A stretch of DNA of 64,000 nt, taken from the NCBI GenBank assembly GCA_030425505.1, contig JAUIAB010000001.1:186001-250000 (forward strand). Reading direction: 5' to 3'. Below, one piece after another: positions 1-64,000 of this stretch. Source of the stretch: Bacteroidia bacterium. GTDB lineage: Bacteria > Bacteroidota > Bacteroidia > Cytophagales > Flammeovirgaceae. A program made the translations under genes and the position numbers. Every line of letters starts with the position of its first letter. Positions within the stretch are counted from its first letter, which is position 1. The notes under the pieces were generated by a model that made no database searches, had not been told where the DNA came from, and saw only the letters and a program-made list of their open reading frames with translations.

Positions 1-2594
1 CTTACTGTAGCATTCTCCAAGTCAAATCCATTTTGCTCTATATCCCAATAGATGGCAAGCTCTGTGTCATTATCATTGTCTTTCGTTAGTGGCGATATAC
101 CTCCAATTGGTTTAACCGTTATGTAAGAACCTGCTTCTAAATCCGCATTCACTATATCTATAGTCACGGATGCTTCATTTCCATTCTCCAATACAGGAAA
201 AGTATATTCTCCTGTATATAATCCAAATGGAAATAGTTTTTTCACTCCTTGCATCCCTTCTATTCCTGAAGTGTTGATCTGAGGAGAAGCGCCAGCTATA
301 TTTGTCCGTTCGCCTAGTGTTAATAAATGGCTATCAATATCTAAGCTTCCATTTGTAAATATTAGATCTCTATTGATAGTTACATTACCTCTTGTTACTA
401 CTCCATCCGCATTGTTTATCTCTACATTTTCAAATGTTCCCTGCTCCATAGACTGTTGACCTGTTTCTCCTAGAAAATGTACAGTTGTGCCAAAACCACA
501 TGAAGCCTCCCCAATTATATCTCCTTTTAAATTTATTGAATTATTCCCTACTGATCCTATTTCCCCAGAGGTAAAGGTCAGATCCCCATTTATTGAAATA
601 TCTGAGAGAAGAGTAAGAGCTTCCGCTCCTACTTCTCTTTCTATAGTTACATTGTAAAACTCAGTGGTAGTATTGAAATCACGAATATTTGCATTCTCAT
701 TTTCTCCATAAAAGTGTACAGTATGGCCTTCTGGGGCTATAAATGTACCACCACCATTTAAGTATTGACCTCCTAAGAAAAGGTCAAAACTATGGGTATC
801 CAATGTAGCTCCATCTGCATAGTTATTTATCCTAAGTAAGTCAGATACTCTTAGCTCACTTCGTAAGTGTAGCGTTACTGACGCGTTGGCATCAGCAGTA
901 AGTATTACATTTGGTAACATAATCGTTGAGTTAATAGAAAATACTGTATTAGGTTCAAGGGAACTAAACTGAATGGTTGGAGAACCATCTAGAGTATATG
1001 TTTCTGGAACTAAATGTATATCTGCTACCCCATTATCCCCAGATGTCCCATTTATAAGCGAAATAACAGTTAGACCCTGCCCCCCAAAGGTAAATGAGCT
1101 GCCTTCTCCAAAAACTTCAAGCATCCCAAAGCTGGCATCTGGGTTTTCACCACTAATAAAAATACCTCCACCATTAATTACAGTTAAGTTTAATGCTCCA
1201 TTTTCAGATTCTTCTGACATCCTTCTTATTTGGTTTCCTACTCTTAAACGACCACCATCTAGTATAAGGCTTGGTTGAAAATTAGAGTCGTATCTTATGT
1301 CATTATCAATATAAACACCCTCGAACCCCCTTGATTCAATATTCAAACTTCCTCTTAGCTCTACATTTAAAAGGTTACTAAAAGTTCCATCAAGTACTAC
1401 TACGTTACCATCAACAATGAAATCACCCATTAGATCAGATACAAAATTTTTAAACCTTAGAAGGGTATTATTTCCATTAACTATTATACCTGAGTTTTCT
1501 CTTAGGATATAATCTCCTTCTTCGGATAATGAGGGTATAATTATGTTATCCCCCAACTCTAATATGCCTTGTTGTATGTACAGAGCTTTATCAAATGTAC
1601 TAGGGTGATTGTTTTGACCGTATAGCCGAAAGTTATTATTGCTTGATGTGAGAGTTGCTTTAGCGTTTACCGCTTTATTTATAATAAGTCTATTTAATCT
1701 TACTCCAGAGGATGCACCATTTAATGTAAGGTTGGTATTATTGTTACCGGATAGGTATAAGTCCACAACACTGTGTTGTGCAGCACGTAAATAATGATAC
1801 TGGAACTCTCTTGTTAATCCCATAAATCCTTCATCGTCAATAGTGATATTTCCTGCAACATCTAATACGTGTTGATCTAAGTTTACTTGATCGATTTCAA
1901 CTCTAATGGCAGCGTCTGTTACGTTAATATCTCCAGCTACTCGAACGATACAATCCGTATCATTTGCTGGATTTCCTATTAAGGCTTGTACAGCAACGAA
2001 GGCACCATCATCAACCACAAGCCGAGGTGCAGAAACATCAAGGTAACCACGTATGTTAATTATGTCTACATTATCAAAACGCACATCTAATTCTACATTA
2101 ATTTCTCTTTTTATTATTACCAGATTGGGAAATTCTGTCCTGCTATCAATAATAAAATTCCTTGTACCTACACGTGTACCATCAATTTCTACAATGGATA
2201 CATTATTTTCATAGAATGGGTTGTCATTAGTAGCTTCTATAAAATGCTGACGTGTTCTAAGTGTTGCAGAAGCACCATCATTCAAAAAGCTTCTAACATC
2301 TACTATTTGAAACTCATTCAAATCTAGTATTCCGTTCGCTTGAATAGTAATTGACTGCAAGCTTACTTCAACATCTTCTCTAATAAGTTCAACAGTATGA
2401 CCTGAAGCAATTACGACATCATCATTATCTCCTGGAACTTGGCCTCCAACCCAAGTTGCTGGGTTTCCCCAGTCACCTGACTGGTTGCTTACTATTTGTG
2501 CATTTACCGAGCTAATCAGTCCGAAGAAAAGTAATAAAATTAAACCTGCAGAGACGGTTTTCAGCTGATTTATTAAAGTAATTGTATTTTTCAT
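1..2594 (-). CDS. Large secreted beta-helix-like surface protein (N-terminal part, runs off left edge)
   Basis: An open minus-strand frame runs from an ATG at 2594 to the window edge without a stop, so 864 residues are visible and the C-terminus is missing. Residues 1 to about 33 form a signal peptide (basic start, hydrophobic LILLLFFGLISS, cleavage near VNA/QIV). The mature start reads SGDWGNPATWVGGQVPGDND, a pattern common at the start of Bacteroidota secreted adhesin-like proteins. The rest is rich in N, D, V and I with short strand-turn units (INGDLTF, VDGNVVVLDG, LNLKGDI), which suggests a right-handed beta-helix. Proteins of this kind usually end in a type IX secretion sorting domain; that end is outside the window, so this is inferred. 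Exact ligand or role not recognised. Confidence 0.75.
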   Translation of the reverse strand, partial: MKNTITLINQLKTVSAGLILLLFFGLISSVNAQIVSNQSGDWGNPATWVGGQVPGDNDDVVIASGHTVELIREDVEVSLQSITIQANGILDLNEFQIVDVRSFLNDGASATLRTRQHFIEATNDNPFYENNVSIVEIDGTRVGTRNFIIDSRTEFPNLVIIKREINVELDVRFDNVDIINIRGYLDVSAPRLVVDDGAFVAVQALIGNPANDTDCIVRVAGDINVTDAAIRVEIDQVNLDQHVLDVAGNITIDDEGFMGLTREFQYHYLRAAQHSVVDLYLSGNNNTNLTLNGASSGVRLNRLIINKAVNAKATLTSSNNNFRLYGQNNHPSTFDKALYIQQGILELGDNIIIPSLSEEGDYILRENSGIIVNGNNTLLRFKNFVSDLMGDFIVDGNVVVLDGTFSNLLNVELRGSLNIESRGFEGVYIDNDIRYDSNFQPSLILDGGRLRVGNQIRRMSEESENGALNLTVINGGGIFISGENPDASFGMLEVFGEGSSFTFGGQGLTVISLINGTSGDNGVADIHLVPETYTLDGSPTIQFSSLEPNTVFSINSTIMLPNVILTADANASVTLHLRSELRVSDLLRINNYADGATLDTHSFDLFLGGQYLNGGGTFIAPEGHTVHFYGENENANIRDFNTTTEFYNVTIEREVGAEALTLLSDISINGDLTFTSGEIGSVGNNSINLKGDIIGEASCGFGTTVHFLGETGQQSMEQGTFENVEINNADGVVTRGNVTINRDLIFTNGSLDIDSHLLTLGERTNIAGASPQINTSGIEGMQGVKKLFPFGLYTGEYTFPVLENGNEASVTIDIVNADLEAGSYITVKPIGGISPLTKDNDNDTELAIYWDIEQNGFDLENATV

Positions 2595-3225
2595 GGTTCT
2601 TTTGGTTTTTGTGCAAAAAATCTTTCCTATTAAATAAAACTTACATATGTAACTATATACGTTAACGGGGGGAAACAGAGAGCGTTTTAAAAAGGCTTGC
2701 TTTGTTAAGCTTTTTTAAGATCTATTTTTGCGAAGAATAGCAATAAAATACATAAACACTTATAAATCATGCAATTAACATTAATAAGAAATGCTTTTTG
2801 GCAACTGGTTTTTAAAACAACATAGTAACTAACACAAGACATTTGTGTAAGGTCAAAGGTAGTTTGTAGTTTGTTTTTTGTGTTTTTATATTAAATAAGT
2901 ACTTTTTTTTATTTAATAGCACTTAACATACCCAGTATACTTAACCCGAGTTCGGTTTTAAAAATGGTTCAAATATGTGTTAAAAGTCTATTTTTGACAA
3001 CACTCAATACAAAGGAATATCATAGCCGACTTGATCCGCTATCTTTTAGATCTTGGATCAAGTCCTGGATGACAAGCTATATTATTAAATCAAGTCTTAA
3101 AAGCAAAAAAAACATAAATTATTAATCGAACTCAGGTGTATAAAAGTATTGATCTGGTGTGCTCTTGAGAATTTGAAAACCACCATGCAATTTTGCAAAA
3201 AAACGTCTGAACTTATTAAACCTTC
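2595..3225. other. Intergenic region with inverted-repeat element, no gene
   Basis: This 631-bp gap separates the divergent surface-protein and ctaA genes. It must carry promoters for both, but I could not assign clear boxes. It contains a 14-bp inverted pair (2944-2957 and 3124-3137, 12 of 14 matching) enclosing about 170 bp, and inside that a perfect 10-bp palindrome arm pair (3028-3037 / 3055-3064). I see no open frame with a family signature. Confidence 0.6.
2944..3137. repeat. MITE-like element bounded by inverted ACCYGAGTTCGRTT ends
   Basis: ACCCGAGTTCGGTT at 2944-2957 is matched by the reverse complement of 3124-3137 (ACCTGAGTTCGATT), 12 of 14 positions. The core CCTGAGTTCGA recurs at 55907-55917 beside another structured segment. 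Within the interval GACTTGATCC (3028-3037) pairs with GGATCAAGTC (3055-3064), followed by CTGGATGACA, which resembles a palindromic repeat widespread in other bacterial genomes (from memory). There is no coding capacity. Calling it a mobile or dispersed element is inference from symmetry and recurrence. Confidence 0.4.
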
Positions 3226-4182
3226 ATGAAACCCTCTCAAAAGAGATACATACGCTTCTGTTTAGCTACTATAATTTCTGTTTACGGTTTGATCTTTATT
3301 GGAAGCGTAGTTAGGGCAACAGGGTCTGGAATGGGATGTCCAGATTGGCCCAAATGCTTTGGTCAGTGGATTCCTCCTACAAGCATTAGCGAGCTTCCTG
3401 CAGACTATAAAATTTTATTTAAAGTAGCTGGAAGAGAAATTGCTGATTTTGATGCTTTCAAAACATGGGTAGAATATTTTAATAGATTACTTGGCGTAAT
3501 CATTGGTTTGATGGTAATTCTCAACTTTTGGTTTTCCTTTTCCTTTAGAAAAAAAGACAAACTTGTCGTCTTTTTTAGTGGCTTAGTTGTCTTCCTGACA
3601 GTTTTACAAGGATGGCTCGGTTCTAAAGTCGTTTCTTCTAACCTACAAGAAGGAATGATCAGCCTCCACATGTTTTTAGCAATAGCTATTCTGGGAATAT
3701 TAATTTTTTGTTTTTTTAGAGCTAAAACCCAGCAAGACCCAGGTAGTCTGAGTAAAAAAATAAAGTGGCTATCTGTTTTGACATTATGTCTTACTTGTAT
3801 ACAGTTATTTTATGGAGTTCAGGTAAGAGAATTAGTCGATAGCTACAACCAAGTATCTACTAATGGTATTACCAAGCAAACTCTCGAGTCTTTCGGGTTT
3901 CCTTTCTTTTTTCACCGATCTTTTTCATGGCTTATACTAGGCTCATGTTTATTATTATCGTATCAGTTGTGGAAAGAAAAAGTTAGTGCTATCTTATTTG
4001 CTATAACTCTCACCTCTATTCTTGCAGAGTTTGGAATAGGCATTTCTCTTTCTTTTTGGAATATACCCTCATTTCTACAGCCTTTTCATTTGTTATTTGC
4101 TGTAATTCTTTTTGGAGGAGTTCTATTTCTTGTTTTCCAATCCAATAGGTTTTTCTTTTGCAAAAAGACAGACCATGCCTGA
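3226..4182 (+). CDS. ctaA: Heme A synthase (COX15/CtaA)
   Basis: This 318-residue membrane protein converts heme O to heme A for aa3-type cytochrome oxidase. About eight hydrophobic segments are visible. Family signatures include RATGSGMGCPDWPKC near residues 30-45 and paired segments carrying likely heme-ligand histidines (SLHMFLAIAIL, FFFHRSFSWLIL, LQPFHLLFAVIL). The first conserved ligand position reads EYFNRL instead of the classical E-x-x-H-R of Bacillus-type CtaA. Two genes of the same pathway and oxidase follow downstream. The last codons (T-D-H-A-stop) are supplied by the left end of the 95-bp repeat array that fills the ctaA-ctaB gap. Confidence 0.93.
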   Translation: MKPSQKRYIRFCLATIISVYGLIFIGSVVRATGSGMGCPDWPKCFGQWIPPTSISELPADYKILFKVAGREIADFDAFKTWVEYFNRLLGVIIGLMVILNFWFSFSFRKKDKLVVFFSGLVVFLTVLQGWLGSKVVSSNLQEGMISLHMFLAIAILGILIFCFFRAKTQQDPGSLSKKIKWLSVLTLCLTCIQLFYGVQVRELVDSYNQVSTNGITKQTLESFGFPFFFHRSFSWLILGSCLLLSYQLWKEKVSAILFAITLTSILAEFGIGISLSFWNIPSFLQPFHLLFAVILFGGVLFLVFQSNRFFFCKKTDHA

Positions 4183-4459
4183 TTTAAAATGGAGGCACAC
4201 ATGAAGTAATAATTAAGATGTGTGTCAAACAAATTAGGAAGGTCATAAATTTTAAACAAGTGAAACGACCATGTCTGATTTAAAATTGAGGCACACACGA
4301 AGCAATGATTAAGATGTATGTCAAATAAAAAGGCAGGTCATAAATTTTAAGCAAGTGAAACGACCATGCCTGACTTTAAAATTGAGGCACGCATGAAGTA
4401 ATAATTAAGATGTGTGTCAAACAAATTAGGTAAGTCGTAAATTTTAAATAGATGAAACG
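4171..4459 (+). repeat. Three tandem copies of the 95-bp intergenic element
   Basis: Units begin with GACCATG at 4171, 4267 and 4362 (periods 96 and 95 bp) and the array ends in ATGAAACG near 4459. Each unit has, in order, a CAGAC/GTCTG-type mini-hairpin, TTTAAAATT, a GGCACACA/TGTGTGTC hairpin, and AATTTTAAA followed by RTGAAAC. The unit junctions read GTGAAACGACCATG, so expansion by slippage or unequal recombination is likely. The first unit contains the stop codon of ctaA. The array is oriented with the flanking ctaA and ctaB genes. Four single copies lie near 13351, 30894, 32223 and 49609. Confidence 0.9.
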
Positions 4460-4488
4460 TCAGCCCTATTTTTTGGGTAGATACTTTG

Positions 4489-5397
4489 ATGGATAATTCT
4501 TCTACATTGGATACCACCACTTATAGTGATAACTCACTTTCCTTAAAGCTTAAGGGTTATATAACTATGTTTAAACTTCGCTTGAGTTTAACAGTAGCAT
4601 TCTCAGGTATTTTCGGGTATCTGATGGGTACTAATTGGAGTTTGATTGACCCACTCCATGTTTTTCTTTTCTTACTAGGTAGTTTGCTTATCGTTTTCTC
4701 TTCTAATATTTTGAATCAGATTTACGAAAAAAACTCTGATGCTCTAATGGGAAGAACAGCAAGTAGACCTTTGCCTCAAGGTATAATTACTGTTAAAGAA
4801 GCCTATTTTTCTTCGCTAATACTAGCCGTAGCTGGCTTTATCTTATTGGCTTTTTTTACAAACTTATTAGCAGCAAGTCTCTCTATTCTATCTCTCATTC
4901 TGTATGCATTTGTATACACCCCGCTCAAACCAGTTACCTCTTTTTCAGTTTTAGCTGGAGCATTTCCTGGAGCTTTACCTCCTTTAATAGGCTGGAGTGC
5001 CGTTACAGGAAGCATTTCTCAGGAAGCACTTATTCTATTTGGTATTCAGTTTATATGGCAATTCCCTCATTTTTGGGCAATTGCATGGGTTTGTGATGAC
5101 GACTATAGTAAGGCAAAGTTTAAAATGCTTCCTTCAAATAGTGGAAAAAATGCTTTTTCTGCTCTTCAAATATCTATTTATTCCTTTTTACTTATACCTA
5201 TTAGTTTATTGCCAGCCATTTTTGAAATGGTTAGTGACACCTATGTTTGGTTTGCCATTTTTCTGAGTACTGCTTTCGCATTAGCTACAGTACCTCTTTT
5301 ACTGGATAGAAGAAAAAAGTATGCGCTAATAATAATGTTTGCTTCGTTTTTCTACTTACCTCTATTGCAAACTTCTCTACTCATTTTTAAACTATAG
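4489..5397 (+). CDS. ctaB: Protoheme IX farnesyltransferase (heme O synthase)
   Basis: This 302-residue UbiA-superfamily prenyltransferase adds a farnesyl group to protoheme to make heme O, the substrate of CtaA. It has about nine membrane segments. The Asp-rich prenyl-diphosphate site is visible as NQIYEKNSDALMGRTASRPL around residues 84-103, and the second loop contains DDDYSKAKFKMLP. I prefer the ATG at 4489 over an in-frame TTG immediately before it. The leader is unusual: it is made almost entirely of the three-copy 95-bp repeat. Subunit genes of the oxidase follow about 50 bp downstream. Confidence 0.93.
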   Translation: MDNSSTLDTTTYSDNSLSLKLKGYITMFKLRLSLTVAFSGIFGYLMGTNWSLIDPLHVFLFLLGSLLIVFSSNILNQIYEKNSDALMGRTASRPLPQGIITVKEAYFSSLILAVAGFILLAFFTNLLAASLSILSLILYAFVYTPLKPVTSFSVLAGAFPGALPPLIGWSAVTGSISQEALILFGIQFIWQFPHFWAIAWVCDDDYSKAKFKMLPSNSGKNAFSALQISIYSFLLIPISLLPAIFEMVSDTYVWFAIFLSTAFALATVPLLLDRRKKYALIIMFASFFYLPLLQTSLLIFKL

Positions 5398-5424
5398 AAA
5401 ACAATTTTTTTACTCTAAGGATTT

Positions 5425-5432
5425 TACTTTTG
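5425..5432 (+). promoter_or_regulatory. Possible Bacteroidota -7 box upstream of first subunit III gene
   Basis: TACTTTTG matches the TAnnTTTG -7 consensus of the Bacteroidota primary sigma factor, 17 bp before the ATG at 5449. The -33 TTTG element is only represented by a T-run around 5405-5411, so this is a weak call. Confidence 0.35.
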
Positions 5433-5448
5433 TATATATAAATAAATC

Positions 5449-6036
5449 ATGATGTCTTTTAATAATCTATCTGCACCTGTAAGTGATGCCAAACCTACTT
5501 TGAGGATGAATCCAAAAAAGTTTGTTTTATGGCTTTTGATGGTCAGTATCGTGATGCTATTTGCGGCTCTCACTAGTGCTTATATTGTAAGGAAAGGTGA
5601 TGGAAATTGGCTTCTTTTTGACCTACCTAATGTTTTTTACTATAGCACTGGTGTTTTACTATTAAGTAGTGTTACTATCCAATTATCTTATTTCTTTGCA
5701 AAAAAAGATGAGCTTGAAAAGCTAAAACTTTTCATCATTATTAGTGCAATATTGGGTATTTCTTTTCTATTTATGCAAGTGCAGGGGTGGAAGGAACTAG
5801 TTCAAAATAAGGTTTTTCTAGTTGGTAATCCATCTGGCTCATTTGTATATATAATCACTGGGGTGCATGGTGCGCACTTAATCACTGGAGTGGTTTTCAT
5901 TATAATTATGCTAGTCGCAGCCTTCCGATACAAAGTTCACTCTAAAAGCCTCCTCAAGATAGAGATGTGTGCTACTTATTGGCACTTCCTCGATTTACTT
6001 TGGGTCTATTTATTTTGCTTCATTCTTTTTGTATAA
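5449..6036 (+). CDS. Cytochrome c oxidase subunit III-like protein (first copy)
   Basis: This 195-residue protein has five hydrophobic segments and is a short heme-copper oxidase subunit III. Family signals are the first helix FVLWLLMVSIVMLFAALTSA followed by YIVRKGDG, the GVHGAHLITGVVF segment, and the ending CATYWHFLDLLWVYLF. Subunit III stabilises the catalytic subunit and the proton-uptake path of aa3-type oxidases in the inner membrane. A second, longer subunit III gene follows, the usual Bacteroidota arrangement. The genes for catalytic subunits I and II are not in the window. Confidence 0.88.
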   Translation: MMSFNNLSAPVSDAKPTLRMNPKKFVLWLLMVSIVMLFAALTSAYIVRKGDGNWLLFDLPNVFYYSTGVLLLSSVTIQLSYFFAKKDELEKLKLFIIISAILGISFLFMQVQGWKELVQNKVFLVGNPSGSFVYIITGVHGAHLITGVVFIIIMLVAAFRYKVHSKSLLKIEMCATYWHFLDLLWVYLFCFILFV

Positions 6037-6146
6037 ACCTACTTTATTTATGAGGAAGACATTCATTTTGGATCAAGTAGTAATCAGCGAGTTAACACTT
6101 ACTATTGAATAAGTACCGAATTATTCGGATAAAGCACGCTTTTTAG

Positions 6147-6178
6147 TTTCTTCATTTTATATTTTAAATGTATTTTTG
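6147..6178 (+). promoter_or_regulatory. Likely promoter of the second subunit III gene
   Basis: TATTTTTG (6171-6178) fits the TAnnTTTG -7 box, with TTTC (6147-6150) 20 bp upstream as a near-match to the TTTG -33 box. It lies 57 bp before the ATG at 6236, so subunit III and IV genes may have their own transcript. Confidence 0.4.
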
Positions 6179-6235
6179 TTTTCCAAAGTAATTGCGATTA
6201 CTAACTTTATGTCCAGTTAAATAAACCAAAGATTA

Positions 6236-6988
6236 ATGGCTAGTACTATTAGTGTATCGAATAAGAATATATGGAATGGAGGCGTATCGCCCTTAAAAGC
6301 AAGTTATGGAAAGCTGATGATGTGGTTTTTTCTACTTTCTGATGCTTTTACATTTTCTGCTCTTTTGATTTCTTATGGGATGATACGATACATGCATCCT
6401 GCATACGAAGGAAACTACTCTGAGTTTACCTTTGCTAATGACTCTTCAAATCTTTACTGGCCTATCCCAGAGATGGTTTTTGATGCTTTTCCTTTTTTCC
6501 ATGGAGTTCACTTACCGCTACTTTTTGTTGGTTTGATGACTTTTATTCTCATTCTTAGTAGTGTGACTATGGTATTGGGTGTGGAAGCTGGTCATAGGAT
6601 GGATCAAAAAGCAGTAGAAAAGTGGATGCTATGGACTATAATTGGAGGATTCACCTTTTTAGGATGCCAAGCGTGGGAATGGTCTCACTTTATATCTGGT
6701 TCGGATGCTGGATTAACTTATGTAGATGGCTCTTTTTTCCAAGGCGCTAATCTAACGCAAAACCAGTATGGCCCACCGCTTTTTGCGGATCTTTTCTTCT
6801 TTATCACTGGTTTTCATGGAACGCACGTCTTTAGTGGAGTAATTTTAAATATTATTATATTCTACAATGTAGTTGTTGGAACATACCAAAGGAGAGGGCA
6901 CTATGAAATGGTTGAAAAAGTTGGTCTCTACTGGCACTTTGTAGATTTGGTTTGGGTATTTGTATTTACCTTTTTCTATTTGGTTTAA
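6236..6988 (+). CDS. ctaE: Cytochrome c oxidase subunit III (second copy)
   Basis: A 250-residue subunit III with about six membrane helices. Diagnostic segments are KLMMWFFLLSDAFTFSALLI, the GCQAWEWSHFI stretch with the conserved Glu-containing helix, ITGFHGTHVFSGVILNII, and the terminal GLYWHFVDLVWVFVFTFFYL. Between helices 2 and 3 there is a loop (PIPEMVFDAFPFFHGVHLP) typical of Bacteroidota copies. It should act in the same inner-membrane oxidase as the products of the neighbouring genes. Subunit IV starts about 50 bp downstream. Confidence 0.9.
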   Translation: MASTISVSNKNIWNGGVSPLKASYGKLMMWFFLLSDAFTFSALLISYGMIRYMHPAYEGNYSEFTFANDSSNLYWPIPEMVFDAFPFFHGVHLPLLFVGLMTFILILSSVTMVLGVEAGHRMDQKAVEKWMLWTIIGGFTFLGCQAWEWSHFISGSDAGLTYVDGSFFQGANLTQNQYGPPLFADLFFFITGFHGTHVFSGVILNIIIFYNVVVGTYQRRGHYEMVEKVGLYWHFVDLVWVFVFTFFYLV

Positions 6989-7040
6989 AAATAAAGATTA
7001 CTAGGTACAGGTTTGTACAGCTAAATTTTAAAAAAATATT

Positions 7041-7379
7041 ATGTCTGATTCTGCTATCAACACTAATTCTTCTAAGAATGAAAATATAAGGCGAATATGG
7101 AAAGTAGCTGGTATTTTAGCCTTGATCACAGCTGCTGAGTTTGCTTTTGCTTTTGCATGGCCAGATACGTGGAGTAGGATGCCGCTTAACGTATGGTTTA
7201 TCATTTTAACTCTAGCTAAGGCTTTCTACATAGTAGCAGAGTTTATGCACCTAAAGCACGAAGTGAAAACGCTTATCCTATCTATTGTTTTACCTATGGC
7301 TTTCGTCGTGTGGTTAATTGTTGCACTTCTAGCTGAAGGATCAGCAATAATTGATGCCGTAAAAAACTTCTGGGGTTAG
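7041..7379 (+). CDS. Cytochrome c oxidase subunit IV family protein
   Basis: A 112-residue protein with three hydrophobic helices (about 21-38, 52-72 and 79-100), as in prokaryotic COX4 small subunits. The motif AEFMHLKHEVKT between helices 2 and 3 is typical of the family. Its position directly after two subunit III genes supports the call. It ends 8 bp before the stop of the convergent penicillin-binding protein gene. In related genomes an SCO/SenC and a DUF420 gene often follow (from memory); they are absent here. Confidence 0.85.
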   Translation: MSDSAINTNSSKNENIRRIWKVAGILALITAAEFAFAFAWPDTWSRMPLNVWFIILTLAKAFYIVAEFMHLKHEVKTLILSIVLPMAFVVWLIVALLAEGSAIIDAVKNFWG

Positions 7380-7387
7380 ACCTACTT

Positions 7388-9703
7388 TTACAGTATCTCA
7401 TCCTCTAATATTTTCAAAGGGTCTTCTACCTGCAAGGAATCTACAGGATTGACATAGCCTTCATATTTCGAGCAATCTAGTTCAATCGATAAAGGTCTGC
7501 TGGGTTTTGGGAAAGGTCCTTTTTCATATCCTAAAGAATCATCAGCAAATACTTTTTCCATATAAATGGCAAAAATAGGCATTGCCATTCTTGCTCCTTG
7601 ACCATGCTCTATTGTTCTAAAGTGAATACTTCGATCATCTGCACCTGTCCATACTCCAGTAACCAAATCTTTAGTAGCGCCTACAAACCAGGCATCTGAA
7701 AAGTTAGCTGTAGTCCCTGTTTTTCCAGCAACCTCATTATTTTCCCTAAACTTATAGCGATGTAAGCCTAAAGAGGTGCCTCTTTCCTCTTCATTAGAAC
7801 CTCTGAGCATATAAGTCATCAGGTAGGCAAGCTCTTCGTCCAGAGCTTCAATCGTTTTTGGAACAAACCTTTTAAGAATATTTCCATTTTTATCTTCTAT
7901 TCGAGTAATAAAAACAGGTTCTGTCCATACACCTTTATTCACAAACGTTCCGTAAGCAGCAGCAAGCTCAAATATAGAAACATCACTAGTTCCCAAGCAG
8001 AGTGATGGTACCGGCATGAGCTTTAGACCTATATTGTATTTGTTTCTCAAGTAACTAAAACCAAACCTATTCTCCGCATATTCTACCACCTTTTCTGGTG
8101 TTAAATCTCTTATCAGATAAGCCGCTACTGTATTAATAGATCTAGCCATAGCTTGACGTAATGTGTAAAACTCATTAGAGTAAGACCCACTATTTTTAGG
8201 AGTGTAGGTTGTCCCATCAAATAGCTTAAAGGTTATTGGCACATCAGCTACCCTAAAACAAGGGTGATACTTTTCTGCCAATGCTACGGTATACAATATT
8301 GGTTTGAAAGTTGACCCAGGCTGTCTAAAACCTTGCTTTACATGATCGTATTTAAAATACTTGTAGTTTATACCTCCAACCCAAGCTTTAATATGCCCAT
8401 TTTGGGGTTTCATAGAGATTAAACCTCCGTGTAGAAAATGTTTATAGTAATCTAAAGAATCATAAGGGCTCAGAACTGTATCTTTTTCAAGGGTTGGAGA
8501 TTTCCAAGTAAAAACTCTCATTTTTCTGGGCTTTTTTAACTCTTTCCATATGGAAGATTTGTCATCGCCGTATTTCTTTTTTAGCTTTTTATAATGGTCT
8601 GTTCTCTTAATAGCATTCTCTAGGAAGTTGGGCATTTCTTTACCTTCTTCGTCAATCCAGGGCTTACCACGACCTTTCCAGTGCTCATAAAATATATCTT
8701 GATAGTTTCTAATATGTTCTTCTACCGCTTCCTCAGCATACTTTTGCATTTTTGAGTCGATGGTAGTGTATATTTTCAAACCATCAGCAAAGAGGTCAAA
8801 ACCATTTGCTTTACAAAATTTTAGCAGTTCCTTTCTTATTTCTGACCTAAAATAGGTCGCCGATCCAGTGTTGTGGCTTTCCACTGCATAATCATCTGTA
8901 ACAATTGGAAGCTTAAGAATTGAATCTGTTTCATTATTTGTAATAAACCCATACTTTCCCATCTGCCTAATCACTGTATTTCTCACAATGATAGAGTTAT
9001 CAGGATTTAAAATAGGGCTATATCTGGTAGTGGATTGTAGCAAGCCTATCAATGTTGCAGACTGCTGCACATTGAGCTGATCAGGAGTGGTGTTGAAAAA
9101 TGTTTTTGCAGCTACTTTGATCCCAAAAGAGTTACTACCAAAATCAACCGTGTTGAGATACATGGTAATGATCTCTTTTTTGGTGTAAGACCTCTCTATT
9201 TTAGTAGATAAAATCCATTCTTTCAGCTTTATAATGATGATGCTCAAAAATGGAATACTTGAATTAGAAAGAGTCCCCTGATACGCCTCTCCTCTAGTTT
9301 TAAATAAGTTCTTGGCTAATTGTTGAGTTATTGTACTAGACCCTCTTTTCTTTCCTTTTAAGAATAAATAATATGGTATTGCCATTGTGCCAATAAGGTC
9401 AATACCGCTGTGGTCATAAAACCGAATATCTTCAGATGCTATCAGTGCGTTTATAAGATTAGGGGATAAATCTTCATACCGAACATTGCTTCTATTTTGC
9501 CTAAAATACTTTCCCAAAAGCTCCCCATCTGCCGAGTATAGCTCTGATGCTAGCTCTGTTTTAGGGTTTTCCAAAACTTTGAGATCAGGCAGTTCCCCAA
9601 ACCAGTTGTTGTAGTTTTTATCTACTGCTACCATCAATGTGATAGCAGATATAACACCAATAATAAAAATAGACCAAAGTATTCTAGTCAGTTTTAGATA
9701 CAT
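7388..9703 (-). CDS. Bifunctional penicillin-binding protein 1A (class A PBP)
   Basis: A 771-residue peptidoglycan synthase: one N-terminal membrane anchor (residues 8-27), then a GT51 glycosyltransferase, then a transpeptidase. GT51 motifs are ALIASEDIRFYDHSGID (catalytic Glu in EDIRF) and GSSTITQQLAKNLF. The transpeptidase has PGSTFKP (catalytic Ser in S-x-x-K), SIN (S-x-N) in ARSINTVAAYLI, and AGKTGTTANFSDAWF (K-T-G). The region around residues 340-420 is Lys-rich and less conserved. All active-site motifs are intact, so it should make and cross-link glycan strands in the periplasm. An orphan antitoxin-like gene lies upstream. Confidence 0.95.
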   Translation of the reverse strand: MYLKLTRILWSIFIIGVISAITLMVAVDKNYNNWFGELPDLKVLENPKTELASELYSADGELLGKYFRQNRSNVRYEDLSPNLINALIASEDIRFYDHSGIDLIGTMAIPYYLFLKGKKRGSSTITQQLAKNLFKTRGEAYQGTLSNSSIPFLSIIIIKLKEWILSTKIERSYTKKEIITMYLNTVDFGSNSFGIKVAAKTFFNTTPDQLNVQQSATLIGLLQSTTRYSPILNPDNSIIVRNTVIRQMGKYGFITNNETDSILKLPIVTDDYAVESHNTGSATYFRSEIRKELLKFCKANGFDLFADGLKIYTTIDSKMQKYAEEAVEEHIRNYQDIFYEHWKGRGKPWIDEEGKEMPNFLENAIKRTDHYKKLKKKYGDDKSSIWKELKKPRKMRVFTWKSPTLEKDTVLSPYDSLDYYKHFLHGGLISMKPQNGHIKAWVGGINYKYFKYDHVKQGFRQPGSTFKPILYTVALAEKYHPCFRVADVPITFKLFDGTTYTPKNSGSYSNEFYTLRQAMARSINTVAAYLIRDLTPEKVVEYAENRFGFSYLRNKYNIGLKLMPVPSLCLGTSDVSIFELAAAYGTFVNKGVWTEPVFITRIEDKNGNILKRFVPKTIEALDEELAYLMTYMLRGSNEEERGTSLGLHRYKFRENNEVAGKTGTTANFSDAWFVGATKDLVTGVWTGADDRSIHFRTIEHGQGARMAMPIFAIYMEKVFADDSLGYEKGPFPKPSRPLSIELDCSKYEGYVNPVDSLQVEDPLKILEDEIL

Positions 9704-9765
9704 TTTTTAATAAATAAAATCATTTATAATCGCCAATCACATTGCCAAAATTAAAAAAGCATCTT

Positions 9766-10008
9766 TTAACATAAAGACTCAGTATTCTTGTTATCTATTC
9801 TTGACTCTCTAATTACTTTAATTATTTCATCAGAATCTTTTGAGTCATCCCATTTACCATAAATATTACTCAGATCAAACTGATGATTAGAATCTGTTAT
9901 AGTTTCAGCAAGTTTTATGATTAAACGTTTTTTTGAATTATTATCTAGTAATTTTAGTTGCCTAAAATATTTATCTAAAAAGTCATTTGATGCTGCTAAA
10001 CTACCCAT
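9766..10008 (-). CDS. Small VapB-antitoxin-like protein without a partner toxin
   Basis: An 80-residue acidic/basic soluble protein. The layout, an N-terminal region, a KKRLIIKLAETI helix, then YGKWDDSKDSDEIIKVIRESR and a short tail ending near E-S-L-C, resembles small Bacteroidota proteins encoded directly before a PIN-domain (VapC) toxin. That resemblance is from memory and moderate. The 62 bp between its stop and the PBP start hold no PIN domain, so a toxin partner is missing. It could be a solitary antitoxin kept after toxin loss, or an unrelated small protein. Confidence 0.5.
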   Translation of the reverse strand: MGSLAASNDFLDKYFRQLKLLDNNSKKRLIIKLAETITDSNHQFDLSNIYGKWDDSKDSDEIIKVIRESRIDNKNTESLC

Positions 10009-10151
10009 TCTTATTGGACATTAATTTTAAATAATTCTTTCTAAGAACCTATAAAATTTTCTATAGGTTTTCTTTTGCTTACAATATTCTTTATTAATAC
10101 TAAGTAAATATATATTTTTCTACGTATTCAATAAAACCTGGTTTTCTATTT

Positions 10152-11357
10152 TCAAATATCAATACCTGCTTTTTTTAACTCAGACTTATTCTTCTTAATA
10201 AAGGTTTTTGCCTCTTTATAGGTACTATGCTTTTTATCTGCATAGTCCAGTATTTTTTTATAATAATAATATGTCTCTTCAAGGTTTTTTTCTTCTTCAT
10301 AAAGTCCTGCTAAGTAGGATAAAGCATACAAACAGTATCCAGATTTAGTCATGCTTGACTTCTCAGAAAAATCAACTGTTTTTAGAAAGTTCTCTTTTGC
10401 TAATTCTGTATTTTTATTGATAGTGGTATAATAAGAACCCAAATAAAAGCTGGCATACCTTCCACTAATCTCTTCATAACCAACTTTTTTACTTTCAATT
10501 CTTTTCAATATCTCTGAAGATACTTCTGACATTTCAGTGTATTTACCTGTTTCGTATAGCATCCTGGCGTAGTATCTATGAAAGTAAGGGTTATCAGGAT
10601 ACTGACTATTTAAATATTCAGACAAAAGGAGAGCTTGCTTTTTTTGATCTTCTCCTCTATAGATTTTTATAAGCCACATCATAGCTTCAATACGAGCATA
10701 AAAAGATTCTTGCGATACTTTTTTCAACTGCTCAATACCTTTCTCTTTATCTCCTTTCGGAAAAAACCACATGATTGGTCTTAATGCCTTGTAGTTTTCT
10801 CGTATCCAAACAGAGTAATAGTTGTACAAACCATCTCCAAATAAAAACTCAACCCCCAAATCTTTGTCTCTCCAGTTTTCTAAATAGTTTAATGCTTTTT
10901 TGCCAGATATCGCTGCTCTTGTCCAGCTTTCTCTTTCAGAATAAAGCCTTCCTTTAAAGGAGTGCGCTGCTGCAAGGAAAAACCCTGCATCAATGCTTTC
11001 TTCATTTTTTTCCAAAAGCTCTTCAGCAAATACAATTGAAGAATCCATATAGGAGATGAATACTTCATCGTATTTTTCACTTCCTTCAATATTGGGCATC
11101 ATTTTCCACCAATTGCTAAGACCAAATAGGAAATAAGGGAGTGGATGTCTAGGGTAATTAGATTTGAGCCAGCGAAATCTGCTTTCTGCTTTTTCAAACT
11201 GGAAGTTGTACATATTATCAACGCCCTCAGTAATTTCTATTTGCACAGAAATGTCATTCAATAGTGAGCTGACACTATCTAAATCAGGTAGTTGAGCATG
11301 CCCTATTCTACACAAAAAAAGTAAGGCAATAAATGGTAAAGTTCCTTTTGATAGCAT
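10152..11357 (-). CDS. Secreted TPR-like protein of unknown function
   Basis: A 401-residue protein with an N-terminal signal peptide (hydrophobic LPFIALLFLCRIG, cleavage near GHA/QLP). The rest is helical with repeat-like pairs: YNFQFEKAESRFRWLKSNYP, EGIEQLKKVSQESFYARIEAMMWL, YFHRYYARMLYETGKY, GYCLYALSYLAGLYEEEKNL. These fit tetratricopeptide repeats, which bind partner proteins. It is likely periplasmic. Its neighbours are a PBP on one side and a lipoprotein cluster on the other, which suggests an envelope role but does not define it. Confidence 0.7.
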   Translation of the reverse strand: MLSKGTLPFIALLFLCRIGHAQLPDLDSVSSLLNDISVQIEITEGVDNMYNFQFEKAESRFRWLKSNYPRHPLPYFLFGLSNWWKMMPNIEGSEKYDEVFISYMDSSIVFAEELLEKNEESIDAGFFLAAAHSFKGRLYSERESWTRAAISGKKALNYLENWRDKDLGVEFLFGDGLYNYYSVWIRENYKALRPIMWFFPKGDKEKGIEQLKKVSQESFYARIEAMMWLIKIYRGEDQKKQALLLSEYLNSQYPDNPYFHRYYARMLYETGKYTEMSEVSSEILKRIESKKVGYEEISGRYASFYLGSYYTTINKNTELAKENFLKTVDFSEKSSMTKSGYCLYALSYLAGLYEEEKNLEETYYYYKKILDYADKKHSTYKEAKTFIKKNKSELKKAGIDI

Positions 11358-11450
11358 AAGAAAAATCTTAACACTCTTTTTTTGCTTATTATAACAAAAG
11401 AGGTGTTCTTTAAAGCCAACTTTCAGCTTTAATTTTTGTTAAAAAAAATT

Positions 11451-11912
11451 TTACAGCTTAAGCTTTATTCTCTGTGAAGATCTAACTGGTACCTTAACAG
11501 ATATTCCAAATGCTTTACCTCTAATGTATCCATCGTATTTAACTTCAAACTTTTTTCCAGAAGCTAAACTGAATAATCCAGATATTACATTATCATAAAG
11601 TTTAGAAGTAGGGAATCGCAGGTCTAGTGGAATTCTGAACTCTGAGTTTGGCTCGGCTTTTCTTGTTTCGTTATCGATTAAAGAACTGATTTCTTTATCA
11701 TCTACAAATACCTTTACATTTATTTCATTAATATAAAAGGTGGCTTTATTTGGGTTAAAAAATATGGCATCTCCATTTAATTTAACTTCATCTGTTGATT
11801 TTAAATCCAACTTCAAGTTTTCTACCCCTCTGAATTCTGGCTGTTTTACAGAACAGCTTGATATGATAAATAGTAAACTTAAAAATAATAATGTGCTTTT
11901 TATGGACTTCAT
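11451..11912 (-). CDS. LEA type 2-like lipoprotein
   Basis: I chose the ATG at 11912 (153 residues) because it begins a clear lipoprotein signal, MKSIKSTLLFLSLLFIISSC, with the lipobox Cys at residue 20; an earlier in-frame ATG would overlap the upstream gene and bury the signal. The mature part matches the water-stress/LEA14 fold: alternating hydrophobic strands with FFNPNKATFYINEINVKVFV, then EFRIPLDLRFP and KVPVRSSQRIKL. Such proteins are usually anchored in the outer membrane or periplasm. It is the last gene of the FloA/ZorAB-like group, 95 bp after the four-helix membrane protein. Confidence 0.7.
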   Translation of the reverse strand: MKSIKSTLLFLSLLFIISSCSVKQPEFRGVENLKLDLKSTDEVKLNGDAIFFNPNKATFYINEINVKVFVDDKEISSLIDNETRKAEPNSEFRIPLDLRFPTSKLYDNVISGLFSLASGKKFEVKYDGYIRGKAFGISVKVPVRSSQRIKLKL

Positions 11913-12007
11913 ACAAATAGCTTTCTTAAAAAACGAACAAATATAGGGTTGAAGTATTAAAAAGCTTTTATTATCATCTATTAATAGATTCCTGAGTATT
12001 GAAAAGG

Positions 12008-12538
12008 TTACTCTTTTCGCAAAAGCCATTGAGCCACCTTATCATAGTTTCTGATAAGAAGATACCCTATGATTAGGTTTATTGCAGACATTGCCCAACT
12101 AAAATAATCTATTGGAATAGCACTATATAAATGAGGATCTAAGTGATCGTCCTTTAGCATGATAGGATCTCTTGAAAATTTACTTTCAAAAGCTAAATAG
12201 CAGTGTTTTAAGAAAGCTGGGTAATTGCTGATAATTATGATACCCGATATTATTAGTATAGCTATTTGTAATATGTGAACCTTATTAAGGTTACCAAAAT
12301 CTACTTTTTGAGAATCAAAACCTTTATCAAGCTTCAACAAGTTTATAATCGCATCTGGTCTAAAAACAAGAAAAAAAGATAAAAACAACACTAGCAAGCC
12401 TGTGGCAATTATTATAATGGTATTTATAATTGTTATGCCTCTAAAAACAGAAAATGGAATATAACTGAAAAGCGTGGTTATAAATAAATAAACACCAAAA
12501 ATCTTGATTAGTACTCTAAAAAAATCTCTTTTTATCAT
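12008..12538 (-). CDS. Four-helix inner-membrane protein, unknown function
   Basis: 176 residues with four predicted membrane helices at about 11-28, 34-60, 89-106 and 145-163. A hydrophilic loop (about 65-85) lies between helices 2 and 3 and a longer charged loop (about 112-142, SRDPIMLKDDHLDPHLYS) between helices 3 and 4. No family recognised. It starts 12 bp after the stop of the MotB/OmpA-like gene, so it is almost certainly co-transcribed with the motor pair. Confidence 0.65.
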   Translation of the reverse strand: MIKRDFFRVLIKIFGVYLFITTLFSYIPFSVFRGITIINTIIIIATGLLVLFLSFFLVFRPDAIINLLKLDKGFDSQKVDFGNLNKVHILQIAILIISGIIIISNYPAFLKHCYLAFESKFSRDPIMLKDDHLDPHLYSAIPIDYFSWAMSAINLIIGYLLIRNYDKVAQWLLRKE

Positions 12539-12550
12539 AGCTATATTTTA

Positions 12551-13357
12551 TTAATCTAGTAAACTCTTACTCTCTTCTGTTAGTTCTTTTATATCCAAGC
12601 GTGGTAGGTCTATTGTTCCAACCTTAGGAATTATTTGTATTAAAAATCGCTGGTTTTTCTTTTCATCATCCTGGTTTCTTCCTATTCCTCCTGTACCACT
12701 ACCAGAAATCATAACCTCGCATTGTTGAGGGTCAAATTGAATGTCGTTTTTATCCCACAATCGCTTTAAAGAGAGTGCTCTTTCATAGCTCAACTCAAAG
12801 TTTTTAGAGTAATCGTCTTTAGAAGATTGTCCTTCTATTATTAGTGTGTATTTAATATTATCTACCGAATCCATCTCACTTATTAAACCCTCTATAGCCT
12901 TACCTGCGTTTATAAGCATTTCATCGTATTCATTGGGAATACTCGAGCTACCTGTATTGAATTGTACCTGGGCTTTTAATACATGTCGCTTAAACTTTGG
13001 TTGGTATTCAAAATATCTGGGATCAAGATTTGAGATTGATTTTTCTATTTCCTGTAGTTTCTTGAACTCTTCTTCTAAAACAAAAATTCTATCTCTTTCT
13101 TTTGAAATAAGACTGAGTAAAGAATCCACTCTACTTTTTTCTAAAAGAAGACTTCTGCTAGTATTGGTTGCGAGTTTTTCCTGCTCAGCAAGTCTTACAT
13201 TTCTCAACCTTAGCTCTTCTGCCTGTGACAAATAGTCTTGCTCCTTATCTCTAAAAAGCTTATAGCTCAATACAAATAAGACCAATGCCACTATAAAAAG
13301 TGCTGTCATCAGATCTGCATAGCTTGCCCAAAAGATATTAGAGTTTTTCTGTTTCAT
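12551..13357 (-). CDS. MotB/ZorB-like OmpA-domain motor protein
   Basis: 268 residues. A single N-terminal helix (about 9-33) begins FWASYADLMTALFIVALVLF; the Asp at residue 15 is in the position of the proton-binding Asp of MotB/ZorB/ExbD plugs. A coiled-coil region (about 38-110) follows, then an OmpA peptidoglycan-binding domain (about 130-245) with VQFNTGSSSIP, ELSYERALSLKRLW and NQRFLIQI. This is the stator-plug half of a proton-driven 5:2-type motor. The MotA/TolQ-like partner is directly upstream. The start codon and first codons come from the right end of a 95-bp repeat. No flagellar, Tol or Exb genes are nearby. Confidence 0.82.
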   Translation of the reverse strand: MKQKNSNIFWASYADLMTALFIVALVLFVLSYKLFRDKEQDYLSQAEELRLRNVRLAEQEKLATNTSRSLLLEKSRVDSLLSLISKERDRIFVLEEEFKKLQEIEKSISNLDPRYFEYQPKFKRHVLKAQVQFNTGSSSIPNEYDEMLINAGKAIEGLISEMDSVDNIKYTLIIEGQSSKDDYSKNFELSYERALSLKRLWDKNDIQFDPQQCEVMISGSGTGGIGRNQDDEKKNQRFLIQIIPKVGTIDLPRLDIKELTEESKSLLD

Positions 13358-13447
13358 CTGTTTAAGATTTGTGACTCTCCAAGTTTTTTTGACACATATT
13401 TTAAATCATTACTTTGAGTGTGTGTCAATTTTAAATCAGACATGGCC
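13351..13447 (-). repeat. 95-bp intergenic element, single copy between the motor genes
   Basis: Reading on the minus strand, the copy starts GCCATGTCTGATTTAAAATT and ends ACAGATGAAAC, the latter being the start of the MotB-like gene. ATGAAACAG occurs on both sides as a 9-bp direct repeat. The inner hairpin is altered on both arms here yet still pairs perfectly (TTGACACA / TGTGTCAA), which argues for selection on the structure. Confidence 0.85.
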
Positions 13448-13491
13448 TGTTTCATTAAAGTCTTATCTTATGAGTTTCATGAATACTAACA

Positions 13492-14676
13492 CTAAATAAA
13501 GTTTTTGATAATAAACAAGATTCCCAAAGCTATTCCTACTCCAAAACCTCCTATACCTACAAATGTGAATACTTTAAAGACAGGGGATGAAATAAAGTTA
13601 TTATTTGATTCTGTATTTAACGACTCTTTCAAAAACCCAGAAAGGTTATTCACCTGTACTAATAACTCCTTTTGTGTAGCTTCGTTTTTGGAGAGAAGTT
13701 CTACTGTCTTATCCTGATCACTTGAAACTAAAGAGGTTCTACCAGTATTACTACCTTCATTTTGTATAATATTTCTTATTTCTTCTCCTGATTGTTTTAA
13801 GTAGCTAGATAAGTCTTTCACTTTTTCACCAAACTCTGCTATGTTGGAAGCTTGCTTATCAATTATGCCTGTTTGAGCTTTTAGAACTTGCCCTATACTA
13901 CTTAACCCTGGCTCAGCACTTCTAAGAGTACTAAATACCTCTTTTAGGTCTGTAAAGTGAGTAAGAGTATCTTTTAGAGAGTCATTTAGTTTCAGCTGAT
14001 AAGACATAAACTCTTCTTTAAAAGAATCAAAGTTTTCTTTGAGCTGATTCAGCTCTTCTAGTGTTGCTCCTTGGTCTAAGCTGAGGTTTTCTTTCAGAAA
14101 AAATGTAAGCTCAAAAAACAAATAGTCTTTTTTGATTTTAGCATTCTTTAAAAGTCCATTAGATATTATAGTAAGCAATAGACCAAAACCACTAGCAATC
14201 ATACCAATCAGAACGCCACCAATGAAAGATTGTATAGCATCGGTAGTAACTCCAGTAATTGCTATTCGAAATAAACCAATAATTACTCCGCCAAATGTAC
14301 CTAGTAGACCTAAATAAAGGGGTTGTGCTATTACTGACTCGATAGAATCTTCAAGGGAAGATAGTTTTTCTTTAATTAATTCTTTTATTTCCTTTAACTT
14401 TATGTTGGAGGATTTCTTTAAAAGAAAATCATTAATATTCTCTGCCAGTGATGCAAAAAAACCACTCAGTTTGCTAGTTATTTCAATGGTTGGCACTCTT
14501 TTTTTTAAACCATTTTTATCTACTTCTACGAACTCTACTCCAACCAAGTGAGAAGCAGGGATTGCTTCTTTTAAACTGGATACAGCTTTTGCGTTTTTTA
14601 TGAAAACTATTGTTTGAAAAATAGCAATCACCGAAATGATTGCTATTTCTACAATATAGAATATGTCAAATTCCAT
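13492..14676 (-). CDS. MotA/TolQ/ExbB-type (ZorA-like) proton-channel protein
   Basis: 394 residues. Helix 1 is at about 6-27. Helices 2 and 3 (about 118-140 and 149-176) carry the channel signature PLYLGLLGTFGGVIIGLF and SFIGGVLIGMIASGFGLLLT. A long charged coiled-coil tail (about 200-360) resembles the cytoplasmic tail of ZorA, although shorter. Unlike ExbB or TolQ it ends in an additional hydrophobic helix (about 369-393). It should form the pentameric channel around the MotB-like protein encoded next. FloA is encoded 25 bp upstream. ZorA of Zorya defence is a related architecture, but no ZorC/D/E is present. Confidence 0.8.
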   Translation of the reverse strand: MEFDIFYIVEIAIISVIAIFQTIVFIKNAKAVSSLKEAIPASHLVGVEFVEVDKNGLKKRVPTIEITSKLSGFFASLAENINDFLLKKSSNIKLKEIKELIKEKLSSLEDSIESVIAQPLYLGLLGTFGGVIIGLFRIAITGVTTDAIQSFIGGVLIGMIASGFGLLLTIISNGLLKNAKIKKDYLFFELTFFLKENLSLDQGATLEELNQLKENFDSFKEEFMSYQLKLNDSLKDTLTHFTDLKEVFSTLRSAEPGLSSIGQVLKAQTGIIDKQASNIAEFGEKVKDLSSYLKQSGEEIRNIIQNEGSNTGRTSLVSSDQDKTVELLSKNEATQKELLVQVNNLSGFLKESLNTESNNNFISSPVFKVFTFVGIGGFGVGIALGILFIIKNFI

Positions 14677-14701
14677 TCTGTTTTTATTTTATCTTTTAGT
14701 C

Positions 14702-15688
14702 TTAGCTATCCTCATCATTGGTATCGTCTTTAGCAGACTCTGCGATTGAATCTCTCATGCTAGTATCTGCCTGAACATTTTTAAGCTTATAATAATCCAT
14801 TATCCCTAGGTTTCCCTTCCTAAATGCCTCTGCGATTGCCATTGGTATTTGAGCTTCTGCTTCCAGTACTTTAGCCTTTGCTTCTTGTGTTTTTGCTTTC
14901 ATCTCTTGCTCTACAGCTACGGCCATCGCTCTTCTTTCTTCTGCTCTAGCTTCAGCTACTTTTAGATCAGCTCCTGCCTGATCTGTTTGAAGTTTTGCTC
15001 CTATATTTTCTCCAACATCAATATCTGCAATATCAATTGATAAGATTTCGAATGCTGTTCCTGAGTCTAAACCTTTACCTAAAACTAACTTGGAAATTCT
15101 ATCAGGGTTTTCTAATACACTTTTATGAGAAGCTGAAGAACCAATAGATGTTACAATCCCTTCTCCAACTCTGGCAAGAATAGTTTCTTCGCCAGCTCCT
15201 CCAACAAGCCTTGAAATATTCGCTCTTAGCGTTACTCTGGCTTGTGCTTTCAGTTGAATGCCATCTTGAGCTACAGCTGCTACTATTGGAGTATTAATTA
15301 CTTGAGGATCTACAGACGTTCTTACTGCATCAAAAACATCTCTACCTGCTAAATCTATAGCTGCTGCTTGCTGGAAAGTAAGATCTATGTTTGCTTTATC
15401 TGCGGATATCAATGCCTTAATTACTAATGGGACATGTCCGCTAGCTAAAAAGTGTGTTTCAAGGTCAGATGCTGTAATTTGAAGCCCTGCTTTTGTTGAG
15501 GTAATTAAACCTTCCACTATTATTCGAGGTGGAACTTTTCTAACTCGCATGAATACAAGATCAAATAAACCTATTTTCACACCAGAAAAAATAGCTGTAA
15601 TCCAAAGGTTAACAGGCACAAAATATAGAAAAATAAAAAAGGCAAATATACCCCCTACTAGTATTGCTATAAGAATTATCGGTTCCAT
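14702..15688 (-). CDS. floA: Flotillin-like protein FloA
   Basis: 328 residues, the normal FloA length. A hydrophobic membrane hairpin at residues 5-28 is followed by an SPFH domain ([40 protein letters not shown]) and a helical region with alternating Ala/Glu ([37 protein letters not shown]). FloA scaffolds ordered membrane domains and influences membrane fluidity and assembly of membrane complexes. Here it heads an apparent operon with a ZorAB-like motor pair, which is an informative association. A second SPFH protein, a prohibitin, is encoded near 57944. Confidence 0.93.
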
Positions 15689-15864
15689 TGTTATTGTTAA
15701 ATTAAATTCAACTGAAAATTAAGCGTTATTCCTCATTTTTCAATATTTAAATCAAAAAGAATTTTATGTAGTGTTATTTTTATTTTATTATTAACATTAA
15801 ACATGCTGATCTTAAAATTTTTTATACTTGCAGATTAGTAGTTAAGAGAAAACTTGGAAAACAT

Positions 15865-16491
15865 ATGATCAAGATAAAAATAATTTCATACCTGCTTTTA
15901 CCACTAGTTATTTTCTTAGGGTATAAGTTATATGATGGAATCAACGAAAAAGTTGAGTTAGATAAGGCTATTCAGAGGTCGGAAAATATAGTAAAGGCTA
16001 AATTGAAGATGATACGGTCAGCGCAAAAAGCTTATTTAGATAAATATGGTGATTATGCTTCTGAGTGGGAGGAGTTGGAACGCTTTGTAAGAGAAGATAC
16101 CATTTTCAATGTAGAAAAAGTAGAAATAATTACTCCTCGAAAACGAAATGATCCTTTATATTACACTAGGACAGATAGTGTGCGTATAGAATATGATACC
16201 ATAGATTTTGCTTTAGCAAAGGAAAAGCTTTTTCCTTTGGAACAATATCCCACCTTTGATGTTGAAAACATTAGATATGTTCCAAATACGAATAAAAAAG
16301 AGTTTGAATTATTTACAGCAGAAGTTGATAAAGGAGGAGTTACGGTAGATGTTATTGAAGTGGTAGACAAATATCCTCTTGATAAAACAAGGTATGACTT
16401 CAAAAATGGCAAACCAAATAAAATACCTAAGCGAATGTTTTTGCGGTTTGGGTCCAGAACAGAAGTAACTACTGCAGGTAACTGGGAATAA
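15865..16491 (+). CDS. Membrane-anchored protein with a pseudopilin-like N-terminus
   Basis: 208 residues. One N-terminal helix (about 4-22) is followed by an amphipathic stretch AIQRSENIVKAKLKMIRSAQ and the phrase KAYLDKYGDYASEWEELERF, which resembles the post-helix part of type II secretion/type IV pseudopilins. No clear prepilin peptidase site is visible. The rest is charged and probably periplasmic. It sits 2 bp upstream of a DUF3822 gene, whose family has a PilM-like fold (from memory), so both may be remnants or variants of a pilus-like assembly. Function unknown. Confidence 0.6.
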   Translation: MIKIKIISYLLLPLVIFLGYKLYDGINEKVELDKAIQRSENIVKAKLKMIRSAQKAYLDKYGDYASEWEELERFVREDTIFNVEKVEIITPRKRNDPLYYTRTDSVRIEYDTIDFALAKEKLFPLEQYPTFDVENIRYVPNTNKKEFELFTAEVDKGGVTVDVIEVVDKYPLDKTRYDFKNGKPNKIPKRMFLRFGSRTEVTTAGNWE

Positions 16492-16493
16492 TA

Positions 16494-17360
16494 TTGAATA
16501 GCTTAAATGAAAATACTCCTTTTCTAGCAAAGAAAGACGATGCTTTTGACGTAAATCTTCTTTCTAAGTATCACTTGGTTTTTAAGGTGTCTGAAAGCCA
16601 ACTAGATATAGCACTCCTTACAGAGAGTGAAACTTCAAAGAAGTGTGCTTTTCTAGAGTCCTATTCTCTTTCAAAACACTATTTTGGAGAAGGTTTAGTA
16701 AGTCAATTACATAATATTTGTGCTAGCCATGAGTTTTTGAATAATTCTTATTGGAAGCAAGTGCACATAGTTCTTTGTGGCTCTGATTACACCTATATCC
16801 CTGAAGAGTTTTGGGAAGGGGAAAAAGAAAAGCTTTTTTTAGAAGCAATTACCCCCAAAGCAAGCCATATAAATCAAAATGTTCATATAAATACTGTTGA
16901 CTCTAATCAGTCTAAATGTATTTTTCTTGTTTATGAAAAATTAAAAAACTGGTTTTCGGAAATATACCCTGAAGTATCTTTAAAAATATATCATAATACT
17001 TCTTGTATTCTTGAGTTTTTAGATTCTTTTGAAAATAAAGATGCCTATTATTTGAGTATTTCCTCAGAAGAGTTTAGTGTCTTTTTGTTTGAGAGTAATG
17101 CTGTTCAGCATATAGCTACTTATCAATGGAAAAGTGCTTATGATATTTTATACTTTCTTTCTCTTATCTCAAAAGAGTTTAGCATTTCCAATGACTTTAT
17201 TAAAGTTTTTGTGTTTGGCACTAGTGCTGAAATTGTAACCATTAGAAGTTTTTTAAGTGATTTTTTTATAAAAGTTCATTTAGGCAGCTGCGATAAAAAC
17301 TCTTTTAATAGCTTAGAAGGTACTCCAAGCTATTTTTTTCCTGAACTACTAAGTATTTAG
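16494..17360 (+). CDS. DUF3822 family protein (PilM-like fold)
   Basis: 288 residues, soluble. The start is a TTG at 16494, two bases after the upstream stop; no in-frame ATG lies near. The sequence fits DUF3822, a Bacteroidota family with an actin/PilM-like fold: opening LSKYHLVFKVSESQLDIALL, central YLSISSEEFSVFLFE and late KVFVFGTSAEI. The usual genomic neighbours are coaD and a pilin-like gene, as here. The biochemical role is not known. Tight spacing shows co-transcription with the preceding gene and coaD. Confidence 0.75.
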   Translation: MNSLNENTPFLAKKDDAFDVNLLSKYHLVFKVSESQLDIALLTESETSKKCAFLESYSLSKHYFGEGLVSQLHNICASHEFLNNSYWKQVHIVLCGSDYTYIPEEFWEGEKEKLFLEAITPKASHINQNVHINTVDSNQSKCIFLVYEKLKNWFSEIYPEVSLKIYHNTSCILEFLDSFENKDAYYLSISSEEFSVFLFESNAVQHIATYQWKSAYDILYFLSLISKEFSISNDFIKVFVFGTSAEIVTIRSFLSDFFIKVHLGSCDKNSFNSLEGTPSYFFPELLSI

Positions 17361-17377
17361 CTAAAAAACATTTGTAA

Positions 17378-17830
17378 GTGAAAAAAATTGCTCTTTTTCC
17401 TGGTTCATTTGATCCTTTTACTAAAGGTCATGCTGATATTGTAGAAAGAGGCTCTAAATTATTTGATGAAGTAGTAATAGGCATAGGAGAGAATATAAAA
17501 AAGAAACGATTTTTTTCAGTAGATCTAATGCTTGATAAGATCAACAGCTATTATAAGAATAACACTAAAATACGAGCTGTAAAATATACTGGATTGACAG
17601 CAAAGTTTGCCCAAGAAGTAAATGCTAACTTTTTATTGAGAGGTCTAAGGAATACTACAGACTTTGAGTTTGAAAATAGTGTTGCACAAGCTAATAGGCA
17701 TGTTTTTGATCAGCTCGAAACTGTTTTTATTATTACTTCTCCAAACTTAGCTTTTATTAGTTCTTCGGTTGTAAGAGAATTATACAACTATAATCAAAAC
17801 ATCAATAGTTTTTTACCTTTTGATTTGTAA
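17378..17830 (+). CDS. coaD: Phosphopantetheine adenylyltransferase
   Basis: 150 residues, close to the usual 155-165. It starts with GTG at 17378. CoaD catalyses the fourth step of coenzyme A synthesis, from 4'-phosphopantetheine and ATP to dephospho-CoA. The nucleotidyltransferase motif PGSFDPFTKGHADIVERG (T/HxGH type), the substrate loop LLRGLRNTTDFEFE and the ISSSVVRELYNYNQNINSFL segment are all present. It follows DUF3822 by 17 bp, and a strong terminator ends the unit just after the stop. panC, an earlier CoA-pathway gene, lies 1 kb away. Confidence 0.95.
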   Translation: MKKIALFPGSFDPFTKGHADIVERGSKLFDEVVIGIGENIKKKRFFSVDLMLDKINSYYKNNTKIRAVKYTGLTAKFAQEVNANFLLRGLRNTTDFEFENSVAQANRHVFDQLETVFIITSPNLAFISSSVVRELYNYNQNINSFLPFDL

Positions 17831-17831
17831 T

Positions 17832-17860
17832 AAAAAAGGGACATTTAATGCCCCTTTTTT
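17832..17860. terminator. Bidirectional intrinsic terminator
   Basis: AAAAAAGGG (832-840) pairs with CCCTTTTTT after an internal CAT/ATG pairing with a 3-nt loop. With A- and T-runs on the two flanks it can end both coaD (+) and the convergent short glycogen synthase (-). Confidence 0.8.
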
Positions 17861-17895
17861 ATTCATTTTCTAGATTAAAGTCAAAAATCAATTGA

Positions 17896-18720
17896 CTAAA
17901 CACCCACTTCTTGCTCTTTCAACTGTTGATATATCTCGTAATAAGACTCTGAATACTCATCACTTTTTTCTATCACATTTTGTGCTTTGCCATTAAAGCT
18001 ATCAAGTGTTCCATTAAGTGTCTCATTCACTTCTTCACTAGACTTAGTTACATAGTCTGCATACTCAGTTCCTATCTTAATAAAACCTTTGTAGTTTGCC
18101 TCTTTCAGGTTTGATAGCATAGAATCATCTATATCCATCATTTTTACCTTAGAAAGAAGATCTTCGCCAAACTGATGTTCAAAACCAGTATTATATATTG
18201 TATAAACTGTTTTTGTATTTTTAAACATTGGATCATCCTTATATGTAGTTTTTAGATACATAGGGATTAAGCTTGTGATCCAATCATTACAGTGAACTAC
18301 ATCTGGCGCCCAGCCTAGTTTTTTAACTGTTTCAATAGCTCCTTTGCAAAAGAATACTGCTCTTTCATCATTATCTGTGTGAAACTGTTCTTTTTTATCT
18401 AAGAAAACAGATTTTCTCTGAAAATAATCTTCATTATCTATAAAATAGACCTGAAGTTTTGCATTGGGTATTGATGCAACTTTTATTGTTAGAGGTTTTT
18501 CCTCATCACCTACTGTTATATTTATTCCGGATAAACGAACGACTTCATGCAATCTGTTTTTTCTTTCATTTATAATTCCAAATCGTGGAACTAGAATTCG
18601 AATTTCCATTCCTTTTGATTGCATCTCCTGCGGAAGTTTACTAACATAGTTAGCAACTTCGGACGTTTTTAGGAATGGATTAATTTCACTTGAGACATAA
18701 AGAATGCGAAGATTAGACAT
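17896..18720 (-). CDS. Short glycogen/starch synthase (GT5 N-terminal domain only)
   Basis: 274 residues matching only the N-terminal Rossmann half of GT5 glycogen synthases: ILYVSSEINPFLKTSEVANY (a variant of the K-x-G-G-L ADP-glucose loop with T-S-E), then WAPDVVHCNDWITSLIPMYL. The C-terminal nucleotide-binding half of full-length (about 480 residues) synthases is absent, and the frame ends cleanly near a terminator. A short form divergent from panC is common in Bacteroidota (from memory), so this is probably a stable variant, not a fresh truncation. Catalytic ability is doubtful; a regulatory or binding role is possible. Confidence 0.8.
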   Translation of the reverse strand: MSNLRILYVSSEINPFLKTSEVANYVSKLPQEMQSKGMEIRILVPRFGIINERKNRLHEVVRLSGINITVGDEEKPLTIKVASIPNAKLQVYFIDNEDYFQRKSVFLDKKEQFHTDNDERAVFFCKGAIETVKKLGWAPDVVHCNDWITSLIPMYLKTTYKDDPMFKNTKTVYTIYNTGFEHQFGEDLLSKVKMMDIDDSMLSNLKEANYKGFIKIGTEYADYVTKSSEEVNETLNGTLDSFNGKAQNVIEKSDEYSESYYEIYQQLKEQEVGV

Positions 18721-18833
18721 ATCCTATTTATTAAGTTTGTTTTTGCAAAAATACAAAAAAACCTTTTATCTCTCAAGTTTTATTAAAACTAAATATTAAT
18801 AAACACTATGTTATAGGGGTTAAAAAATCATAA

Positions 18834-19721
18834 ATGGAAGTTTTTAGATCTATCAAAGATATAAAAGAGCATTTGTCTCAGTTAAAAAAAGAAAAGCATT
18901 CTATTGGCTTTGTTCCTACAATGGGAGCCTTGCATGAAGGGCATCTTTCTTTAGTTTCTAATGCTAAACAGGAAAACTCTAAGGTAGTCGTAAGCATTTT
19001 TGTTAACCCTACTCAGTTTAATCGTGAAGAAGATTTGCTTAAATATCCCAATCGAGAAGAAGAAGATCTTAAAATGTTAAATGAAGTAGGGTGTAATATA
19101 GTGTTTATTCCAACCAAGGAAGGCATTTATCCCAGTGGGGTGAATACTTATACAACTTTTTCTTTTGGCAGCTTAGAGCAAATTATGGAAGGGAAGTATA
19201 GAAAAGGACATTTCCATGGTGTTGCTCTTATTGTATCTAAGCTTTTTCATATTATACAACCCGATACGGCTTACTTTGGGCAAAAAGACCTGCAACAATA
19301 TTTGATTATAAAGAGCTTGGTTAACGATTTAAGTTTTCCACTCACCTTGAGGTGCTGCTCTACTGTAAGAGAAGAGTCTGGTTTAGCTCTGTCTTCCAGA
19401 AATCTAAGATTGACAAATCAAGAAAGAAAAGTAGCTTCTAATATTTACAAGCAGCTTACTTTAGCTAAGAATAATATTCTTGAGAAACCTGAAACATTTA
19501 AGAAGCCTAAAAGTATAAATACTCTAAAAAAGAGTATAATAAATAGCTTAAAGCAATTAGAAACACCAGTAATAGTAGAGTATATCGAGTTTTTTAATTT
19601 GGAGAAGATGGAGTTATGTCAAACTATAAGCAAGCCTATAAGTGTAGCTATTTGCATAGCTGCTATTGTTAATGAAGTGCGATTAATTGATAATTTGTTT
19701 ATTGGCGATAAGATCATATAG
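18834..19721 (+). CDS. panC: Pantothenate synthetase
   Basis: 295 residues, slightly longer than the usual 280. It joins pantoate and beta-alanine using ATP. The motifs FVPTMGALHEGHLSLV (HxGH type), FVNPTQFN, YFGQKDLQQY and EESGLALSSRNLRL are intact. A charged insertion around residues 225-242 (EKPETFKKPKSINTLKK) explains the extra length. In many Bacteroidota panD (aspartate decarboxylase) follows; here the next gene is htpG, so beta-alanine must come from elsewhere in the genome. It is divergent from the short glycogen synthase. Confidence 0.95.
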   Translation: MEVFRSIKDIKEHLSQLKKEKHSIGFVPTMGALHEGHLSLVSNAKQENSKVVVSIFVNPTQFNREEDLLKYPNREEEDLKMLNEVGCNIVFIPTKEGIYPSGVNTYTTFSFGSLEQIMEGKYRKGHFHGVALIVSKLFHIIQPDTAYFGQKDLQQYLIIKSLVNDLSFPLTLRCCSTVREESGLALSSRNLRLTNQERKVASNIYKQLTLAKNNILEKPETFKKPKSINTLKKSIINSLKQLETPVIVEYIEFFNLEKMELCQTISKPISVAICIAAIVNEVRLIDNLFIGDKII

Positions 19722-19881
19722 ACTCCTTAAAGAAGATGAAAATTAAGTTTTTAAATAAATAACCAAATAAACCTGACAGGCTTTTATTAAAACCCTGACA
19801 AAGTTTCACCTATAGCAGGCTGTAGTTTCAGTGGAATAGTTTTAGATACCTATTAGAAAGGTAAAAAAGAAAAGTTAAACT

Positions 19882-21756
19882 ATGCAAAAATCAGGAACTC
19901 TAACCGTTAATACGGAAAATATTTTTCCCATAATTAAAAAATTTCTTTACTCTGATAATGATATTTTTCTTCGTGAGGTAGTAGCTAATGCTGTTGATGC
20001 AACCCAAAAAATAGAAAAGTTAGCTTCCCTAGGACAATACCAGAAAGAGTTAGGAGATACTAAGATTCGTATAGAGGTTAACGAAAAGCTCAAAACCATT
20101 ACTATAAAAGATAGAGGTATTGGAATGACTGCTGAAGAAATAGAGAAGTATATTAACCAAATTGCTTTTTCTGGTGCTTCTGAGTTTGTTGAGAAGTTTA
20201 AGGATACCGATACTTCTACTATTATAGGGAAATTTGGATTGGGTTTTTACTCTGCATTTATGGTTGCTGATAAGGTTGAGATCATAACCAAATCATATAA
20301 GGAAGATACTGAAGCGGCAAGGTGGGCGTGTGAAGGATCTACTGATTTTGAAATTACTAAGGCAGTAAAAAAAGAGCGAGGAACAGATATTATCCTTCAT
20401 ATAAATAAAGATTCGGAAGAGTTTTTAGAAGAACATAGAATCCAGAATATATTAGATAAGTATTGTCGATTTTTACCAGTAGAAATTGTCTTTGGTCAAA
20501 AAGAAATTTCTGAGAAAGACAAAGATGGTAAAGAGAAAAAGGTAAAGAAAGATAACATAATCAATAATACAAATCCCATATGGGCAAAGAAACCCAATGA
20601 TTTGAAAGATGATGATTACTTAAATTTTTACAAAGAGCTTTATCCTTTTTCTGAAGACCCATTATTTTGGATTCACCTCAATGTAGATTATCCGTTTAAC
20701 CTAACAGGTATTTTATATTTCCCAAAAGTTAAAAACGATATTACCCTTCATAAAGATAAAATCCAACTATACTCAAGGCAGGTATTTATCACAGATGAAG
20801 TAAAAGATATTGTTCCTGAGTTTTTGACTTTGATGCATGGAGTTATTGACTCTCCAGATATTCCTTTGAATGTTTCCAGAAGCTATTTACAGTCGGATAG
20901 TAACGTCAAAAAAATCAATAATTATATTACAAAGAAGGTAGCAGAGAAGCTGGAAGAACTTTTCAAAAACGATAGAAAAGCCTTTGAAGACAAATGGGAA
21001 AGCATTGGTGTTTTTGTTAAGTATGGAATGATTTCAGAAGACAAGTTTAGTGATAAAGCTAAAAGTTTTGCTTTATTGAAAAACCTAGAAGGCAAGTATT
21101 TCACTTTTGATGAATACATCGACTTTGTTAAAGAGAATCAAACAGATAAGGATAAGCAGCGAGTATTTCTTTACACCACTGATCCTGGTAAGCAAGACAC
21201 TTTTATTCAATCTGCAAAGAGAAAGGGCTATGATGTACTCAAGTTTGATGGCATCTTAGACAATCACTTTATTAGCTCTATTGAACACAAAATAGAGAAG
21301 GTATCTCTAAAAAGGGTAGATGCTGATAGTGTAGATCTTCTGATTGATAAAGATGAGAAGAATGAGATTGTACTTAGTAAGGAAGATCAGGAAAAAGTTA
21401 AAGAGTTATTTAAAAAAGCTTTGAATAATGACAAATTAGACTTAGAGGTCAAAGCATTAAGCCCTGATGAGTTACCTATTCAAATGATCCTTCCAGAGTT
21501 TAGCAGAAGAATGCAGGAGATGTCCCAGTTTCAAGCAATGGGTAACCCTGAAATATTTAGCGCTATGGGTCAAAAAATAATCATTAATGGTAATCACCAT
21601 TTAATTAGCAATATTTTAAAAGAAGAAAGTGAAGGTTCTCAAAAGCAAATGATTAGTCACTTGCATGATATAGCTCTCTTATCTCAAGATAAGCTATCTG
21701 GTAATGGTTTGACATCATTTATTGAGAGATCTATTAAAATGATGGATAAGGAATAG
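19882..21756 (+). CDS. htpG: Molecular chaperone HtpG (Hsp90)
   Basis: 624 residues. The N-terminal GHKL ATPase is visible with DNDIFLREVVANAVDATQK (the Glu and Asn of the Mg-ATP site), KDRGIGMTAEEI and GKFGLGFYSAFMVAD. The middle domain contains NVDYPFNLTGILYFP and PLNVSRSYLQSD (the catalytic Arg in NVSRS), and the C-terminal dimerisation part ends near residue 620. It refolds or remodels client proteins in the cytoplasm. It is a single gene with its own 160-bp upstream region and an intrinsic terminator downstream. Confidence 0.96.
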   Translation: MQKSGTLTVNTENIFPIIKKFLYSDNDIFLREVVANAVDATQKIEKLASLGQYQKELGDTKIRIEVNEKLKTITIKDRGIGMTAEEIEKYINQIAFSGASEFVEKFKDTDTSTIIGKFGLGFYSAFMVADKVEIITKSYKEDTEAARWACEGSTDFEITKAVKKERGTDIILHINKDSEEFLEEHRIQNILDKYCRFLPVEIVFGQKEISEKDKDGKEKKVKKDNIINNTNPIWAKKPNDLKDDDYLNFYKELYPFSEDPLFWIHLNVDYPFNLTGILYFPKVKNDITLHKDKIQLYSRQVFITDEVKDIVPEFLTLMHGVIDSPDIPLNVSRSYLQSDSNVKKINNYITKKVAEKLEELFKNDRKAFEDKWESIGVFVKYGMISEDKFSDKAKSFALLKNLEGKYFTFDEYIDFVKENQTDKDKQRVFLYTTDPGKQDTFIQSAKRKGYDVLKFDGILDNHFISSIEHKIEKVSLKRVDADSVDLLIDKDEKNEIVLSKEDQEKVKELFKKALNNDKLDLEVKALSPDELPIQMILPEFSRRMQEMSQFQAMGNPEIFSAMGQKIIINGNHHLISNILKEESEGSQKQMISHLHDIALLSQDKLSGNGLTSFIERSIKMMDKE

Positions 21757-21790
21757 CTTTATTTAAGTATTTTAGTGATTATGTTTATTT

Positions 21791-21825
21791 AGCATCATAA
21801 CCTTAATGGTTATGGTGCTTTTTTT
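21791..21825 (+). terminator. Intrinsic terminator after htpG
   Basis: AGCATCATAACC pairs with GGTTATGGTGCT around the loop TTAAT, followed by a T-run. Eleven Watson-Crick pairs and one G-T pair make this a strong terminator, only 17 bp before the fumC start. Confidence 0.85.
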
Positions 21826-21842
21826 ATGGAAAACTTTTAGAT

Positions 21843-23240
21843 ATGGATAATTACAGAATAGAAAAAGATAGTATAGGAGAAGTTAAAGTTCCAAAAGATA
21901 AATACTGGGGTGCTCAAACTCAGAGGTCTTTACAAAACTTTAAAATTGGGCAAGATAGGATTCCATTAGAGGTTGTATATGCTTTTGCAACTCTTAAAAA
22001 AGCTGCTGCACTAACCAACGCTCAACTTGGTGTTTTAGACAGTAAAAAGGCTGAGTTTATTTGCAATGTTTGTGAAGAAATTTTGCAAAATAAACATGAT
22101 AGTCAGTTTCCGTTGGTTGTATGGCAAACTGGATCTGGTACACAGACAAATATGAACGTAAATGAAGTTATTGCCAACAGAGCCCATGTTTTGTCAGGAG
22201 GAAGCTTAACAGATACGAATAAATTTATCCACCCCAACGATGATGTAAATAAGTCGCAATCATCTAATGATACTTTCCCTACAGCTATGCATATAGCAGC
22301 ATATAGGTTTATTGTTGAGCAAACCATACCAAAAATTGAAGTCCTCAAAAAAACATTATCCAATAAAGCTGACCAGTTTAAGGATGTCGTTAAAATAGGT
22401 CGAACACACTTCATGGATGCTACTCCTCTAACTCTAGGAATGGAGCTAAGCGGATATGTTTCTCAACTTAGCCATGGCTTAAAGGCTCTTAAAAACACTC
22501 TCGATCACTTATCTGAGCTTGCGCTTGGAGGAACGGCTGTTGGCACTGGTCTTAACACCCCTGAAGGGTATGCTGAGAAAGTAGCAAATAAGATTGCTGA
22601 ACTAACAGGACTTCCTTTTAAAACTGCAGAAAACAAGTTTGAGGCTCTTGCTGCACACGATGCTATTGTTGAAACATCTGGTGCTTTAAAACAACTCGCT
22701 GTTAGCTTAATGAAAATTGGCAATGATATAAGAATGCTTTCTTCTGGTCCAAGAAGTGGAATTGGTGAGATAGTAATTCCTTCTAATGAGCCAGGGTCTT
22801 CCATTATGCCAGGAAAAGTCAACCCTACTCAATGTGAAGCCTTAACTATGGTATGTGCTCAAGTTATTGGCCTTGATAATGCCACTTCTATTGGTGGGAT
22901 GAACGGTCATTTTGAGCTAAATGTATTCAAGCCTATGATGGTTTTCAATTTAATTACTTCAGCAAGACTTTTAGGAGATGCTTGCATGTCATTTGAAGAA
23001 AATTGTATTAGAGGATTAGAGCCAAATACACAACGCATTAAAAATCACCTAGAAAACTCTTTAATGTTAGTAACTGCATTAAATACCCATATTGGATATG
23101 ACAATGCAGCTAAAATTGCTAAAAAAGCCCATTCTGAAGGAAAAACGTTAAGAGAAGCTGCCCTTGAGCTGGAGTTAGTAACTAATGATGAGTTTGACAA
23201 ATGGGTAGATCCTTCAAAAATGTTGGGAAATATGGCCTAA
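21843..23240 (+). CDS. fumC: Class II fumarate hydratase
   Basis: 465 residues, the usual length. It interconverts fumarate and malate in the TCA cycle as a cytoplasmic tetramer. Signatures: [15 protein letters not shown] at the start, [32 protein letters not shown], the fumarase/lyase loop [17 protein letters not shown], and [16 protein letters not shown]. All active-site residues are present. It is monocistronic by appearance, between the htpG terminator and a secreted coiled-coil protein 84 bp downstream. Confidence 0.96.
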
Positions 23241-23324
23241 ATTGAAGGAAATATTGCGTTAGAAACATTTTTTTTGCTTATAATTAACAAATTTTTTAGA
23301 CTAGATACTTAAAATAAACTTATA

Positions 23325-23981
23325 ATGAAGAATATAGCTCTTATACTCATGTTTTTCATTGGAATTGCATCTGTAGTAGATAATGATGCTTTTGCTCAGA
23401 AAAAAAGAAAAAAGAAAAAAGGGAAAAAAGCTAAAAACGAGAAGAAAGAGTGGAAGAAAAAAATGAAGAAGGTAGATCCTTTGGATTTTAAAGCCATGAC
23501 TGAAAAGTTAAGCTCTTTACAAAAAGAAAACTCAGCTTTAAGATCTCAAGTCAATAATTTTGATCAGGAAAAAGCACAGTTAAATGCTCAAATAGCTGAA
23601 AAAAATGAGCAAGTTGCACAACTCCAAGAGGAACTAAGTGATGCGCAGTCTACTATGTCAAAAGAATCTAACACCGCTACAGCCATGGGTGATGGGGAAG
23701 ATTGGTCTCAAGGTGTTGTTTATAGAGTACAAATAGGTGCTTTTAGGAATAAAGACCTTACGCAATTTCAAAATACAGGTAACTTTTGGATGGAGGATAG
23801 AGATGGTTTAAAAAAATACACCATTGCAAATTTTAGAGATTACAATGAAGCTTCTACTTTCAAAGACTACATGAGAGAAATGGGAGTAAAAGATGCTTGG
23901 ATTGTTTCTTATGAAGATAATATCAGAAAGGATATTAATGAAGTTTTAGACAACTCATCTAATATATTAGACGATTTTTAG
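23325..23981 (+). CDS. Secreted coiled-coil protein with SPOR-like C-terminal domain
   Basis: 218 residues. A signal peptide (residues 1 to about 24, cleavage near AFA/QKK) is followed by an extremely Lys-rich stretch (about 25-50), a coiled coil (about 56-110, LSSLQKENSALRSQVNNFDQ) and a C-terminal module YRVQIGAFRNKDLTQF...YTIANFRDYNEASTFKDYM, which has the pattern of a SPOR or SPOR-like peptidoglycan-binding domain. It is probably periplasmic and peptidoglycan-associated. It is followed by an intrinsic terminator. Exact role unknown. Confidence 0.72.
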   Translation: MKNIALILMFFIGIASVVDNDAFAQKKRKKKKGKKAKNEKKEWKKKMKKVDPLDFKAMTEKLSSLQKENSALRSQVNNFDQEKAQLNAQIAEKNEQVAQLQEELSDAQSTMSKESNTATAMGDGEDWSQGVVYRVQIGAFRNKDLTQFQNTGNFWMEDRDGLKKYTIANFRDYNEASTFKDYMREMGVKDAWIVSYEDNIRKDINEVLDNSSNILDDF

Positions 23982-24010
23982 AATTTAATTAATTAAGTAT
24001 TTACTATTTA

Positions 24011-24033
24011 AAGCCTCCTACGAGGCTTTTTTT
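24011..24033 (+). terminator. Intrinsic terminator after SPOR-like gene
   Basis: AAGCCTC, loop CTAC, GAGGCTT, then a T-run: a perfect 7-bp stem, 29 bp after the stop at 23981. Confidence 0.85.
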
Positions 24034-24191
24034 ATTTCTCACAAAATTAATTTTTGTTTTTTCATTAAAACAACTTTCATTTGCGCCTCAAATAATCTCA
24101 AGCTTATTTTATATATAGAACATTATTGCTAATATCTACGTTGAGATTTTTGATTGGTTAATTAAGTTTTTAACTTAAAATTTATGTGCCT

Positions 24192-24413
24192 ATGTATTGG
24201 ACATTAGAACTTGCTTCATATCTGGAAGATGCACCTTGGCCTGCAACTAAGGATGAGCTTATTGATTACTCCCTTCGTACAGGTGCTCCAATGGAGGTTG
24301 TAGAGAACCTTCAAGAGTTGGAAGATGATGGAGAGCCTTATGAAAATATTGAAGAAATATGGCCAGACTACCCTACCAAGGAAGATTTCTTTTTTAACGA
24401 AGACGAATATTGA
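24192..24413 (+). CDS. DUF2795 family small acidic protein
   Basis: 73 residues from the ATG at 24192; an in-frame GTG two codons earlier is possible, but the family normally begins M-Y-W-T-L-E. The sequence MYWTLELASYLEDAPWPATK and EEIWPDYPTKEDFFFNEDEY is nearly invariant among Bacteroidota DUF2795 members (from memory). Very acidic, soluble, unknown role; its strong conservation suggests a housekeeping or regulatory function. It has a 150-bp upstream region and stands alone. Confidence 0.8.
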   Translation: MYWTLELASYLEDAPWPATKDELIDYSLRTGAPMEVVENLQELEDDGEPYENIEEIWPDYPTKEDFFFNEDEY

Positions 24414-24652
24414 TTTTATTATTCTTTATAAAAGAGTTTTTTTTGACTTGTTAAGTCTAACTTTTTGAGCAAAAGGTATAAATGTTGTTTTTAATTCGAA
24501 AGGTCTTTTTATTAGGTTCTTTTTTAAATCCTTGATAGCCAACAAAAACCAATATTTTTTCTGAAATTAATTTTTATACTTTTATCTGCTATCACCTATT
24601 ATTGATTGAATAAGTTTTATAATTTTAGACTACATAAAATTATAAGTCAATA

Positions 24653-25930
24653 ATGCTTCTAGATTCTATTCATAATTACAAGCCTTCAGAAGCTCTGGTT
24701 GAAGAAGAGAGGAATAAAAAGTTAAATACCTACGATAAAGGCTTTTTATTATTAATTGCTTTATACTTTGTATCTGGGCTAATTATATCCACTTTTACTA
24801 GCACCTGGTTTACTGCTTTAAAGTTTTCTCTACCTTTAATTATAGTTTATTTAGGATGCTATTACTTTGTTCCTAAAAGAAATTTCGCTCGATTTGTCTT
24901 GATTTTTATCCTTTTTCTATTTCAAGTGCAGTTTGCTTATCAATTATCAGGAGCCTTCTATTCACAGTTTTATTATTTTCTTACCTTAACAGCGTTAATT
25001 GTTTTTCAGCGTACTCGGTTTATCATAACGTATTTCTTATTTATCCATATCTTCTATGCATCTATCGCTTTTTTTATTTTTAATGGTTTACTTACAAACA
25101 TTACAATCTCAAATAACTCTTACATAGACCTTTTCTTCAATCCAAAGGAAACTCTGAATCTTTTAGTTTTAACTACTTTACATTTAGCCATTTGTGTTTT
25201 CTTAGTTAATTATTTTAAAAAACAGACTTATAGCTCTATCAAGCAAAAGCTTTTTATTGAAAATGAATTGAACATTGATCACTCTATTTCTCTCGCAAAG
25301 GAAATTGCTTCGGGAAACTATAATGTGAATATTGATGCAGGCAATGATGAACTCACCAATCACCTTGTGAAAATCAAAGAGAATATTTTAGAGTTTAAAG
25401 AAACAGAAAGTATACAAACATGGAAAAACACAGGTATTAGAACAATTAGTGAATTGCTGCTTACTATCAATAGTTTGGATAAGCTTTGTAGTAAAGTTTT
25501 AAGAGAAATAGTCACTTACTTAAAAAGCCAGTATGGGGCTATATTTGTTGTAGAAAGTGTTGATAATGAAGAAAAGCTAGTGTTAAAGTCTAGTTATGCA
25601 GGGAGTAAGAGGCAGAAAAAAACACTTAGCTTGGATATAAGTGAAGGTCTTGTGGGGGAAGCTGTTATCAGAAAAGAAATGAACTTAATCAAAGAAGTGC
25701 CTGAAAGCTATCACCTCATCGGTTCAGGTTTAGGGGAAGCTTCTCCTAAGAACGTTCTTATTTTACCATTGATTGCCAAAAATGAAACAATTGGGGTTCT
25801 TGAAATTGCTTCATTTAAAGATTTCTTAGACTACGAACTTGACTTTTTGCAACAAGTATCTTCTAACCTAGCAGTTTCAATACTTTCATTGAAGGCAGAT
25901 AAAGATATTGAAGCTGTTACAAGAGGTTAG
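24653..25930 (+). CDS. Membrane sensor with GAF domain, no output domain
   Basis: 425 residues. Six or so hydrophobic helices fill residues 28-205. A HAMP-like helical linker follows (about 205-250, LAKEIASGNYNVNIDAGNDE), then a coiled-coil joint and a GAF domain (about 265-415: LREIVTYLKSQYGAIFVVES, LDISEGLVGEAVIRKE, LPLIAKNETIGVLEIASF). No histidine kinase, cyclase or phosphatase domain follows, so it may signal through a separate partner. It is convergent with ffh, with only 14 bp between the stops. Confidence 0.75.
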   Translation: MLLDSIHNYKPSEALVEEERNKKLNTYDKGFLLLIALYFVSGLIISTFTSTWFTALKFSLPLIIVYLGCYYFVPKRNFARFVLIFILFLFQVQFAYQLSGAFYSQFYYFLTLTALIVFQRTRFIITYFLFIHIFYASIAFFIFNGLLTNITISNNSYIDLFFNPKETLNLLVLTTLHLAICVFLVNYFKKQTYSSIKQKLFIENELNIDHSISLAKEIASGNYNVNIDAGNDELTNHLVKIKENILEFKETESIQTWKNTGIRTISELLLTINSLDKLCSKVLREIVTYLKSQYGAIFVVESVDNEEKLVLKSSYAGSKRQKKTLSLDISEGLVGEAVIRKEMNLIKEVPESYHLIGSGLGEASPKNVLILPLIAKNETIGVLEIASFKDFLDYELDFLQQVSSNLAVSILSLKADKDIEAVTRG

Positions 25931-25944
25931 TTTATAACCTTCTT

Positions 25945-27264
25945 CTATCTTTTTTTCTTATTCTTTGTTTTTTTGGATTGAGATTTATTCACCATTTTCA
26001 TCATTCCCTTGATTCCTTCTCTTGTTTTAAGTAGATTATTTACTTGCTGGATAGTGGTGCCACTACCCTGAGCTATCCTCTTTTTTCTGTTACTATCAAT
26101 AATTTCTGGTTTTTCTCTTTCTGTAGGAGTCATGGATAAAATCATGGCTTCCATTGGTACCATCGCATTATCATCTATTTCTTTTCCTTTCATCATTTTC
26201 CCTACTCCAGGTATCATGCCAGCTATATCTTTCAAACTTCCCAACTTTTTCATTTGATTGATCTGAGAAAGTAAATCATTAAAATCTAATTGATTTTTTC
26301 GTAGCTTTTTATCTAAACGTTTAGCTTCTTCTTCATCGAATGCTTGCTGTGCCTTCTCTACTAGTGATATTACATCACCCATGCCTAAGATCCTCTTGGC
26401 CATTCTATCTGGATGGAAAATATCTATATTTTCCATCTTCTCTCCAGTACCAATGAACTTGATTGGTTTGTCTACTACGGCTTTTATAGATATTGCTGCT
26501 CCACCTCTGGAGTCTCCATCTAGTTTTGTCAGCACTACTCCATCGAAGTCGAGTCTATCGTTAAAGGTCTTAGCTGTATTAACAGCATCTTGTCCTGTCA
26601 TGGAGTCGACTACAAAAAGTGTTTCAGAAGGGTTTAACTCCCTCTTAAGCCCTTCTATCTCTTTCATCATTGCCTCATCAACAGCAAGTCTACCAGCGGT
26701 ATCCACAATTAAGATACTCTTGCCATTACTTTTTGCATGTTTGATGGCGTTTTGAGCAATCTCTAGTGCATTCTTGTTTTCTGGCTCAGCATAAACATCT
26801 ATACCTATTTGTTCTCCTAATGCTTTTAACTGGTCAATAGCTGCTGGTCTATATATATCACAGGCTGCTAGAAGAATTTGCTTCCCTTTTTTCTTTAGGA
26901 GATTTCCCAACTTGGCTGTGAAAGTCGTTTTTCCTGATCCCTGAAGTCCTGAAATTAGAATAATACCTGGAGACCCCTGTGTATTAATCTCTTTCATCTC
27001 CCCCCCCATTAGCTCCGTAAGCTTATCGCTCACTATTTTCACAAAAAGCTCCCCTGGCTTAACAGAAGTAATTACTTTCTGCCCTATTGCCTCTTCCTTT
27101 ATCTCATCTGTGATGGTTTTAGCTACTTTATAGTTTACATCGGCATCCAATAATGCACGTCGTATCTCTTTGATAGTAGTTGCTATATTGATCTCACTTA
27201 TTCTCCCCTGTCCTTTGAGGTTTTTTATAGCACCGTCAAGTTTCTGTGTTAAGTTTTCAAGCAT
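25945..27264 (-). CDS. ffh: Signal recognition particle protein Ffh (SRP54)
   Basis: 439 residues. The N domain helical bundle is followed by the SRP GTPase: P-loop GLQGSGKTTFTAKLG, DTAGRLAVDE, TKLDGDSRGGAAIS, and then the Met-rich M domain (QINQMKKLGSLKDIAGMIPG ... GMMKMVNKS). It binds 4.5S RNA and signal sequences and targets nascent membrane proteins to FtsY. The C-terminus is very Lys-rich (QSKKTKNKKKR), as in other Bacteroidota. No rpsP or rimM neighbour is present here; rimM is at 49091. Confidence 0.96.
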   Translation of the reverse strand: MLENLTQKLDGAIKNLKGQGRISEINIATTIKEIRRALLDADVNYKVAKTITDEIKEEAIGQKVITSVKPGELFVKIVSDKLTELMGGEMKEINTQGSPGIILISGLQGSGKTTFTAKLGNLLKKKGKQILLAACDIYRPAAIDQLKALGEQIGIDVYAEPENKNALEIAQNAIKHAKSNGKSILIVDTAGRLAVDEAMMKEIEGLKRELNPSETLFVVDSMTGQDAVNTAKTFNDRLDFDGVVLTKLDGDSRGGAAISIKAVVDKPIKFIGTGEKMENIDIFHPDRMAKRILGMGDVISLVEKAQQAFDEEEAKRLDKKLRKNQLDFNDLLSQINQMKKLGSLKDIAGMIPGVGKMMKGKEIDDNAMVPMEAMILSMTPTEREKPEIIDSNRKKRIAQGSGTTIQQVNNLLKTREGIKGMMKMVNKSQSKKTKNKKKR

Positions 27265-27360
27265 GGCTTGTTCTATTTTTTTAGAACTGCAAAGGTATAG
27301 CTCTTTACTTCTAGAATCAACTTTTATTCATCCTATGACTTTATACAATAAGCCTTTAAG

Positions 27361-27861
27361 TTACATAGTGTAAAGCCTTAGTATTACTATCTCATTATTG
27401 GTAATAATCATCTCACCATTTCTTAAGCTTGCTTTCCTAAATAAAAATGGCTCATATACTTTACCTTCATAACTATTAATTAGTTTTCTAATATCTGATG
27501 ATAGCCATTCAAAATTTAATCCTTTAGCACTTTTCGACAAAAACCCCTTCTCTACCCTAGAGTATTCATCTTTTATTTCCTCAGTTGTTTGAGAGTCAAA
27601 GTACAAAACAGCTTCCAAAGAATAATCTGTTGGACCTACGGATAACCTTGAGCTGGAAGTCCCTCGTGCTTTGTATAAGAATTTTACCTTTTTAGGTTTG
27701 AATTTATCTAAGTTTATAAGTTTCTCAAGCTTATCTACGTCTTGTGAGAAGGTATCTTTTTTATTTGATTTTGCATTATTTTCTACTTTTTTACTGCAGC
27801 TAATAATAAGAGTACCAAGTAGATAAATTAAAAGTACCCTCAAGAAAAGTATATACTTCAT
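27361..27861 (-). CDS. Putative lipoprotein, unknown function
   Basis: 166 residues with a lipoprotein signal (LLIYLLGTLIISC, Cys at residue 22). The mature part begins with a Lys/Asn-rich linker, then a mixed alpha/beta region (KKVKFLYKARGTSSSRLSVG, DYSLEAVLYFDSQTTEEIKD). No family recognised. It is the last gene of the xseB-HIT-ligA-DUF6913 unit, 14 bp after the previous stop, so it is probably co-transcribed. The second half lacks repeats or helices suited to the membrane. Confidence 0.6.
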   Translation of the reverse strand: MKYILFLRVLLIYLLGTLIISCSKKVENNAKSNKKDTFSQDVDKLEKLINLDKFKPKKVKFLYKARGTSSSRLSVGPTDYSLEAVLYFDSQTTEEIKDEYSRVEKGFLSKSAKGLNFEWLSSDIRKLINSYEGKVYEPFLFRKASLRNGEMIITNNEIVILRLYTM

Positions 27862-27875
27862 TTGTGCTAATTTTA

Positions 27876-28400
27876 CTACCCCTTCTTTAGAACCTTAGCA
27901 TAGTGCAACATATTTTTAGCCAAATTACTTATGTTCTCATTATCCTGATAAACAACAATATCAATGGGAAGCGTATTATCATTACTTAATGTCCCAATTA
28001 TACATTTAGCTTGTATTTTTTTAATGAGGTACTTCGTTAAGTCGTTGTACTCTTCTATCATTAGAAAAAGCATTTCGTATTTTTTTAAAAAAAAAGTTTT
28101 TATATTTTCTGAAATAGGAGAGCCAAACAAGCTAAAATCATCAAAGTTTATTAGTGTATAATTAAAAGATGCATTATTTTCTACTTCTTTTGAATCAATA
28201 GAATAAATATCAGCCTTTTTACCTAGTGCATCTAGCTCTTTAATTAGAAGTTTACTTTGCTCAATCAAATCAGTTCTAGGCTGAAATAAAATTCCAATAC
28301 TTTGTGCATCTTCTAGGTTGGTAACCTCTTTATCTTCTCTAGAAGTTTTTGCCCATTTAAACTTTAATTGTATAAACTTTTTCTGTATCTTCTTTTTCAA
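27876..28400 (-). CDS. DUF6913-like Bacteroidota protein
   Basis: 174 residues, soluble. The order of elements (basic N-terminal helix, IGILFQPRTDLIEQSKLLIKELDALG, YTLINFDDFSLFGSPISENI, a hydrophobic helix YEMLFLMIEEYNDL and CIIGTLSNDNTLPIDIVVYQ) agrees with a Bacteroidota-specific family (DUF6913 from memory) that is often located beside ligA, as here (10 bp apart). No enzymatic motif is evident. Function unknown; co-transcription with ligA is likely. Confidence 0.65.
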   Translation of the reverse strand: MKKKIQKKFIQLKFKWAKTSREDKEVTNLEDAQSIGILFQPRTDLIEQSKLLIKELDALGKKADIYSIDSKEVENNASFNYTLINFDDFSLFGSPISENIKTFFLKKYEMLFLMIEEYNDLTKYLIKKIQAKCIIGTLSNDNTLPIDIVVYQDNENISNLAKNMLHYAKVLKKG

Positions 28401-28410
28401 GGTTAGCTTT

Positions 28411-30848
<2,438 letters not shown>

Positions 30849-30893
30849 TTTTCCTTATTTAGATTCCATGTAATTTCCTTAACCTTCTTCCGT

Positions 30894-30987
30894 CTTCATG
30901 TGTTTAAAGTTTGTGACCCGCCTTTTTATTTTGCACACATCTTAATTATTGCTTCGCGTGTGCCTCCATTTTAAATCAGACATCGTC
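30894..30987 (-). repeat. 95-bp intergenic element, single copy between xseB and HIT
   Basis: On the minus strand the copy starts GACGATGTCTGATTTAAAAT, where the TGA is the stop codon of xseB, and ends TTTAAACACATGAAG. The inner hairpin here is GCACAC/GTGTGC, perfectly paired although its 3' arm differs from other copies. A short seven-codon frame starts at the terminal ATG but stops before the HIT start. Confidence 0.85.
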
Positions 30988-31179
30988 TGTTTCCTTTTCT
31001 ATTACTACTTCTACGCTCCTTAATTTTTCAAAGCATTCCTGATACAACTCTTTTGCTCTTTTTACCTTTTCTATCAGATCATCGATTGGTATTTTATTTT
31101 CTTCTAGCATAAGGCGAATCTCCTCTAGTTCCTCTAGCCCTTTTTCATAACTGAATTGCTTTTTATCTTTTTTAGTCAT
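30976..31179 (-). CDS. xseB: Exodeoxyribonuclease VII small subunit
   Basis: 67 residues, the usual 60-80. The pattern FSYEKGLEELEEIRLMLEEN ... IDDLIEKVKRAKELYQECFEKLRSVE is characteristic. XseB forms the coiled extensions of exonuclease VII, which degrades single-stranded DNA with XseA. xseA, commonly adjacent, is not in the window; a tRNA gene lies upstream on the other strand. The last codons (T-D-D-V) and the stop codon are contributed by the 95-bp repeat that follows. Confidence 0.88.
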   Translation of the reverse strand: MTKKDKKQFSYEKGLEELEEIRLMLEENKIPIDDLIEKVKRAKELYQECFEKLRSVEVVIEKETDDV

Positions 31180-31302
31180 TTTTTCAAACGCTTGATGTCT
31201 TTATTCTAACAATTACAGATATAAATTTAGCACGCTATTTTAGTTTCTTGAACACTTCTTCCTATTGTTTTGTCTATCCAATCATAGTTTACGATTATTT
31301 TA

Positions 31303-31334
31303 TTTGAAAATTCTAGAATTTAGTATAAACTTTG
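31303..31334 (+). promoter_or_regulatory. Bacteroidota-type promoter of tRNA-Met
   Basis: TTTG (31303-31306), a 19-bp spacer, and TAAACTTTG (31326-31334, one base longer than TAnnTTTG) lie 9 bp upstream of the tRNA 5' end. Spacing and sequence fit the -33/-7 promoter of this phylum. Confidence 0.6.
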
Positions 31335-31342
31335 CAGTCTAC

Positions 31343-31416
31343 GGCGAGGTAGCTCAGGTGGTTAGAGCGTTGGATTCATAACCCAAAGGTCGCGGGTTCA
31401 ACTCCCGCTCTCGCTA
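31343..31416 (+). tRNA. tRNA-Met (CAT anticodon)
   Basis: A 74-nt cloverleaf: acceptor GGCGAGG / TCTCGCT (two G-T pairs), TA at positions 8-9, D arm GCTC...GAGC, anticodon arm TTGGA-TTCATAA-CCCAA with anticodon CAT, T arm GCGGG-TTCAACT-CCCGC, discriminator A. CCA is not encoded. The 31/39 pair is A-C. It lacks the GGG/CCC anticodon stem of initiators, so it is an elongator tRNA-Met; an Ile tRNA with a modified CAT anticodon cannot be excluded from sequence alone. Confidence 0.92.
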
Positions 31417-31551
31417 CTTATTTCAATACCCAAAAGCTATTTTTCCTTTCTTTTTTAGAGTGAAGTTTAAAAGACTTATCAATCTCATTTTAAACAATTT
31501 TTCATTAAAGTATTTCTATGATATATTATTGCTAATTAAAAAATGTAAAAG

Positions 31552-31875
31552 ATGGCTGTAAACCAAGTAGATGATAAAACGTTTTCCAGTGTTTTGGAAG
31601 ACAGCGATAGAGTAGTTGCTAAGTTTTATGCAAATTGGTGTGGAAGCTGTAGACTTTTCAAACCAAAGTTTAATCGCTTGTCTAACGAAGAAGATTACCA
31701 AGACATAACATTTATAGATGTTAATGCAGAAGAAAGTCCTGAAGCTCGGAAAATAGCAGGGGCAAATAACTTGCCTTTTTTTACTGTCTTTAAAAAAGGT
31801 AATAAGGTAGCCTCTTTATCTACAACCAAAGAAGAGGAAGTTAGATCTTTGATTAATAATCTATTAGAAGACTAG
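31552..31875 (+). CDS. Thioredoxin-like protein
   Basis: 107 residues with the thioredoxin fold and redox motif WCGSC at about residues 29-33 (ANWCGSCRLFKPKF), and the cis-Pro in NLPFFTVFKKG. No signal peptide, so cytoplasmic. The active-site dipeptide G-S in place of G-P marks it as a variant rather than the main thioredoxin. It is followed after 16 bp by a small conserved gene with which it is probably co-transcribed. Confidence 0.88.
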   Translation: MAVNQVDDKTFSSVLEDSDRVVAKFYANWCGSCRLFKPKFNRLSNEEDYQDITFIDVNAEESPEARKIAGANNLPFFTVFKKGNKVASLSTTKEEEVRSLINNLLED

Positions 31876-31891
31876 ACTGTTTTAAAACATT

Positions 31892-32134
31892 ATGAAAATA
31901 CCTGTTGTCAAAAAATTGGTTGAGCAATACTCTGTAGAAGATCTGTCTAAAGCTGAGGAAGAAATTTCTGAGGAAAAAAAACCTTCTATAAATGTGGAAG
32001 GAGAGGATGAAGGAGAACAATTGACCCATGTCTATGCCGCTAAATGGATAAAAGAAAAAATGGCAGAAGAGGATATTGATCTTAATAATGCACTAAGGGC
32101 ATACACTAAAATGGTCAGAAGCTCAATTAGTTAA
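31892..32134 (+). CDS. Small conserved Bacteroidota protein after thioredoxin
   Basis: 80 residues, acidic, soluble. MKIPVVKKLVEQYSVEDLSK is followed by a Glu/Lys-rich middle and a conserved-looking end LTHVYAAKWIKEKMAEEDID. I associate it with a DUF6952-type family that commonly follows a thioredoxin gene in this phylum (from memory). Function unknown. A 95-bp repeat copy begins about 90 bp downstream. Confidence 0.65.
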   Translation: MKIPVVKKLVEQYSVEDLSKAEEEISEEKKPSINVEGEDEGEQLTHVYAAKWIKEKMAEEDIDLNNALRAYTKMVRSSIS

Positions 32135-32222
32135 CTGTAAACGAATTACATAAAGCTAATTTCTTTCACAAAAGAATACTGGATCACTCTATGTAATCAG
32201 CTTTTGAAAAACAGATGAAACA

Positions 32223-32307
32223 GACCATGTCTGATTTAAAATGGAGGCACATACAAACATGAGTGCTAAACAAATTAGGCAGACCACAAATTTTAAAACA
32301 GGTGAAA
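32223..32307 (+). repeat. Shortened 95-bp intergenic element before the LtaS-like gene
   Basis: The copy begins GACCATGTCTGATTTAAAAT and ends ACAGGTGAAAA. It is about 10 bp shorter than the others because part of the inner hairpin is deleted, yet GGCAC and GTGCT still pair. ATGAAACAG lies just upstream. The end of the element contains the GTG that I take as the start codon of the next gene. Confidence 0.8.
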
Positions 32308-34143
32308 AAAATAATTCTTTCCTTTCTAAAATATTATTTATTCTGGATACTTTTTCTGACTGTATTCAAAGTTTTCTTTACTATTTACAATTATTCCTTT
32401 GTAGCTAACATACCATCGTCTGATTTCTGGGGGATCTTCCGATATGGAGTTATCATGGATTTATCAGTAGCTGGGTATTTAAGCATGCTTCCTGGGGTTA
32501 TTTTTAGCCTGGGTTTTATCATTTCCAGCCGTTTTAGCTCCTATTTACTAAAGTTTTACACCCTTGCTCTATTAATCGCAATGACCTTTCTCGGTCTGAC
32601 GGATGCTGGGCTTTATCCAGCTTGGGGAACACGCCTGAACTCTCAATTTTTAATGTACCTGGAAACACCTGGAGGTATTTATGCATCCTTAACCTGGTGG
32701 CAACTTATTCTTTTTCCAGCATTATGGGTTGGGATTGTTTGGTTAAGTTTTAAAAGTTATAACCAACTCTTAAAAAGAAAAGATCTGTCCAACATGAAAA
32801 TGAAATGGTGGGGTATTCCTGTGACCTTATTTCTTATTGCTTTTTTGATCATTCCTATTCGAGGAGGTCTAGATCGTGCTCCAATGAATCATAGCAGCGT
32901 ATACTTTAGCAGTTACCTTGAAGCTAACCAATTTGCATACAACTATTTCTGGAATTTTATCCATGATGTTTTAAAACACAAAAAGGCTCGGGTTAATGTA
33001 AGTTATATGCCAGATGAGGATGCTAAATCCATTTTGGAAACACATGACAAGACAAATAGTGAAGCACCTCAAATTATATTTCCAGTTAAAAATAAGCCTA
33101 CAAATGTCATATTGGTTTTCTTGGAAAGCTTTTCTAATAAGGTGATTGAGCCACTGGGCGGACTGCCAAGTATTACACCTAGGTTGAATGAGTTTTGTAA
33201 GGAGGGTATTGCTTTTAATTCTTTTTTTGCCACTGGGCGACGCTCAGATAAGGGAATGCTGGCAACTATTGGTGGGAGACCGTCAGATATGAGCCGTACA
33301 ACTGCTCTGGCTTTTCCTGATAAAATGAGCAAACTGGACTACTTCCCAAAATACTTTGCAAATAGAGGTTATAACATGTCATTCTATTATGGTGGCGATG
33401 TTAACTTTTACAATACTCGAGCAGTGATGATTCAGTCAGGCATTAATAAGATTATTTCGAAATCAGATTTTCCTCTTGACGTAGGGTTAAAGCAAAAATG
33501 GGGTGTTCCTGATGAGCATCTTTATGCACGGGCATTTGAAGACTTGAAAAAAGAAAAAGAACCTTTCTTTAGCATAGTATACAACATTAGTAGTCATGAG
33601 CCTTTTGATATTGAGGGTTATGATAAGTTTCCACCCACTAGCACAAAGAATAAGTATCTTAATGTAATTTCGTATGCAGATAGCTGTTTAGGAGTCTTTA
33701 TTGATTCATTAAAACAAACAGATATGTGGGATCATACACTTATAATGATTACATCTGACCATACTTCATTAGAGCCTGATCATACTAATATTACAGAACC
33801 CTCGAGTTATCGCATTCCTTTAGTTTTGATTGGAGGAGTTGTGAAAGATTCGTTTATAAGTGATCGAATCGGGAATCAAAATGATTTAGCACCAACGATA
33901 TTGAATCAACTTGAATGGCAGTATAAAAAGGACTTACTTTCAAAGGACTTTTTAACAGACGATAGTTATGCCTTTTACTTTAGCAGTCAGGGGTGGGGGT
34001 TTATATCTCCTAAGGTTGGGTGGTTTATGAATACAAATACTAAAAAGCAAGATTTTTTTTATAATCATACTCCAACAAAAACAGACTCGTTAATGCATTT
34101 TGCTAAAGCCTATGTGCAATATTTGCATGGTGGGCATCCATAA
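32302..34143 (+). CDS. LTA synthase-like membrane sulfatase family protein
   Basis: 613 residues from the GTG at 32302. I prefer this start because it matches the RTGAAA end of the repeat element, where rimM and the MotB-like gene also start; an in-frame GTG 13 codons earlier is alternative. Five membrane helices (about 5-165 in the preferred numbering) precede a sulfatase/alkaline-phosphatase domain: NVILVFLESFSNK, the metal-binding TGRRSDKGMLATIGG (nucleophile probably the Ser/Thr in this segment) and ITSDHTSLEPDH. LtaS relatives transfer phosphoglycerol-type groups; Bacteroidota lack lipoteichoic acid, so the acceptor may be a lipid or glycan. A lipid kinase gene follows directly. Confidence 0.82.
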   Translation: MKKIILSFLKYYLFWILFLTVFKVFFTIYNYSFVANIPSSDFWGIFRYGVIMDLSVAGYLSMLPGVIFSLGFIISSRFSSYLLKFYTLALLIAMTFLGLTDAGLYPAWGTRLNSQFLMYLETPGGIYASLTWWQLILFPALWVGIVWLSFKSYNQLLKRKDLSNMKMKWWGIPVTLFLIAFLIIPIRGGLDRAPMNHSSVYFSSYLEANQFAYNYFWNFIHDVLKHKKARVNVSYMPDEDAKSILETHDKTNSEAPQIIFPVKNKPTNVILVFLESFSNKVIEPLGGLPSITPRLNEFCKEGIAFNSFFATGRRSDKGMLATIGGRPSDMSRTTALAFPDKMSKLDYFPKYFANRGYNMSFYYGGDVNFYNTRAVMIQSGINKIISKSDFPLDVGLKQKWGVPDEHLYARAFEDLKKEKEPFFSIVYNISSHEPFDIEGYDKFPPTSTKNKYLNVISYADSCLGVFIDSLKQTDMWDHTLIMITSDHTSLEPDHTNITEPSSYRIPLVLIGGVVKDSFISDRIGNQNDLAPTILNQLEWQYKKDLLSKDFLTDDSYAFYFSSQGWGFISPKVGWFMNTNTKKQDFFYNHTPTKTDSLMHFAKAYVQYLHGGHP

Positions 34144-34153
34144 TATTTAGCAG

Positions 34154-35032
34154 ATGGTAAGAAAAAAATATGCGTTCATTGTAAATCCAATCGCAGGATC
34201 AAAAAGCAGTACCAAGTATTTTGATAAGCTTAAAGCTGAGTTACAGAAAAGGAGTATACCGTTTAGCAGTATAAAAACCAAGTGGGCAGGGCATGCTTCC
34301 GAGCTAGTGCAAAAACTACTTAAAAAAGGAGAAGCACTCATTGTTTCTGTGGGGGGAGATGGCACTTTTAATGAGGTTGCCTCTATACTTGTTGGGACAA
34401 ATCAGAAAATGGCTCATATTCCAAGAGGTTCGGGAAATGGGTTAGCTCGAATGCTAAAAATCCCTCATAAAATAGGAAAGGTTGTAGGTTATCTAGAAAG
34501 TGGTACAATCAAAGAAATAGATGTAGGCAGGGTTAATAATGATTATTTCTTTTGTACGTGTGGCTTTGGTTTTGACGCATTAATAGCCCATCGTTTTGAC
34601 GGAAGCAAAAAGCGCGGGCTAAAAGGTTATGTACGTAATGTGATAAAATCTTTTTTTAGTTTTAAAGGCGTTACTGCTCAGTTTACTCTTGATGGGAAGG
34701 CCTATAAAGGAAATTATTTTGCTGTAACTATCGCAAATGCCAACCAGTATGGTAATGATGCTTTTATTGCTCCGAAAGCCAATCTACAAGATGGATTGTT
34801 GGATGTCACAATAATCAAGCCTTTCCCTTTGTGGTATGCTCCTCTAATGGCTATTGCTCTTTTTGGTAATTGGATTCACAAGGCACGTTTCGTAGAAACC
34901 CGAAAAGCAAAGAAAGTAGAGCTTCATTCAATTTCTTCACCGTATTTTCATAGAGATGGGGATGTCTATCCACTTCAGGTGCCAGCAACACTATCCGTTT
35001 TTCCTAGCGGATTATATTTACAGACTCCGTAA
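34154..35032 (+). CDS. Diacylglycerol/lipid kinase family protein
   Basis: 292 residues, DAGK catalytic fold. The nucleotide loop VSVGGDGTFNEVASILVG and the PRGSGNGLARML segment are intact, followed by the C-terminal beta-sandwich with FIAPKANLQDGLLDVTII and FHRDGDVYPL. It phosphorylates a lipid such as diacylglycerol. It begins 11 bp after the LtaS-like gene; since LtaS-type enzymes release diacylglycerol, a recycling kinase next to it makes functional sense (inference). An intrinsic terminator follows. Confidence 0.9.
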   Translation: MVRKKYAFIVNPIAGSKSSTKYFDKLKAELQKRSIPFSSIKTKWAGHASELVQKLLKKGEALIVSVGGDGTFNEVASILVGTNQKMAHIPRGSGNGLARMLKIPHKIGKVVGYLESGTIKEIDVGRVNNDYFFCTCGFGFDALIAHRFDGSKKRGLKGYVRNVIKSFFSFKGVTAQFTLDGKAYKGNYFAVTIANANQYGNDAFIAPKANLQDGLLDVTIIKPFPLWYAPLMAIALFGNWIHKARFVETRKAKKVELHSISSPYFHRDGDVYPLQVPATLSVFPSGLYLQTP

Positions 35033-35110
35033 CACAAAAATTAGAGGTTTATATCAAAAAGATTTTTTCAAATTTCTAACATGAGTGTTTTTTAATTACT
35101 CTGAAACAAG

Positions 35111-35143
35111 AAAAAAAGGCCTAGCTTATAAAACTGGCCTTTT
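35111..35143 (+). terminator. Intrinsic terminator after lipid kinase
   Basis: AAAAGGCC (114-121) pairs with GGCCTTTT (136-143) around a 14-nt loop; A- and T-rich flanks. It ends the LtaS-like/kinase unit. Confidence 0.7.
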
Positions 35144-35269
35144 CCATAGCTAAAAACTAAAACCAACGACTACTATGTACTAATAATAGAACGTTAATAC
35201 CTATAACGTAAGCTTTATTATTTTGTTTTATATTTAATATTCATTTCTTTTCTTACGTTAACTTTTATA

Positions 35270-35359
35270 ATGAAGAGTATAAAACCTGTTATACTTTTCG
35301 CTCTAATTTACTCCCTTTTTTTCTTAAAATCTCTTAAAAATTCATTGTTGGAGAGCTAA
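35270..35359 (+). CDS. Possible small hydrophobic peptide (29 residues)
   Basis: ATG at 35270 to TAA at 35357-35359 encodes a peptide with two basic residues near the start, a hydrophobic core PVILFALIYSLFFL and a short basic/polar tail. This has the form of a small membrane peptide or a leader peptide upstream of nrdA. It might equally be chance in AT-rich DNA. Confidence 0.2.
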   Translation: MKSIKPVILFALIYSLFFLKSLKNSLLES

Positions 35360-35503
35360 CTTTTTGCTAATATCGAAGTTGAAATGAGGCGAAGAAAAGG
35401 GGTGTTTTATAGGTAGTTGATTTGGTGGAAATTACATAAAACTTGTCCTTTTTATATTTTGTTTTCATATAAAGGAACTAAGTAAATTTTTTAAAATAAG
35501 GTT

Positions 35504-37873
35504 ATGCTCGTACTAAAAAGAGATGGAAGAAGAGAAAGTGTAAAATTTGATAAGATAACTACTAGGATACAAAATCTCTGTGATGGTTTAAACCCTAAGT
35601 ACATTGATGCTGTAAGTGTTGCTAAAAAAGTAATTGAGGGTTTGTATGATGGTGTTACAACACAAGAGCTAGATAACCTTGCTGCAGAGGTTGCAGCTTC
35701 TATGACTACAGTACACCCAGACTACGCAAATTTGGCAGCAAGAATAGCTGTTTCTAACCTACATAAACTTACAAGTAATTCGTTTTCTAATACGATGAAG
35801 CGTTTGTATACGTATTTAGATCCCAGGACTGGAGAAAATGCAGCTCTTGTGTCTAAGGAAGCATATGAGGTTATCCGTGAAAATGCGGCTCGGTTGGATG
35901 CAGCTATTGACTATACCAGAGATTTTGATTTTGACTATTTTGGTTTTAGAACGTTAGAAAGATCTTATTTGCTTAAGGTAGATGGTAAGCCTGTTGAGCG
36001 ACCTCAACAAATGCTAATGAGGGTTTCTGTCGGAATTCACTTAAATGATATTGAAGCAGCTATTGAGACATACAATTTAATGTCTCAGAAATGGTTTATT
36101 CATGCTACCCCTACTCTTTTTAATGCGGGTACTCCTAAACCTCAAATGTCTTCTTGTTTCTTACTTACTATGAAAGAAGATAGTATTAAAGGAATATATG
36201 AAACATTAGAGCAGTGTGCATTAATATCTCAGTCTGCAGGAGGAATTGGGTTAAGCATTCACAATATAAGGGCTACTGGCTCTTATATTAAAGGAACCAA
36301 TGGGGATTCTAATGGTATTATACCGATGCTTAGGGTATTTAATGAAACAGCACGGTATGTAGATCAAGGTGGAGGAAGAAGAAAGGGAGCTTTTGCTATT
36401 TATTTAGAGCCTTGGCATGCTGACATTTTTGATTTCTTAGAACTAAGAAAAAACCACGGAAAAGAAGAGCTTAGAGCAAGAGACCTTTTCTATGCTCTTT
36501 GGGTTTCTGACTTGTTTATGAAAAGGGTGGAAGAGAATGGAACCTGGTCTTTATTCTGCCCTAATGAAGCTCCTGGTTTAGTAGACGCATATGGAAAAGA
36601 TTTTGAAAGGCTGTATGAAAAGTATGAGCGCGAAGGAAAAGCTAGAAAAACAGTAAAAGCACAAGAGCTTTGGTTTGCAGTATTAGAGTCACAAATTGAA
36701 ACAGGAACTCCTTACCTCCTTTACAAGGATGCTGCTAATAAGAAATCTAACCAAAAAAATCTAGGTACAATACGGTCTAGCAACTTGTGTACAGAAATAA
36801 TGGAGTATACTTCTCCTGATGAAGTGGCTGTATGTAATTTGGCTTCTCTTTCTCTACCTAAGTTTGTGCAAAATGGTACTTTTAATCACAAAAGACTTTT
36901 TGAAGTTACACAGGTAGCTACTAAAAACCTCAATAAGATTATTGATAAAAATTATTATCCTATTCCTGAGGCTAAGAACTCCAATATGAAGCATAGACCT
37001 ATTGGTTTAGGTGTTCAGGGTTTAGCCGATGTTTTCTTACTGATGAGATTGCCTTTTGACTCTCCAGAAGCTAAAAAGCTAAACAAAGAGATTTTTGAAA
37101 CTATCTACTTTGCTGCAATGACTGCTTCAAAAGACTTGGCTAAGAAAGAAGGTACATATGAAACTTTTGAAGGATCTCCGGTGTCTAAAGGTATTTTCCA
37201 ATTTGATATGTGGGGTGTTGAACCAGACTCGGGAAGGTGGGACTGGAGTTCTTTAAAGAAAGAAGTAAAAAAACACGGCGTAAGAAACTCACTGCTCTTA
37301 GCTCCTATGCCGACTGCCTCTACATCTCAAATATTAGGTAATAATGAGTGTTTTGAACCGTACACTTCTAATATTTATACGCGAAGGGTGCTTTCTGGGG
37401 AGTTTGTAGTTGTAAACAAACATTTACTTAAAGATTTGGTGGAAGCTGGTTTGTGGAACAATGAAATGAAGAATCAACTTATTGCAAGTAATGGTTCTAT
37501 TCAAAGCATGTCCAATATTCCTGATAGTTTGAAAACTCTTTATAAAACTTCTTGGGAGATGAGCCAAAAGAGTATCATTGATATGGCAGCAGATAGGGGT
37601 GCTTTTATATGCCAAAGTCAAAGTCTTAACTTATTTATGCAAGAGGCAACTTTTGGAAAGCTTACTTCTATGCATTTCTATGCTTGGAGAAAGGGCTTGA
37701 AAACAGGTATGTACTATTTAAGAACAAGACCTGCAGCAGATGCTATTAAGTTTACTGTTGATGTAGAAAAACTCTCCAAACCAGAAAACAACAAAATAGT
37801 TCTTTCTTCTGATCCTGAAGTAGTACAAGCATGTTCTTTAGATGACCCTGATTGTATCTCTTGCCAAGGCTAA
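35504..37873 (+). CDS. nrdA: Ribonucleoside-diphosphate reductase, alpha subunit (class I)
   Basis: 789 residues. An N-terminal ATP cone ([20 protein letters not shown]) gives allosteric control. The barrel has the redox Cys in [12 protein letters not shown], the catalytic cluster [40 protein letters not shown], and the radical-transfer tyrosines in [12 protein letters not shown]. The C-terminal tail ends CISCQG with the C-x-x-C pair that is re-reduced by thioredoxin. It reduces NDPs to dNDPs in the cytoplasm. The small subunit gene nrdB, needed for the radical, is not adjacent. Confidence 0.95.
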
Positions 37874-37991
37874 TTTAGAAAGCAATAAAGTCTGTATAAG
37901 GTTTACGACCAAAAAGTATATTTCAGAAATATACTTAATAAAAAAACAGATGCCTTTCCTAAAGAGTTAAGTAAAGTAAAGCTTTTATATA

Positions 37992-39407
37992 ATGCGCATT
38001 TTACTAACTGGAGCCAATGGCTATATTGGCAAAAGGCTTCTACCAGTACTTATATAAGAAGGGCATGAGGTTGTTTGCTGTGTACGAGATAAAATCCGGT
38101 TTAACCCTCCCGCTTCACTTAAAAAGTATATTCAAGTTATAGAAGTTGACTTACTAGAAAAGGCATCATTAGAAAGGATTCCAAATGATATTGATGGCGC
38201 ATTTTACCTTGTCCATTCTATGTCTTCTTCTACAAAATACGCAAAACTAGAAAAAGAATCAGCTAAAAATTTTAGATGCATCATAGAAAAAACGAATGTA
38301 AATCATGTAGTTTATTTAAGTGGAATTATTAATGATAATAATCTTTCTAAACATTTATCTTCCCGAAAAGAGGTTGAAATAGAATTAAGCAAAGGTTCTT
38401 ATCACTTTACTACTCTTCGTGCAGGTATTATTATTGGTTCTGGAAGTGCCTCTTTTGAGATTATCAGAGATCTAGTAGAAAAACTTCCTATAATGATTGC
38501 TCCCAAATGGTTAAAAACTAGATGCCAGCCTGTAGGTATTACAGATGTTATAGCTTTTTTATCAAAAACTATTTTCAACTCGTTAACATTCAATAAAAAT
38601 TTTGATATAGGAAGTCCAGATATCTTGACTTATAAGGAAATGTTGCTGGAGTATGCCAGATCTAGGAGGTTAAAAAGATTTATTTTTACTATTCCTATAA
38701 TGTCACCCAAGCTATCCTCTTATTGGCTTTATTTTGTGACTGCAACTTCTTATAAGTTAGCAATAGCTTTAGTCGATAGCATGAAGGTAGAGGTAGTTTG
38801 CAGAAATAATAAACTAAGTCAGCTTTTAGGAATTAAAACTATTACTTATAGAGATTCTTTAGAGAAAGCTTTTTCTAAAATACAGGATAATGCCATAGTC
38901 TCTAGCTGGAAGGACTCTATGATTAGTGGAAGGCTTAATATCAAGCTATCTGATTTTTTAGATGTTCCCAAACATGGGTGCTTTAAGGATACAAGAACTA
39001 AACCAGTTATAAACAGAGAAAAAACATTAAATAAAATCTGGATGATTGGAGGTAATGTCGGCTGGTACTATGGTACCTGGTTATGGAAATTACGAGGTTT
39101 TATAGATAAATTATTTGGAGGTGTTGGTCTAAGAAGGGGTAGAACGCATCAGACTAACCTTTTAGTGGGAGATGCGGTTGACTTTTGGCGAGTTTTATAC
39201 TCTAACAAGCAGGAAGGACGGCTTTTACTTTTTGCAGAAATGAGGTTACCAGGAGAAGCATGGCTGGAGTTTCGTTTAGTAGATAATTTTTTAACTCAAA
39301 CTGCAACGTTTCGACCTAAAGGGATTGGAGGAAGGTTATACTGGTATTTTGTTTACCCTTTTCATGGATTTATTTTCAATGGGTTAGCCAATAAACTAAT
39401 CAAATAA
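37992..39407 (+). pseudogene. SDR/DUF2867-type NAD(P)-binding protein interrupted by an in-frame TAA
   Basis: From an ATG at 37992 the frame encodes RILLTGANGYIGKRLLPVLI, the G-x-x-G-x-x-G Rossmann start, then meets TAA at 38055-38057 (codon 22), and continues without shift as EGHEVVCCVRDKIRF and onward to 39407. Restoring the TAA gives about 471 residues: an atypical SDR (about 1-300) plus a C-terminal DUF2867-like domain (RGRTHQTNLLVGDAVDFWRV, MRLPGEAWLEFRLVDN). CAA to TAA would be a single transition. The part from 38220 on can be read from an internal ATG, but would lack the cofactor loop. Possible true pseudogene, sequencing error or read-through; function lost or altered if real. Confidence 0.85.
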
Positions 39408-39443
39408 ATCTATTATTACTCTAGCTAGGTATTTAATAGTAAA

Positions 39444-42400
39444 TTATTTCTCAGAGTCATAATCTTCTACAGGAATCAGTGTTATTTGACTCCATTTGTA
39501 GCTTGAAATATTTCCTGCTTCATCTTTAAATTTTACATATACACTTTTTAATCCAACTCCATCTGTTAACTCCCAATCTTTTAGTATCTTATATCTTTCC
39601 CAGTATGCTCCATCAAAGTTTACATCATTTGAAACCATCATATAATCTGCATCGAGTGCAGATATATTTAGTCGTACACTTTTACTTTCTGTTGTTGCTG
39701 TTCTATTATTTATATAAATAGATTTTGGTGTTGGGGGCTGAGTATCTAAAAGAATGGTGGCTTTTGTTAAAGAAGAAATATTTCCTGCTTCATCTCTAAA
39801 TTTAGTATGAATTGTTTTGTATCCATCACCACCTCTAAGTATCCAAGTAAGGTTTTCTTGATAAGGAATCCATTTGGCAGGTCTAGGGAAAAGGTGACTG
39901 TTACTTACTATCATTTCTGTAGCTCCTTCAGCATATATTTTCAAGTCTACTCTATTTTCTTTTGTATTTGTATATGGATTACCATTATTAATAGTGATAG
40001 ATTCATTGACAGGTTCTTGTCTATCTAAGATTATTTTTGCTGTTATTGGAGCGGTTTCATTTTTAGCAGCATCTCTAAACATAGAGTATACTGTTTTTTC
40101 CCCATCTTCTCCCGAAAGAAGAAAATTTTGAACTATGTACTCATATTTTTGCCATTGTGCATCTTTGAAATTAGGAAATTCGCTTATTAGCATTTCTGTA
40201 GCATCCGTAGCATAGAGTTTAAGTGTCACATATCCGTTAATATCTGTGCAGTATTTTTCTCCTCCATTTATAGACATTTTACCATCTTTAGGAGCCTCTC
40301 TATCAACTCCAATTCTATCATATGCTGTTTTCGTTTCGTTTCCTGCATTGTCTTTAAACTTCACATAAACTGTTTTTAATCCATCAGGTCCTTCTAATAA
40401 CCACTCTTTGCTCGTTTGATAGGGTTCCCACTCTCCTTCTTTAAGGTCAAACCTATTACTTATTAGCATTTCTGATGCTCCCTCAGCATATAGGGATAGC
40501 TTTACCTTTTTGTTAGCATTATTTGTTATTTTATTGCCCTCGTTAATGACTACTTTACCTTCTTTAGGCGGAGTTCTATCTAATAGGATTTTATCTGAGA
40601 ATACATCACTCTCATTTCCTGCTTCATCTTTAAATTTTACATAAACTACTTTTTCCCCATCATTTCCTGCGAGCCTCCAGTTTATGTTATACTCTGAGTA
40701 ACCATCCCAGCGAGAAAACTTAAAATCGGCTGTATTGCTTATCTGCATCAATTTTGCATCTGCAGCTTGTACTTTTAATAATACTACTCCATCTGGATGA
40801 TTTGTTTTTTCTGCACCTTTATTTAGATCTATTGAGCAATCATATGGTGGTTTTCTATCTAGTTTAATTTTATCACTTACTACATCCGATATATTTCCTG
40901 CAAAATCCCTGAATTTTACAAAGACTTCTTTTTCTCCATCTTCATCAGAAAGGGTCCAGTATTTTGTTTCACTATACTTTTCCCACTTACCTCCTTCAAA
41001 ACCTGAAGTATTACTTAACATCATTTCTGACGCTCCCCTAGAAAAAAGTAGTATATTGACTTTTCGGTCTTTATCTATAGTATATTCTCTATTTTTATCA
41101 ATAGCTATTTTAGAGTCTACAGGAGCTGTGGTATCAATAATTATTTTGTCATATGCTATTTCAGAAACATTTCCTGCTTTATCTCTGAATTTTACGTAAA
41201 CACCTTTTTCTCCATTAGATCCGCCACCAAGTTCCCAGTTTTCAACTTTAGGTTGATACAACTGCCAAGAAGCTCCGTAAAAGTTATTCACATTGCTTAT
41301 CATCATAAAGTTTGCTCCCTCAGCATTAAGCAAAAGGTCAACTTTATTGTCTTTAATGTTAGAAATGCTTATATCTCTTTGAGAGTGCTCTTTAGATCCA
41401 TGCACAGTTATCTTAACTTTTGGATTAGATGGAGCTGTTTTATCAAGTGTTATTTTATCAGAAATAACTTCCGATACGTTACCAGCATTATCTCTAAATT
41501 TTACATAAATTACTTTTTCTCCATCGATATCCTGAACAGGCCAGGTTGGTACTACTGGTGTGTATCCTTCCCACTTAGAGTTTGTGAAATTAGGATTATC
41601 CGATATCATCATTTCCGAAGCACCTTCTGCTAATATAGATAGTTGAACATTGTTGTATTTTCTGGTATAAGGGCTTCCATTATTGATTATTATTTTTCCA
41701 AACCTTGGAGGAGTAGCATCTAATGTTACTCGATCATTTACAACTGTTGACACATTTCCTGCTTCATCTCTGAATCTTGCAAAAACGATCTTTTCACCAT
41801 CTCCAGGAGATAAAGTAAACTCTATTTCTTCTTTATATGGTTGCCAATCTCCAGCTCCTCTTATCTGCATTTCAAAAGCACCTTCTGCATGTAATCGTAA
41901 TTTTACGTTTTGTTTTTTGACGTATCGATCTCCATTTTGAATTTCTACTTTACAATCAGATGGTGAAATAGTATCAACAATAATATCTGATTGAGCTATT
42001 TTAGAAACATTTCCAGCTAAATCTTGAAACCTTACATAAACAGTTTTTCGACCGTCTCTGCTTGTTAGGCGAAAGTTTCTTATTTGTGTCTTGTAAGGCA
42101 TCCATGGGGAATTAAGAAAGTCTGGTCGTGTAGATATTTGCATTTTTACTGCATCATCAGCACTAACTTCTAATAGAACTGTTCTTCCTCTATCGCTTAC
42201 ATATTTTTTTCCAAAGTTTATTATTACTTCTGGGTTTTGAGGTGGAGTTCTATCTAACTCGATAGTGGCAGATAACACATCAGATACATCATAGTTAGCA
42301 TTCCTAAACTTTACATAAACTGTTTTTACCCCATCTTCACCGTATAGTTTCCAACCTCTTTTTACAGTAGCATAAGACTCCCATCTAGCACCAGCAAAGC

Positions 42401-42584
42401 TTCCATTATTGCTTATCTGCATATGAGATGCCCCTCGAGCATGTAGGGTCAAATCAACTTCTTTGTATTTACTATTTGTAACTGTTGCACCATTATTAAT
42501 AGCCAACGAGCCAAATATTTTCTGGCCATTACTTATACCCTGAAAGAAAAAAAGGGCTATTATACACAGTAGAAAACTCCTCAT
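39444..42584 (-). CDS. Secreted protein of eleven Ig-like repeats
   Basis: 1046 residues. After a signal peptide (MRSFLLCIIALFFFQGISNG) the whole protein is eleven tandem repeats of about 90-95 residues. Each has a beta-rich start, A-E-G-A-x-x-M-x-I-S-N, then Y-V-K-F-R-D-x-A-G-N-x-S and a linker D-x-T-P-P. This fits a bacterial Ig-like/OmpL47-type fold. No enzymatic or sorting domain follows the last repeat (ends EDYDSEK). It is likely a periplasmic or surface rod. It lies 164 bp downstream of the PorE-like OmpA gene on the same strand, so both may act in the same envelope structure. Confidence 0.8.
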   Translation of the reverse strand: MRSFLLCIIALFFFQGISNGQKIFGSLAINNGATVTNSKYKEVDLTLHARGASHMQISNNGSFAGARWESYATVKRGWKLYGEDGVKTVYVKFRNANYDVSDVLSATIELDRTPPQNPEVIINFGKKYVSDRGRTVLLEVSADDAVKMQISTRPDFLNSPWMPYKTQIRNFRLTSRDGRKTVYVRFQDLAGNVSKIAQSDIIVDTISPSDCKVEIQNGDRYVKKQNVKLRLHAEGAFEMQIRGAGDWQPYKEEIEFTLSPGDGEKIVFARFRDEAGNVSTVVNDRVTLDATPPRFGKIIINNGSPYTRKYNNVQLSILAEGASEMMISDNPNFTNSKWEGYTPVVPTWPVQDIDGEKVIYVKFRDNAGNVSEVISDKITLDKTAPSNPKVKITVHGSKEHSQRDISISNIKDNKVDLLLNAEGANFMMISNVNNFYGASWQLYQPKVENWELGGGSNGEKGVYVKFRDKAGNVSEIAYDKIIIDTTAPVDSKIAIDKNREYTIDKDRKVNILLFSRGASEMMLSNTSGFEGGKWEKYSETKYWTLSDEDGEKEVFVKFRDFAGNISDVVSDKIKLDRKPPYDCSIDLNKGAEKTNHPDGVVLLKVQAADAKLMQISNTADFKFSRWDGYSEYNINWRLAGNDGEKVVYVKFKDEAGNESDVFSDKILLDRTPPKEGKVVINEGNKITNNANKKVKLSLYAEGASEMLISNRFDLKEGEWEPYQTSKEWLLEGPDGLKTVYVKFKDNAGNETKTAYDRIGVDREAPKDGKMSINGGEKYCTDINGYVTLKLYATDATEMLISEFPNFKDAQWQKYEYIVQNFLLSGEDGEKTVYSMFRDAAKNETAPITAKIILDRQEPVNESITINNGNPYTNTKENRVDLKIYAEGATEMIVSNSHLFPRPAKWIPYQENLTWILRGGDGYKTIHTKFRDEAGNISSLTKATILLDTQPPTPKSIYINNRTATTESKSVRLNISALDADYMMVSNDVNFDGAYWERYKILKDWELTDGVGLKSVYVKFKDEAGNISSYKWSQITLIPVEDYDSEK

Positions 42585-42748
42585 GATATTTTATGTAGGC
42601 AATAACTCTTACAGTAAGAGTAACTGCAAAAATACGAACTAACTATGCTATATCAAAAACGCTAATTTTTGCTATTTATTGATTTTCAGAATATTTTAAC
42701 AAAGAGACCATAGAAGAAACTCTAGAAACGCTAGTATTAGATTATGTC

Positions 42749-45394
42749 CTATTCACTTTTTAACAGCTTAAACTCTACCCGCCTGTTTTTTTGCCTTCCT
42801 TCTTTTGTTTTGTTTGAAGCAATAGGCTTAGTTTCACCATATCCTTTCGCTTCAATTCTGTTTTGATTTATTCCAGCTTTGATAAGAAATTGCTTTACAG
42901 AGTTTGCTCTTCTTTCAGATAAGTCTATGTTGTAATCATGACTAGCTACTGCATCGGTGTGCCCTTCGATTACAAGTTTTAGCTTTTGTTCTCTATTCAA
43001 CTTTTCTGAAAGCCTACTCAGGTCATAAAAAGATTCTTCTCTAATCACATCACTGTCATTATCAAAATGAAGAGATGTCATGACAAAGCCTTTATTATCT
43101 TTTCTCAGTTCTTCTAAAGAATAAAGCTTTAAGGCACTCTTTTCTATCACCGTAGGTGTTTTTATGCCTCTAAGGTCTATTTCGAGAGATGCTCCAAAAT
43201 ATCCAGACTGGTCAGCATAAATTTTGTATTTGTAATTGGGTTTTAAGAATATTAGCACGTTGCTTTTTGTGGTATCAACAGTTACCTCTCCTTTTTTTTC
43301 TGGTAAATCAATATTTTGCCAATAGAGTTTGGAACGCTTAGTACTTTCTGGTATTTCTATTAAGCCAGTTGATACTACTACTACTTTTTCGGGCTTATAC
43401 TCTTCAGGAACAGCTATTTCATATATATCTCTTTTACCATAGTTTTCCTGCCCTTGGTTAGACACCACCAATGCTTTTTCACCATAAACTGTTATATGAA
43501 AAGCATCATCAAAAGGACTATTTATTGACCAACCTAAATTTACAGGTTCTGACCACTCTACCCAAGAGCTATCTGATAACCTTTTACTCATAAATATATC
43601 ATACCCTCCTAACCCATAGTGGCCATCCGAGCTAAAGTAAAGAGTTTTCATATCTGGGTGTAAGAAAGGATTGTTTTCTGCATAAGGAGTATTAATAACT
43701 TCTCCTAAATTGATGGGTTCTTTCCAGATACCATTTTCTTTTTCGCAAACATAAATATCTAGGTTAAACTCTCCAGAACCATGAAAATACAGTTTATTTG
43801 GAGGGTAGTTTGGGTTGTAGCCACCTACTGCTCCAGGTCTATCCGATGAAAACAATACAGCATTTCCATCAGCAGTTGCGCTCATATTACCTTCATAATG
43901 TCTCGTATTGATTGGGAATGGCATCACTTCTATTTTCCCCCAACCTTTTGATCTCTTTTCAGTAAAGTAAAAATCCCCTTTCCCCAATTGAGGACTATCT
44001 TTTAATAGATAGTAATATCTGTCAATTACACTATAATTTCCATATATGTATAATACATCTCCTTGTGCACTTAATGCCATGGGTATCTCGTGAGATTCTG
44101 TGTTAATGTTAAATGGCACAGGTTGAGCTTCTTTCCATTGGTGAGTTATTTTATCTCGTACAGAAAAATATATATCTTCTCCAGTATGCGAAGTTTTTCT
44201 GGCAAAAAACATGGCATTTCCATCATAGGACAAAACTGGATTGTAATCATCGTATAGACTATTTATATTCCTTCCAATGTTTCTTAATTTTTTGCTTTGA
44301 TCTTTATTGAGCAACTTGGCTATTTTATATAGATCTTTTTTTCTTTCCGGGAATAAGGTATGGTATTCTTTTAGAAAGTAAATAGCACTATCAAAATGCT
44401 TATTATAGATATGAGGTGCAACTAGCTTTTGTACTGCTACATAGGCAATATCTTCTGGGGCAAAGGATTTTATTATATCATCATACAAATGTCTATTGCT
44501 ATTTGTACAACCGCCAAAGTGAAGATTGAGGTTACAAAGAAGCTCTTGTATAGAAATCTTATATTTTTCACCTATTTTTTTAAGCTTTTGTATGTTTTCT
44601 GGCTTTTGCTTTAGGTTATATTCGGCTCCGTAAAAGTTATTCAATATATGTGAACGCTCTTCTTTTGAAAAGAGGTCTATAACTTCTCTACAGTGTTTTT
44701 CATACATTTTCCCACTTCTATCTCCAAACTGTCTTAAGGAAGCTGCTCTAGTATATTCTCTAAGAAGTTCTTTTTGTAGTTCTGTCACTTTTTTTTCGTA
44801 CTGAGACTGCTTAAAAACAGAAAGAAAATAACCAGCCTGATTGAGTAGTGCTTCTCTTAGCTGAGATAAGGTATCTGCATCAATTGCTCTATCGTAAATT
44901 TGAGATTTATAAAGGGATGCCGTACTTCTTTTGTAGGGAACACTTTGCAAAAGATAGTAAAACTCTTTTTCTATCAAGAAAAGGAGCTGAGATTTTATTT
45001 CACCGCCAGAATAAGATGTGAGTTGGTTTATTTCTTTCTTTTGTTGATCACTTAAACCATCAAACCCCAAAGCAGCTTGCTTAGCATATTTGTGCGACTC
45101 CATAAGAGTATCTATGCTACTTTGAAGATTTTTATATTTTAGATTCAAACGGTCATCATATATTTTTTCTTTTTCCTGATCATATAAAACTTTTGCTAGA
45201 GAATATTGAGAAAATACATTTTGAGAATCTAAGGACAGGGATTTTCTAAAAATCAATTTTGCGCTATCGTAGTTTTGTCTTAGCGTATGGTAAATTCCTT
45301 TTTTTTCTAATGATTTTATGTAACTCTGCGCTCTTGTAGATACTTGAGTCCCATAAAATAGCAGGAGTATTAATATTGTATTTTTTAAAACCAC
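42749..45394 (-). CDS. PorE-like outer-membrane protein (TPR, PD40 propeller, OmpA domain)
   Basis: 881 residues. A signal peptide (residues 1-23) is followed by TPR-like helices (about 25-80), a helical region (about 80-360), a PD40/WD40-type propeller (about 385-690; blades such as NPVLSYDGNAMFFARKTSHT, NPFLHPDMKTLYFSSDGHYG, GGYDIFMSKR), a short carboxypeptidase-regulatory-like region (about 695-760) and a C-terminal OmpA domain (about 765-880, VIEGHTDAVASHDYNIDLSE, RRANSVKQFLIKAG). This order matches PorE, which anchors the type IX secretion machinery to peptidoglycan, and related gliding or envelope proteins. It should anchor an outer-membrane assembly. Confidence 0.85.
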   Translation of the reverse strand: MVLKNTILILLLFYGTQVSTRAQSYIKSLEKKGIYHTLRQNYDSAKLIFRKSLSLDSQNVFSQYSLAKVLYDQEKEKIYDDRLNLKYKNLQSSIDTLMESHKYAKQAALGFDGLSDQQKKEINQLTSYSGGEIKSQLLFLIEKEFYYLLQSVPYKRSTASLYKSQIYDRAIDADTLSQLREALLNQAGYFLSVFKQSQYEKKVTELQKELLREYTRAASLRQFGDRSGKMYEKHCREVIDLFSKEERSHILNNFYGAEYNLKQKPENIQKLKKIGEKYKISIQELLCNLNLHFGGCTNSNRHLYDDIIKSFAPEDIAYVAVQKLVAPHIYNKHFDSAIYFLKEYHTLFPERKKDLYKIAKLLNKDQSKKLRNIGRNINSLYDDYNPVLSYDGNAMFFARKTSHTGEDIYFSVRDKITHQWKEAQPVPFNINTESHEIPMALSAQGDVLYIYGNYSVIDRYYYLLKDSPQLGKGDFYFTEKRSKGWGKIEVMPFPINTRHYEGNMSATADGNAVLFSSDRPGAVGGYNPNYPPNKLYFHGSGEFNLDIYVCEKENGIWKEPINLGEVINTPYAENNPFLHPDMKTLYFSSDGHYGLGGYDIFMSKRLSDSSWVEWSEPVNLGWSINSPFDDAFHITVYGEKALVVSNQGQENYGKRDIYEIAVPEEYKPEKVVVVSTGLIEIPESTKRSKLYWQNIDLPEKKGEVTVDTTKSNVLIFLKPNYKYKIYADQSGYFGASLEIDLRGIKTPTVIEKSALKLYSLEELRKDNKGFVMTSLHFDNDSDVIREESFYDLSRLSEKLNREQKLKLVIEGHTDAVASHDYNIDLSERRANSVKQFLIKAGINQNRIEAKGYGETKPIASNKTKEGRQKNRRVEFKLLKSE

Positions 45395-45538
45395 TTCGCT
45401 TATTAAACGAATAATTTTTATTCGAATTTTATTTTAGGAGTTTCTTTCTCCCCTAAGGTATTTAAAAAAGTTTGATTTGGCTGGTATTTAGAGTGATTTT
45501 TAGAAAGTGATTCCCTGAAAGGTGTTTGCTTATTATGG

Positions 45539-45826
45539 CTATTCTATAACTTTAGGAACTATAAAAAACTCTCCATCTGTTTGAGGTGCATTTTTTAACA
45601 CTTGCTCTCTGGTAAAGTCTTGTTTCACTTCGTCTTCGCGTTTAATGTTTATTTCTTCTGTCATCATTATCAGTGGTTCTACTCCAGTTGTATCTATTTC
45701 ATTGAGTTTATCCATCCAGAGAAGTATATTATTCAAGCTGGGAAGCAGTTTCTGCTCTTCTTCTTCCGAAAGTTCTAGACGAGAAAGGTGTGCTATTTTT
45801 CTTAAATGCTCTAGGTTCACAATCAA
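45539..45826 (-). CDS. gatC: Asp/Glu-tRNA amidotransferase subunit C
   Basis: 95 residues, the normal size. The pattern LRKIAHLSRLELSEEEEQKL, LNNILLWMDKLNEIDTTGVEPL and R-E-D-E is diagnostic. GatC stabilises the GatAB amidotransferase that turns Glu-tRNA(Gln) or Asp-tRNA(Asn) into the correct charged tRNA. gatA and gatB are not next to it, which is common in Bacteroidota. A PlsC gene starts 22 bp upstream of its start, on the same strand, so the two are probably co-transcribed. Confidence 0.92.
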   Translation of the reverse strand: MIVNLEHLRKIAHLSRLELSEEEEQKLLPSLNNILLWMDKLNEIDTTGVEPLIMMTEEINIKREDEVKQDFTREQVLKNAPQTDGEFFIVPKVIE

Positions 45827-45848
45827 ATTTATTATACCAACAAAAGAA

Positions 45849-46595
45849 TTAATTTATTTCAAATTTTTCAGGAAAATATTTAGCTAATTCATCCGAAATA
45901 ACCTTTGATGTTTCTTCCTTTAAAAGGTCAAGGTCATTTAATGTATAATTACTGGTATCAATTGGTTCATGATAAATCACTTTTATTTTGTTCCATTTTA
46001 ATAAGAAGGTATTATCTGGAAAAATTTTCCAGTTATATGGTATTGTTACTGGAACTATGGGTACTTTTTTTTCAATAGCAACTTTAAATGCTCCATCTTT
46101 AAACTTTACTAATTGTGGTGGATTGGGGTTTGTTCTACCCTCTGGGTATATAACCATGCTATAGCCTTCATCTATTGCTTTTTTAGATAGCTCGAATGCT
46201 CGATAGCGACTTTTAGAGTCTTTTCTATTTACTAAGATGTATATTCTTTTATACATCAATCCAAATAGTGGAATCTTAGCAAGAGAACTTTTCCCCATAA
46301 ATACTACAAACTGTTTTACTGTTGCTCCAATCGCAGGTATATCCAGATAGGAGTTGTGGTTTGGGCAGTATATATATGGCTTTTTCTTATCTGGCTTGAA
46401 TCGGTATTCTTGCTTTACAGGAATAAATAGTGATGTAAAAATAAGTCGGGCAATAATTTTATTGGGTAGATATGCAATTCTTTTCCACTTTGGGTTGATG
46501 ATGGGGATGAGGTAAATAGGGTAAAAAAGGATTAGTAATATCCAAAACCATAATAATCCCCAGATAGAATACAAAAACCGAATCGCTTTTATCAT
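45849..46595 (-). CDS. plsC: 1-acyl-glycerol-3-phosphate acyltransferase
   Basis: 248 residues. One or two N-terminal hydrophobic helices (about 8-34) anchor it in the inner membrane. The acyltransferase motifs are NHNSYLDIPAIG (N-H-x4-D, catalytic His), KDSKSRYRAFELS, and YPEGRTNPNPP (P-E-G-R), followed by VPIVPVTIPY. It makes phosphatidate from lysophosphatidate for phospholipid synthesis. It is encoded 22 bp upstream of gatC in the same direction. Close homologues of the gene (olsA type) could use other lipid acceptors. Confidence 0.9.
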   Translation of the reverse strand: MIKAIRFLYSIWGLLWFWILLILFYPIYLIPIINPKWKRIAYLPNKIIARLIFTSLFIPVKQEYRFKPDKKKPYIYCPNHNSYLDIPAIGATVKQFVVFMGKSSLAKIPLFGLMYKRIYILVNRKDSKSRYRAFELSKKAIDEGYSMVIYPEGRTNPNPPQLVKFKDGAFKVAIEKKVPIVPVTIPYNWKIFPDNTFLLKWNKIKVIYHEPIDTSNYTLNDLDLLKEETSKVISDELAKYFPEKFEIN

Positions 46596-46792
46596 AACTT
46601 TTTAGTTATGTGCAGTTTAGAAACTAGTCTTATTTTATACAAAGATGGGAAGAGTTTGTTGTAAACTTTACTACCTGTTAAAGTTTTTTAAGCTAAAAAA
46701 TCATTTTTTTATCAATTCTTCAGAATTTAAGGTGTTGATGATATAGTTTTTCTTTTTGTGTGCCATTTTTGCTTATAGTTTAATTTTAATGC

Positions 46793-47842
46793 ATGGAAGT
46801 TAAAGCCAAATTTGAGAATGATCTAATCATTAGAGCTGCTAAGGGAGAGTATGTTGAAAGAGTTCCCGTATGGGTTATGAGGCAGGCTGGCAGAATACTT
46901 CCAGAGTATAGAGCTGTAAGAGCTAGCGTATCTGGTTTTAAAGAGCTTGTAAAGACTCCAGAACTGGCAGCTGAAGTTACTTTGCAGCCTGTCAGAAGAC
47001 TTGGAGTTGATGCTGCAATTATTTTCTCTGATATTTTGGTTATTCCAGAAGCTTTAGGATTAAACTATGAAATGGTTGAGAAAAAAGGGCCTTTTTTTCC
47101 TAAAACTATAGATTCTGAGCAAGGTTTAAGCTTGCTAAAGGATATTAACCCTACCGAGGATTTAGGGTATGTAACGGAAGCTATCCAAATTGTAAAAAAG
47201 GATTTAAATGGTACAGTTCCTTTGATAGGTTTTGCTGGAGCCCCTTTTACTTTGCTTTGCTATATGATTGAAGGTTCTGGGTCTAAGACTTTTTCTAAAG
47301 CAAGAAAACTGCTTTATCAGAAACCTCAGCTTGCTCATGCTATTTTAGATAAAATAACAAATGCTTCTATTCTTTATCTGAATGCTCAGATTGATGCTGG
47401 TGCTGATTTGATTCAGGTTTTTGATTCGTGGGCAGGTATTCTTAATTATCCATTGTACAAAGAGTTTTCTCAGCCATATATTGAAAAAATATGTGAAGGC
47501 GTTAATGGAAGAGTTCCTGTTACTGTTTTTGCCAAAGGGGCTTACTTTGCTTTTGATTTATTTAAAAGCTCTTGCTGCAATGTTGTTGGTTTAGACTGGT
47601 CAATGTCTGTAGAAAATGCCAGAAATGTTTTAGCTAATAAAACTTTACAGGGGAATTTGGATCCTACAGCACTTTATGGTGACAAACAAATGATAAAAGA
47701 GCTAACTGTTCAGATGCTGGAGAAGTTTGGCAAGCAAAACTATATTGCTAATCTTGGTCACGGTGTATATCCAGATACTGATCCTGATAAGGTTAAGTTT
47801 TTTATTGATACAGTTAAGGAGTACTCTTCTAAGATGCAATAG
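46793..47842 (+). CDS. hemE: Uroporphyrinogen decarboxylase
   Basis: 349 residues. It decarboxylates uroporphyrinogen III to coproporphyrinogen III in heme synthesis. The signature [17 protein letters not shown] carries the substrate-binding Arg residues; [30 protein letters not shown] and [10 protein letters not shown] follow in order. It ends flush against the stop of the convergent FabK-like gene (47842/47843). Heme synthesis complements the ctaA/ctaB genes elsewhere in the window. Confidence 0.96.
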
Positions 47843-48784
47843 CTAATAATTGCATAGTTCTTTTTTAGCTTCTAAAAACTCTCTCCATATTTCTTCTGTA
47901 ATTTCTTTAGCAGATTGAATTTTGTTGAGCATAGCAGATATCTGACCTATTTCAAGTTCTCCTTCGTCTAAATCTCCTTCAAATATTCCTTTTTTAGCTC
48001 TACCTTTTCCAAGTAATTCTACAAGGGTTTCTTTTCCCTTTCCTTGGTCTTCGGCTAATTTTACCTGATCGTAAAATTTGTTTTTGATTAGCCGAACTGC
48101 TGTTAGTTGCTTTAGTGTTAAAGCTGTTTCTCCTTCAACAGCTTCCAATACTTTTTTCTTGTATTGCTCATGTGCGGAAGACTCTTCGCTTACTGCATAT
48201 CTACTGCCGATTTGGACTCCCTCTGCCCCCAACACAAAGGCTGCAAGCATTGCCTGACCACTTGCTATTCCTCCAGCACCAATTATTGGTAGTTTTACCT
48301 CTTTTTTAAGCATTGGTAATAAACAAAAAGTGGTTGTTTCTTCTCTTCCATTATGACCTCCCGCTTCAAATCCTTCGGCTACTATTGCATCTACACCAAT
48401 GTCTTCGCATTTTTTTGCGAACTTTAAGCTAGAGACTACATGCACAACAGTTACTCCCTCTTCTTGAAGGTGCGTTGTCCAGGTCTTGGGGTTACCAGCC
48501 GATGTAAAAACAATTTTTACTTTTTCTCTAAGTATTATTTCAATATGTTTATCAATGTCAGGGTATAATAGTGGTAGGTTTACACCAAATGGTTTTTGCG
48601 TTGCTTTTTTACATTTTTGGATGTGTTCTTCTAAAACTTCAGGGTACATAGAACCTGCCCCTAATAACCCCAAGCCACCGGCATTACTAACAGCCGAAGC
48701 AAGTTTCCATCCACTACACCATACCATACCTGCTTGTATTATTGGATATTTTATGTCAAAAAGTTGTGCTACTCTATTATTCAT
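47843..48784 (-). CDS. FabK/nitronate monooxygenase-like flavoprotein
   Basis: 313 residues, FMN-dependent TIM barrel. The motifs YPIIQAGMVWCSGWKLASAV, GGLGLLGAG, EGFEAGGHNG and LPIIGAGGIASGQAML are those of the nitronate monooxygenase and enoyl-ACP reductase II (FabK) superfamily. Sequence alone does not distinguish between the two roles: FabK would reduce enoyl-ACP in fatty acid synthesis, nitronate monooxygenase would detoxify nitroalkanes. It is monocistronic; its stop adjoins that of hemE. A GC-rich structured element lies upstream. Confidence 0.85.
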   Translation of the reverse strand: MNNRVAQLFDIKYPIIQAGMVWCSGWKLASAVSNAGGLGLLGAGSMYPEVLEEHIQKCKKATQKPFGVNLPLLYPDIDKHIEIILREKVKIVFTSAGNPKTWTTHLQEEGVTVVHVVSSLKFAKKCEDIGVDAIVAEGFEAGGHNGREETTTFCLLPMLKKEVKLPIIGAGGIASGQAMLAAFVLGAEGVQIGSRYAVSEESSAHEQYKKKVLEAVEGETALTLKQLTAVRLIKNKFYDQVKLAEDQGKGKETLVELLGKGRAKKGIFEGDLDEGELEIGQISAMLNKIQSAKEITEEIWREFLEAKKELCNY

Positions 48785-48838
48785 TGTTTACTCTAAACAG
48801 GATATTTTATTAGACACAAAACAAATATAGTCTTTTGA

Positions 48839-48950
48839 ATCATGCGAAAGCATGATGTGCACTCCTGGCTAGGAGGCGCAGGGCAAGATCAAGTTGGGCT
48901 TTGTGGGTGGAAGCTTGCCCCGCCAGAAGAGCTTTGTGGGGAGTGCCCAC
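48839..48950. repeat. GC-rich nested hairpin element (RNA or dispersed repeat)
   Basis: ATCATGC-GAAA-GCATGAT (48839-48856) is a perfect 7-bp stem with a GNRA-type loop. Next to it, nested arms GCACTCC (48859-48865)/GGAGTGC (48940-48946), TGGC/GCCA and GGGCAAG (48881-48887)/CTTGCCC (48914-48920) form a branched fold, followed by a T-run. Its GC content is clearly above its AT-rich surroundings. No coding frame of note. It lies in the 306-bp gap between the FabK-like gene and rimM, both on the minus strand. Confidence 0.5.
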
Positions 48951-49034
48951 TTTTTACTTAGCTTATAGTACCAGTAAAAAAGAGAAGATAATAATTAAGC
49001 TGTAATAGTTAGTTTGGAAGTATTCTCCTTTTGC

Positions 49035-49069
49035 ATACACCTAATTATCTATAAGTTAATTAGGTGTAT
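49035..49069. terminator. Perfect 13-bp hairpin downstream of rimM
   Basis: ATACACCTAATTA (49035-49047) and TAATTAGGTGTAT (49057-49069) form a perfect stem with a 9-nt loop, 22 bp beyond the rimM stop. No U-run follows on either strand, so it may be a processing or non-canonical termination signal rather than a standard intrinsic terminator. Confidence 0.45.
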
Positions 49070-49090
49070 TGCTAATTTATTGCTTTTAGA

Positions 49091-49615
49091 TTATTCTAAA
49101 TAGGCTTCTATTAACCCGTCTGGGAAGGATACTATGACTGATTTTCTTTCATGATTTATAGCCTTTATTGTTTCATCAATAAAAGGAGCGAGGATTTCCT
49201 TACCATCTATAAAGAAAATTAGTACAGGCTGGGGAATATCTGTGATTATATTATCTACTTTACCAAAACTTTCTCCTTTTTCATTTTTTATTTCATAGCC
49301 TATAATGTCGTGATAATAAAATTGTCCTTCTTTTACTTCAGGCAGCAACTCTAATGGCAAGAAAAGCTTTTTTCCCTTAAGCTCACTAGCTTGATCAAGG
49401 TTTTCAATTTCCTCAAACTTAATGATTGCACCTTCTTTGTTTAGAAATATTGTTTCTACTTTAAATGGTGCCAAACCACCTCTCAGCTCTATAAATATAA
49501 AGTCTAAATTAAGCCAGTTTTCTGGGTCGTCACTATCTATTGTAGCATATACTTCCCCTTTTAAACCTTGCGGTTTAACTATTTTTCCTAACTCAAAGCA
49601 TGACTTTTTCTTCAT
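49091..49615 (-). CDS. rimM: 16S rRNA processing protein RimM
   Basis: 174 residues. The N-terminal RimM barrel (LGKIVKPQGLKGEVYATIDS, then LKGKKLFLPLELLPEVKEGQ with FYYHDIIGYEI) is followed by a PRC barrel-like domain (GESFGKVDNIITDIPQPVLI, PFIDETIKAINHERKSVIV). It assists 30S maturation near ribosomal protein S19. In most Bacteroidota rpsP directly precedes rimM; here recF precedes it and a 95-bp repeat copy fills the gap. The ATG lies exactly at the right end of that repeat. Confidence 0.93.
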   Translation of the reverse strand: MKKKSCFELGKIVKPQGLKGEVYATIDSDDPENWLNLDFIFIELRGGLAPFKVETIFLNKEGAIIKFEEIENLDQASELKGKKLFLPLELLPEVKEGQFYYHDIIGYEIKNEKGESFGKVDNIITDIPQPVLIFFIDGKEILAPFIDETIKAINHERKSVIVSFPDGLIEAYLE

Positions 49616-49703
49616 ATGTTCAAAATTTGTGATCTACCTTTTTGTTTGACACACATTTTAATCATTGCTTCGTGTGTGCCTCAATTTTAAATCAGACATG
49701 GTC
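49609..49703 (-). repeat. 95-bp intergenic element, single copy between recF and rimM
   Basis: Minus-strand copy beginning GACCATGTCTGATTTAAAAT and ending TTTTGAACATATGAAG, with the final ATG being the rimM start. The inner hairpin GGCACACA/TGTGTGTC is intact. The recF stop lies about 18 bp upstream of the element. Confidence 0.85.
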
Positions 49704-49720
49704 TGTTCATTTATATCTCT

Positions 49721-50794
49721 TTATAATTCTATAAAGTTAGCATTTATGGGTTTTAATATATGTTTAGTTCTTTCTACTCTCGCATCTGTAAGGAAAACCT
49801 GCAACGATAGTTTTTCAATTAATATCAGAAGCTTACTAATTCTGGTATCATCTAAGCGATCAAATATATCGTCTAAGATTAATATTGGTTTGGTTGTGTT
49901 GCTCATAATCCAATGCTGCAAAACGCCTAGTTTCAATGCTATTATAAAAGATTTTTGCTGCCCTTGAGATCCAAATTTTTTGATTTCTTTTTGGTTGAGA
50001 AAAAAAGTGAAATCATCTTTATGTATTCCTACATTTGACCTTCCTGTGTGTAAATCTTTTTCTTGCGAGGCATTAATGAGTTCTTTCCAACTACCAAAAC
50101 TCCCTTTCTTGGTTTCATATTCAATATTGGGTTGCTCTTCTGTAGAGGTAAAGTTAAGATAGGTATCCTTAACTTGATTTTGTATTTTTTCTACATATCC
50201 TTTTCTCTCTTTTGATATTTTCTCCGCTTTTTCTATTAGCTGATCTGTATAAATTTTTAGCAAGTCAAAATCTATTTTTCGGATTATAAGATGATTTTTT
50301 AGTATCGTATTTCTGTTCTTAAGAACTTTCTGATACTCGATAAGTGCTTCAAAGTACGGTTTGTTTTGTTGAGAGATTATGTTGTCGAAAAATCTTCTTC
50401 GCAGTGTCCCTCCTTGCCTGATTAAATCTGTATCATTAGGTGATATGAATACCAGTGGAAATTGACCTATGTGATCACTAATTTTTTTGTACGGCTTTCT
50501 ATCTAGTTGAACTATCTTTTTTTCGCTTTTTTGGTAACTACAAATTACCGCATTTTCCTTTTCTTCTTTTACAAAGTTTCCCTTTATCGAAAATAGACTT
50601 TCACTGTAGTTTATGTTTTCAATCTCAGTATTTGAAAAGAAACTTTTGGTTAAGCATAAATAGTGAATGGCATCTACCAAGTTGGTTTTTCCTACTCCAT
50701 TAAGACCTATTATGGCATTTATTTTGTCTGAAAACTCGAACTGCCTTTCTTTATAGTTTTTAAAGTTGATGAGTTTAAGTTTCTTTAAATGCAT
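49721..50794 (-). CDS. recF: DNA replication and repair protein RecF
   Basis: 357 residues of an SMC-like ATPase. Walker A is GLNGVGKTNLVDAIHYL, the ABC signature region is FGSQGQQKSFIIALKLG, and Walker B is PILILDDIFDRLDD. It loads RecA at single-strand gaps with RecOR. It is not beside dnaA, dnaN or gyrB, as often in Bacteroidota. The gene downstream is rimM, joined by the 95-bp repeat. Start ATG at 50794 fits the usual MHLKKLKLINFKNY opening. Confidence 0.95.
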   Translation of the reverse strand: MHLKKLKLINFKNYKERQFEFSDKINAIIGLNGVGKTNLVDAIHYLCLTKSFFSNTEIENINYSESLFSIKGNFVKEEKENAVICSYQKSEKKIVQLDRKPYKKISDHIGQFPLVFISPNDTDLIRQGGTLRRRFFDNIISQQNKPYFEALIEYQKVLKNRNTILKNHLIIRKIDFDLLKIYTDQLIEKAEKISKERKGYVEKIQNQVKDTYLNFTSTEEQPNIEYETKKGSFGSWKELINASQEKDLHTGRSNVGIHKDDFTFFLNQKEIKKFGSQGQQKSFIIALKLGVLQHWIMSNTTKPILILDDIFDRLDDTRISKLLILIEKLSLQVFLTDARVERTKHILKPINANFIEL

Positions 50795-51033
50795 TGAATT
50801 TATTTGTATACTGTGAGTTTAACTACTAATAAACATATTTTATCACTCAATAACATTTGTTTATACACTTAGGGTTTTATTTCTAAAAAGTATTGGCGCT
50901 ATAACAGGTAAACAGACTAAGAAAGTTGTTCTCACAAAAATTTACAATACTAGACTTTAATACAAGCATCATCTAATTTAAGATAGTTTTTTTACATTTA
51001 TTGTTATACTATTGTTCATCTACACATATATTA

Positions 51034-51489
51034 ATGGAAAAAAAGGAGTACTCACTTGAAAAGGTAAAAGATGTTTTTACCCAATACATGGAAGAGAAAA
51101 AGCTGCGAAAAACACCTGAGAGATATGCTATTCTGGAAGAAATCTATAAAGACGGTGGACACTTCGATGTAGAATCTCTTTACATAAATATGAAAAATAA
51201 GAACTACCGAGTGAGTAGAGCTACTGTTTATAATACTTTGGATTTACTCTTAGAGTGTGAGCTTGTAGTAAAACACCAGTTTGGCAACAATCTCTCTCTC
51301 TATGAACGCTCTTACGGATATAGGCAACACGACCACTTGATAGATATAAAGAACAACAAGGTTTATGAGTTTTGTGACCCTAGAATACAAGAAATAAAAA
51401 GGCTAGTGGAGGAAACTTTTGATTTCACTATTACTAACCATACCTTGTATTTTTATGGTCATGCTAATGAAAACTCTCTTAGTAATTAA
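51034..51489 (+). CDS. Fur family metal-responsive regulator, lacking the structural CxxC
   Basis: 151 residues from the ATG at 51034; an in-frame TTG 11 codons earlier gives an unlikely N-terminus. The winged helix is [20 protein letters not shown], preceded by [14 protein letters not shown]. The hinge [20 protein letters not shown] keeps the H-D-H metal ligands of Fur proteins, but the two Cys that normally follow (H-D-H-L-I-C-x-x-C) are replaced. It should bind DNA as a dimer and respond to Fe, Mn or Zn; the metal may be different from classical Fur. Other paralogue types (PerR, Zur) remain possible. Confidence 0.88.
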
Positions 51490-51490
51490 T

Positions 51491-51522
51491 AAAAAAGCCT
51501 AATAGAAAGAGTCTATTAGGCT
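51491..51522 (-). terminator. Intrinsic terminator of the fasciclin gene
   Basis: AGCCTAATAGA (496-506) and TCTATTAGGCT (512-522) form a perfect 11-bp stem with loop AAGAG. The A-run at 491-496 reads as a U-run on the minus strand, so it ends transcription of the fasciclin protein gene and may also stop the Fur transcript. Confidence 0.85.
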
Positions 51523-51567
51523 AAGTTAAACAACTTAATCTTTTCTATCCCCTAATTATTATTGTTG

Positions 51568-54500
51568 TTATTCTGGTTGTCTAAAGTATACATCTTCCGT
51601 AATGTATAATATTCCGTTTATAGTGTATATACCATTTATTGGCTCTAAAAATAGAGTAGTGTTTTGATCGCGATCTATAAAACTACCAAGAAGAGCTCTA
51701 CCAGCAATATTTACCATGATGTCTCCAGCAACAGGAGCAAAGTCTTGACCATTTACATTTCTTGGAGCACTAGATAATGAAACCAAATTTTGTCCTCTAA
51801 AAAGATTTCCATACAAGTATCTATCTTTAACTACCGACATCCCTATAATTCTTGACCATATAAATCCATCAACACCATTAGCAAATAGATCTGCAGGGTT
51901 GTTTATATTTCTCTGTAGAACTTCTTCAACAGCTTCGTTATTAGGAATAAAAAAGGTACACTCTGTGGCTTCGTTTGTAAAGTAGTTTTGGATATCTAAT
52001 GCTATATCTGTTATGCTATTAACATTGTTAATATTAAGGTTTAGTATACCTTGATTATCTGTCAATATACTATACACGTGACCAAAGTCTTCATTCATAG
52101 CAATGGCTTCCAGCATAGTAAATGGCTGCATAAACCCACCTTCTGTTATTTTATAAAGATTTCCTGTTGAACTTACCGTTACCTCTTTATCAAATCTTGC
52201 CTGATCGTCATTTACAATTACTTTATTTGGATCTGTTTGACCATCAAAATATACAGATAAGGAAACAAGACCATTATTATTATTTACCCTTATATTTTCT
52301 CTAGTAGATTTATATCCTTTGGCGAGAAAATCTTCAAGATATTGGCGACCTGAAATCAAATGATAATCAATTATATCTTCTAGAGTAAAAGCATTTAAAT
52401 TAAGGAAGTCATTAACACTATTCACTCCGTTAATGGTATTTCCATTATCAAAGAAGTCATTAATTACATCATTTGTTGGTATTGCTGCTGTTACTATCCT
52501 AAACCTAAAAGCATCTAAATCCTCTCCACCTGCTCTATCAATAGCCTCAGCAAAAATGCTAAGCTCAGGGTCATTATTTATTAAATCATAAAGGGTTGAA
52601 CAACTACCTTGTAAATTTCCTGTTATTGCTTTAGCCATTCGGTAAATAACTGCAGTGGAATTATTTTGATTTGGAATGAAAATAGACTGATTTTCATTAA
52701 TTCGAACATTTTCTATATATATATTATTACCCAATTGCTCAACTTTAACTCTATAGCCACTATTCATATTGATAGTATTATCATTTTCTTGTGCTATATT
52801 TTGCAAATTTGCAAAGCTAAAATAGTCCCTTGTATATATATGATTGCGAACAAATGTTCTTAGGTTGTTACGATTCGGAGTTATTTCATTTATACATTCT
52901 TCTACTGCTTCTAACACTGCGTTATAAGGAATAAAGGCTGTAGCAGTAGCATCTCTAAAGGTAGCTTCTAGCTCACTTAGCTTTATCAGGTTTATGAATT
53001 CACTATAACTAGCAAGATCCGTATATAAACCACCAAGTATTGTTTTAGGAGAGGGGCAAACCCCAGCATTTCTTATGGCTCCTGTGGTAAGCAAACCTCC
53101 ATTTTCAAGCGCATAAACCACCTGTAAATTGTTGTTTTCACTTACAAAAGCCACTGAATTTTGAGCTCCCAAAACTATTTCGCCATTAAGAATAACCGTG
53201 CTGTTGTCTGCTCTTTCTAAAGAAGCATATATATCATTGCTTCTATTTGCAGCTCTTGTTCTTAACAGGATTTCGTTATCGTTATCTTGACGCAGATCAT
53301 CTCTTAAAGAGCTGTAATTAATCTGGTCTGCATCAAGCATATGCATTTTAACATATTCAGTTAAATCATTTCTTATTGCTTGCTGCAGACAGTCATTTGG
53401 TAAGTTATTCAATGTTTCATCTGTAGGGAAAAAACCAGTACCACCCCCATTTTCAAACTCCTGAATAACCTCTTGCTCTAAACCAGCATCTCTTATTAAG
53501 CTTACAAAAACATTGAAATGTCCATCTTGCTCTAAAGCTTCAATAATATTAGCTGGAGGAGCTGGCGCATTATCCAAAATATCATTTTCTAAGGCTAGTA
53601 TTTTGTCTATACTATGCATGTAGGTAGAAAAATTTCCATAGTCTTCCGTTTCAACAGAAGGGCTTTCAAAAAGAAGCTCATTTCCATTAAAAACAAGAGT
53701 ACCATTAACTCTTTCTATTGTAAATACTACAGGATTCCCAAAAGACCTTCCCACTAGATTTTGTGCAGCCCTTGCATTATTCTCCAACACAAAAAATGAC
53801 AATGCAGCCTTTAAGTCAGATATAGGAAGATCTCCTGCACTATTAATTTCAAAATTTCTTCTTCTACTAATTTCATTAAAGAAATCTTCAAATGCTGAAT
53901 TTGTAGGAGCTATCAAAGTTACCCGCTGCTGCTCAAAACTTTGTCTAAGATCATCATCTATGGCAAGAAGAATGTCCAATGCATCATCTAATATCTGATG
54001 ATTAGGGTTTAAAGATATTAACTCTCTCCTAGATAAGTAGTCAGGCATTCTATCCAATAAATGAATCAGACCATTTATTGCTTCAATATCCCTATCTAAA
54101 ACATTTGCACGATTGTTAATTTGTATCTGCTCTCCATTTTTGTTTATAAAAAATGTGGTAGTGAAATTCGCAATTACCTGACCTCCCTGAGGCAATTCAC
54201 TTAATATAAACCTTTCTCTAAAGAGTGATGGATATAATGCTCTTTCTGCAAAAGTATCACCAAAAAAGCGATCTTGACCTTGGTTATTATTAATAATCGC
54301 TAGAGCAATGTCTATATCATTTACTTCATTGTCTGCATTTTGATCTGGTATTTGATCAGGATCTAGACCATTAGCTCTTAAATATTGCCTAACCGCTTGG
54401 TTTGTTGGTAAAAAAAATGTTTGATCTCGATTATTATCAAGATCAAAAAAGTCATCAAAGTAGCTAAAATCTGGCTGACCTAAAGGCCTATGCCTATCAA

Positions 54501-55722
54501 AAAAAGCCTCAAGAATGCTTAGCCTCGGTTCATTTCGTATATAATCTCCTATCGTAAAAGGCTGTCCGCCATCATTGTCGTCGTCATCATCGTCACCTGC
54601 TTCCAAACCACAGTTTATTGCAACATCATTAGTAAAGCCTGTTGGAGCCTTAGGAAACAAAACCCCATCTGTTAAAGCAAATATAACTCCATTCGATGCT
54701 GGAAGTGCAGCATCTTCATCAAACCCACCTACCACTACTCCATCAATCACTACAGAGCCATTCATCGTAGTAACCTCTAATGATTGGAAATTCTGCGTGG
54801 AATAAAAGTTGTTATTTTGATCTTGAGCTCTATTGGTAAGATCATTAAATGTTTTGGTTCCTGGCTCAAGAAGAACATGGTTTTTCACAAACCTATCCGC
54901 GTCTTCCTGGCTATTAATTATTTGCCTCTTACAGTTATCTCCTATGTTGTTTAATGCATTATTAGTAGGTATAAATACTGTTCTTCCCCCTTCTATTTGT
55001 TCAGTAAATAAGTCTTTAGTTTCTTGGCTAGAGTTGTTTATAATATTCAAAAACTCTGAGAGAGAATTTACATCTGATAAAACTTCCAAAAGGTTAGGCC
55101 CCACATCGTCGTCGTCATCGTCGTCATCATCATCATCATCATCATCGTCATCGTCGTCGTCGTCATCTCCATCGTCATCTCCATCCCCACCACCAGCATT
55201 ACCTTGAACTGGCGTAAGGACATTTCTTAGAAAGTATACTGTTCCGTTGGTAGCCCTTTCATCTACAAAAAATGGAGAATAGGTATTGTTGATCAGAATA
55301 TTATCTCCATTGACATCTATATTGATTACTGTACCAGCACTAAGTGTAGCATAGTCTCCATCTTGAACCTCATCTAAAGAAAGGTCTTGCCCTACTACAT
55401 GGTATTTCAGTACTTCTGCTAAAGTTTCCTCATCAATATCTTCTAAACTCTCAATTCCTTTTGCACTTAAGAATGCATCAAATGCATCATCAGTGGGGGC
55501 AAATAAAGTGTAGTCTCCATCCTGCCTTAGAGTTTCGAACAAACCTGTTGTTCTCAAAGCATCTACCAACTTAGAAAACTGTTGCTTGGGAGCTATTATA
55601 TCTGTTATTTTCTTAGGAGCACCTGCAGTGACAATTATATTGTCATCACCTCCATCCAGTGTACAATCTGAAACCAAGAAAAGAATTGCAAAAAAGTAGA
55701 GGAGTTTCGTTATAAACTTCAT
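51568..55722 (-). CDS. Multi-fasciclin-domain lipoprotein with poly-Asp linker
   Basis: 1384 residues from ATG at 55722, chosen because MKFITKLLYFFAILFLVSDC is a lipoprotein signal (Cys at residue 20); ten extra upstream codons are less likely. About eight FAS1-like domains follow, recognisable by DGDYTLFAPTDDAFDAFL, VFIPTNNALNNI, FFLPTNQAVRQYL, TLIAPTNSAFEDFF, GFFPTDETLNNLP, AFIPYNAVLEAVE, AAIPTNDVINDFF and FFIPNNEAVEEVL. Only the first is canonical (with the Y-H motif KYHVVGQ). The first and second are joined by a run of more than 20 Asp, and a second Asp-rich linker follows domain 2. It is likely a surface or outer-membrane adhesion protein; the Asp runs may bind Ca2+ (inference). Confidence 0.88.
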   Translation of the reverse strand: MKFITKLLYFFAILFLVSDCTLDGGDDNIIVTAGAPKKITDIIAPKQQFSKLVDALRTTGLFETLRQDGDYTLFAPTDDAFDAFLSAKGIESLEDIDEETLAEVLKYHVVGQDLSLDEVQDGDYATLSAGTVINIDVNGDNILINNTYSPFFVDERATNGTVYFLRNVLTPVQGNAGGGDGDDDGDDDDDDDDDDDDDDDDDDDDDVGPNLLEVLSDVNSLSEFLNIINNSSQETKDLFTEQIEGGRTVFIPTNNALNNIGDNCKRQIINSQEDADRFVKNHVLLEPGTKTFNDLTNRAQDQNNNFYSTQNFQSLEVTTMNGSVVIDGVVVGGFDEDAALPASNGVIFALTDGVLFPKAPTGFTNDVAINCGLEAGDDDDDDNDGGQPFTIGDYIRNEPRLSILEAFFDRHRPLGQPDFSYFDDFFDLDNNRDQTFFLPTNQAVRQYLRANGLDPDQIPDQNADNEVNDIDIALAIINNNQGQDRFFGDTFAERALYPSLFRERFILSELPQGGQVIANFTTTFFINKNGEQIQINNRANVLDRDIEAINGLIHLLDRMPDYLSRRELISLNPNHQILDDALDILLAIDDDLRQSFEQQRVTLIAPTNSAFEDFFNEISRRRNFEINSAGDLPISDLKAALSFFVLENNARAAQNLVGRSFGNPVVFTIERVNGTLVFNGNELLFESPSVETEDYGNFSTYMHSIDKILALENDILDNAPAPPANIIEALEQDGHFNVFVSLIRDAGLEQEVIQEFENGGGTGFFPTDETLNNLPNDCLQQAIRNDLTEYVKMHMLDADQINYSSLRDDLRQDNDNEILLRTRAANRSNDIYASLERADNSTVILNGEIVLGAQNSVAFVSENNNLQVVYALENGGLLTTGAIRNAGVCPSPKTILGGLYTDLASYSEFINLIKLSELEATFRDATATAFIPYNAVLEAVEECINEITPNRNNLRTFVRNHIYTRDYFSFANLQNIAQENDNTINMNSGYRVKVEQLGNNIYIENVRINENQSIFIPNQNNSTAVIYRMAKAITGNLQGSCSTLYDLINNDPELSIFAEAIDRAGGEDLDAFRFRIVTAAIPTNDVINDFFDNGNTINGVNSVNDFLNLNAFTLEDIIDYHLISGRQYLEDFLAKGYKSTRENIRVNNNNGLVSLSVYFDGQTDPNKVIVNDDQARFDKEVTVSSTGNLYKITEGGFMQPFTMLEAIAMNEDFGHVYSILTDNQGILNLNINNVNSITDIALDIQNYFTNEATECTFFIPNNEAVEEVLQRNINNPADLFANGVDGFIWSRIIGMSVVKDRYLYGNLFRGQNLVSLSSAPRNVNGQDFAPVAGDIMVNIAGRALLGSFIDRDQNTTLFLEPINGIYTINGILYITEDVYFRQPE
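55105..55182. repeat. GAY trinucleotide tract encoding poly-Asp
   Basis: On the plus strand the tract is a run of TCG/TCA triplets, i.e. GAC/GAT codons for Asp on the minus strand, in frame within the fasciclin lipoprotein. Because the period is 3, gain or loss of units would only change linker length. Mixed GAC and GAT codons suggest it is not a very recent expansion. Confidence 0.85.
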
Positions 55723-55752
55723 TTTTAGACGGTTAAATACAATAACCTGCAA

Positions 55753-56223
55753 AGTAAACAGATTTTACTTTAGTTTGAAATAGCTAGAGGTTTAATTTTT
55801 GTTGTTTCCGTCCTTTTAAAGCGTTTATTTATGTTTATAGTTATATAGCAAGGTTACTTTGTCTTAGAAATGTATTATTTATCAATCAAAGTATGCCTGC
55901 TGTTAGCCTGAGTTCGAATAAGAAGTGTTTACTTTTTATTCTTTTACCCTTTTGGCTTGACCCAAAAGGGAGAAAAGTCAAGAATGTCCAAAACTTCCTC
56001 CCTACATATCCTCCCACACCCCGCTGGACATTCACCAACCACTTTTTTTTATATCCTTGAGACTAGATAAGTGCCTGTTTTTGAAACTTAATACTTTGAA
56101 GTTTTTATTCTAGTAGTGCTAATTTGTTTGCAAAACTACTTCTTCAAAAGCCTAACTACAGAGCATCTTTGCCAGTTGAAACAAATTTTAAGTAAGTTTC
56201 TTAAATAAAAAATATTAATTTAT
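55753..56223. other. Intergenic region with structured repeat, no gene
   Basis: About 470 bp between the fasciclin gene and a TPR membrane protein gene, transcribed divergently. It contains the motif CCTGAGTTCGA (55907-55917) and the hairpin segment 55947-56033. A promoter box for the rightward gene lies at its end. No coding frame with a signature. Confidence 0.55.
55907..56033. repeat. Structured element with two hairpins and CCTGAGTTCGA border
   Basis: CCCTTTTGG (55947-55955) pairs with CCAAAAGGG (55962-55970); CTTGAC (55956-55961) can also pair with GTCAAG (55977-55982), so alternative folds exist. Downstream GAATGTCCA (55982-55990) and TGGACATTC (56025-56033) are a perfect 9-bp inverted pair enclosing a C-rich loop. 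The Lys-free, CTTGAC...GTCAAG layout resembles a dispersed repeat seen in many Bacteroidota genomes (from memory). It begins with the same 11-bp motif found at the edge of 2944-3137. Confidence 0.45.
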
Positions 56224-56231
56224 TACTTTTG
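56224..56231 (+). promoter_or_regulatory. Likely -7 box of the TPR membrane gene
   Basis: TACTTTTG matches TAnnTTTG, 18 bp before the ATG at 56250; a weak TTTC is present 23 bp upstream of it. The transcript would start a few bases before the start codon. Confidence 0.45.
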
Positions 56232-56249
56232 CAGATCAAATTTCAGGGT

Positions 56250-56942
56250 ATGGCTAAGAAAGAAAATACTAACGTAGAACAATCGGACGCTTTTGAAGAG
56301 AAAACAAACAACTCTCAAGCTTTTATTTCTAAAAACAGTAAGGTTTTATCTGGTGCTCTAGCTGTTATAGTTATTGTAGTGGTAGCTGTTTTTTTCTACA
56401 AGTACTTTCAGAAAAACAAAGACCAGGAAGCAAGAAAAGACTTATTCTCTGCTGTATTTTATTTTGAAAAAGATTCTTTAGACAAAGCCCTAGATGGAGA
56501 TGGGTTTTCTACAGAAGGTCTACGGTATGTTTATAATGAGTATAAGAGTACTCCTTCAGGTAATTTGGCTGCCTATTACATCGGTGCTATACACATGCAA
56601 AAAGGAGAGTACGAAGATGCAATCAAATACCTTAAAGACTTTTCTTCTGACGATCTTCTTATCCAAGCGAGAGCTTATGCTTTGATTGGGGATGCTCATT
56701 TCGAATTAGAGCAGTATGACAATGCAATTACTTATTTAGAAAAGGCAGCTAACCATAGACCTAATCCTCAATTTACGCCGACATATTTGATGAAACTAGC
56801 TTTAGCTTATGAAGAAAAAGAACAGTATGCTAATGCTAAAAATTGCTACCAAAGAATAGTTGACGAGTTTGAAAACTCATCTGAAGTAAATAACGCTAAG
56901 AAATACTTGGGTATGATGGAGCAGCTATCTGCCAAAAGTTAG
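56250..56942 (+). CDS. TPR membrane protein (YfgM-like architecture)
   Basis: 230 residues from the ATG at 56250; an in-frame TTG seven codons earlier overlaps the promoter box. An acidic/polar N-terminus (about 1-30) precedes one membrane helix (about 36-56, LAVIVIVVVAVFFYKYF) and then TPR units (AAYYIGAIHMQKGEYEDAIK, ARAYALIGDAHFELEQYDNA, LALAYEEKEQYANAKNCYQR). This layout resembles YfgM/YbgF-type periplasmic TPR proteins that escort exported proteins. Partner unknown. An acyltransferase gene starts 27 bp after the stop. Confidence 0.72.
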   Translation: MAKKENTNVEQSDAFEEKTNNSQAFISKNSKVLSGALAVIVIVVVAVFFYKYFQKNKDQEARKDLFSAVFYFEKDSLDKALDGDGFSTEGLRYVYNEYKSTPSGNLAAYYIGAIHMQKGEYEDAIKYLKDFSSDDLLIQARAYALIGDAHFELEQYDNAITYLEKAANHRPNPQFTPTYLMKLALAYEEKEQYANAKNCYQRIVDEFENSSEVNNAKKYLGMMEQLSAKS

Positions 56943-56969
56943 TTATAATAATTCACCAATAGAAGAAAC

Positions 56970-57824
56970 TTGGGTTACTGGTTTTTACATACTCTCAGTT
57001 TCTTCTTTTCTATCCTTCCTTTTTGGGTATTATACATTTTATCTGATTTAATACAGTTTGTAGTATTTCGTGTTTTCAGGTACAGAAAAGAAGTTATTCT
57101 TCGGAATATAAGGAATTCGTTTCCTAAAAAAGGAGAAGAAGAGGTTGCCTTGATTGCTAAGAAGTTTAGAAGGTTTTTTGTTGATGTCTTCATTGAAACC
57201 TTTAAACTACTCACTATCAGTCGAAAAAACTTAAAAAGAAGGTTTGAGTATTCTAATGTAGAAGTTGTCCAATCATTTTTAAAACAAAATAAAAGTATAA
57301 TTATTGCTCTTGGTCATTGCGGCAATTGGGAGTGGGCTGGATCCGCTTTTCGAATAGCTTCTGGCTTTCCGGTTAACGGTATCTATAAAACAATATCTAG
57401 CAAAGCTTTTGACAGGTTGATGCTAAAACTTAGGTCTTCTTTTGGTATGCATCTTATTCCAAGGAATAAGGCTTTTAGGGAAATTTTATCTAAAAAAAAG
57501 GAGACCTGTGTTCATGCTTTTATTGCTGATCAAACTCCCGCTATTGAGAGTGCTGTTTGGGTTAACTTTTTAAATCAAGAGACTCCTTTTTTCCAAGGGC
57601 CTGAAAAAATTGCTAAAAAGCTCGATATTCCTGTTTTTTATGCATCTATACAACAGAAAAAGAGGGGTTTTTATGTTGCTAAATTTGAGCTAATATCAGA
57701 AACCCCTAACCTATCAGAGAGGTTAGAGATAACAAAAGCATATGCTCAAAAGCTGGAAAGGGACATTATGCAGACTCCTCATATGTGGTTGTGGTCTCAT
57801 AATAAATGGAAGCATAAAAGGTAA
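56970..57824 (+). CDS. LpxL/HtrB-like lipid A (lysophospholipid) acyltransferase
   Basis: 284 residues. The start is TTG at 56970: the frame is closed by a stop at 56949 and no ATG lies between. An N-terminal helix (about 5-35) is followed by the acyltransferase signature ALGHCGNWEWAG (H-x5-E catalytic pair), FVDVFIETFKLLTIS, and the late FIADQTPAIESAVWVNFLNQ with QETPFFQGPEKIAKK. It adds a secondary acyl chain, most likely to lipid A precursors in the inner membrane. It follows the TPR membrane gene in the same unit. Confidence 0.85.
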   Translation: MGYWFLHTLSFFFSILPFWVLYILSDLIQFVVFRVFRYRKEVILRNIRNSFPKKGEEEVALIAKKFRRFFVDVFIETFKLLTISRKNLKRRFEYSNVEVVQSFLKQNKSIIIALGHCGNWEWAGSAFRIASGFPVNGIYKTISSKAFDRLMLKLRSSFGMHLIPRNKAFREILSKKKETCVHAFIADQTPAIESAVWVNFLNQETPFFQGPEKIAKKLDIPVFYASIQQKKRGFYVAKFELISETPNLSERLEITKAYAQKLERDIMQTPHMWLWSHNKWKHKR

Positions 57825-57943
57825 AAGAAGTAAGGTTTTGTACGCCTTATAATATTGAAATCGTTTAAAGTTTTGCCTTTCAGGCTGCAAAAAACCTAAC
57901 TTATCGTATATTTGAGCATATTATTTCAAAAAATTACATAATC

Positions 57944-58765
57944 ATGAATAAAAAACTTTTATCTCTTGCTGGAATTATTGCAGTTGGACTTATAATAATA
58001 ATCGCTTTTTCGTCAAGTATTTTTTTTACGGTACAGCCAGGAGAAAGAGCAATCATTTTTAAAAAATTTTCAGGAGGGCTCGATAAAGAAAATGTGTTTC
58101 AGCCAGGCTTCAACTTTAAAGCACCCTGGAATGACCTTTACTTGTATGATGTGAAAGAAAATGTGGTGGAAGAGTCATTAGATGTGCTTGACAAAAACGG
58201 TCTATCTATTACGGTAGATGTATCTGTTCGATTCCACCCTAAGTACGATAGAATTGGAGAAATACAAGAGAGATTTGGGAGAAACTATGTAAGAAGACTA
58301 GTAGTGCCTGAAGTTAGATCTACCGTACGGCAGGTAATGGGTAGGTACACAGCAGAAGAAATTTATTCTACCAAAAGACGAGATGTTGAAAGCTCTATAA
58401 AATCAGAAACAGAAGAGATATTAGGAAGTGCTGATAACAATATCAAAATGAAAGCTCTTCTAATCCGATCTATTCAACTACCTGCACAAATCAAAAACGC
58501 TATCGAAAATAAACTAAAGCAAGAACAAGAAGCCTTAGCCTATCAGTTTAAACTGAAAAGAGAAACAAGTGAAGCAGAAAGAAGAAAAATTGCGGCTAAT
58601 GGGGAGGCTATAGCCAACGATATTGTCAACAAAAGTTTGAGCGAAAAGCTTTTAAAGATGAGAGGCATTGAAGCAACTCTAAAACTAGCTAACTCTCCTA
58701 ACACTAAAGTTGTTATTATAGGTCAGGGAGATGGTGGTTTGCCCTTGATTTTGGGGAATCAGTAG
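57944..58765 (+). CDS. Prohibitin family SPFH protein
   Basis: 273 residues. An N-terminal helix (about 5-29) is followed by VQPGERAIIFKKFSGGLDKE, APWNDLYLYDVKE and VSVRFHPKYDRIGEIQERFG (SPFH domain) and a coiled coil (about 185-245, ENKLKQEQEALAYQFKLKRE). It ends VVIIGQGDGGLPLILG, as prohibitins do. It forms ring-like assemblies at the inner membrane and is linked to quality control of membrane proteins. It is a second SPFH protein beside FloA in this window. Confidence 0.9.
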   Translation: MNKKLLSLAGIIAVGLIIIIAFSSSIFFTVQPGERAIIFKKFSGGLDKENVFQPGFNFKAPWNDLYLYDVKENVVEESLDVLDKNGLSITVDVSVRFHPKYDRIGEIQERFGRNYVRRLVVPEVRSTVRQVMGRYTAEEIYSTKRRDVESSIKSETEEILGSADNNIKMKALLIRSIQLPAQIKNAIENKLKQEQEALAYQFKLKRETSEAERRKIAANGEAIANDIVNKSLSEKLLKMRGIEATLKLANSPNTKVVIIGQGDGGLPLILGNQ

Positions 58766-58947
58766 TTCTTTGGTTTCTGTATGTTAAGCTAGAAAAGCAT
58801 GGAAATTTAGTTCATTACGATTCAAGAGCATATTAATTTATTGTTAGTATGCTCTTTTCTATTTTCAACCTACTTCTTTCAACTATTCTTTATAAAAGAA
58901 TTTCATAGATTCCATGTAACTTCATCATCATAAATAGTTGATTTCTG

Positions 58948-61446
58948 ATGAGCGTCTCAATTAAAAAATCTATCCCTTATATAATTCCGCCAATAGTATT
59001 CTACCTTCTAACTATTGTCTACTTCAGTCCTTCATTTTTTCAAAACAAAAAACTTGCTCAAACGGACATAGTCCAGTTTGAGGGAATGTCTCACCAGGCG
59101 GTAGATTATTATCACAAAACAGGCGAACCAGCGTTATGGAATGATGCTATGTTTTCCGGAATGCCCGATTATCTAATTAGCACACCTGTACCAGCTCCTG
59201 CAATTGATTGGATAAAACGTTTTTTTCAGGGTTTTATGCCTAAAGACTCTTCTGCCCAACTGCTAATGGTCTATCTGATGAGTTTTTGGGTTTTACTTCT
59301 CTGCTTTGAGGTGAACCCCTGGCTTGCGTGTATTGGAGCCATTGCCTTTGGTTTTAATAGCTACAACATCATCAACATTGTGGCAGGGCATTTTACCAAA
59401 TCCTGGGCGATTGCTTTTTCCGCCATCGTCATAGGAGGTATGCGGCTTATTTTCAAGAAAAAGTTACTCCTGGGTTTAGGCGTTTTTGCATTAGGTCTAG
59501 CCTTAGAAATAAGAGCAGATCATTATCAAATTACGTACTACCTGGTTTTTGTTTGCCTTGCTTATGCAATAAGTGAGCTGATCTACTCAATAAAAGCTAA
59601 AGAAATAAAGCCTTTTATACCTAAGGCTGGCATTTTACTAATAGGGGTTGTCTTAGGAGCTAGTGTATCAACGGGAAAGTTAATTATCACTAAAGAGTTT
59701 ACTCCTTATACCATAAGAGGTGAAAATATTCTTTCTGCTGATGAAAAGAATCAAGGGGAGGAAGGTCTGTCCAAAGACTATGCGTTTAGTTGGAGCCAGG
59801 GAAAAATGGAAACATTGACATTGCTTATCCCTAGTTTTTATGGAGGAAGTAGCCATGAAATACTAGAAAAAGACTCCCATTTCTATAAAGAAATGTCCAG
59901 AAATTTTGGAAGGCAACAAGCAGATCGTCTCGTGGATCAACCACTAGTACCTCTTTACAGAGGAGACCAGCCATTTACTGCTGGTCCATTATACGCTGGG
60001 GGAATAATATGCTTCTTGTTTATTCTTGCTATGCTACTGCTTAAAGGAAAACACAAGTGGTGGATACTTTCTGGGTTTATATTAATGCTTGTTTTCTCTT
60101 GGGGAAGAAACCTTTCTGCTATCAACTATCTCCTTTTTGATTATCTTCCTGGTTTTAACAAGTTCCGGTCTGTTTCTATGGCACTTAGCTTAGCCCTACT
60201 CTTAATGTCACTGGCAAGTGTATTGGTATTGGATAAGCTTTTAAAAGTAAAGTGGGACAAGTTGATGCAAAAGAAACTACTAATTGCTTTTGGCTCTACA
60301 GCTGGAGTATGTCTTCTCTTTATCTTATTTGCTGGAATGATTGATTCTTCCGTTCCTGGTGATCAGAGATTCTTCCAGTCTTCTTTTGGTTTGCAAGATG
60401 CGCAACTCATTAAAAAGCTTACCTCTGCTTTAGAAAAAGATAGAGTTTCATATCTCAGAATGGATGCTTTCCGCTCATTTGCTTTTATTTCTCTTTCCTT
60501 GGGATTACTATTCTTTTTGATCAAAGAAAAAATTAAACCTCAGTATGCAGTGCTAGGTTTGGGAGTTCTTATTCTTGTAGACTTATGGGGCGTAGATAAA
60601 AGGTATTTGAATAAAAAAAGCTTTCAAAGCAAATCCTCAACGAAAAGACTTCATAAATTAACAGATGCGGACAAAAGAATCCTAGAAGACAAAAGCATTC
60701 ATTATAGAGTTTTAAACCTTAGTCCTAATGCCTTTAGAGAAGCTAATACTTCTTATTATCACAATTCGATTGGAGGCTATTTTGCAGCAAAACTCCGCAG
60801 ATATCAAGATCTCATTGATAATCACCTTTTTTTAGAGCAGCAAAAAATAGCTAATAGTCTATCTGATGGAAAAACTGATTTTTCAAATATACCAGTGATG
60901 AATATGCTGAATGCCAAATACATAAAGTTTGGTGATAAACGAAATGATATTATAGTAAACAGCTCACCTATGGGAAATGCTTGGTTTATTGAAGAACTAA
61001 AAACAGCAACTTCTCCGGATGACGAAATGCATAAGCTAGGTGGAATTGATCCCACTCGAGAAGCTATTATAGAAAAAGGCGTTTTTGAAGGGGCTGATTT
61101 AACATTTTCTAAAGATTCATTAGCAAATATTGAATTAACCTTTCATTCTCCTAGAGAAATAAAATATAAAAGCAATAATTCTAAAGATGGCTTTGCTGTA
61201 TTTTCAGAGATTCATTATCCTAAAGGATGGAAAGCTTTTATTGACGGAAAAGAAACTACTATTTACCGAGTGAATTATGCATTGAGAGGGTTAAAAATTC
61301 CTGAAGGTAATCATGAAATAAAGTTTCAATTTAATCCTTCCAGCTATAAAGTTGGCTCAACTGTGACCTACGTGTCTTCATGGATAACTGTATTAATTTT
61401 TTTTGGAAGTATTATCATTACGATAAGGAAAAGGCTTAGTAAATAG
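58948..61446 (+). CDS. YfhO-like large membrane protein (probable glycosyltransferase type)
   Basis: 832 residues with about a dozen membrane helices over roughly 10-550 and a soluble C-terminal part (about 570-800) with a last helix at about 807-826. The loop after helix 1 contains GMSHQAVDYYHKTGEPALWN and DAMFSGMPDYLIST, typical of the YfhO family in Bacteroidota, and the tail NSSPMGNAWFIEEL with EIHYPKGWKAFIDGKE and PEGNHEIKFQFNPSSYKVGS. YfhO proteins are GT-C-like and linked to polymer or glycan modification. The exact donor and acceptor are unknown. A 62-codon membrane gene follows by one base. Confidence 0.8.
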   Translation: MSVSIKKSIPYIIPPIVFYLLTIVYFSPSFFQNKKLAQTDIVQFEGMSHQAVDYYHKTGEPALWNDAMFSGMPDYLISTPVPAPAIDWIKRFFQGFMPKDSSAQLLMVYLMSFWVLLLCFEVNPWLACIGAIAFGFNSYNIINIVAGHFTKSWAIAFSAIVIGGMRLIFKKKLLLGLGVFALGLALEIRADHYQITYYLVFVCLAYAISELIYSIKAKEIKPFIPKAGILLIGVVLGASVSTGKLIITKEFTPYTIRGENILSADEKNQGEEGLSKDYAFSWSQGKMETLTLLIPSFYGGSSHEILEKDSHFYKEMSRNFGRQQADRLVDQPLVPLYRGDQPFTAGPLYAGGIICFLFILAMLLLKGKHKWWILSGFILMLVFSWGRNLSAINYLLFDYLPGFNKFRSVSMALSLALLLMSLASVLVLDKLLKVKWDKLMQKKLLIAFGSTAGVCLLFILFAGMIDSSVPGDQRFFQSSFGLQDAQLIKKLTSALEKDRVSYLRMDAFRSFAFISLSLGLLFFLIKEKIKPQYAVLGLGVLILVDLWGVDKRYLNKKSFQSKSSTKRLHKLTDADKRILEDKSIHYRVLNLSPNAFREANTSYYHNSIGGYFAAKLRRYQDLIDNHLFLEQQKIANSLSDGKTDFSNIPVMNMLNAKYIKFGDKRNDIIVNSSPMGNAWFIEELKTATSPDDEMHKLGGIDPTREAIIEKGVFEGADLTFSKDSLANIELTFHSPREIKYKSNNSKDGFAVFSEIHYPKGWKAFIDGKETTIYRVNYALRGLKIPEGNHEIKFQFNPSSYKVGSTVTYVSSWITVLIFFGSIIITIRKRLSK

Positions 61447-61447
61447 T

Positions 61448-61636
61448 ATGGAAAAGTTTGTTAATAGTACCTCATTTAAATATTTATTATTCTTACTTGC
61501 AATCATTTGCATGCTTGCCACAATAGGATTTGAATCTAAGCAAGAAATAGGTCAGGCAATTGGCTTTGCCATTCTTGGAGGAAGCTTAATTATAGCTTTT
61601 ACTCTTATTTTAGTAAGCGATAGGAAAAAAAGCTAA
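61448..61636 (+). CDS. Small two-helix membrane protein
   Basis: 62 residues, with two membrane helices (about 11-28, YLLFLLAIICMLATIGFE, and 35-56, IGFAILGGSLIIAFTLILVS) and a basic C-terminus. It begins one base after the stop of the YfhO-like gene, which suggests translational coupling. Family not recognised. A co-transcribed accessory or stabilising protein for the YfhO-like protein is a reasonable guess. Confidence 0.55.
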   Translation: MEKFVNSTSFKYLLFLLAIICMLATIGFESKQEIGQAIGFAILGGSLIIAFTLILVSDRKKS

Positions 61637-61705
61637 TTACTAGTAGTTATAATCTTTTTATCCATTTTTCTTTTCCTATTATCTAATCTTATTTAGGTAA
61701 AACCC

Positions 61706-61713
61706 TATTTTTG
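61706..61713 (+). promoter_or_regulatory. Likely -7 box of the pyruvate kinase gene
   Basis: TATTTTTG fits TAnnTTTG, 32 bp before the ATG at 61746. The -33 region around 61685 has no clear TTTG. Confidence 0.45.
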
Positions 61714-61745
61714 AACTTAAATTAATTATTCTATCCAAAAGCTCA

Positions 61746-63176
61746 ATGAGTACAACATTCAACAATACCAAAATAGTAGCAACTGTAGGCCCTTCTTCCA
61801 ACACAAAAGAAAAACTTTTAGAGTTAATAGTAGCTGGGGTAAATGTTTTTAGATTAAACTTTTCTCATGGGACACATAAAGATCATGAAAAAGTAATAGA
61901 GCTAATCAAAGAGCTTAATAAAACATTTAGTTATAATATTGGAATTCTCCAAGACCTTCAAGGACCAAAAATTAGAATCGGAGAGGTGGAAAACGGTTGT
62001 GTAGAGATTAAAGAAGGTGATGATTTAATCATCTCTACAGAAGATTTAGTTGGAAATAGAGATAAAATAAGCACTACGTACACTTCATTGGTTAGAGATG
62101 TAAAAGCAGGCGATAGCATTTTAATTGACGATGGAAAAATAGAACTTAAAGTTTACAAAGTAGATGGTAAAGAAGTGTTTACTAAAATAATTTATGGAGG
62201 GGAATTGAAGTCAAAAAAAGGGATGAACCTTCCGGATACGGATATTTCAGAACCTTCTTTAACTAAAAAGGACAAAAAAGACTTGGAGTTTGGACTTTCG
62301 CATGAAGTAGATTGGGTAGCACTTTCTTTTGTAAGAAGCTCTGGGGATTTGCAAGGAGTTAAAAATAAAATCAAAGAGAAGGGTATTCACACAAAAGTTA
62401 TTGCTAAAATTGAAAGACCAGAAGCAATAAAAAATATAGATAAAATTATAGACGAGGCGGATGGAATAATGGTAGCACGAGGAGATTTGGGCGTTGAAAT
62501 AAAAATGGAAGATGTACCTATGCTACAAAAAGAGATTATTAAGAAATGTAATATAGCATCTAAGCCAGTTATTGTCGCTACACAAATGATGGAGAGCATG
62601 ATTGACAACCCTCGTCCAACACGTGCAGAAACAAATGATGTGGCAAATGCAGTAATTGATGGTACCGATGCTGTCATGCTAAGTGCAGAAACAGCTTCTG
62701 GAAAATATCCTGTTCAAACGATTCAGCATATGACTAGCATAATCCAGTCTGTAGAAAAAAGCGCTGATATTTACCATAAATACTATAAGCATGATTTATC
62801 TGAGCCTGATTTTGCTAGCAATATTTTGGTAGATAGTGCTTGCAATATGGCTCAAATGACGAATGCCAAAGCCATTATCGGAATGACATACTCTGGGTTT
62901 ACTGCATTTTTGATTGCTAAGCATAGACCTCAGTCCGATATTTTTGTTTTTACCTCTAATAAAAAGTTGCTTAACACTCTTAATCTAGTTTGGGGAGTTA
63001 GAGCATTTTACTATAGTAAAATGATATCAACAGATGGTACATTTAAAGATCTTGAGCAGTTTTTATTAAAAGCAGGATACCTACGTAAAGGAGATACTTT
63101 TATAAATACGGGAAGTATGCCTTTGAAAGAAAGAGGAAAAACAAATATGGTTAAGATAAGTAAGGCTAATGGATAA
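61746..63176 (+). CDS. pyk: Pyruvate kinase
   Basis: 476 residues, full length. The motifs KIVATVGPSSNTKEKL, VFRLNFSHGTHKDHEKV, LQDLQGPKIRIGEVE, IAKIERPEAIKNIDKI (catalytic Lys), MVARGDLGVEIK and TQMMESMIDNPRPTRAE are all present, with a C-terminal allosteric domain (about 350-476). It makes pyruvate and ATP from phosphoenolpyruvate in glycolysis. It has its own likely promoter and is followed by a NamZ-type gene 48 bp downstream. Confidence 0.97.
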   Translation: MSTTFNNTKIVATVGPSSNTKEKLLELIVAGVNVFRLNFSHGTHKDHEKVIELIKELNKTFSYNIGILQDLQGPKIRIGEVENGCVEIKEGDDLIISTEDLVGNRDKISTTYTSLVRDVKAGDSILIDDGKIELKVYKVDGKEVFTKIIYGGELKSKKGMNLPDTDISEPSLTKKDKKDLEFGLSHEVDWVALSFVRSSGDLQGVKNKIKEKGIHTKVIAKIERPEAIKNIDKIIDEADGIMVARGDLGVEIKMEDVPMLQKEIIKKCNIASKPVIVATQMMESMIDNPRPTRAETNDVANAVIDGTDAVMLSAETASGKYPVQTIQHMTSIIQSVEKSADIYHKYYKHDLSEPDFASNILVDSACNMAQMTNAKAIIGMTYSGFTAFLIAKHRPQSDIFVFTSNKKLLNTLNLVWGVRAFYYSKMISTDGTFKDLEQFLLKAGYLRKGDTFINTGSMPLKERGKTNMVKISKANG

Positions 63177-63224
63177 GCGTTATATTTTTATATAAACGAG
63201 TTTATTCAAAACACTTAAGATTTG

Positions 63225-64000
63225 TTGCTAAAAAAAACAAAGAAGCTATCTTATATTATTTTTTTTCTTATTTGTTCTTATCAATCAAATGCGAACAAAC
63301 AGTATTCTATAGATAGCCTATCTAATCAAATTATTCCTGGAGCTTGGCAAATTTCTAAGTACAAGCATATTCTAAAGGGAAAAAATATAGGTCTTGTTGT
63401 AAACCACACTTCTTTAGTAAAAGAGAAACATCTTTTGGATACTCTTTTAAGTCTAGATTTAAAAGTAAAAAAAGTATTTGCTCCAGAGCATGGGTTCAAA
63501 GGTCTGGGAGATGCTGGTGAAGTGATCATGGATAAAATGATCAAAAAAAACATTCCTATCAAATCCCTTTATGGGAAAAAGAAAAAGCCTAACTCTAAAG
63601 ACTTAGAGGGGTTAGATATTATGGTTTTCGATATACAAGATGTAGGGGTTCGCTTTTACACTTACATAAGCACCTTGCATCTGGTGATGGAAGCTTGTGC
63701 AGAAAACAACTTGGAGATTTTAGTACTGGACAGACCTAATCCCAATGGGCATTATGTAGATGGACCTGTATTAGATACTTCTAAGTACCAATCCTTTATA
63801 GGAATGCACCCCATACCTATAGTTTATGGGTTGACAATCGGAGAGTTGGCACAAATGATTATTGGAGAAAGTTGGTTGAAAACGAATATGGAGTGCCAAC
63901 TTAAGGTCATCCACTGTGCCAATTATACCCATCAAAGTCGCTATGAACTACCAATAAAACCCTCCCCAAACCTACCTAATGCAAGATCTATTGAGCTGTA
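63225..64000 (+). CDS. DUF1343/NamZ-like exo-beta-N-acetylmuramidase (N-terminal part, runs off right edge)
   Basis: About 258 residues are visible; the frame is open to the window edge. A TTG at 63225 (another TTG precedes it directly) starts a signal peptide-like segment (KKTKKLSYIIFFLICSYQSN); no in-frame ATG is near. The mature part has NIGLVVNHTSLVKEKHLLDT, FAPEHGFKGLGDAGE, IMVFDIQDVGVRFYTYISTL and VLDRPNPNGHYVDGPVLD, the hallmarks of DUF1343 (GH171). NamZ removes N-acetylmuramic acid from the ends of peptidoglycan fragments. It is likely exported, recycling or scavenging cell wall material. Confidence 0.85.
   Translation, partial: MLKKTKKLSYIIFFLICSYQSNANKQYSIDSLSNQIIPGAWQISKYKHILKGKNIGLVVNHTSLVKEKHLLDTLLSLDLKVKKVFAPEHGFKGLGDAGEVIMDKMIKKNIPIKSLYGKKKKPNSKDLEGLDIMVFDIQDVGVRFYTYISTLHLVMEACAENNLEILVLDRPNPNGHYVDGPVLDTSKYQSFIGMHPIPIVYGLTIGELAQMIIGESWLKTNMECQLKVIHCANYTHQSRYELPIKPSPNLPNARSIEL

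Follow-up and report, generated by a model that had tools for sequence, protein, structure and literature searches.

The window analysed here is a stretch of 64,000 nucleotides from a bacterium of the family Flammeovirgaceae, the genome of which (the source genome, G000) is a draft of 2.95 Mb. Between rimM and the start of a FabK-like gene (PF03060, nitronate monooxygenase/FabK type; minus strand, start at 48784), and 74 nt before that start, lies a G+C-rich element with a core of 88 nt (48859..48946, plus strand). The core is the span of a covariance model, and both BLASTN and the model find matches elsewhere in the genome. Its G+C content is 0.61, versus 0.37 and 0.28 in the neighbouring stretches on either side. 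An outer stem, P1, is formed by the arms GCACTC (48859..48864) and GAGTGC (48941..48946). A joining strand (48865..48874) leads to P2a, with the arms GGCG (48875..48878) and CGCC (48921..48924), and after a two-base bulge follows P2b, with the arms GGGCAAG (48881..48887) and CTTGCCC (48914..48920), all seven pairs of which form in the window copy. P2b carries an apical loop (48888..48913), which starts with GATCAAG in the window copy and with GACCGAA in the consensus, and a conserved strand (48925..48940) joins P2a back to P1. Upstream of the core lies the hairpin ATCATGC-GAAA-GCATGAT (48839..48856, plus strand; arms 48839-48845 and 48850-48856), which many copies in this genome carry as an addition, and downstream follow CC and a T-rich tail (48947..48955, plus strand), namely CCAC and then five T at 48951-48955. 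The 7-bp GNRA hairpin, the three nested arm pairs, the G+C-rich patch and the T-run that an earlier note on this DNA had described are all present at the places it gave.

Folding of the window copy by itself gave a z-score of -2.07 for the plus strand (4 of 200 shuffled sequences at least as stable) and of -2.74 for the minus strand (2/200). The folding of one copy alone proves little and does not tell the two strands apart. Because the window copy folds only modestly better than its shuffles, the case rests on the comparison of many copies. Two further features of the window were observed, an inverted repeat, ACACCTAATTA ... TAATTAGGTGT, at 49037-49067 between the element and the end of rimM, which is perhaps a terminator, and a long fasciclin-like protein encoded at 51568-55752 (minus strand), the translation of which has an aspartate run near its start.

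The suggestion of the earlier note that the element could be a dispersed repeat was borne out by searching the source genome for copies. With the window copy as the query, BLASTN returned 18 matches at E<=10, of which 13 had E<=2.5e-5, and with a consensus query it returned 23. Covariance model R1, built from 24 copies, detected 61 matches at E<=1 and 54 at E<=7.7e-8, while model R2, built from 62 copies, detected 62 at E<=1 and 59 at E<=1e-3. Within the window, R2 has a single match, which is the core (73.3 bits, E 1.3e-19). G001, which like G003 represents another genus of the same family, contains 20 copies at E<=0.004, 19 of them at E<=4.8e-8.

The arms are real across the copies. In an alignment of 80 copies, 92.8% of the pair cells contain standard pairs, compared to 27.5-43.9% for slid versions of the fold. 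Two-sided changes were found in 203 cells, versus 56.8 in shuffles, and they affect 13 of the 17 stem pairs; four of five covariation measures beat all 500 shuffles and the fifth was equalled by 3/500. P1 is paired in 95.1% of the cells (n=80), with two-sided changes in 5/6 pairs, P2a in 93.8% (3/4 pairs), and P2b in 90.3% (5/7 pairs), one P2b pair being open in 42 of 78 copies. Fitting an alignment to a model biases it towards the pairs of the model, and this applies to A3 and A4. An unfitted alignment of 14 copies was therefore used as the control, and for this RNAalifold predicted the P2 stems and part of P1, with two-sided changes in 5/17 predicted pairs. A covariation scan of 72 copies (excluding L024, L115, L116 and L117-L121) yielded ten stem pairs and three others as its best 13 column pairs, and indicated an additional pair of position 31 with 56. 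The same number of copies reveals conserved letters outside the stems: in the strand between P1 and P2a, position 10 is G and position 16 is A in 71/72 copies each; in the apical loop, model positions 30 (A, 72/72), 32 (C, 72/72) and 33 (G, 69/72) are conserved; and in the strand between P2a and P1, position 76 is G in 72/72 and position 81 is G in 69/72 copies. Therefore, the designation 'structured' holds, and copies and covariation, the absence of which the earlier note had named as speaking against its reading, are both found in the data. In seven G001 copies (L090-L093 and L122-L124) P1 seems to have its real 3' arm at a more downstream position, past an extra G+C-rich hairpin, so that the model ends too early.

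An alignment of 62 copies (A4), which was the basis of R2, was also used for the nearest-copy comparison, the tree and the counts of stem pairs. With the often-open P2b pair excluded, there are 22 G-T/T-G pairs versus 6 A-C/C-A, and this excess indicates that the plus strand is the folded one. Nearest copies differ at 19% of the loop sites, yet no change was seen in 832 of their 917 stem pairs; 33 have changed on both sides, 24 on one side with the pair retained, and only 24 are broken. The conservation of the stems in spite of the loop differences suggests that each copy is selected at its own site and is not a neutral remnant. In the tree, 11 G001 copies lie on one side of a branch with a support of 100/99, and the source genome has sub-families of 17 rows (100/94) and 16 rows (99/98), while many forks are unresolved. 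This branching pattern indicates that each genome has amplified its own sub-families. The closest two copies are 3% apart, and the end branches have a median length of 0.09; near-identical, recent copies were not found among the 62 copies compared.

The distribution of the family is patchy. R1 has matches in 2 of 18 genomes of the family, a set that holds no further genome of the source genus or of the genus of G001. R2 has matches in 2 of 390 genomes of the order, including the source genome, and in 1 of 395 genomes of the class, which is the source genome; these two scans had a reduced sensitivity, because about ten candidates per genome were scored with stricter filters and distant or single copies may have been missed. 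Searches of a plasmid collection with four queries and of a phage collection with one query gave no match to the element. Pattern scans of collections of genome contigs and viral contigs, for which the first pattern suits only some sub-families, gave one stretch each (L132 and L133), and both were rejected as members, since L132 has only 11.8 bits (E 0.23) with the covariance model and L133 has no match at E<=5. No Rfam 15 family matched the window or any of seven loci of G001 and G003 at the gathering threshold, and a permissive threshold gave six chance matches to 14 source-genome loci, all of them sub-threshold. A literature search with general terms in open-licence papers retrieved no description of the family.

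G003 contains an extended form, for which BLASTN with a 137-nt query gave 11 matches, a number that includes parts and assembly duplicates. It has the loop start and the GGCG/CGCC stem in common with the other copies, and R2 detects only its apical part (20.5 bits). It was kept out of the joint alignment, in which MAFFT misplaced its stem. Once the G003 element stands alone, with 122 nt in common with another copy, and in three places (L144, L145 and L134) it closes a repeated unit of a few kb, which contains a RecE-like exonuclease gene (phrog_412; PF12684) and encodes three proteins without a confident match in Pfam or PHROGs. The contig of one of these units is a head-to-tail repetition with a period of 29.7 kb and has a Rep3 gene, and is therefore a plasmid. 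The exonuclease was considered as a mobiliser and rejected, because matches to it occur in two of six genomes (G003 and G002), and in neither G000 nor G001. Separately, at L146 (about 11250-11425) and L134 (about 5053-5157) of G003 the apical loop of the extended form was seen to contain an insert of TCGGTCACACC-like units, and at L146 several units of 14 bases are arranged in tandem.

Analyses of gene neighbours, flanks and promoters, tags and core sites, ORF overlap and upstream hairpins were performed without L024 and L117-L121. With a criterion of 20 nt overlap, 68 of 74 copies are clear of ATG ORFs of at least 100 aa, compared to 201 of 1284 stretches taken at random from these loci; the overlapping fractions are 6/74 and 1083/1284, respectively. 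The directions of the upstream and downstream gene relative to the element are -,+ for 18 of the 56 source-genome copies, +,+ for 18, -,- for 13 and +,- for five, with two undetermined, and in 31 of 54 cases the upstream gene diverges from the element. In gaps between genes of the same direction, 26 copies are oriented with the genes and 14 against them (both genomes pooled), which is a mild bias at most.

Many copies carry additions beside the core. An upstream stem of at least six pairs that ends at most 6 nt from P1 is present at 23 of 56 source-genome copies versus 33 of 275 shifted control stretches, and the pattern ATCATGC..GCATGA occurs at 15 sites in the genome, 12 of which are directly beside a copy. 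Directly after the core of the 56 copies stand two positions with C frequencies of 0.91 and 0.89, and T reaches 0.55-0.82 at positions 5-11, versus 0.40 further downstream; no T-run follows the core of 18 G001 copies. For the window copy, a terminator-like match at 48936-48950 plus the T tail was found on the plus strand (one, versus 0.4 in shuffles). As many source-genome copies combine an upstream hairpin with a T-rich tail, some copies may act as transcription terminators. No fixed target sequence was found to flank the ends of the element. The left flank is weakly biased in the source genome (T 0.55 at -3, C 0.34 at -2, A 0.45 at -1), and in G001 the frequency of T at -1 is 0.83. Other dispersed hairpins were observed just upstream of copies at L099, L107, L108 and L118, and also upstream at L082; the types are CTAACAGG...CCTGTTAG in the source genome and GTAGAGACGC...GCGTCTCTAC in G001.

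The orientation of the copies was compared with replication. The third-position GC skew of G001 switches its sign near 3.5 and 7.3 Mb, and the origin and terminus were placed from skew samples, which are positive in 17/17 cases in one half and negative in 12/14 in the other. On the assumption that the G-rich strand is the leading strand, 18 of the 20 G001 copies are leading-sense, compared to 184 of 379 ORFs (Fisher p 3e-4). The spacing of these copies is uneven, half of them (10/20) being located inside 5.5-6.2 Mb of the 7.66 Mb. In the source genome, 39 of 59 copies agree with the local third-position skew, and 27 of 36 where that skew is clear. A strand-balanced count, which 57 of the 59 copies entered after exclusion of two for which the genes lie on one strand only, gave agreement for 36/55, and for 24/32 above 0.06. 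The raw GC skew agrees with the orientation of only 31 of 59 copies, and 26/59 follow the local gene majority. The leading-sense bias is weaker in the source genome than in G001. A leading-sense strand is the template for the lagging strand, and according to standard replication biology the folded strand would therefore be left single-stranded at the fork.

The number of copies, the one-strand fold, the intergenic sites, the replication bias, the patchiness and the separate amplification together point to one copy of an unlisted, dispersed, non-autonomous, REP-like mobile family of about 90 bases, which would spread as a folded single strand. Exposure of the plus strand, in the form of the lagging-strand template or of an RNA copy, would allow it to fold, and a trans-acting enzyme would then recognise the folded strand and copy or transfer it to a different single-stranded site. 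Such a process could leave the copies oriented with replication, and copies inserted in genes would be lost. No mobilising enzyme was identified among the candidates examined, i.e., the Y1 matches and the RecE-like exonuclease. The stem constraint, the lack of near-identical copies, the raw-skew agreement of 31/59 and the lack of a fixed target flank count against mobility. The stem constraint and the weaker bias in the source genome keep our confidence in this interpretation at an even balance.

Several known systems resemble the element in part. The folded ends of IS200/IS605 elements are recognised as ssDNA, and the lagging-strand template is targeted. The orientation bias of the element (18/20 in G001, weaker in the source genome) fits such targeting, but the element has no fixed target at its left end and no Y1 gene consistently beside its copies. 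Integron attC sites are recombined as folded single strands, their fold is more conserved than their sequence, and they occur in cassette arrays. The element shares the folded single strand and the conservation of fold above sequence; in contrast, its copies are dispersed singly. Both attC core sites, GTTRRRY and RYYYAAC, were found on the top strand of one copy out of 74 and on the bottom strand of one out of 74, and membership was rejected. With structured RNAs of Rfam and with group II introns, the insertion of which can show a replication bias, the element has a covarying fold with conserved loop letters in common; unlike them, it has no match in Rfam 15. For IS200/IS605-type elements, single-strand transposition as well as non-autonomous derivatives have been described (PMC6006769). 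REPs have been described to be recognised as ssDNA by TnpA-REP (PMC8266576), and as simple hairpins of 20-40 bp that have a stem of 5-13 bp and carry GTAG or CGTC as a tag (PMC3733652). Like the REP, BIME and REPIN sequences associated with RAYTs, the element is an intergenic, dispersed, folded single-strand repeat with many copies, but its length is about 90 bases, a conserved junction connects its outer with its inner stem, and it lacks GTAG and CGTC tags. The tests for REP tags, for attC core sites and for a consistent neighbourhood of RAYT genes were all negative, and the element was therefore not filed under these families, although its mechanism may resemble that of REP or IS200-type elements.

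The main rival explanation, which we regard as possible but doubtful, is that the many diverged copies are transcribed as structured RNAs of one family, with a regulatory, protein-binding or self-cleaving role, and that each is selected in place. The conserved loop and junction letters, the strong stem constraint and the retention of the stems in every sub-family argue for it, as does the T-rich tail past P1 in the source genome, whereas the G-T pairs suit RNA and ssDNA alike. However, the G001 copies have no T-run, no Rfam 15 family matched, the upstream gene points away in those 31 of 54 cases, and a patchy, separately amplified family would be unusual for a regulatory RNA. The Bacteroidota -7 promoter motif is TAnnTTTG. 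This motif is not enriched upstream of the copies, with four occurrences in 5600 nt on the element strand versus nine on the opposite strand. The leading-sense bias and the stem constraint are also consistent with a single-strand structure that the host itself uses at the replication fork, e.g., a protein loading site or a chromosome-organising motif oriented with replication, but its presence in only 2 of 390 genomes of the order, the uneven spacing in G001 and the separate amplification make such a host function improbable.

A true REP family whose mobility depends on a RAYT (Y1) transposase from its own genome was promising at first sight, because a copy lies 221 nt downstream of the single Y1_Tnp ORF of the source genome (C32:30880-31224, L048), which has its own short inverted repeats upstream (CCCACGAATTAATTCGTGGG). 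This adjacency fails in the other two genomes: none of the 17 Y1 matches of G001 is within 5 kb of a copy, the nearest being at about 5.5 kb from a weak copy, and the one Y1 match of G003 is about 360 kb away from the nearest copy on its contig. In addition, 15 other genomes of the family, including G003, have Y1 matches but no R1 match, and GTAG was found at the foot of 2/74 copies and CGTC at 0/74, which renders a RAYT-driven REP family quite improbable. The earlier note had also proposed a leader of the FabK-like gene, and a leader or cis-regulator would be in accordance with the position between the start of this gene and rimM. This proposal has to be given up almost completely, because the folded strand is the plus strand while the gene is on the minus strand, and other copies adjoin other genes in all orientations.

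Dispersed folded repeats are already known; what is new about the folded mobile family proposed here is the outer stem, the conserved junction, the absence of REP tags and the lack of an Rfam match. It is even conceivable, though rather unlikely, that it represents a new class of mobile element, in which a new enzyme copies an entire branched RNA-like domain, including its conserved apical loop and junction, via a folded ssDNA or RNA intermediate at replication forks. About 60 covarying copies in a genome of 2.95 Mb represent a natural mutagenesis set for one fold without an Rfam match. If the copies are RNAs, they form an unlisted and very numerous RNA family. If the movement of a folded single strand tied to replication is true, REP- and IS200-type mobility would be extended to a far more elaborate structure, and the search for the enzyme of the element would become practical.
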